Translations under genes and position numbers: made by a program
Origin: Akkermansiaceae bacterium
GTDB taxonomy: Bacteria > Verrucomicrobiota > Verrucomicrobiia > Verrucomicrobiales > Akkermansiaceae
DNA: 32,850 nt
Direction: 5' to 3'
Assembly: GCA_023301545.1 (NCBI GenBank)
Contig: JALZUI010000025.1
Coordinates: 1 to 32,850, forward strand
Shown here: in pieces, positions 1-32,850 of the stretch
How the letters are laid out: each line of letters starts with the position of its first letter
How positions within the stretch are numbered: position 1 is the first letter of the stretch
Notes under the pieces: generated by a model
What the model saw: only the letters and a program-made list of their open reading frames with translations
The model's database searches: none
What the model was told of the DNA's origin: nothing

Positions 1-557
1 ACAAGAACCAGAATAAGGAGCGCAAAGCCCGTGTAGTTCACCAGGCGTACAGGCACCCCTAGCGTCTGTGCCACATCAGGCTCAAACGAAGTTAAGAGAA
101 TAGGACGCTGGAAAAGGGTTAAAATAAACACCGCAAGAAGCCCAATAATAAAGCTCATATTGAGGTCCGAATTGGTAAGCCCTAGGATATTACCCAGAAG
201 CCATTGCTCCAGCTCTTGCGTCTGACCGAGGTAATTCAGGGTGATGATGCCCAAAGCAAAGGCACCCGTATACAGGATCGATAGGGTCGTATCCTGTGAA
301 AGTCGGCTCATACGAGAAATCAAAATCGAGAACATCCCGATAGAAATCGCCATAATAACCGCCCCTACAAAGGCGCTAACAACGCTAAGCCCAACTAACA
401 AAGTAGCGAGAGCAATCCCAGGAAGCAGCGAGTGAGAGAGTGCCGTGAGCTTAAGCGGGCTTCGGTTGATCAACACGTAGGCACTGGCATATCCATTCGT
501 AAACCCAATGATGAGGCAGGCCAGGAAGGCGCGTTGGAAGAGAGTGAGTTCTAACAT
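1..557 (-). CDS. Metal ABC transporter permease (ABC-3/ZnuB-MntB family), truncated at window edge
   Basis: Minus-strand translation from ATG at 557 is open to base 1: MLELTLFQRAFLACLIIGFTNGYASAYVLINRSPLKLTALSHSLLPGIALATLLVGL...; hydrophobic, matching ABC-3 permeases; next to the ATPase and binding protein genes. Confidence 0.88.
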   Translation of the reverse strand, partial: MLELTLFQRAFLACLIIGFTNGYASAYVLINRSPLKLTALSHSLLPGIALATLLVGLSVVSAFVGAVIMAISIGMFSILISRMSRLSQDTTLSILYTGAFALGIITLNYLGQTQELEQWLLGNILGLTNSDLNMSFIIGLLAVFILTLFQRPILLTSFEPDVAQTLGVPVRLVNYTGFALLILVL

Positions 558-562
558 AGTGC

Positions 563-1324
563 TTAGTAATGCTTACAGTGAAAGAGTTCAATAACCGCCT
601 CGCTACTCATTACCTCCTCACTGGGACCAAAGGCGACTTGCCCATGGTTCACTGCCAAGGCGCGGTCAAAAAGCTCCGTTACGGTATCTAAGTTGTGGTG
701 AGAGGCGATAATCAGGTGCCCATCATCGGAGAGATTTTTTAGGGTATGAGCGAGGTGCGTACGAGATTCCGCATCAAGACCATTGAAAGGCTCATCGAGG
801 AGGATCACGTGCGCCTCCTGCGCCAAACAACGTGCGATGAAGGCACGCTGCTGTTGCCCACCAGAGAGATCATCGATCTGACGGTCAGCTAAGCTTGAGA
901 TTTCCATGACCGCCATGGCCTCTTCTACTTTTTCCTTATCTTTAGCCGTGAATTTTCGCCAAAAGCTAACTTGAGGGTAACGCCCCATCGCGACGACTTC
1001 GCGCACAGTAATGGGGAAATCTAGCTGATGCGAATCGATCTGTGGTAGGTAGGCAATTTCCTTCGCCCAGTTTTCAAGGGGCTCATTTTTCCAGAGAATC
1101 TCGCCAGACGATTGTTTTTTAATCCCCGCCAAGATACGGAGAAGAGTCGATTTCCCTGCTCCGTTAGGACCGATGACGGCCATCCTGTTCCCACAAGACA
1201 CCGAGAAATTAATGTCGCGGAGCACCGAGGTCTTTCCATAGGTAGCAGCGACGTAGCGAAACTCTAAATCATGCTCGTGAGCACAAGAATCTTCGCAAGA
1301 GGGATGACAGGAGGCTTCGCTCAT
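563..1324 (-). CDS. Metal ABC transporter ATP-binding protein (ZnuC/MntA-like)
   Basis: Walker A GPNGAGKST, signature LSGGQQQR, Walker B VILLDEPF; operon context with permease and binding protein. Confidence 0.93.
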   Translation of the reverse strand: MSEASCHPSCEDSCAHEHDLEFRYVAATYGKTSVLRDINFSVSCGNRMAVIGPNGAGKSTLLRILAGIKKQSSGEILWKNEPLENWAKEIAYLPQIDSHQLDFPITVREVVAMGRYPQVSFWRKFTAKDKEKVEEAMAVMEISSLADRQIDDLSGGQQQRAFIARCLAQEAHVILLDEPFNGLDAESRTHLAHTLKNLSDDGHLIIASHHNLDTVTELFDRALAVNHGQVAFGPSEEVMSSEAVIELFHCKHY

Positions 1325-1746
1325 TAGAGGAAAAAGGTTAATTCTTCGGTTAGGGTTCCTTCCGCCCAGATTGTACGCTCCAGAGTAGCCTTTCCATCGG
1401 GCATCACTTGGATAATAACAGCGGTCTCAGGGGTATTCTCCGGCCAATCAATCTTCAGCGTAAACTCTAGCGTACTATTGCTCTGAAGCTCCGCTTCGAC
1501 TTCATTGGAGGAGAGTGTGTCGAGCTCGATTTCTTTACCTCCAAGCAAGCATGAAATCGATTGGAAAGAATGCGCTCCACGAATGGTTAAGGAGCTAGAA
1601 ACTAATTCTGCAGTGTTGCCCGTGGCTTCACTTTCCTCCGCCACCGGCTTAGTCGACCTCTTACCAATGAGAGAAAACCCTAATAGCCCACCACAAAGAA
1701 ACAGAAGTCCAATGATGATGGTGGTGCGTATAGGAGAGCCGAACAT
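1324..1746 (-). CDS. Hypothetical membrane-anchored protein in the metal ABC operon
   Basis: 140 aa ORF with an N-terminal TM helix (TTIIIGLLFLCGGLLGFSLIG); ends overlap both neighbouring operon genes. Confidence 0.7.
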   Translation of the reverse strand: MFGSPIRTTIIIGLLFLCGGLLGFSLIGKRSTKPVAEESEATGNTAELVSSSLTIRGAHSFQSISCLLGGKEIELDTLSSNEVEAELQSNSTLEFTLKIDWPENTPETAVIIQVMPDGKATLERTIWAEGTLTEELTFFL

Positions 1747-2615
1747 TACTGCAGAGCATTAACGATTGAAGTTACGTTGTGTTCAATCATTTTTTTATAC
1801 GAAGTAGTAATCGCGTCTGCATAAAGAGCATCTCCCACCTTCGCGTTCGTTTCGAGCGCGATTTGTTTGAGCATCTTAGGGTTGGCTAATTTTTCTGGGA
1901 AAACGGCACGGACTTTTTTGTCCTTGAGTGTTTTTACGGTGTCAGCGAACTGCTTGGCCGAAATTTCTGATTCACGGCTAAGTCCTTCTACATAAGCCGC
2001 CTCAAATTTATACTCCTTACAGAAGTAAGCGAAGGCCGCGTGAGCGGTAACGAGGGTGCGTTGCTTTTTAGGAATTTTGGAGACCTCGCTTTTGACCCAG
2101 TTATGGAGATTGCGGTACTCCTTACGTAGAGCGGTAGCGTTCTCCTGGTAATATCCCTTATTGGTGCTGTCGGCTTCTTCTAGTGCTGCGGCGATTACTT
2201 TGACCGCGCGCTCTGCGTTTTCAACATTATGCCACCAGTGAGGATCAATTGCTCCTTTACTATGAGCTGGGCAGCAGGAATAAATAGGATCGGCATCGAC
2301 TTTTTGGGATGGAATCGAGCGCCCCACTTCAATGATCTGCTGATCACCCTGAAGCGTCTGCTGCAGACCGCCAAGATACTGTTCTATATTTTTCCCCATC
2401 GCGAAGATGAGAGCGCTTTCTTGCATTTTGGCGACTTGCGCGGCCTTAGGCTGAAAGCTGTGTACATCAGCCCCGAGAGGCATAACTTGAATTACTTCGA
2501 CCTTGTCTCCACCCACTCGTTCGATAAAATCGGTAAGAATCGGGTTTAAAGATGAGACGGTCAATTTAGCGCTAGAAAGCGTAATCGTGAGGAGCCAAAG
2601 GGCGAAGAATTTCAT
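1746..2615 (-). CDS. Metal ABC transporter substrate-binding protein (ZnuA/TroA-like)
   Basis: N-terminal signal, ADVHSFQP, DPHWWHNVENAERA, TAHAAFAYFCKEY and PEKLANPK motifs typical of cluster A-I metal-binding proteins. Confidence 0.92.
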   Translation of the reverse strand: MKFFALWLLTITLSSAKLTVSSLNPILTDFIERVGGDKVEVIQVMPLGADVHSFQPKAAQVAKMQESALIFAMGKNIEQYLGGLQQTLQGDQQIIEVGRSIPSQKVDADPIYSCCPAHSKGAIDPHWWHNVENAERAVKVIAAALEEADSTNKGYYQENATALRKEYRNLHNWVKSEVSKIPKKQRTLVTAHAAFAYFCKEYKFEAAYVEGLSRESEISAKQFADTVKTLKDKKVRAVFPEKLANPKMLKQIALETNAKVGDALYADAITTSYKKMIEHNVTSIVNALQ

Positions 2616-2636
2616 GTGATTTAGTTGGTTTAAAGC

Positions 2637-3704
2637 TTAGCGAATTTCTCTGCCTCCGTAGGAGAGCTCAAGTCCGACCCAGCCTTCGTGGAAGGTGTCG
2701 CTTTCGAATTGATTGTTGTTGTATTGAACACGAGCTTCACCGCGCCAATCTTCATTAATTTGGCGTTCGTAGGTGACGGCAGTAGTGTAGCGTTCACGCC
2801 CACTAGTTTCGCCTTCGTAATCGAGTTCAATCCACTCGAAACGACCGTGGAGGCCGATTCCGTTGCTGAAGCGGTAGTGGGCGGATAATAAGAGACTACT
2901 AAATGTATCCTCTGGAGTGTCTAAGACGTTATATTCTGCACGAGCAGTAAAAGACTCGCCTCCACCCTCTAGGCCATTAGCATTCCAGGTGTAGCGGTAG
3001 TCGATTCCGTAGAGCTTACGATCTGAGTCTCTATCGGAGTCAAGGTAGTTGATTCCTAACTCTTGCTGGTGAAAGTCGGTCGTATTGTAGCGCAAGAAGG
3101 CACGAACAGTGAGAACATTTCCTTCGAACTCCTCTTCTTCTTCATGTTCCTCGCCCTCTTCTTCCTCTTCCTCCTCTTCTTCGTGGTGTCCAAGAATTTC
3201 GCCGTAGGCTAGTGAAATACCAAAGATCCCAGCGTCGAGCTCCTTGAACCAGCTGATCTCTCCACTGTCTGTACCGAGTCCTTCTTCCCCGAGAAAGTGG
3301 CTCGTAGTAAAGTTTGCGTCAGCAAAGTCCCACCCATGAAGGTGAACTGCATTCTGAGTTCCGATTCGGTTTAAAAAACGTCCTCCACGAACCTCAAAGC
3401 CGTATGGAAGAGCGGCTTTTAAGAACGCTTCTTCTAACTCAGTATCTAGATCGCGGTCTTCGTTTTGGAACGTGTTCGTATTCGCAAAACCAGAAAGCCA
3501 TCCAAAAGCTTCAAAGTTAAATCCTAAGTCAAGACCTTGGAGGTATTGTTCGTCATCTGTAGGGTCGTGTTCGTGACGTGGAAGGCCTGAGTCTTCGGAG
3601 CTACCGGCTGCAAAGTTAAGTCTCGCACTCACCCATGCTTTTGGCTCGCTGGCGACAGCCTGTGCTAAGGAACAGACTACAAGTGTTGTTGTTAGTAATT
3701 TCAT
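2637..3704 (-). CDS. Outer-membrane beta-barrel protein with His/Glu-rich loop, putative metal-related porin
   Basis: Signal peptide, alternating amphipathic beta-strand pattern, C-terminal strand; loop HHEEEEEEEEEGEEHEEEEE; same strand as and just upstream of the metal ABC genes. Confidence 0.75.
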   Translation of the reverse strand: MKLLTTTLVVCSLAQAVASEPKAWVSARLNFAAGSSEDSGLPRHEHDPTDDEQYLQGLDLGFNFEAFGWLSGFANTNTFQNEDRDLDTELEEAFLKAALPYGFEVRGGRFLNRIGTQNAVHLHGWDFADANFTTSHFLGEEGLGTDSGEISWFKELDAGIFGISLAYGEILGHHEEEEEEEEEGEEHEEEEEFEGNVLTVRAFLRYNTTDFHQQELGINYLDSDRDSDRKLYGIDYRYTWNANGLEGGGESFTARAEYNVLDTPEDTFSSLLLSAHYRFSNGIGLHGRFEWIELDYEGETSGRERYTTAVTYERQINEDWRGEARVQYNNNQFESDTFHEGWVGLELSYGGREIR

Positions 3705-3826
3705 TATATGCTATAGTGTTGCGTTAATAAGACTAAGGATCTTACTACTGTCAAGCCCCCAATTGCACAAAAGTTGCATTTAATAGGTGATTACTAAGTT
3801 TTGGAAGGAAAGCGGGCGATTAAAAG

Positions 3827-3863
3827 AACGAACTAACATCGGATTACTCGACACTAGTTCGTT
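3827..3863 (-). terminator. Candidate terminator hairpin downstream of topB
   Basis: Perfect 9-bp inverted repeat AACGAACTA...TAGTTCGTT with a 19-nt loop; minus-strand tail CTTTTAAT. Long loop and weak U-tract. Confidence 0.35.
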
Positions 3864-3887
3864 TAAATTACTTTAACAAAGCGCTCT

Positions 3888-6506
3888 TTACTTCTTTTTG
3901 GTAGCTTTCTTGGCTGCTTTTTTAGCGGTCTTTTTAGTCGCTTTCTTGGCTGCTTTTTTCGCTGTTTTCTTAGAGGCCTTTTTCGCTCCTTTTTTAGCTG
4001 GACGGTCAGGGAAATGGAAGCTGACGTTGTGCTTTTCGATCTCTAGTTTGAGTTGAGCAGAGAATGGGCGCTTGGTTCGCTTGGAGATAAAGCCATTCAA
4101 TAACTCAGTCTCGCCAGTTTCCAGCATCTTAAGCACCTGCTCTTCTGGGAGGTTAAGCTGTAGAATGGTTTTAGAGATTCGCAGTCCGTTCTTGTGATCG
4201 TCATCCTTTAGGGCGGGGACAAAGAACGCCTTTTCAGTCTGGTAGACATCCGCATTGGCGCCGTTGGTCAACTTCACGTTGCCAACTTTCATGTCATCGG
4301 TAAACTCCTCGGCGCTTTCAGGCTCATCTTGGTCAAAGACGAAACTAACTTTCCCCTTAGCATCAATTTCTAGAGCCGCGTCAAAAGGTTTATTAAAGCG
4401 AGATTTAAAGCCTGAGAGTGGACCAAGGAATTTCTTAGCAAACAGCTCCTTAGCTTCCTCTGGATGCAGAACTCGGCCTGCAATATGCTTCCCAGAGCGG
4501 AATTTACACTCCAGCCCCTTACATTCAAAGTGAGAATCAGTTTGGCGCATAGGGCTCTCATTACACATTGGGCAAGCCGCTTCTAAATCCGGGTAGTCCA
4601 AGTTTTTAAGCATCTCAGCATGACTTTTAGCCTTAGTAACGATATCAGTCGTGAAGTCTAAGACCTCATGCATGAACTTATCACGCGCTAGAGTTCCGTC
4701 CTCGATCTGGTGTAACTTATGCTCCCAGTCTCCTGTCATCGACGGGGAGGCCAGGGACTCAATGCCGATTTCGGTAATTACTGAGATCAGGTTTAAGCCT
4801 GAGGGCGTCACGTGGATGTCGCGCCCATCACGAGCGAGGTATTTCTGACGGAGAAGGCCTTCAATAATAGCGGCACGGGTAGCGGGTGTTCCTAATCCAC
4901 GTCCAGCCATTACATCTTTCAACTCTTCATCATCCAGAAGTTTACCGGCTCCTTCCATCGCAGAGAGGAGGGTTGCTTCATTATAATACGCTGGTGGTTT
5001 CGTTTCTTTAGAAAGCGATTCGATCGACTTAGTCGCAGCAGATTCACCTTCGGTCGCAGCGACGAGCTCTTCCTTACCAGAAGCGGCGATTTCGCCTACT
5101 CTACGGCCATAGACCGCGAGCCATCCAGCGTCGGTAAGCACCTTCCCATTAGTGCGGAAAACATCAGCATTAGAGCCGTGGTCAATTGTGGTAGTACGCT
5201 CAGTAACCTCAAATACAGCTTGAGGGTAAAAGATAGCGATAAAGCGCTTCGTAACGAGGTCAAAAATCTTCTGCGCGGCATCATCGAGCTTCACAAAGCG
5301 ACCCGTCGGAATAATAGCGTGGTGATCGCTGATTTTCTTATTATCAAAGACCTTCTTGGTATTCACAATCAGCTTCTCCTTGTTGACGTGCTTGGCGTAC
5401 TGGCTAAGCCCTGGGTAGTCTGAGGCGATTGATTCCATAGTTCCGTGAACATTCCCGATGTAGTCCTCCGGGAGACACTTAGAATCGGTCCTAGGATAGG
5501 TGAGCATTTTATGACGCTCATAGAGCGCTTGCGCAATTTGGAGCGTTTGTTTAGCAGAGAAACCAAAGCGCGAGGAGGCCTCACGTTGGAGCGAGGTTAG
5601 GTCATACAGGAGTGGACAGGCTTGCTTCGTCGGTTTCTTTTTCTCAGAAACAACGCCGGACTTCCCTTTACAGCGTTCTAGGATTTCTTGTGCCACAGAC
5701 TCGTCCCAAATACGCTCAGCGCGCTTGTGAGCATCCGTTTCGTCTTTCTTAAAGTTCGGGTCGATCCATTTACCGATATATTCGCCCTTCTCGATACTGA
5801 ACCCGCCTTCAACTTCCCAATAAGGACGGGAAATAAAGTCCATAATTTCGTGTTCACGCTTTGCTAGAATCGCGAGCGTTGGGGTCTGTACTCGACCTGC
5901 AGCGGTAATATTGAAACCACCATGACGAGAACGGAAACAGGTCAAGGCACGGGTAGAGTTCAAGCCCACGAGCCAGTCAGCCTCCGATCGGCACTTAGCA
6001 GCGTCGCTCAGGTTTGACATTTCAGCGCCGTCGCGCAGATTACTCCAGGCTTCATTGATCGCGCCAGCAGTCATGGACTGCATCCAGAGGCGCTTAACAG
6101 GCTTCTCGATTTTGCCTAGGTCGATAATGTATTGGAAGATAAGCTCACCTTCCCGGCCGGCATCACAAGCATTAACGATCAGGTCAATATCCTTGCGCTT
6201 AGACAGCTTGAGGACTTGCTTCAAGCGTGCCTCACTTTGTTCGATCGGTTGGAGCTCAAATTTCTTAGGGATCGCGGGTAAAACATCGAACTTCCAGGGG
6301 AGACCCTTTCCGTTTGGACCAGTAGGCATCTTAAGCTCTACGAGGTGACCGACAGCAGAGGTAATCACCGCCTGGTCGTTTTCAAAATAGGTATTCCGGT
6401 CCTTACCTTTTTTCTCAAATGCCCCGAGTGCATCTTCCTTGCCGAGCACTCTCGACAGGTCAGTTGCCACGGACGGTTTTTCCGCAATGATTAGTGTTTT
6501 ACCCAT
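3888..6506 (-). CDS. topB: DNA topoisomerase III (type IA) with Lys/Ala-rich C-terminal tail
   Basis: [23 protein letters not shown]-terminus (Toprim), [28 protein letters not shown] active-site region, [15 protein letters not shown]; tail [31 protein letters not shown]. Confidence 0.93.
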
Positions 6507-6651
6507 TTTATCTATTCAACCCCCTACCATGAGAATCCACTTTATAAAGTATTATTTTACTCCTTAGCCTAAAAATAATTTTTCAGAGACCCTTCCCGCA
6601 TCCTCCTCATTCCCTAGTTTACATCACTAAATTTGACGCTAGGCTACAGAT

Positions 6652-8016
6652 ATGAAACGCCTTGCCATGATCGACGTAGTCGGATTGACCTCCGGATTGA
6701 TCGCTGAACACGGAACATTCCTGAAGGAGTGGAGCAAGTCTAAGACCGTCTCGACTTTTGAACCCGCTTTCCCTGCGGTCACCACCACCGCCCAGTCAAC
6801 TTACCTCACGGGCGAACTTCCCTCATCCCATGGAATCGTTGGCAATGGATGGTACGACCGTACTGATGCGGAGCATAAGTTTTGGAAGCAGAGCAATCAC
6901 CTCGTACACGGAGAAAAGGTCTGGGAAACGCTCAAGCGAGAAAACCCTGACTTCACCTGTGCCAAACTCTTTTGGTGGTATAATATGTACAGTAGCGCAG
7001 ACTACACCATCACGCCGCGCCCAATGTACCCTGCGGATGGGCGCAAGGTCTTTGATGTCTACACGCAACCCATGGCCATGCGTGAGGAGATTAAGGCCGA
7101 TCTCGGCGACTTCCCCTTTTTCACCTTTTGGGGGCCTAAGGCTGGCCTTCCCTCCTCGCAATGGATCGCTAACTCCGCAAAATGGGTGGAGAAAAAGCAC
7201 TCCCCCAACCTCAACTTAGTCTACCTCCCTCACCTGGATTACATCCTTCAACAAGAAGGTCCGAATGGAGAGAATGTCGGCACCGAGTTTCAGAAAATCG
7301 AGGAAGTCCTCGCGGAACTCATCACCTTCTTTGAACAACGCGGAGTGGAAGTCATGCTGGTCTCTGAATACGGAATCTCTGAAGTTGATCAACCCATTCA
7401 CCTCAACCGCCTCTTCCGTGAGCAAGGCTGGATCACGATCAAGGATGAGCTCGGGCGTGAGCAAATCGACCTCGGAGCCAGTAAGGCCTTCGCCATCGCC
7501 GATCACCAAGTCGCCCACATCTACCTCCAAGACCAAGACCTCAAAGGGGAGGTGCGCCAACTCCTAGAACACACCCCCGGCATCGAAAAGGTCTATGATG
7601 GAGATGACGAGTTCGGAGAAGGCTTAGGAGGTGAACGAGCGGGAGATTTAATTGTCGAGGCTGAGGCAGGAGCCTGGTTCACGTACTACTATTGGTTTGA
7701 TGATGCCCTCGCCCCAGACTTTGCCCGTTGTATCGACATCCACCGTAAATGTGGCTACGACCCCGCCGAGCTCTTCCTCGACCCGTCGTTGAAATTCCCT
7801 CCTCTGAAAATCGCCAGCTTCCTGCTCAAGAAGACGCTCGGTTTCCGCGCGTTAATGGACGTCATTCCGCTAGATGCCAACCTCGTCAAAGGGTCGCACG
7901 GCCGCAGAAACGTCCCCACAGAAGAGCAGCCCCTATTCATCGGGAGCCAAAAGGCTCGTTCGGCAACAGACGTTCACCGAATCATCCTAGAGCACTTTAA
8001 GCCCAGCTCGCAGTGA
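6652..8016 (+). CDS. Alkaline phosphatase superfamily / type I phosphodiesterase-nucleotide pyrophosphatase family protein
   Basis: AMIDVVGLTSGL start, FPAVTTTAQSTYLTGELPSSHGIVGNGWY motif, HLDYILQQEGP, VSEYGI, DHQVAHIYL. Confidence 0.85.
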   Translation: MKRLAMIDVVGLTSGLIAEHGTFLKEWSKSKTVSTFEPAFPAVTTTAQSTYLTGELPSSHGIVGNGWYDRTDAEHKFWKQSNHLVHGEKVWETLKRENPDFTCAKLFWWYNMYSSADYTITPRPMYPADGRKVFDVYTQPMAMREEIKADLGDFPFFTFWGPKAGLPSSQWIANSAKWVEKKHSPNLNLVYLPHLDYILQQEGPNGENVGTEFQKIEEVLAELITFFEQRGVEVMLVSEYGISEVDQPIHLNRLFREQGWITIKDELGREQIDLGASKAFAIADHQVAHIYLQDQDLKGEVRQLLEHTPGIEKVYDGDDEFGEGLGGERAGDLIVEAEAGAWFTYYYWFDDALAPDFARCIDIHRKCGYDPAELFLDPSLKFPPLKIASFLLKKTLGFRALMDVIPLDANLVKGSHGRRNVPTEEQPLFIGSQKARSATDVHRIILEHFKPSSQ

Positions 8017-8017
8017 G

Positions 8018-8140
8018 CTACTTGATTCCCTCTGGACGCCAAGGGTCTTTCTTCTTCCCTGGCTGGAGAAACTGAGCGTCGTGTTTCGCATAAAAGGCAT
8101 GAAGCTTGCTACGCATCTCCGCTGCTAACTCTGGCTTCTC
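8018..8140 (-). pseudogene. Probable remnant of a sulfatase-type gene (C-terminal about 40 codons only)
   Basis: Minus-strand reading EKPELAAEMRSKLHAFYAKHDAQFLQPGKKKDPWRPEGIK* resembles the C-terminus of arylsulfatase-A-like proteins; an in-frame TAG (8141-8143) lies immediately upstream. Confidence 0.55.
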
Positions 8141-8148
8141 CTATCTGA

Positions 8149-8925
8149 TTGAAAGATTTCCCTCTTACCATTTGTAAGTTATCCCACGTGTTAAATTACA
8201 AAAACAACTCTATTGATACTCTACTCAAGTCCTTCCTACATATCCTACTTATTACTTCCTGCTATGCGGCGCCCCCTTTAGACGAGTGGGATAAAGTCCT
8301 CGATTTCGGCTTAACTTTTACGGCCGGAAACCGTGAATCCACCCTCGTCACTTCTGAGCTCGACTTACACAAGAAGACCGAAGCCCACGACTTACGGATA
8401 AAACTGCGCTACACCCTTCATGAAGTCACCGACAATACCGTACGCGATGAGATAAACGCCCGATTCACCTGGAATTGGATTTTGACCAATGACCTCTACG
8501 CCGGCTTCCGCTCTGTCGCACGGAGAGATGACGCTGCCGGCATTGATTACCGTTCACAGAACTCCGCAACCATCGGTAAGTATTTCGCCAAAGGGAAAGA
8601 CCTCACCTTCGCCCTAGAAGCCGGCTTGGGATACAACCTCTCATCCATCGCTCGGGAAGACATGAATAGCACCCAGTTTTATCTGGGGCAAAATTTCGCG
8701 ATACCCATTACTAAGCTAGCCTCCATCCAACAAGACTTCGCCACCTACACTGATATCGACGGTGGAGGAGACTACAACTTTGTCTTCAATCTCTCTCTAA
8801 AGACTAAAATTAGTGACTCCACAGATGTGAAAATCTCCTTCCAAAACAAGTTCGAATCAAACCCCGCAACCAACGCCAAGCGTAATGATGTTCGCGTTGT
8901 CTCTGGATTGTCTTACCGCTTTTGA
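8149..8925 (+). CDS. DUF481/YdiY-like outer-membrane protein (start uncertain)
   Basis: WDKVLDFGLTFTAGNRESTLVTSELDLHKKTEAHDLRIKLRYT and YFAKGKDLTFALEAGLGYNL pattern of DUF481 beta-barrels, ending SGLSYRF. The true start may be downstream of 8149. Confidence 0.7.
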   Translation: MKDFPLTICKLSHVLNYKNNSIDTLLKSFLHILLITSCYAAPPLDEWDKVLDFGLTFTAGNRESTLVTSELDLHKKTEAHDLRIKLRYTLHEVTDNTVRDEINARFTWNWILTNDLYAGFRSVARRDDAAGIDYRSQNSATIGKYFAKGKDLTFALEAGLGYNLSSIAREDMNSTQFYLGQNFAIPITKLASIQQDFATYTDIDGGGDYNFVFNLSLKTKISDSTDVKISFQNKFESNPATNAKRNDVRVVSGLSYRF

Positions 8926-8928
8926 AGC

Positions 8929-9786
8929 TCAGAATGAGAATTTCAGTAAGTTCTCATTCGTAAACTGCCTGTTATCTTCTACATCATGCAGATGTGATTT
9001 CAAGTGGGCGCGTTGTTCTAAGAACGATAATAAATGCTCGCGGTATTCAAAGAATAGCGGGTCAGTTAGAATCTCGGCACGATTCCTTGGGCGCTCCCAA
9101 TGCAGCGACATGACTTCGCCAATTCGAGCCAATGGGCCATTGGTCATCATAATAACGCGATCTGACATAAAGACAGCTTCATCCACATCGTGCGTCACGA
9201 TCATAGAAGTTAATTTTTCTTGAGCGACAATATCCAAGATAACATCCTGTAGCTCCATTCGGGTGAGAGAATCTAATCGTCCAAATGGTTCATCTAAGAG
9301 GAGAACCTTAGGCTTGAGAGCAATCGCTCTGGCAATTCCAACCCGTTGTTGCATTCCTCCTGATAACTCCTTCGGGAATTTCTTCATCGAATCCGCAAGC
9401 CCTACTCGAGCGAGCGAGTATTCAACGATTTCATGGCGCTCTTGTTTCGTTGCGTGTGGGTACACATTTTCAACGCCCAGCATCACATTCTCGTACGCAT
9501 TAAACCAAGGCATCAGGCATGGAGCCTGAAAGACCACGGCACGGTCGGGACCCGCACCATCGATTTCTTTATTATCGACGATGATACCGCCTTCAGAAAT
9601 TTCATTCAGTCCAGCAAGCATGGTCAGAACAGTGGACTTTCCACATCCTGAGTGACCAATCAGTGAGATAAACTCTCCCTGAAACATGTTGATATTAAGG
9701 TTCTCTACTACTCGAAAGTCGTCTCCAAAAGGGTTTGGGTAAGACTTCACTAAGTTAGAGATTTCTACATAGCGTTTGGAGATCAT
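8929..9786 (-). CDS. nrtD: Nitrate/nitrite ABC transporter ATP-binding protein (NrtD-like)
   Basis: Walker [55 protein letters not shown]; operon with nrtA and nrtB homologues. Confidence 0.85.
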
Positions 9787-10671
9787 TTAGTGAGGTTGGG
9801 TAAATTTGTTGCGGAGGGTTGGGCGACCTGAAATAGGAGTGAAGTTCTTGGGCATCACATCAGGCATGGAGTAGGAATCCATAGAAGACCCTTTTTTGTC
9901 CTCCTGATTGAGATTGATAAGATATGTCGTAATTTCAGTCTTCAGACGCTTATATTCAGGATGATCATTGAGCGTGTGTCTGTTACGAGGGTATTCGATA
10001 TCTACGGCAAAGGGTGTATCCAATGTTGCGCTAGGCCCCATCGTCAGAGGGACAATTCTATTGGACATCAGGACCGCTTCATCTACATCGTTTGTTACCA
10101 TCACAACAGTCTTACGCTCGGCTTCCCAAATATTGAGAATTTCCTCCTGCAGATCCCCTCGTGTTAAGGCGTCTAGCGCCGATAGGGGTTCGTCTAGAAT
10201 GAGAATCTCTGGCTGGAGCGAGAGCGTTCTGGCAAGCGATGCGCGTTGCCTCATGCCACCTGAGAGCTCATGTGGCTTACGGTCTCTAGCAGGTGTTAGG
10301 CTCACCATTTCAATATACCGATCGACATGCTCTGTAAGCTCTTTCTTACTCAGATCCTTAAAGACCTGAGCCGCAGCGAGCTCAATATTTTCATACGTTG
10401 TGAGCCATGGGAGGAGCGAATAGTTCTGAAACATGATCCCCAGCTTAGGTCCAGCCGCCTTAACCTTCTCACCTTTGAAGGTGACCTCCCCTTTATCTGG
10501 GAATACGAGTCCTGCGAGCAGGTTCATTAAGGTAGATTTCCCCGAACCTGAAAATCCGATAATGGAAACAAATTCGTTTTCTTCCACCTTAAGATTCACA
10601 TCTTTTAAGACCTCGTAACGATTTGACGGAGTGCCGAAGCCAACCGAGACATCCTTTAATTCTACTGACAT
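9787..10671 (-). CDS. Nitrate ABC transporter ATP-binding protein (NrtC/D-like, without the NrtA-like C-terminal domain)
   Basis: Walker [50 protein letters not shown]. Confidence 0.85.
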
Positions 10672-10691
10672 AATAATAAGAGAGTTAGAGT

Positions 10692-12368
10692 TTAAAGAGA
10701 AGCTGATTCATCAAAGGAGACCAAGCGTTGGAGAACAATCATGACTCGATCGAGGAAGAACCCAATGATTCCCACTACAAAACAGGCCACGATAATATTG
10801 GCAAAGGATTGAGAAGATCCGTTCTGATATTCGTCCCAAACAAACTTCCCTAAACCATCAGAGGAAGAAAGGGCTTCAGCCGCAATCAATACCATCCAGC
10901 CTACTCCTAAAGAGATTCGCAATCCTGCAAACACAAGAGGAAGAGAAGAAGGGATAATGATTTTAAAGAGACGCGACCAGAAACCAAGACGGAGAACCTT
11001 TGCGACATTGAGATGATCTGGGTCGATGGACGAGACACCTAAGGCAGTATTCACCAAGGCAGGCCAGAGGGCACAAACCGCCACCGTACAAGCAGAGAAG
11101 ATCATCGCTGGGTTTGTCTGGAAATAACTTAAGGGGTTCGCTTGGTCATTTAAGAACAGGAAAAGTGGGTGCTTCTCTGGATCAGGGAAGAAGGCTCCAA
11201 TAATGATTTGGAAAATCAGGAGCCAAACCACAGGAGAGACCGGACGGAAGATCGAAATGATTGGGGTTAAACAAGCCATTACAATCCTATTCAATCCACA
11301 CATGATCCCCAGCGGAATTGCAACCAGACAAGCGAGGCTGAAGCCGATAATCACGGTAATAAGCGAACGATACGTTTGCCACACGATAGAAGCGGATCGA
11401 GGGTACTGCTGTCCTTTCGTTTTTTCCGCTTTCTCGGTATTCGACACCAGTGACTTAGCTTGCTTATAGGCTTCGCCTCCGTCTGTGGTAGTATTGAGTT
11501 GAGTCGACGCATCCGCAGCCTTCGCAAGAAGCGTATCCCCTTTCACCTCGCGGTTTCCGGAGGTAAGGTAATCGATTCTTTTTTTGGAGTGTTGGATTTC
11601 ATCAGCCAGCTTATTTGCCGCCAACTGAGCAGCTTTCACTTCTTTGGGAGGATTAGATCGAATGAGATCTATCTTTGTTTTGATTAATTTGAGCTCTTCT
11701 TTTTCGCTCTCACTCTTTATCCCATTTTCTTTAATGAGAGTGACCAGCTGTTGTGGCTCAGCCGTCTTGTTGGCCACCTTTTGAGCTAGAGCTTCCTCAG
11801 CACTTTTTCGCTCTTTTTTCTGTGAAAAGGAGAGTGCTTTCAGTTCGTCATATTCTGCTTTAATAGGCGCGATTTCAGACTCCATCTTCTCTTTCGCTTG
11901 TGCGGCAATCGACTGTGAATCGGCCTCTAATGCGGCATATTCACCTTCTTGCTTCTGTATCAAGGCTTCGATCTTCTCAACCTCTGCACCACGGTCTTCG
12001 CCTGTAGTCATGAAGGCTTGTTCCTTCTCACTTTCCTTTTCATGGAAGCGGTAACTATCCTTCCACGCATCCCATACTCTAGTCGGGGTTGGCACCTCTC
12101 CTGATTTGGTCTTATGATTCGGCCCTAAAACAGTCCAAGCGGCAAGGCAAGCGAAGACAAAGACGATCGGGAGCAGCATATAGCGGCTGATATCTCGAAT
12201 CTGTTTTTGTGGCTCTTCTTTGAAAAGGAGTCGGACGGGAGGATCCAGTACTTTAAAGCCACTGACATCAATGACCTTTAGTATACTATATTTGATTTTA
12301 TCTTTTGTAGGATTAGCCATAGAGCAAAACGTTGTATCTGAAACCCGATACAGCTCACCCCATGCCAA
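10692..12368 (-). CDS. nrtB: Nitrate ABC transporter permease (NrtB-like) with long charged insertion; likely start at 12320
   Basis: C-terminal half is a binding-protein-dependent permease ([29 protein letters not shown]...[15 protein letters not shown]...[18 protein letters not shown]). N-terminal TM then about 220 residues of charged heptad-like sequence. Confidence 0.83.
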
Positions 12369-12388
12369 CCCCGCTCACCCCAAAAATT

Positions 12389-12877
12389 TTAATCGCATGT
12401 CGCAGATGAATAAAATTCATGCTCGCCAAGTGAAAGGGTTCCTCCGCTAGTAATTCGACATCGCAACCCCCCTTTTCCTTTAAGATATTCATGCACGCCA
12501 GGGGCACACGCTTCATCCATCCAATAGCATGGAGCGGCCTCCTCTGATCCGGTAAACTTCAGATTCCCCACAGAAAATTCCTTCCCAATCAACGCATTCA
12601 AATCAAGCCCTTCGGTAATAACGTTTCTGCGAAAGGCCGAACTACATAAATCGGGTAAGGAGAAGTGCTCTTTGACCTCATTGTAAACCTGTAGGTCAAA
12701 GAATGTAATTTGCCCCTTAAAATCTTCCTTAAAGTCATAATACCGATCACCGAGAATTCCTCTTCCAGCGACCAATTCAGCAGACTCCGCAGATTCTATA
12801 TGATAATTGGCCGCGCCTTTTCCATGCCTCCCTTTGTAGCTATGGCCCTTTGATAAATATAATTTTTTTACTATCAT
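12389..12877 (-). CDS. MOSC-domain-like protein
   Basis: AGRGILGDRYYDFK, RRNVITEGLDLNALIGKEFSVGNLKFTGSEEAAPCYWMD, GLRCRITSGGTLSLGE match MOSC-domain features; overlaps the moaA stop and sits in the Moco operon. Confidence 0.78.
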   Translation of the reverse strand: MIVKKLYLSKGHSYKGRHGKGAANYHIESAESAELVAGRGILGDRYYDFKEDFKGQITFFDLQVYNEVKEHFSLPDLCSSAFRRNVITEGLDLNALIGKEFSVGNLKFTGSEEAAPCYWMDEACAPGVHEYLKGKGGLRCRITSGGTLSLGEHEFYSSATCD

Positions 12878-13869
12878 CCTCCTATGTAACTCATTTCTAT
12901 TTTTTTCTGGCTCACGATTCCCCGTAATTCTGAATAACGATCCGTGCGATTACCCCAAAAACCTCTCAGCATAGCGCTCACCTCCGTAACTGAGCCACTT
13001 TCACGAAGTACGGACTTAAGATCCGTCCCGGTAGACGCAAACAGGCACCCATATATCTTCCCCTCAGCCGACAACCGGAGCCGTGAACAATCACTACAAA
13101 ATGGTTGGGTTACAGAGCGAATAATCCCTACCTTCCCCCCGCCATCACTATAGGAGAAATTCTCCGCCACCGCAGCGACTTGTCGCGGGTCTGGGTTGAC
13201 CCCATACTCTGCATCTAAGAGTTCTAAAATTTGATCGGCAGGAAACACCTCTTCGACACTCCACTGATTCGACTCTCCTACGTCCATGAATTCGATAAAG
13301 CGAAGGAGCAGATGGTGCTGTCTAGCGAATGCGGCTAGCGGAAGAATCTCAGCGCTGTTCATGCTCTTTTGAATGACCGCATTTACCTTCACAGGAAGCC
13401 CTGCTTGTTGTGCCGCAAAGATGCCCGAGAGCACTCGATCGACATCTGCTCCGACCCCATTCATTGCCGCAAAGGTTTCAGGATTTATGGCATCTAAACT
13501 GACAGTTACTCGGGACAATCCAGCGTTCTTTAACCGCTCCGCATAATGCCCTAGTAAGATTCCGTTTGAGGTCAGCGCAATATCTTCGATCCCAGGAATA
13601 GCAGAAAGCATCCGCACAAGCTCATCGATATTTTTTCGTAAAAGAGGTTCGCCACCAGTCAGGCGAATCTTAGTCACTCCTAAACCAGCAGCAGCTTTCG
13701 CAACCGTTGTGATCTCTTCAAAGGAGAGTAACTCCTTCCGATCCAAAAAAGGGTAATCTGCGCCAAACTTTTCCGCCGGCATACAATACCCGCATCTGAA
13801 ATTACAGCGATCTGTTACCGAAATACGGAGATCTCCTAAAGCTCTGCCTCGTTGGTCTGTAATAGCCAT
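12874..13869 (-). CDS. moaA: GTP 3',8-cyclase MoaA
   Basis: RISVTDRCNFRCGYCMP radical SAM motif, RLTGGEPLLR, C-terminal FCSDCSRLRLSAEGKIYGCLF. Confidence 0.95.
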   Translation of the reverse strand: MAITDQRGRALGDLRISVTDRCNFRCGYCMPAEKFGADYPFLDRKELLSFEEITTVAKAAAGLGVTKIRLTGGEPLLRKNIDELVRMLSAIPGIEDIALTSNGILLGHYAERLKNAGLSRVTVSLDAINPETFAAMNGVGADVDRVLSGIFAAQQAGLPVKVNAVIQKSMNSAEILPLAAFARQHHLLLRFIEFMDVGESNQWSVEEVFPADQILELLDAEYGVNPDPRQVAAVAENFSYSDGGGKVGIIRSVTQPFCSDCSRLRLSAEGKIYGCLFASTGTDLKSVLRESGSVTEVSAMLRGFWGNRTDRYSELRGIVSQKKIEMSYIGG

Positions 13870-13870
13870 C

Positions 13871-14302
13871 TTATGATTTTATACAGTTCGGGCACGGGGC
13901 GGTATAAACAGACTCTCCATCAGCATAGGTTTCAAACTTCCAGATCGGCACCTCAGTTTTGATTTCGTCTATCAAAAACTGGCACGCTTGAAATGCTTCT
14001 GCACGATGCGAAGAGGCGATCGCTATAAAAACCGCGCACTCTCCCACCACGCACTCTCCTATACGGTGAACGGCATAGGCCGCGGTGATCGGAAACTTAT
14101 CTAGAGCCTTCTGCACGAGTTCGTCTCCTGTCGACTGCGCCAAAGCGGGATGGTGCTCGTATCGTAAAGAGGTAACAGACTTTCCGTTATGATGGTTTCT
14201 CACAATCCCTTCAAAGACAACATAGGCCCCACAAGTGTCATCAACCACTTGCTCTCTTATTTTCTCCGTCTGAATGACGGTGGAAGTAATGTGAAAACTC
14301 AT
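13871..14302 (-). CDS. moaE: Molybdopterin synthase catalytic subunit MoaE
   Basis: GAYVVFEGIVRNHHNGKSVTSLRYEHHPALA, VHRIGECVVGECAVFIAIASSHRAEAFQACQFLIDEIKTEVPIWK. Confidence 0.94.
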   Translation of the reverse strand: MSFHITSTVIQTEKIREQVVDDTCGAYVVFEGIVRNHHNGKSVTSLRYEHHPALAQSTGDELVQKALDKFPITAAYAVHRIGECVVGECAVFIAIASSHRAEAFQACQFLIDEIKTEVPIWKFETYADGESVYTAPCPNCIKS

Positions 14303-14306
14303 AAAA

Positions 14307-15122
14307 TTATCCGCCCATAAAGGGGGGCATGAAAGCGATTATATCATCTGGGCTAAAGACATGGTTCCAACTCGTAAAGGCATTATTCACAGCAGGCTTC
14401 ATCTCAGGTAATTTGGTCGATAGATGATGACGCATACGACATTCTTCCCACAGTCCAGCTAACGTCACCGCCGTCGAAGTCACGTGCTCTGAGGAACAAC
14501 CCGCCTCCTCTCTTAGCTTGGCATAATACTCCACTGTCACTTGCTTTTCTGAGACCTCATTTCCTTGCTGTGCCTTCCATTCGTTAAGGTCTTCAGGGTA
14601 GTTTAGGTTGGTCAATAGATTCATCCTGTCAGGAGCAAGCTCCACCCGCGAAAGATTCTCTAAGAAGGAGCGTAAGCAACGCGAATTGCTTTCAAACACC
14701 TTATCCAGAGCCACTTTGGCAGAGGGTGAATATAAGGAGCAATGACCTTCAGGTACTGCGTCATAAGGATTCAGATAACATACAATATCTTTATTCTGCT
14801 CACGGCTTTCTACTAAGCGTAACAAGTCCTCCTTACCTACATTCGGTAAGTCGCAAGCCAAGACGAGCCAATCACAGTCTGGAGAGTGAGCGAATGCAGT
14901 AGCCATCCCTCCGAGAGGCCCCTGACTAGGCGCTAGATCAGGTAAATCGTATGCATTAGACTTCTCTGCTCCATACGGGAGCGAAACATACACTTCATCG
15001 CACACTTCCGAAAGAAGCCTTAAAGAGCGGTCTTTAAAAGTCTCGCCTTCATGTGTCAGCAATTGCTTAGGCTGCCCCATCCGCTGACTGAGACCACCTG
15101 TAAGTAATAACCCCTTGATCAT
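14307..15122 (-). CDS. MobA-MoaD fusion: Mo-cofactor nucleotidyltransferase plus molybdopterin synthase sulfur carrier
   Basis: N-terminus LLLTGGLSQRMGQPKQLL and LACDLPNV (MobA family); C-terminus VTVEYYAKLREEAG...PDDIIAFMPPFMGG with terminal Gly-Gly (MoaD). Confidence 0.9.
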   Translation of the reverse strand: MIKGLLLTGGLSQRMGQPKQLLTHEGETFKDRSLRLLSEVCDEVYVSLPYGAEKSNAYDLPDLAPSQGPLGGMATAFAHSPDCDWLVLACDLPNVGKEDLLRLVESREQNKDIVCYLNPYDAVPEGHCSLYSPSAKVALDKVFESNSRCLRSFLENLSRVELAPDRMNLLTNLNYPEDLNEWKAQQGNEVSEKQVTVEYYAKLREEAGCSSEHVTSTAVTLAGLWEECRMRHHLSTKLPEMKPAVNNAFTSWNHVFSPDDIIAFMPPFMGG

Positions 15123-15133
15123 TCGATTCCGGA

Positions 15134-15610
15134 TTAAGAGGTTTGAAAGTCGGATTTACCTCCTGTTTTCTTCTCTAACTTTAGGTCGGTAATAGTAATG
15201 CCAGGATTCTGTGATTTACACATATCATAGAGCGTCAACGCGGCGGTTGAAGCTCCTTGTATGGCTTCCATTTCCACTCCCGTCTTCCCTTCGATTTTAC
15301 AGGTGCACTCTATCTTAAGAGACTCCGCATCGTTAGGCAGCACTTTAATAGAAGCGTGGCTGAGAGAGAGAGGGTGGCACATTGGGATCAACTCCGAGGT
15401 CTTTTTAGTCCCCATAATTCCCGCAATAGTAGCGGTTTGAATCACGGACCCTTTTTTGGTAACCAAATCCCCATCAACCATTTGAGCAATCAGGTCAGAC
15501 CCTAGAATAACCTTACAGCTCGCCACTGCGACTCGTTCAGAAACACTTTTGCCGCCGATATCTACCATTCTCGGCCTTCCCGCTTCATCTATGTGTGTGA
15601 AATTAGACAT
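15134..15610 (-). CDS. moaC: Cyclic pyranopterin monophosphate synthase MoaC
   Basis: FTHIDEAGRPRMVDIGGKSVSERVAVA, GTKKTSELIPMCHPLSLSH, GKTGVEMEAIQGASTAALTLYDMCKS. Confidence 0.96.
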   Translation of the reverse strand: MSNFTHIDEAGRPRMVDIGGKSVSERVAVASCKVILGSDLIAQMVDGDLVTKKGSVIQTATIAGIMGTKKTSELIPMCHPLSLSHASIKVLPNDAESLKIECTCKIEGKTGVEMEAIQGASTAALTLYDMCKSQNPGITITDLKLEKKTGGKSDFQTS

Positions 15611-15643
15611 TATCCCTTGTTGTATACGAATACCTTAGCATTT

Positions 15644-16816
15644 TTAAAGCCAAGATGCAAATTCGACGAGATTATTGCTTTTATGATCAGGAGGAATCGT
15701 CACATACCCTTGACTCCCAACCATTGAAACGAAATCCCCTGAATTACTTGTCGCTAAAAGCTGAACAGTTCCCCCATCTTCTAATCGAGCGGGAATATGT
15801 AATACAAAATGATGAGCAGGTATGTCTCCTAGGACTTGTACCATTCTCTTACTCAGGGAATGATCCCCCATCATTTTACGCAGGGCGGGCTGCACATAAT
15901 GGTGAAAACAGATCAAGGCTGAGAGAGCGTTCCCGGGGAGAGAAAAAATAGGAACGGGACTGTTCCAAAATGCGAATGGCTTCCCTGGGCGTTGCGTCAC
16001 TCCATGAAATACCGGGTCTCCCGCATAGGACGAAATCACTTCTCGCAAGTAATCCGTCGTCCCTCTTGAAATGGCTCCGCAGGTAATAATCACATCGACT
16101 TCGCTAAGGTGGGTGTCGAAAAAGCATTGAAAGCTCTCTCTACTGTCAGCGACGTGTTCATGAACTAAGGAGCTCACCCCCAGTTTGTCTAACGCTGTAG
16201 AAATCGCCGTCATATGTGATTGCCTGATTTGGTGCGGTAATGGGCGAGCTTCTGGAGCAACTACTTCCGCCCCTGTTGTCAACAAGGCCACCCTAGGAGC
16301 TCTATATACAGATGTCGATGCGACTCCCAATGACGCTAGCAGGAGCATAACGCTAGAGTCTACCAGAGTCCCGATTGGTAAAACCTCTTGTCCCGCCAGA
16401 GTATCGTCCCCCTTTCGGTGTATAAACTGTCCCCTCTTTATCTTTTCAGGAGCCTCCAAAATCACATATTCCCCACTAAAGGTTAACTCCTCTACGGGCA
16501 CGACTGTATCACAACCCACAGGTAGGACGCCTCCCGTATTGATGCGAAATGCGGTATCCACATCTTCAATTTGAACCTCTGGCTGACCCGCTTCTACCGT
16601 TTTACTGAGTCGATACTTACTTTGCCCTTCTCTGTAGGATAACGCCACTCCATCCATGGTTACCCGATCATACGGGGGGTAATCTCGATCAGCTAATATT
16701 GCAGCAGATAAAACACGACCACATAATGAAGCACGTGGAATCTCCTCGGTCGGCAAGACCGAGAGGCGATCATGTATTAGAGTACATGCATCAGTAGGTG
16801 AAATAAGGTCGTTCAT
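15644..16816 (-). CDS. moeA: Molybdopterin molybdenumtransferase MoeA
   Basis: DYPPYDRVTMDGVAL, RINTGGVLPVGCDTVVPVEE, RVALLTTGAEVV, FHGVTQRPGKPFAFW, FSLPGNALSALICFH. Confidence 0.95.
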   Translation of the reverse strand: MNDLISPTDACTLIHDRLSVLPTEEIPRASLCGRVLSAAILADRDYPPYDRVTMDGVALSYREGQSKYRLSKTVEAGQPEVQIEDVDTAFRINTGGVLPVGCDTVVPVEELTFSGEYVILEAPEKIKRGQFIHRKGDDTLAGQEVLPIGTLVDSSVMLLLASLGVASTSVYRAPRVALLTTGAEVVAPEARPLPHQIRQSHMTAISTALDKLGVSSLVHEHVADSRESFQCFFDTHLSEVDVIITCGAISRGTTDYLREVISSYAGDPVFHGVTQRPGKPFAFWNSPVPIFSLPGNALSALICFHHYVQPALRKMMGDHSLSKRMVQVLGDIPAHHFVLHIPARLEDGGTVQLLATSNSGDFVSMVGSQGYVTIPPDHKSNNLVEFASWL

Positions 16817-16839
16817 AAAAATATGCTCTCCTGTAAATA

Positions 16840-16869
16840 AAAAGTAGCTGAATTTCTCCAGCTACTTTT
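16840..16869 (-). terminator. Intra-operon hairpin/terminator between nrtA and moeA
   Basis: Perfect 11-bp inverted repeat AAAAGTAGCTG-N8-CAGCTACTTTT; the minus strand continues TTTTTATTT after the stem. Confidence 0.7.
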
Positions 16870-16899
16870 ACTTTGCTATGGATTATTACAAATTTTTTC

Positions 16900-18249
16900 T
16901 TACTCTGCAGTATCTTTATTCCCTATTGCGTGGGCATTTAGGTAAGCAATTGGCTTCTTCCCATCATAGGTAACTCCATCAATGAAGTCTGAAGTAGGAG
17001 CCTTGTACCCATCATACTCAGGAGCTGGGAAGTCTGAAGCCTCAAGCACTCCTTCCTCAACAAGCATGTCCGCAGCCTTACGGTAGACGTCTGGTAAGTA
17101 AACACTCTTAGCCGTTTCGTGGTACCAAGACGCTGGTTTAGCCTCTGTGATTTGCCCCCAGCGACGCATTTGCGTCAAGAACCAGACTCCATCCGAAAAG
17201 TGTGGATACGTTGCATGGTACTTGAAGAAGACGTTAAAATCAAGCATCTCACGCTTGTCGGTCTGTTGGAAGTAGAAGTGCCCACTCATCGAGTTATTGA
17301 TAATGTCAAAGTCTGCTCCAACGTAGTTAGGTTGTGAGAGAATACGGCACGCTTCAGCTCTGTTTACTAACTTGCCATCTTCGGTCTCATCTAGCCATTT
17401 ACCAGCCTTGATCAGTGCTTTTGTCAGCGCGATGAGGGTATTTGGATTTTCATCAGCCCAGGCCTTTGTGATTCCAAAAACCTTTTCCGGATTATTTTTC
17501 CAGATATCATAGTTCGTGATCACAGGAACTCCGATCCCTTTAGATACTGCTTGTTGGTTCCATGGCTCTCCTACACAATACGCCACATTCTTTCCTGACT
17601 CCAATGTCGAAGGCATTTGAGGTGGAGGAGTAGTCGATAATTCAATATCTCCGTCAGTGAACCCCTTCAGGTCAGTTGAAGTATACATCCCTGGATTAAT
17701 TCCAGCAGCTGCCAGCCAGTATCTCATCTCGTAGTTATGAGTCGAGACCGGGAAGACCATTCCCATCGGAAGCTTTTTGCCGTCTTCTTTAGCCTCATCT
17801 ACAATCGGCTTCAGAGATGCTGCAGAAATTGGATGCGGTGGAGTATCAGACTGAAGTGACTCGTCATTCTCCTGCATTTGCTCCCAAATCGCGTTTGAAA
17901 CCGTAATCCCGTTACCATTCAAGTCTAAGGTATAAGGAGTCACAATGTGAGCTTTGGTACCAAAGCCGATCGTCGCCGCAATTGGCTGACCCGATAGCAT
18001 GTGCGCTCCATCTAACTCGCCATTGATGACGTTATCTAATAATTGCTTCCAGTTTGGTTGCGCAATCACTTTTACCTGAAGACCTTCCTCCTCGAAATAG
18101 CCTTTCTCTTTAGCAATAACAAGAGGAGCGCAGTCTGTTAGCTTAATAAAGCCTAGCTTTAGCTCATCTTTTTCGACTTCTAAGGTTTCTGCCTGTACTA
18201 GGCTAGTTGTGGCAAAAAGCGCCAACGTTGATTTTAATAGTAATTTCAT
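16900..18249 (-). CDS. nrtA: Nitrate ABC transporter periplasmic substrate-binding protein NrtA
   Basis: Signal peptide [59 protein letters not shown]-terminal [22 protein letters not shown] typical of NrtA. Confidence 0.92.
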
Positions 18250-18284
18250 TTTTATATTTGGGGGGTAATTGAATTAAGAAAAAA

Positions 18285-19583
18285 TTAGAACTTATAGTCT
18301 AACTGAACAGAAGCCTGTGCGATATCAGCACTGGCTCTGCCAAAGCTACTGTCATTATCGTTGTTGCCAAAGTAGTAGGCAAACTTAGCTAAAACGGTGA
18401 GGTTCTCATTAATAGGCTTAATAAGCACTGCATCCGCTTCCCATCCGTAGGTTTCACTAAAGTCTTCATCCATGAAGTAGTGTAATGCACCTACCGCTTT
18501 GATTCCACCAGGGAGACCTGCTTTCACTGCAGATACATAGAAGTCTGCGATTCCATCCCAATCTACTAAACCTAATTGACTACCTAAGAAGGCATCAGCA
18601 AACCCATTGAATTTGTGGGCGGTTTGTAAAGGAGTTACGAAATCTGCCCCTTGAAAGACCAATCCCGCAGACCCTGCGATCCCGGCAACCTTCTGGGAGT
18701 ATTTAACGTGTCCATAATAGTCGGTGTAGCTATCTTTATCCCCGGCTTCAGTCTGCACCGCTCCTTCTAAGTAAAGAGATCCAGCCCCCGCTTTAAGAGT
18801 CGCGAAAGAACCATAGGTATTAGAACTAGCGAAGTCCCCTTGGTCTGAGAAATCGAACAGGTAAGCATAAGCACCTAGTTTATGTGAACCTAAATTGAAT
18901 TTGGCATTAATCAGATGCGCATCTCCTTCTAATTCACCTAGCTGACCGTTAGCATCACTACCAAAAATTCGATTAACCTGTGAAACGTAACCGTAGTAGA
19001 GATCTACAACGTCGTTTTTGTATCCAACGGTGACCCCATCATAGGTTTGTTCGTTATTACGCCATGCCACTCCACCTACGAATTGCTGGTCGTCTAAGTT
19101 AATGCGTTGGCGTCCGACCTTAGCGCTAAATCCGTAACCTTCATACGCAAGGTAAGCTTGGTTAAGCTCTTCCGTCTCCGGATCAGCAATGACTGTATGA
19201 CCCGGTTCGAATGGGTCAGCAACTGCAGTGCGAGTAGGAGTACTGCGGAAATCATCTACTAAGGCGTAGGAAAACTCCCCTTCTGCAAAAAGACTGAACC
19301 CACCGTACTTTTTCGTCTTCAACCCGGGTCTTAATCTGGTTGTTAAGGCATTAGAAGATTGAAGACCTTGCTGATCACGAAACTCGTAACGGAGCCTTGC
19401 GTCCAACGTAGGGCGTACCGCCCAGTCATTCACGCCATCAAGGAAATTGACCCCTTGTATAGCCGCTTGTGGGAATGGTAAAATAGATAGACTTGATTCA
19501 TCAGTAGGGATGAAACTTTCGCCGGCATGTGAACTTGCTGTAAATGCCGCGACCGCAGATAGAGTAATGATTTTATGTTGCAT
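18285..19583 (-). CDS. Outer-membrane porin-like protein (alginate-export-type beta-barrel) heading the nitrate operon
   Basis: Signal peptide, beta-barrel repeats, RLRYEFRDQQGLQSSNALTTRLRPGLKT, GRQRINLDDQQFVGGVAWRNNEQTYDGV; C-terminal VQLDYKF. Confidence 0.8.
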   Translation of the reverse strand: MQHKIITLSAVAAFTASSHAGESFIPTDESSLSILPFPQAAIQGVNFLDGVNDWAVRPTLDARLRYEFRDQQGLQSSNALTTRLRPGLKTKKYGGFSLFAEGEFSYALVDDFRSTPTRTAVADPFEPGHTVIADPETEELNQAYLAYEGYGFSAKVGRQRINLDDQQFVGGVAWRNNEQTYDGVTVGYKNDVVDLYYGYVSQVNRIFGSDANGQLGELEGDAHLINAKFNLGSHKLGAYAYLFDFSDQGDFASSNTYGSFATLKAGAGSLYLEGAVQTEAGDKDSYTDYYGHVKYSQKVAGIAGSAGLVFQGADFVTPLQTAHKFNGFADAFLGSQLGLVDWDGIADFYVSAVKAGLPGGIKAVGALHYFMDEDFSETYGWEADAVLIKPINENLTVLAKFAYYFGNNDNDSSFGRASADIAQASVQLDYKF

Positions 19584-19638
19584 GACGTATCATCCTACAG
19601 CTTAAGGCGTGCCAATCTGGAATCTCTAATAAAATTAA

Positions 19639-19659
19639 AATTCATCAAAAACATGAATT
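19639..19659. promoter_or_regulatory. Imperfectly placed inverted repeat AATTCAT-N7-ATGAATT in the nitrate divergent promoter
   Basis: Direct reading: 7-bp arms with a 7-nt spacer, within the 19584-19905 intergenic region. Confidence 0.3.
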
Positions 19660-19842
19660 AAATTTATTTAAACCATTCAAAGCCTAGTGAGATATGAGCG
19701 AAATCTCTTAATACGGCTACTCATTCAAATAGAGAGCCCCTTTCGAAAACCTCTTCCCTATAAGACCTAGATTTACTTAGGTGACTGAAATTGCGCTCAA
19801 GTCAACTCCTTGAGATTTCACCACCCCTTAACTATCACATCT

Positions 19843-19867
19843 AGTGCATGAAAAACATTCATGCACT
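19843..19867. promoter_or_regulatory. Perfect 10-bp inverted repeat AGTGCATGAA-N5-TTCATGCACT upstream of nirA
   Basis: Direct reading; lies between the divergent porin/nrt operon and nirA, 38 nt before the probable nirA ATG at 19906. Confidence 0.55.
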
Positions 19868-19905
19868 CCGTCAGCCCTTGGCATTCGTCATGCTATTTTG
19901 TATGT

Positions 19906-21630
19906 ATGGAAGATAGTTTCAACGACACACAGAAAGGTTACCTTCAAGGCTTACTTGATGGAATAAACTCTCCTGGTTTTCTGGGTAAAACGGAGGATGG
20001 GAAATTCACTGGCGACGCCGCTGCTGCAGGCCCAGAGACCGTCTACGGAACAGAGATCGAAGACCTTTGTAAGGAAGAGACCATCAAACATGAATTAAAT
20101 GGCCTAGATTGTTGGGATAGCATGCTACAAGCAGATGCTGACAAGGAATTTGCTAAAGGCGGCGATGTCTTCCGCTTCAAGTTTTATGGAATGTTTCATG
20201 TGAGCCCTGCACAGGATTCTTACATGTGCCGGATGCGCATTGCGGGCGGAGAACTAAATACGCTCCAATTAAGAGGGATTGCAGAAATGGCAGATGATTG
20301 GGGTGGTGGATATTGTGATGTCACTACGCGTAACAACTTCCAGATTCGCGAAATTATGCCTGGAAACGTCACGAATGTCTTCCAAAAGCTCACGGATATA
20401 GGCCTCACGTCGAAGGGAGCGGGGGCAGACAACATTCGTAATATCACAGCCACTCCGACCACTGGGTTCGATACTCACGAATTTATTGATGTCATGCCTT
20501 ACGCTCGTAGTATGCATCATCATATATTGAACAACCGGGACCTCTTCGGCTTACCTCGTAAGTTCAATATCTCCTTTGACTCCGGTGGCGCTGTCTCAGT
20601 TTGCACAGATACGAATGATATTGGTTTCTATGCATGTAAGGTTGGAGAAAATTTTGATGGCATTGAACCTGGCGTATATTTCCGCGTTCAACTCTGTGGT
20701 ATCACAGGGCATAAGCAGTTTGCGAGTGATTGCGGCGTCTTATTGAAGCCTTCGGAGATGATTCCGTTTGCGGCCGCCTTGATTCGAGTTTTCGTCGAAA
20801 ACGGTGACCGCACAAGCCGTAAGAAAGCCCGCCTTAAGTATTTAGTCGATAAGTGGGGTGTCGAAAAGATGCTTACTGAAACAGAGAAAAAGCTAAATAC
20901 ACCCCTCTTTTACTACCCTGTAGAAAGCTGTATCATCTCTCAGCCTAAGGTGAAACACGGACACATTGGAGTGCATAAGCAGAGCGATGGCGACAATTAC
21001 GTCGGGATTGTAGTGCCAGTCGGTAGAATAGTCACGAAAGACATGCACACGCTCTCCGATCTCGTGGACAAATATGCCAAGGGGAAAGTCCGCCTCACGG
21101 TTTGGCAAAACTTGATTGTTCCTCATGTTTCAGACGCACAACTTGCGCCCTTCTTAGCCGAACTTAAAAAGGCTGGATTTCAATACGAACAAACTGCTGT
21201 TTCTGGTGGCTTAATCGCTTGTACCGGAAGCACAGGTTGTAAGTTCGCGCAATCAAACACGAAGGGGCAAGCGATAGAATTAGGCCGTATTCTAGATAGA
21301 AAAATTTCCTTAGACCAACCAGTCAATATTCACCTCACAGGATGCCCTCACTCTTGTGCTCAGCACTACATCGGAGACATTGGGATGCAAGGGGTAAAAG
21401 TAAAAAATGAAGCGGGAGAATCAACCGACGGGTACAATATTGTCTTAGGTGGCGGAACAGATGACGACCAGTTCATGGCTCAAGAAGTATTTAAGCAAAT
21501 CCCGTTTACAGATGTTCCCCCCTTAGTCGAAAGACTCTTAAACGCATACAAAGAGAACAGAGATGCGGAGGAAAGCTTTGCCCACTTTACCCGTAGACAT
21601 ACTCCGGAACAACTAAAGGACATGGTTTAA
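19906..21630 (+). CDS. nirA: Ferredoxin-type nitrite reductase NirA (track start 19861 likely too early)
   Basis: Nitrite/sulfite reductase siroheme-4Fe4S signature TGSTGCKFAQSNTKG...LTGCPHSCAQHYIGDIGMQG; TTRNNFQIREI repeat domain; MEDSFNDTQKGYL start at 19906. Confidence 0.9.
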   Translation: MEDSFNDTQKGYLQGLLDGINSPGFLGKTEDGKFTGDAAAAGPETVYGTEIEDLCKEETIKHELNGLDCWDSMLQADADKEFAKGGDVFRFKFYGMFHVSPAQDSYMCRMRIAGGELNTLQLRGIAEMADDWGGGYCDVTTRNNFQIREIMPGNVTNVFQKLTDIGLTSKGAGADNIRNITATPTTGFDTHEFIDVMPYARSMHHHILNNRDLFGLPRKFNISFDSGGAVSVCTDTNDIGFYACKVGENFDGIEPGVYFRVQLCGITGHKQFASDCGVLLKPSEMIPFAAALIRVFVENGDRTSRKKARLKYLVDKWGVEKMLTETEKKLNTPLFYYPVESCIISQPKVKHGHIGVHKQSDGDNYVGIVVPVGRIVTKDMHTLSDLVDKYAKGKVRLTVWQNLIVPHVSDAQLAPFLAELKKAGFQYEQTAVSGGLIACTGSTGCKFAQSNTKGQAIELGRILDRKISLDQPVNIHLTGCPHSCAQHYIGDIGMQGVKVKNEAGESTDGYNIVLGGGTDDDQFMAQEVFKQIPFTDVPPLVERLLNAYKENRDAEESFAHFTRRHTPEQLKDMV

Positions 21631-21670
21631 GCCCAGCGCCTCCTTTTCCTTCACCTACCCCTCCCCTCCG

Positions 21671-23173
21671 ATGCAAACAGAAACTCTAATCGACAGTTTA
21701 ATCAAAGATCAGAAGACTCTCTACAGCGCGGTGGACGAGATTGCAGACAAGATAGACTCAGGAACCCTGAGGACTGATCTCTATCAACACCTCATCCCCT
21801 TAGAAAAGCCTCTGAAGGGAGAGCAATATGCCTTCCAAGTAGAATTGGACAAATGCACATCTTGTAAGGCCTGTGTTGTTGCGTGTCACAGTCTGAATGG
21901 ACTAGAGGAAAAAGAAGCGTGGAGAGATGTCGGGTTAATCCTCGGAGGAGACGATGATCCAGGATGGCAACAAACAGTCACGAGCGCATGCCACCATTGT
22001 TTAGACCCTCAATGCATGCACGGATGCCCTGTAAAAGCCTATGAAAAGGATGAAACCACGGGCATTGTCCGACACTTAGATGATCAATGTATTGGTTGTG
22101 AATACTGCTCCCTAAAGTGCCCTTATGACGTCCCTAAATACTCTTCTCGATTAGGTATTGTAAGGAAGTGTGACATGTGTTCTCAGCGATTAGAAGTAGG
22201 AGAAGCTCCAGCATGCGTGCAAGCCTGCCCTAATGAAGCGATCAAAATAATCACCGTCAACACGTCTGAAATTCGTCCCGAATTAGAAAACAAGCGCGAG
22301 TTTATTAAAGGAGCACCCCTCCCTAACATTACTCTCCCCACTACTCAATACATCGGCAGAAAGGTTCCTGATACCGCAAAGCCTGTAGACCAAGAAAAAC
22401 TTTCCCTCGCCCCTGCGCACCTTCCGCTCGTCTTTATGCTGATGCTAACTCAAGCAGGGGGAGGAACCTTGCTCGCAGCGACTTTGACAAATCCTATTAC
22501 GCTAGGATTAATCGGAAGTTCCTTATTCTTTATCGGGCTCAGCTGCAGTATTTTACACTTAGGCCGTCCCTTAGGCGCTTGGAGATTTTTCCTCGGACTC
22601 AAGACCTCTTGGTTAAGTAGAGAGATTCTTGCCTTTTCACTCTTTGCTCCACTCGTGATGATCTTTGTGGGCATGCACCTCCTCCCTGACCAGTGGACGG
22701 CATTCATCCCCTCGGCAGTGGATTTCCCTCTCAGCGTAAGCCTCTGGGTCATTGGGCTGGCAGCGGTCTACACTAGCGTGATGATCTACCATGATACAAA
22801 ACGCGAAAACTGGCACTACAGATGGACCACCCCAGCCTTCTTTGGCACCGTATTCGCCTTTATCGGAATGGCTCTTGGTTCGTCCTTCCTGCTACTCTGT
22901 CTCATCCCATTGATCACAGACCTCCTCACTCTCCTTCCCGTGATGAGGAGTAAGAAATCATCTCCGTGGTCGCCGTCCTTACATCGAGCACGCCTCCTCT
23001 GGCACCCTCTCCGTAAAGTCACCCTATCCAGACTACTCTTAGGTCTAGGGGCGCCTCTTGTTGCCCTCTTATCTCCACCTCTCGCATTATGTCTTCTCAT
23101 TGGAGGAGAATTACTCTCACGCGCATTATACTTTAGGTCCGTTCACTCCCCTAAAATGACTGGAAATATTTAA
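21671..23173 (+). CDS. Fused DmsB-like 4x[4Fe-4S] ferredoxin and DmsC-like membrane anchor
   Basis: Cys clusters CTSCKACVVAC, CHHCLDPQCMHGCP, CIGCEYCSLKCP, CDMCSQRLEVGEAPACVQACP, followed by a multi-TM DmsC-like region (CSILHLGRPLGAWRFFLGLKTSWLSREILAF). Confidence 0.9.
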   Translation: MQTETLIDSLIKDQKTLYSAVDEIADKIDSGTLRTDLYQHLIPLEKPLKGEQYAFQVELDKCTSCKACVVACHSLNGLEEKEAWRDVGLILGGDDDPGWQQTVTSACHHCLDPQCMHGCPVKAYEKDETTGIVRHLDDQCIGCEYCSLKCPYDVPKYSSRLGIVRKCDMCSQRLEVGEAPACVQACPNEAIKIITVNTSEIRPELENKREFIKGAPLPNITLPTTQYIGRKVPDTAKPVDQEKLSLAPAHLPLVFMLMLTQAGGGTLLAATLTNPITLGLIGSSLFFIGLSCSILHLGRPLGAWRFFLGLKTSWLSREILAFSLFAPLVMIFVGMHLLPDQWTAFIPSAVDFPLSVSLWVIGLAAVYTSVMIYHDTKRENWHYRWTTPAFFGTVFAFIGMALGSSFLLLCLIPLITDLLTLLPVMRSKKSSPWSPSLHRARLLWHPLRKVTLSRLLLGLGAPLVALLSPPLALCLLIGGELLSRALYFRSVHSPKMTGNI

Positions 23174-23184
23174 CTCCCTCCCCT

Positions 23185-25398
23185 ATGAGCCATCTCCCAA
23201 GAATCCCTAGCCTAAAAGACCCTCTAGCATTGGCCAAAGAAGAGGCCACTCTCTTCAAAAAAACAGGCCCTCTGACTGCAGAACTGGCACAACAAAGCGG
23301 TAGCTTAGGCAATCTCCCGGCCGCCCAAGGAGTGACCCAATCTACCACTCAATCGATCTGTGGTTTCTGTTCTACAGGATGTTCTCTTACCATGCATTTG
23401 GGAGAAGATGGGGCGCAAAACCTGACCCCAACCCCCCATTATCCTGTAAACTTAGGAATGGCCTGCCCTAAGGGATGGGAGGCGCTTGCCGTATTGGATG
23501 CTCCAAACCGAGCCAAAACCCCCCTTCTCCATGGAAAACCTATCGACTGGGCGACCGCCGCAGATACCTTTTGTGATCGGATCAAAGAAATCCAAAAGAA
23601 CCATGGGGATCATTCGGTCGCATTCCTTTCGACAGGGCAGATTCCATTCGAAGAAATGGCCTTCATCGGGAGCTTCTTTAAGTCCGGCATGGGAGGACTC
23701 CATTGTGACGGTAATACCAGACAATGTATGGCCACGTCAGTCGTAGCTTATAAACAATCATTTGGGTTTGATGCCCCTCCCTATACCTATGCAGACTTTG
23801 AGGAATCCGAACACCTTGTCTTCATTGGCGCAAACCCATGTATAGCCCACCCTATCATGTGGCAGCGGGTCTTACGGAATAAAAACTCCCCTCGTATATC
23901 CGTGATCGACCCACGTAATACGGAGACCGCACAGTGCGCTACTCACCATTACCCTCTGAAGCCTAAGTCAGACCAAGCCTTGTTTTATGGCATCGCTCAC
24001 TACCTCTTCACTAACAACTTATGCGATAATGAGTTTCTAAATAAGCATACCGAAAGGTGGGAAGAATACCGAACCTTTGTTTCAACATACGACTTGGAAA
24101 CAACTTCCGAGCTCTCAGGAATCTCTCCCGAGGACATCATCGATTTGGCAACTGCGATCGCTCAGAAAAAAACCTCTCTCTGGTGGACGATGGGCGTTAA
24201 TCAGTCCCACCAAGGAGTCCGCACTGCTCAAGCAATTATTAACCTCTCCTTGATGACTGGAAACATCGGAAAACCTGGAACAGGCGCAAACTCTATCACC
24301 GGTCAGTGTAATGCCATGGGGTCGAGACTCTTCTCCAATACAACCAATTTATTAGGTGGCCACGACTTCTCAAAGGGAGAACACCGAGAGAAAATTTCTC
24401 AGCACACAGGCATCCCTGCTGACCGCATTCCAACAGAATTAGGAAAGCCCTATCATGAAATCATCGAAGGTATTCTAAACGGTGAAATTAAAGCCCTCTG
24501 GGTCATCGCAACAAACCCCGCGCACAGCTGGATCAATCAAAACTGCTTTAAAGAAGTCAGGGAAAAGCTCGAGTTTTTGGTCGTCCAAGACATGTACGAG
24601 GATACCGAAACAGCCCAAGTCGCCGACTTAATTCTTCCCGCAGCTGGTTGGGGAGAAAAAACGGGGTGCTTCATTAACTCCGAACGTAGAATTTCAACTA
24701 TCCGCCCCGTAAAAACCGCGCCAGGGGTTGCGCTTGCTGACTTTAAAATCATTCAGCTCCTGAGCCATGCTTGGGGATGCGCAGACCTTTTTGCGAAATG
24801 GACTTCACCTGAAGCCGTCTTTCACATGCTCAGAGATTGCACCAAAGACACGCCCTGTGACATCACGGGGATTACTGGATACCAACACCTTGAAGATCAA
24901 GCCGGTATTCAATGGCCTTATCCAGAAGGCTCCACTAACGAAGAGCCAGAAAAAAGGCTCTTTACTGATTTCAAGTTTTTCACCCCTTCCCAAAAAGCGA
25001 TTTTTCATTTCTCGCCCCCGACGGAAGTAAAAGAGCTCCCTTGCTCGGAATTCCCATTCTACCTTAATACAGGAAGAGGCTCATCTAGCCAGTGGCATAC
25101 CCAAACCCGCACCCGTTCATCCAAGATCCTACAACAACTCTCCCCCTCTGATCCCTATATCGAAATAAACCCCCTCGATGCCAAAGAGCTAGAGATCGCT
25201 CATTTCCAGTGGGTCACCGTTTCCAGTAAAAGAGGCAAGATTAGAGTCCGTGCTTACCTTGCGCCATCCGTATCGCCAGGCCACCTCTTTCTACCAATGC
25301 ACGACCGTCTATCGAACCAGCTAACTCCTGCCGATTTCGATCCATTTTCGTTTCAACCCAGCTACAAAACAGGTGCGGTAGCCCTCAGTAAGGGGTGA
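23185..25398 (+). CDS. nasA: Assimilatory nitrate reductase catalytic subunit (NasA/NarB family molybdopterin oxidoreductase)
   Basis: CGFCSTGCSLTMHLGEDG...MACPKGWEAL 4Fe-4S motif, CMATSVVAYKQSFGFDAPP, VNQSHQGVRTAQAIINLSLMTGNIGKPGTGANSITGQCNAMGSR; context with nirA and nrt. Confidence 0.92.
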   Translation: MSHLPRIPSLKDPLALAKEEATLFKKTGPLTAELAQQSGSLGNLPAAQGVTQSTTQSICGFCSTGCSLTMHLGEDGAQNLTPTPHYPVNLGMACPKGWEALAVLDAPNRAKTPLLHGKPIDWATAADTFCDRIKEIQKNHGDHSVAFLSTGQIPFEEMAFIGSFFKSGMGGLHCDGNTRQCMATSVVAYKQSFGFDAPPYTYADFEESEHLVFIGANPCIAHPIMWQRVLRNKNSPRISVIDPRNTETAQCATHHYPLKPKSDQALFYGIAHYLFTNNLCDNEFLNKHTERWEEYRTFVSTYDLETTSELSGISPEDIIDLATAIAQKKTSLWWTMGVNQSHQGVRTAQAIINLSLMTGNIGKPGTGANSITGQCNAMGSRLFSNTTNLLGGHDFSKGEHREKISQHTGIPADRIPTELGKPYHEIIEGILNGEIKALWVIATNPAHSWINQNCFKEVREKLEFLVVQDMYEDTETAQVADLILPAAGWGEKTGCFINSERRISTIRPVKTAPGVALADFKIIQLLSHAWGCADLFAKWTSPEAVFHMLRDCTKDTPCDITGITGYQHLEDQAGIQWPYPEGSTNEEPEKRLFTDFKFFTPSQKAIFHFSPPTEVKELPCSEFPFYLNTGRGSSSQWHTQTRTRSSKILQQLSPSDPYIEINPLDAKELEIAHFQWVTVSSKRGKIRVRAYLAPSVSPGHLFLPMHDRLSNQLTPADFDPFSFQPSYKTGAVALSKG

Positions 25399-25465
25399 AG
25401 GAATAGAGGTTTTTCACCAAGCCTCGGGGATAGGGCTAATGCCTCAGTAGTTCTAAGAAGTGGTC

Positions 25466-26467
25466 TTATTTGAATAATAAATCAGGGTTCATGATTTGCC
25501 CTGTATCTATGATTTTCTTTCTGAACAGTCCGGCTTCTTTTAATCCCTGGAGCACCCATTTTTCTTTTTCTGCGCTCGGATTATTTATATCTTCTCCAGA
25601 AAACTTATGCAAAGGGTGCAACTTCCCGCAGGAGTTGGCATATCGCTTAGTGAGGCATTCTTTAATGTCATCCGGGGACGCCTTGAGTGCTGGTCTCTGA
25701 GATAAGATTTCTGCTAGTGTATCGATGTTTTCGGGAGCATTACAGAAAGCGCAGGCTTTCTGTATGGCATTCCCCATTGCCACTACGTTTCCTTCTTGGT
25801 GTTGGAGAGTTCTCTGAGGTACACTCAGTACTTTTTCTGGGTGACTGGCGCTACAATCATAGGATGTTGCCACGATGTGTCCAGCACCCGTCTTTTCTGA
25901 AAGTGAACCCCATGGCTCTCCCGTACAAAACCCGTCGATCATGCCTTGGGCTAGTAAATCAGGAGCTAATTGAGGGGGGATGAAGACGAGCTCGATTTCT
26001 GCGATATGGTTCTTCAGGTATTTATTCAGCCATTGGAAGAGGAGAATAAGATGCGCGGAGTAACGGCTCACCGTCGCAAAGGTCCATTTACGGTTGTATT
26101 TAGCAGCTCTCTCATTGAGAATTCTAGAGACTTCATCATCGTTATTGAGTTGCTCTTTAGAAATCTCTTTAGTCAGAGAGATCACATTACCATTGGCACT
26201 AATAATCAGAGGAATGGACATCTTAGTTTCATAACACCCCACCCCATTATGAAGAGCGTACGGTAACCCTATTAAGGTGGAGGCGGCATCTAGCTCCCCA
26301 TGGATGAGCTTATCTCGCACCGTTGCCCAACCTACTTCCTCACTAAGAGAGACTTCAACGCCAGCTTCTTCAAAATACCCAAGATGTTCTGCAACTAGTA
26401 TAGGAGCGCTATCTATGAGGGGAACATATCCAAGCTTTAAGGCGTTTTGGTTAGTTAGTGCAGGCAT
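25466..26467 (-). CDS. Signal-peptide-less NrtA/NasS-like protein, putative cytosolic nitrate/nitrite sensor
   Basis: MPALTNQNALKLGYVPLIDSAPILVAEHLGYFEEAGVEVSL, DGFCTGEPWGSLSE motifs of the NrtA/CmpA/NasS family; no N-terminal hydrophobic signal. Confidence 0.8.
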   Translation of the reverse strand: MPALTNQNALKLGYVPLIDSAPILVAEHLGYFEEAGVEVSLSEEVGWATVRDKLIHGELDAASTLIGLPYALHNGVGCYETKMSIPLIISANGNVISLTKEISKEQLNNDDEVSRILNERAAKYNRKWTFATVSRYSAHLILLFQWLNKYLKNHIAEIELVFIPPQLAPDLLAQGMIDGFCTGEPWGSLSEKTGAGHIVATSYDCSASHPEKVLSVPQRTLQHQEGNVVAMGNAIQKACAFCNAPENIDTLAEILSQRPALKASPDDIKECLTKRYANSCGKLHPLHKFSGEDINNPSAEKEKWVLQGLKEAGLFRKKIIDTGQIMNPDLLFK

Positions 26468-26488
26468 GGTCAGGAGTTACCCTAATAG

Positions 26489-26529
26489 AGCATGTCATGT
26501 GCCACATTAATATTGGCACATGACATGCT
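26489..26529. promoter_or_regulatory. Perfect 16-bp inverted repeat between divergent NrtA-like gene and lysR
   Basis: AGCATGTCATGTGCCA-cattaatat-TGGCACATGACATGCT read directly from the sequence. Confidence 0.75.
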
Positions 26530-26550
26530 TTAATTTCATTCATACCCATC

Positions 26551-27468
26551 ATGAGCCTTTACCCTAATATGCGACAGGTGCGCGCCTTCGTTTCTGTTGC
26601 TGAGACAAGCAGCTTTACTAAGGCCGCGCAACTGATGAACCTGACCCAATCTGCCATTTCACACTCTATTAAGAGCTTAGAAGAGCAGTTAGGAGTATGT
26701 CTTATCGAGCGTGCAGGAAAACGGCTTTCTATTACTCAAGACGGTAATATCTACCTCGCCCGTTGCCGAAAGGTGATCCACGAGTTGGATGTAGCTCAAC
26801 AAGAACTGACAAACCTCAAACAGTGGAGTCAGGGGCGGATTCGTATTGGCGCCACTCACTCGATGGTGAAATATCTATTACCTGCGATTTTAAGAGAGTT
26901 TCGGGAGTGCTTTCCTCGTTGTGAAGTCGTCGTGGAAACTGGGGATTCCGCCACCCTTATCGAAAAGCTGAATGCGGCCGAAATTGATTACGCATTCGGG
27001 ATGAAAACTAAGCATCCCAGCTGGTGTGAGTATGAACGATTATTTAGTGATGAAATGGGTCTCGTGATCTCCTCCGCCCATCCCTGGGCTAGTGCCACTA
27101 AGATCCCATCTGAAGGGCTTTCGCAGGATGACTTTTTGGTATACGGAAAGTCTAGTGAGACATACCGCTTGATTAGGGAGCAGGTAGAAAGGCTCGGGAT
27201 CAAGCTTCGTGTATCTATGAATTTAGATGATATGGAAGCCATAAAGGAAATGGCTAAAATAGGTTTGGGCGTGGGAATTGTCGCCCCATGGGTAGCCCGG
27301 CGCGAGCTAGAGTCTGGAGAGTTAAAATTCGTCAAATGTGATGGTATTGATATTAAACGCGACTGGGGCGTCTTTTATCATGACATCAAGAAGAAAAACT
27401 TGGCCGAAGCTACCTTCCTCGGCATAAGCCGCCTCGTGTGTGCTGGGGTGAGCACCTTACCGACCTAG
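26551..27468 (+). CDS. LysR family transcriptional regulator
   Basis: N-terminal HTH MRQVRAFVSVAETSSFTKAAQLMNLTQSAISHSIKSLEEQLGVCLIER; LysR substrate domain with IRIGATHSMVKYLLPAILREF. Confidence 0.94.
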   Translation: MSLYPNMRQVRAFVSVAETSSFTKAAQLMNLTQSAISHSIKSLEEQLGVCLIERAGKRLSITQDGNIYLARCRKVIHELDVAQQELTNLKQWSQGRIRIGATHSMVKYLLPAILREFRECFPRCEVVVETGDSATLIEKLNAAEIDYAFGMKTKHPSWCEYERLFSDEMGLVISSAHPWASATKIPSEGLSQDDFLVYGKSSETYRLIREQVERLGIKLRVSMNLDDMEAIKEMAKIGLGVGIVAPWVARRELESGELKFVKCDGIDIKRDWGVFYHDIKKKNLAEATFLGISRLVCAGVSTLPT

Positions 27469-27658
27469 TTTAATGATCTGTAGGCTTCTTTCTCTCCCTA
27501 TCCAGAGAATAAGCTTATAAAGCAAGCTGCAGGCTCCACAATTGCGGGCATAATATAATTAAACCGCGTAGTAAAAGTACTCATCAATATGTCGCAGTAA
27601 GCGGTGTAATGTCCCTTTTTATTTTGACGAGCGGTGGAAATCGTTTTACCAGTCCTTC

Positions 27659-28891
27659 ATGGCACGTATTAATGAAAATTTTCTTAAGCTAAAGGCAGGA
27701 TACCTCTTCCCAGAAATCGGACGACGCGTCCGTGAGTTCACCGAGAGTAACGCAGAGGCAGCGTCTAAAATCATCAAATGTGGAATCGGTGATGTCACCG
27801 AGCCGCTCCCTGATGCAGTGCGCGAGGCGATGCACAAGGCGGTTGACGAGCTCGGTAACCGCGACACCTTCCGTGGGTACGGACCTGAGCAAGGCTACGA
27901 CTTCCTCCGTGAAGCGGTGGTAAAAAATAGCTACCAAGGTCTAGGCATTGAGGCTGATGACATCTTCATCTCCGATGGTTCCAAGTGTGACACGGGCAAC
28001 GTGCTCGACATCTTTGGCCCAGGTAACAAGATCGCTATTACTGATCCTGTATATCCTGTCTATGTTGATACCAATGTCATGATCGGTAATACGGGCGATG
28101 GTGATGCCGATGGTCGTTACGAAGGTCTCGTGTACCTTCCTTGTACCGCCGAAAACGATTTTGTCCCAGCGATTCCGGACGAAAAAGTAGACATCATTTA
28201 CCTTTGTTACCCTAATAACCCTACGGGAGCTTCTGCGACTAGAGCACAGCTCGAAGCATGGGTTGCTTACGCTCGTAAAAATAAGGCGATCATCCTCTAT
28301 GATGCCGCCTACGAAGCCTTTATCCAAGAAGATGACGTCCCTCGCTCAATCTTCGAAATCGACGGCGCGCTTGAGTGCGCAATGGAATTCCGCTCGTTTT
28401 CTAAAAACGGTGGATTCACTGGCGTACGTTGTGGTTACATCGCGATTCCTTCCCAACTTAAAGGCTCAACTGCAGCGGGCGAAGAGATCAGCGTGAAGCA
28501 ACTCTGGTCACGACGTACCTCTACTAAGTTCAATGGCGCATCATACCCTGTCCAACGTGGCGCGGAAGCGATCTACTCCGACGCAGGTAAGGCGCAAGTC
28601 TCTGCCCTAGTAGAGCACTACATGAGTAATGCGACCCTCCTCCGTGAGACTTGCACCGAAATCGGCCTCCAGGTCTTTGGTGGTGTAAATGCTCCCTACG
28701 TATGGGTAGCTTGTCCAGAAGGGATCGATAGCTGGGGAATGTTTGATAAGATGCTCCAAGATGCACAAGTCGTAATCACTCCAGGCTCAGGCTTTGGCGC
28801 GGCGGGCGAAGGGTTCTTCCGTATCTCAGCCTTCAATTCCCGTGCGAATGTGGAAGAAGTTTGTACCCGCCTGAAGGCGATCTTTGGCTAA
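27659..28891 (+). CDS. dapL: LL-diaminopimelate aminotransferase
   Basis: [77 protein letters not shown]-Lys region. Confidence 0.95.
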
Positions 28892-28914
28892 GAAAACCTA
28901 GTCTGTATCAAATC

Positions 28915-28943
28915 AAAAGGAGCTCCAAGGGAGCTCCTTTTTT
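28915..28943 (+). terminator. Rho-independent terminator downstream of dapL
   Basis: AAAAGGAGCTCC-aag-GGAGCTCCTTTTTT: perfect 12-bp stem, 3-nt loop, T-tract. Confidence 0.9.
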
Positions 28944-28984
28944 GTGCCTACTCGGAATATTTTATAAAAGATACAGTTTTAGCT

Positions 28985-29005
28985 TGATAATGAGACGCTG
29001 TATCA
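28985..29005 (+). promoter_or_regulatory. Possible Fur-like operator TGATAatgagacgctgTATCA upstream of the TonB receptor
   Basis: Inverted TGATA/TATCA half-sites 17 nt before the probable ATG at 29023; only partial match to classical Fur boxes. Confidence 0.3.
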
Positions 29006-29022
29006 TTAAGGAATTTGCACCT

Positions 29023-31125
29023 ATGAAATTAACACGCACAAAAACAATGAGAAGGGCACTAATACCCCTTACTTTTTCTGTTTCATTAGCAATGGCTCAG
29101 GACGATGATGCCGTGATCGTCTTTGGATCCTATGAAGAGACTGCTAGCACAAAAAGCGTAAACGCTTTCCGTACAGACACTCCTGTTATCGATGTTCCTT
29201 CCAGCGTCTCGATCATCACCAAAGAAGAACTCAAGGCTCAGGGGATCGACAGCATTGGCGGCGTAGTAGACTACACTCCTGGTGTGATCAACACTCAAGG
29301 GGAAGGTCACCGTGATGCGGTTGTCTTCCGTGGTATTCGTTCTACCTCCGCATTTTTTGTTGATGGACTACGTGACGATGTTCAATACTTCCGTTCCCTT
29401 TACAACGTAGAACAGGTAGAGACTCTCACAGGTGCAAACGCCCTCACCTTCGGGCGAGGTGGTGCTGGTGGAGTCATTAATCGTACGAGCAAAAAGCCTT
29501 CTTTTGATGGCGATTTCTACAACTTCGACGCTAACATTGATACCTTTGGGGCCTATAATGGCTCGATCGATGTAAATCAGGTCATTGATGAAGATACGGC
29601 CCTCCGTATAAACGCGCATTACAACAATCTTAATAATCACCGTGATTTTTTTGATGGTGACGAGTTCGGCTTTAACCCAACGCTCACACACAAAATCAGC
29701 GACTTCACCTCCGTAACCTTCTCTTACGAGCATATTAACCACGAGCGTTTCATTGACAGAGGAATCCCCACTGCTAATGGCAGACCTGTGAGCTCACTGG
29801 ATGATGTCGTCTTCGGCGACTCTGAGCTGAATATTTCTGACATCGATGCCAATGTTGCGAAAGTAACCTTCGATCACGAATTTTCTAGTGAGTGGAAAGG
29901 TACCGCCACAGCCTCCTTCGGAAGCTACGACAAACTGTACCAGAACTTTTTCCCTTCAGATTTTGACGCAGCGAACGATACTGTAACGATCGACGGATAC
30001 CGTGATACAACCGAGCGTGACCGCCTGGAACTTTCTGGCGAGCTTATCGGCGAATTCGACACGGGAGCGATCTCGCACACCCTCGTTATTGGGTCAGACT
30101 TCACCTACACCTCCAACGACAATGATCGTTTCAATGCCAATTTCGCTCCTGATGGGGATCCGCCTGAGGACACCGAAGATTTTTCCGCCAGCAATTTCTC
30201 ACTGAGAAACGGAGTCGGAACAAATATTAACGGCGCCCAAGTCAGCAATAATTTCAATACGGACCTTAATGATGACACCGCCGCCACGATCACAACCTAC
30301 TCTTTCTTCCTCCAGGACGAAATTGCACTCACCGACCAACTCAATGTCATCCTCGGAGCGCGCTTTGATAGCTTCGATATTGATGTAGATGATAACCGCA
30401 GAGGAACAAGCTTTGACCAAACCGATACGGAAGTCTCTCCACGTTTAGGCATTGTCTACAAGCCGGTTGAGAACCTTTCGCTCTACGCTAGTTACAGTCA
30501 AACTTTCCTTCCTAATAGTGGAGAGCAGTTTGCTTCGATTAGCTCCAGCGAACTCGACTTTGACCCAGATGAGTTCACCAACATCGAAGTGGGAGTAAAA
30601 TGGGATATCACCTCTGATCTCTACCTCACCGTAGCCGCCTTTGACCTAGAGCAAAGCATCGTACAAGCCGATGATGATAATGTTGGCGAAAGCGAGCGTA
30701 ACGAATCCACCAACCAAGGCATCGAAGTAGCCCTAAAAGGATATATCACAGATAAGCTCTCAATCAACGCTGGCTACACATACCTTGACGCAGAAAACAC
30801 CAACGGAAGCCGACCAAGGGAAACGCCTGAGCACTCTGCCTCGATCTGGGGAACCTACCAGGTCAATGAAAAGCTCTCCTTCGGTCTCGGACTCGTATAC
30901 CAAGACGAATCCCTTGCACAAGACAGCGACAGTAGCGACGCCACACTCCCGGACTACGTCCGCGTAGATGCAGGAATCTCCTACCAACTAAATGATAACT
31001 ATAACATTGGGCTTCATATCGAAAACCTCTTCGATACAGACTACTTCCCAACCTCGCATACTGATGACCAAGTCACGGTAGGCGCACCAATCAACGCGAC
31101 TTTCTCAGTTCGCGGGACGTTCTAA
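29023..31125 (+). CDS. TonB-dependent siderophore-type outer-membrane receptor (track start 28861 overlaps dapL and is too early)
   Basis: MKLTRTKTMRRALIPLTFSVSLAMA signal; plug domain DVPSSVSIITKEELKAQGIDSIGGVVDYTPGV, FRGIRSTSAFFVDGLRDDVQYFRSLYNVEQVETLTGANALTFGRGGAGGVINRTSK; C-terminal IGLHIENLFDTDYF...FSVRGTF. Confidence 0.92.
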   Translation: MKLTRTKTMRRALIPLTFSVSLAMAQDDDAVIVFGSYEETASTKSVNAFRTDTPVIDVPSSVSIITKEELKAQGIDSIGGVVDYTPGVINTQGEGHRDAVVFRGIRSTSAFFVDGLRDDVQYFRSLYNVEQVETLTGANALTFGRGGAGGVINRTSKKPSFDGDFYNFDANIDTFGAYNGSIDVNQVIDEDTALRINAHYNNLNNHRDFFDGDEFGFNPTLTHKISDFTSVTFSYEHINHERFIDRGIPTANGRPVSSLDDVVFGDSELNISDIDANVAKVTFDHEFSSEWKGTATASFGSYDKLYQNFFPSDFDAANDTVTIDGYRDTTERDRLELSGELIGEFDTGAISHTLVIGSDFTYTSNDNDRFNANFAPDGDPPEDTEDFSASNFSLRNGVGTNINGAQVSNNFNTDLNDDTAATITTYSFFLQDEIALTDQLNVILGARFDSFDIDVDDNRRGTSFDQTDTEVSPRLGIVYKPVENLSLYASYSQTFLPNSGEQFASISSSELDFDPDEFTNIEVGVKWDITSDLYLTVAAFDLEQSIVQADDDNVGESERNESTNQGIEVALKGYITDKLSINAGYTYLDAENTNGSRPRETPEHSASIWGTYQVNEKLSFGLGLVYQDESLAQDSDSSDATLPDYVRVDAGISYQLNDNYNIGLHIENLFDTDYFPTSHTDDQVTVGAPINATFSVRGTF

Positions 31126-31148
31126 GTAACCTCTAACCTCATAGCTAA

Positions 31149-31178
31149 AGCCATGTTTCCGTAATAGGAAGCATGGCT
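31149..31178 (+). terminator. Hairpin downstream of the TonB receptor
   Basis: AGCCATGTTTCC-gtaata-GGAAGCATGGCT: 12-bp stem with one G-T wobble, weak T-rich tail. Confidence 0.55.
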
Positions 31179-31247
31179 CATTTACTCCTTCCACTTAAAA
31201 AAATTCATTGACCTCTGCTCTAATTTGAACGAATACTATAAATACTT

Positions 31248-31430
31248 ATGAAATCATTACTATTACCTCTCATCGCTGTTGCTTCAATCTTTTCCGTTTC
31301 ATGCTCATGTTACAAAGGTGCTTCTTGTACTAAGTCTTGCACGAAATCTTGCTCAAGCGAGTGTAGCAAATCATGTTGTTCAGACGGTAAATGTGCAGTT
31401 AAACCAGCGCCATTCGTATTCGCTAAGTAA
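31248..31430 (+). CDS. Small Cys-rich secreted/lipoprotein-like peptide
   Basis: 60 aa MKSLLLPLIAVASIFSVSCSCYKGASCTKSCTKSCSSECSKSCCSDGKCAVKPAPFVFAK; N-terminal hydrophobic signal, 9 Cys. Confidence 0.7.
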   Translation: MKSLLLPLIAVASIFSVSCSCYKGASCTKSCTKSCSSECSKSCCSDGKCAVKPAPFVFAK

Positions 31431-31463
31431 TTAGCTGAATAGAACAACAATCATCACAATATT

Positions 31464-31625
31464 ATGAAAACATTCAGCTTCATCGCTATTGTAGTAAGCG
31501 CATTTGCCGCTTCTCTTCTATCATCGTGCAGCGGATGTTGCTCAGGTACGACTCCTGCACCTGGCCTCCGTCCAGCTCCAGTGTTTGCTCCTCTTGCTGA
31601 TTCACCTGTTCATTACCAGAAGTAA
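31464..31625 (+). CDS. Small lipoprotein-like peptide, related in layout to the upstream one (not in ORF track)
   Basis: 53 aa MKTFSFIAIVVSAFAASLLSSCSGCCSGTTPAPGLRPAPVFAPLADSPVHYQK; lipobox-like LSSC. Confidence 0.65.
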   Translation: MKTFSFIAIVVSAFAASLLSSCSGCCSGTTPAPGLRPAPVFAPLADSPVHYQK

Positions 31626-31655
31626 GTTTCTTTCTTACATCTTTTAAGAACTACT

Positions 31656-31684
31656 ATGAGAGGCTTTGGCCTCTCATTTTTGTT
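31656..31684 (+). terminator. Rho-independent terminator after the small lipoprotein pair
   Basis: ATGAGAGGC-tttg-GCCTCTCAT followed by TTTTTGTTTTT. Confidence 0.85.
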
Positions 31685-31741
31685 TTTAGCGTTTCGCTAT
31701 TCGACCGTTTTCTTCTCCAATTCCCATCGCTTCCCCGCCCA

Positions 31742-32850
31742 TTGGTTAAACTTCATCCAGCAACGGTACTACACCGCGCTCAGCTCGTGCTCCTCCGAGT
31801 TCCCCTGCTGAGCGTCTTATTAGCGATCGTTACTGGCCTGTTTTTTGCCAATCAGCAGTATTGGAGCGGAGCGTTTACGGGCGCTCTTTTTCTTCTACTC
31901 GGACTCTCCCGCCCCTGGCTCGCCTTCTTTTCTTTTTTCCTAGGGCTTAGCCTCTTCAACCTCCATTCGGCTAAACACTATAATCTCCTCCACGGACAAA
32001 GCACTATCGCCCAGTTTGCTCATTCCGGCATGGAAGTCACCTGCCAGAAAGCGCTCGTGCTTGGGGTAAAACAATCCACCAAAGGCGTAATCGCGGAGAT
32101 CCGCGCGCCCCTGGTTCGGATTCCTCATAGCTCCCAGACACTTCCCCGTAATTCGCGATACACTCTCTTCTCCCCCTCTCCTTTGTCAGAGGGGCAGCAT
32201 ATCCAGTTTCAAGGTCGTCTGAGCGCCACCCAGACATCTATGAACTTTGGAGCCTTAGACTGGAGCTCCTATAACACGAAAAAAGGACTCACGGGGGCGA
32301 TTGCCGCAGAGAGCGTCCACGTACTCAACTCCACCCATTGGAGCTATCACTACGCCCGCCTCCGTGACCAGCTACAAGAGGGTCTCTTAAGGCGCCTACT
32401 CTATAAGGTCCCTACAGATTCCGACGCCACTTGGGTCATCCCTGCCCTTGTTATGGGTATTGATCCACAGGGCGACGAGCTCCACTCCTTTCGTGATGCG
32501 GGCGCCATGCACCTTTTTGTCGTCAGCGGGCTGCATGTGGGCCTAGTCATCACCATCGTTTGGGGGCTTCTTTACTTCACTCCTCTCAGCTCTCTAGAAA
32601 TTCTTGGGACCTCTCTCATCATCGCCTGGCTCTATGTCTTACTCACAGGAGCAGAGCCCCCGGCCCTCCGTTCAGCGCTCATCATTACGATCTACAGTCT
32701 CGGAATCATTTGGCGACAGCGCGCTAGTGTCTGGAACTCTCTCACCGCCTCTCTTATCCTCATTCTTCTCCTTGATCAATATGCCCTCCGTAGCATCGGT
32801 GTTTTACTCAGCTTTGGTGTCGTTGGCACCTTAATTCTCCTCGTTCAATT
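31742..32850 (+). CDS. ComEC/Rec2 family competence protein, 5' part; start uncertain, runs off window
   Basis: Frame reads ...LVKLHPATVLHRAQLVLLRVPLLSVLLAIVTGLFFANQQYW...MHLFVVSGLHVGLVITIVWGLLYF; the FRDAGAMHLFVVSGLHVGL motif is typical of the ComEC competence domain. No in-frame ATG near the N-terminus. Confidence 0.75.
   Translation, partial: MVKLHPATVLHRAQLVLLRVPLLSVLLAIVTGLFFANQQYWSGAFTGALFLLLGLSRPWLAFFSFFLGLSLFNLHSAKHYNLLHGQSTIAQFAHSGMEVTCQKALVLGVKQSTKGVIAEIRAPLVRIPHSSQTLPRNSRYTLFSPSPLSEGQHIQFQGRLSATQTSMNFGALDWSSYNTKKGLTGAIAAESVHVLNSTHWSYHYARLRDQLQEGLLRRLLYKVPTDSDATWVIPALVMGIDPQGDELHSFRDAGAMHLFVVSGLHVGLVITIVWGLLYFTPLSSLEILGTSLIIAWLYVLLTGAEPPALRSALIITIYSLGIIWRQRASVWNSLTASLILILLLDQYALRSIGVLLSFGVVGTLILLVQ

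Follow-up and report, generated by a model that had tools for sequence, protein, structure and literature searches.

The stretch of DNA analysed here (the window, 32,850 nucleotides) is a single contig of a 1.78-Mb draft genome of an Akkermansiaceae bacterium, whose completeness is 88.8%. It carries a nitrate assimilation cluster, in which the genes for a porin, NrtA, molybdenum cofactor proteins, NrtB and two ATPases are on the minus strand, and those for NirA, an Fe-S subunit and NasA are on the plus strand (Table 1). A binding protein of the NrtA/NasS type (called the sensor below, for its putative function) and a LysR-type regulator are encoded by divergent genes separated by a gap of 83 bp, and the reading frames are at the coordinates given in the original prediction. 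The two transporter ATPases, at only 285 and 294 aa, therefore lack a C-terminal regulatory domain, as had been predicted for the NrtC-like one. A 271-aa reading frame at 14307–15122 encodes a MobA-like guanylyltransferase fused to a MoaD/ThiS-like domain (PF12804 and PF02597).

Table 1. Genes and candidate regulatory elements in the window, in order of position.
Feature	Position	Strand	Evidence or remark
Second transporter ATPase, 285 aa	8929..9786	-	
Transporter ATPase without C-terminal regulatory domain, 294 aa	9787..10671	-	Adjoins nrtB in relatives, conserved
Nitrate transporter permease, NrtB-like	10692..12368	-	
Candidate LysR box ATGAATAAAATTCAT, upstream of permease gene nrtB	12406..12420		12/12; the genome's only exact copy
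NrtA, exported nitrate-binding protein, 449 aa	16900..18249	-	PF13379 4.7e-93; 2g29 match 1.7e-55
Outer-membrane porin, alginate-export family	18285..19583	-	
Tentative -24/-12-like element TTGGCACGCCTTAAGCT, upstream of porin gene	19599..19615	-	
Candidate LysR box ATGAATTAAATTTAT, porin/nirA divergent region	19653..19667		11/12
Candidate LysR box ATGAAAAACATTCAT, nirA start	19848..19862		11/12; within a perfect 10-bp inverted repeat
NirA, ferredoxin-type nitrite reductase	19861..21630	+	NF007126, above cut-off
Fe-S/DmsC-like electron-transfer subunit of nitrate reductase	21671..23173	+	
NasA, assimilatory nitrate reductase	23185..25398	+	NasA/NasC families, matches below cut-off
Cytosolic NrtA/NasS-like binding protein, 333 aa, putative nitrate/nitrite sensor	25466..26467	-	PF13379 NMT1_2 2.6e-55
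Inverted repeat AGCATGTCATGTGCCA-N9-TGGCACATGACATGCT, between sensor and LysR genes	26486..26532		Perfect 16-bp arms, 26489–26504/26514–26529
Degenerate candidate LysR box TTTAATTTCATTCAT, at the window's own LysR gene	26529..26543		10/12 of ATGAATNNNATTCAT
LysR-type regulator, 305 aa, divergent partner of sensor	26551..27468	+	Pfam HTH_1 and LysR_substrate

The match to PF13379 places the 333-aa protein in the NrtA/NasS-type family to which it had been assigned. There is an in-frame stop four codons upstream of its start, the whole open frame being 336 aa, and the binding domain begins at about residue 9. A signal peptide is therefore not possible, in agreement with the original prediction, which had set the protein apart from the exported NrtA at 16900, whose N-terminus does resemble a signal peptide.

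The structure of the sensor was modelled with AlphaFold2 in ColabFold (pLDDT 90.8). The best Foldseek matches of the model are the CmpC regulatory domain (9uai, a crystal structure with nitrate) and then NrtA (2g29), and the closest PDB match in a sequence search is likewise an NrtC/CmpC regulatory domain. In NrtA, nitrate is contacted by W102, Q155, H196, G240, and K269 (PMC13204499), and the charge of the anion is balanced by K269 and H196, while the bicarbonate site of CmpA is calcium-dependent instead (PMC8786288). The equivalent residues in the sensor are W47, N94, H139, G183, and K212, so that the sole change is a conservative one from Q to N. Nearly all the LysR-paired relatives share these pocket residues. 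Given this conservation of the contact residues, nitrate or nitrite is likely to be the ligand of the sensor.

The sensor is present in 32 of 98 relatives (E about 2e-36 or better), all 32 of which also have the partner LysR. In the window genome, the partner is the only LysR protein found in a genome search at E < 1e-10. The LysR gene is divergently adjacent to the sensor gene at 29 of the 30 related loci fetched, and is also so placed in G087, at a locus beyond these 30; in genus g29 (G076, G097) LysR stands beside nrtA at the head of the same cluster. A class-wide survey found the pairing at 28 of 29 loci, and at 18 of the 19 that were new (the exception being L228); among GTDB genomes it was found at 19 of 20 assessable loci of Verrucomicrobiota and Planctomycetota (exception L072). 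The divergent LysR pairing noted in the original prediction is thus conserved across related genomes. In the GTDB survey, proteobacterial relatives mostly occur with NasT, and the cyanobacterial ones are NrtC fusions.

The window LysR has a winged helix-turn-helix and a LysR substrate-binding domain, as found in LysR-type regulators. The LysR–sensor intergenic regions of relatives contain the sequence ATGAAT-N3-ATTCAT, which forms a T-N11-A dyad at the start codon of LysR. It matches at 12/12 positions in many relatives, and is present in a planctomycete too. The T-N11-A dyad characteristic of LysR-type regulators is thus present at the regulator's own promoter, in the window only in degenerate form (10/12), and at the putative targets. 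Whole loci were scanned for the box, leaving out the LysR promoters and using the reversed pattern as a control. Upstream regions of nitrate genes, which make up 7.9% of the sequence, contained 13 of the 19 sites (P = 8.6e-11), and the control gave 0 matches. Of the remaining six sites, three are upstream of a sensor gene or a nirB-like gene, two of these being just upstream of a relocated sensor gene. When no more than one mismatch is allowed, the window genome contains ten sites, of which the window holds three (P = 0.0007). Genomes that have the LysR but not the sensor likewise have the box before their nitrate genes. From this distribution we conclude that the box probably belongs to LysR, and that LysR probably controls nitrate assimilation.

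A second element, an inverted repeat, is present between the two genes (Table 1). Each half of it fits the GG-N10-GC pattern of sigma-54 promoters, and at the matching position relatives have the dyad AGC-N8-TGCCAA-N10-TTGGCA-N8-GCT. The repeat may be an operator or, tentatively, a pair of divergent -24/-12 (sigma-54-like) elements; in the latter case the leader ahead of the start codon of the sensor gene would be very short. Similar -24/-12-like elements occur near the starts of the porin gene, nirA and nrtA, all 10 genomes tested have rpoN, and the window genome has three strong activators. These are hints of a general nitrogen control that may act beside LysR.

We suggest, with slightly better than even confidence, that the two proteins form a sensor–regulator module, in which the cytosolic sensor sets the activity of LysR by contact and LysR regulates the nitrate pathway. 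LysR would bind to ATGAAT-N3-ATTCAT boxes both at the divergent pair (its own gene and that of the sensor) and at nirA, nrtB and the porin/nrtA operon. In the cytosol, the sensor would close when it binds nitrate or nitrite, and its loaded and empty forms would differ in their effect on LysR through direct protein contact. In the simplest form, by analogy with NasS–NasT, the empty sensor would hold LysR inactive and the loaded sensor would release it. LysR may also respond to a ligand of its own, in which case the sensor would provide a further input. The module is probably best read as following NasS–NasT logic, but with a DNA-binding regulator in the place of the RNA antiterminator.

It is possible, though in our view rather unlikely, that the inducer is sensed by the effector domain of LysR itself, and that the sensor is merely a member of the regulon, for example buffering or channelling nitrate or nitrite. 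The cyanobacterial regulator NtcB may provide a precedent (PMC5424462). LysR orthologs are indeed more widely conserved than the sensor: about 21 of 53 LysR-bearing relatives have no sensor, and in several of these LysR is directly beside nitrate genes. The sensor is therefore not essential for LysR function, and LysR can probably also work alone. In G097 the NasS-like gene looks frameshifted, with two overlapping frames (L150:9275-10496), although LysR is intact and so are the nitrate genes. The LysR box is moreover found upstream of a sensor gene that does not adjoin LysR. Against a purely passive sensor, the sensor almost never occurs without LysR, although its other neighbours vary, and its stand-alone and urea-linked copies keep LysR. 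Orthologs of the partner LysR were also seen in genomes of genus g8 (L191, L192) that have neither the sensor nor NirA.

The original prediction offered a second possibility, namely that the sensor is an NrtC regulatory domain split off as a separate protein, which would gate the nitrate ABC transporter by acting in trans. This would fit the nearest solved structures, which are NrtC/CmpC regulatory domains, the frequent position of the sensor gene just upstream of nrtA, and the local ATPases, which have no such domain. We nevertheless consider it improbable. In the window the sensor gene is 7 kb from nrtA, and across relatives the neighbouring transporter varies (ABC, MFS, none, or the urea transporter urtABCD) while LysR stays with the sensor, so that a split NrtC is not supported. 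In Roseibacillus ishigakijimensis and in G026 the genes after that of the sensor encode an MFS carrier and a PP2C/kinase fusion, with no NrtABC; this order (LysR<>sensor–MFS–PP2C/kinase) parallels the NasS–NasT–MFS–PP2C/kinase order of Pseudomonas, with LysR in the place of NasT. The sensor is also kept in Methylacidiphilum, with no ABC genes in the locus examined, and in G014 (98% complete; L038), where the pair is present and NrtA, NirA and NasA were not found in the genome. In the phylogeny, the 37 verrucomicrobial sensor sequences fall into a single clade (SH-aLRT 100) that is separate from NasS, NrtA and the NrtC domains. NasS itself is not one clade, and none falls within the verrucomicrobial clade; two planctomycete sensors fall elsewhere in the tree, without strong support. 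The proposed comparison with NasS, NrtA and NrtC domains thus gave a separate clade and no grouping with any of the three. A split NrtC domain was rejected on both grounds, its persistence with MFS or with no ABC transporter and its place in the tree.

The PP2C phosphatase–protein kinase fusion is found beside an MFS nitrate-type carrier at L047:6119-7858 and L050:6614-8344. It also occurs in Pseudomonas nas clusters, and is present with or without the sensor.

Could the pairing simply be an accident, the two genes both happening to lie where nitrate operons begin in a single lineage? Most copies do come from one phylum, and gene order around nitrate genes is often conserved, but we regard this as very improbable, because the pairing spans Verrucomicrobiota and Planctomycetota, and second copies and urea-linked copies, which lie away from nitrate genes, keep it too. 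Second sensors are found in G061, G085, and G076 (L188, L189, L190), each with its own divergent LysR and no nitrate genes nearby. In a tree with LysR paralogs, the partner LysR proteins come out as a single clade (support 94), and the sensor and LysR trees have the same clades (r = 0.775, 0 of 2000 permutations), an agreement that is partly shared species history. The second pairs are placed in matching sub-clades by the two trees. On this phylogenetic evidence the pair is inherited as a unit, since the second copies carry their own LysR and both trees place them alike.

The last alternative, that the sensor is a genuine NasS and its NasT is encoded in the 11% of the genome that is missing, draws on a fold and pocket that are the same as in NasS and on the incompleteness of the window genome, but was rejected as extremely improbable, because no credible NasT was found in any of the pair-bearing relatives, several of which are complete, and because proteobacterial NasS adjoins NasT, which the sensors of LysR pairs never do. 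A protein search of the window genome (88.8% complete) also gave no match to NasT, as expected from the original prediction. The region upstream of nirA has 0 terminator-like sites, and an Rfam scan gave no match. On a Sulfitobacter plasmid (L031:1503-4176), LysR, NasT and NasS are co-directional and upstream of nrtA, so that a LysR gene there adjoins a classical NasST pair.

The original prediction is therefore partly supported, well in its first form, a NasS-like sensor working with LysR, and not in its second. Support for the sensor–regulator module comes from sequence comparisons, namely the pairing, the co-inheritance including the second copies, the pocket, the distribution of operators, and the lack of both NasT and a nirA leader terminator.

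A broader proposal, which we hold with rather less than even confidence, is that the two genes make up a portable signalling module, a cytosolic binding protein of the ABC type acting by direct contact as the ligand sensor for a LysR. Most Verrucomicrobiota carriers would use it for nitrate, and an altered pocket would re-target it to urea utilisation and other loci. The pair is flanked by ureG–ureD and urtABCD (ureG–ureD–LysR<>sensor–urtABCD) in an Opitutia MAG (L087) and in the near-closed genome G264, and the histidine that contacts nitrate (NrtA H196) is changed to Q in both sensors; G264 additionally carries a nitrate-type pair with H. The urea-embedded pairs with the H to Q change, at L087:1-8394 and L234:4965-13418, look like a urea-sensing version.

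A LysR protein normally has a ligand domain of its own, and control by a separate binding protein would therefore be unusual; it is testable in cultured relatives. If the sensor–regulator reading is correct, one nitrate-catching fold has been tied to three outputs, namely the NasT antiterminator, the NrtC transporter ATPase, and a LysR DNA-binding regulator.

In the openly licensed literature we found no proposal of a sensor–LysR pair, and no description of nitrate sensing in Verrucomicrobiota or some Planctomycetota. The pair can be recognised in Methylacidiphilum fumariolicum, where the lysR gene Mfum_140011 (‘cbbR’) is followed by Mfum_140012 (‘tauA nitrate-binding protein’) and then by nitrate reductase genes (PMC3404531). 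The two are adjacent by gene numbering, in the same arrangement as at locus L074, and Mfum_140012 rose from 28 to 117 RPKM in N2-fixing cells (PMC3404531). A coupling of the ‘CbbR’ LysR gene to nitrate had already been suggested, as cited through PMC3404531; the genes are annotated as a RuBisCO regulator and a transporter part, and a sensor–regulator role is not proposed there. If our reading is right, methanotrophic Verrucomicrobia have genes whose annotations, ‘CbbR’ and ‘nitrate ABC transporter binding protein’, would need correcting.

The closest known system is NasS–NasT of Paracoccus, Azotobacter and Pseudomonas. NasS, like the window sensor, is a cytosolic NrtA-type protein with no signal peptide (PMC3795266), has the same nitrate-contact residues, and is linked to nitrate assimilation genes. 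It controls the activity of NasT, which is held by empty NasS and released by loaded NasS (PMC3795266). NasT, however, is an ANTAR RNA-binding antiterminator rather than a DNA-binding LysR, the NasS and NasT genes are co-directional rather than divergent, the target operon has a leader terminator of which none was found upstream of the window nirA, and NasS is outside the verrucomicrobial sensor clade. The C-terminal regulatory domain of cyanobacterial NrtC/CmpC is also cytosolic and NrtA-like, and is the best PDB match by both structure and sequence, but it is fused to an ATPase, whereas the window sensor is a stand-alone 333-aa protein, in a separate clade, that is kept without an ABC transporter. 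NrtA differs in being exported with a signal peptide. NtcB resembles the window LysR in family and in the role proposed here, being a LysR regulator of cyanobacterial nitrate assimilation needed for induction by nitrate or nitrite (PMC5424462), but the literature searched describes no cytosolic binding protein that is paired with it. AmiC–AmiR, as cited in PMC3795266, resembles our proposal in that a binding-protein-like sensor holds a regulator inactive, the differences being that the sensor is for amides and its partner is an ANTAR protein.
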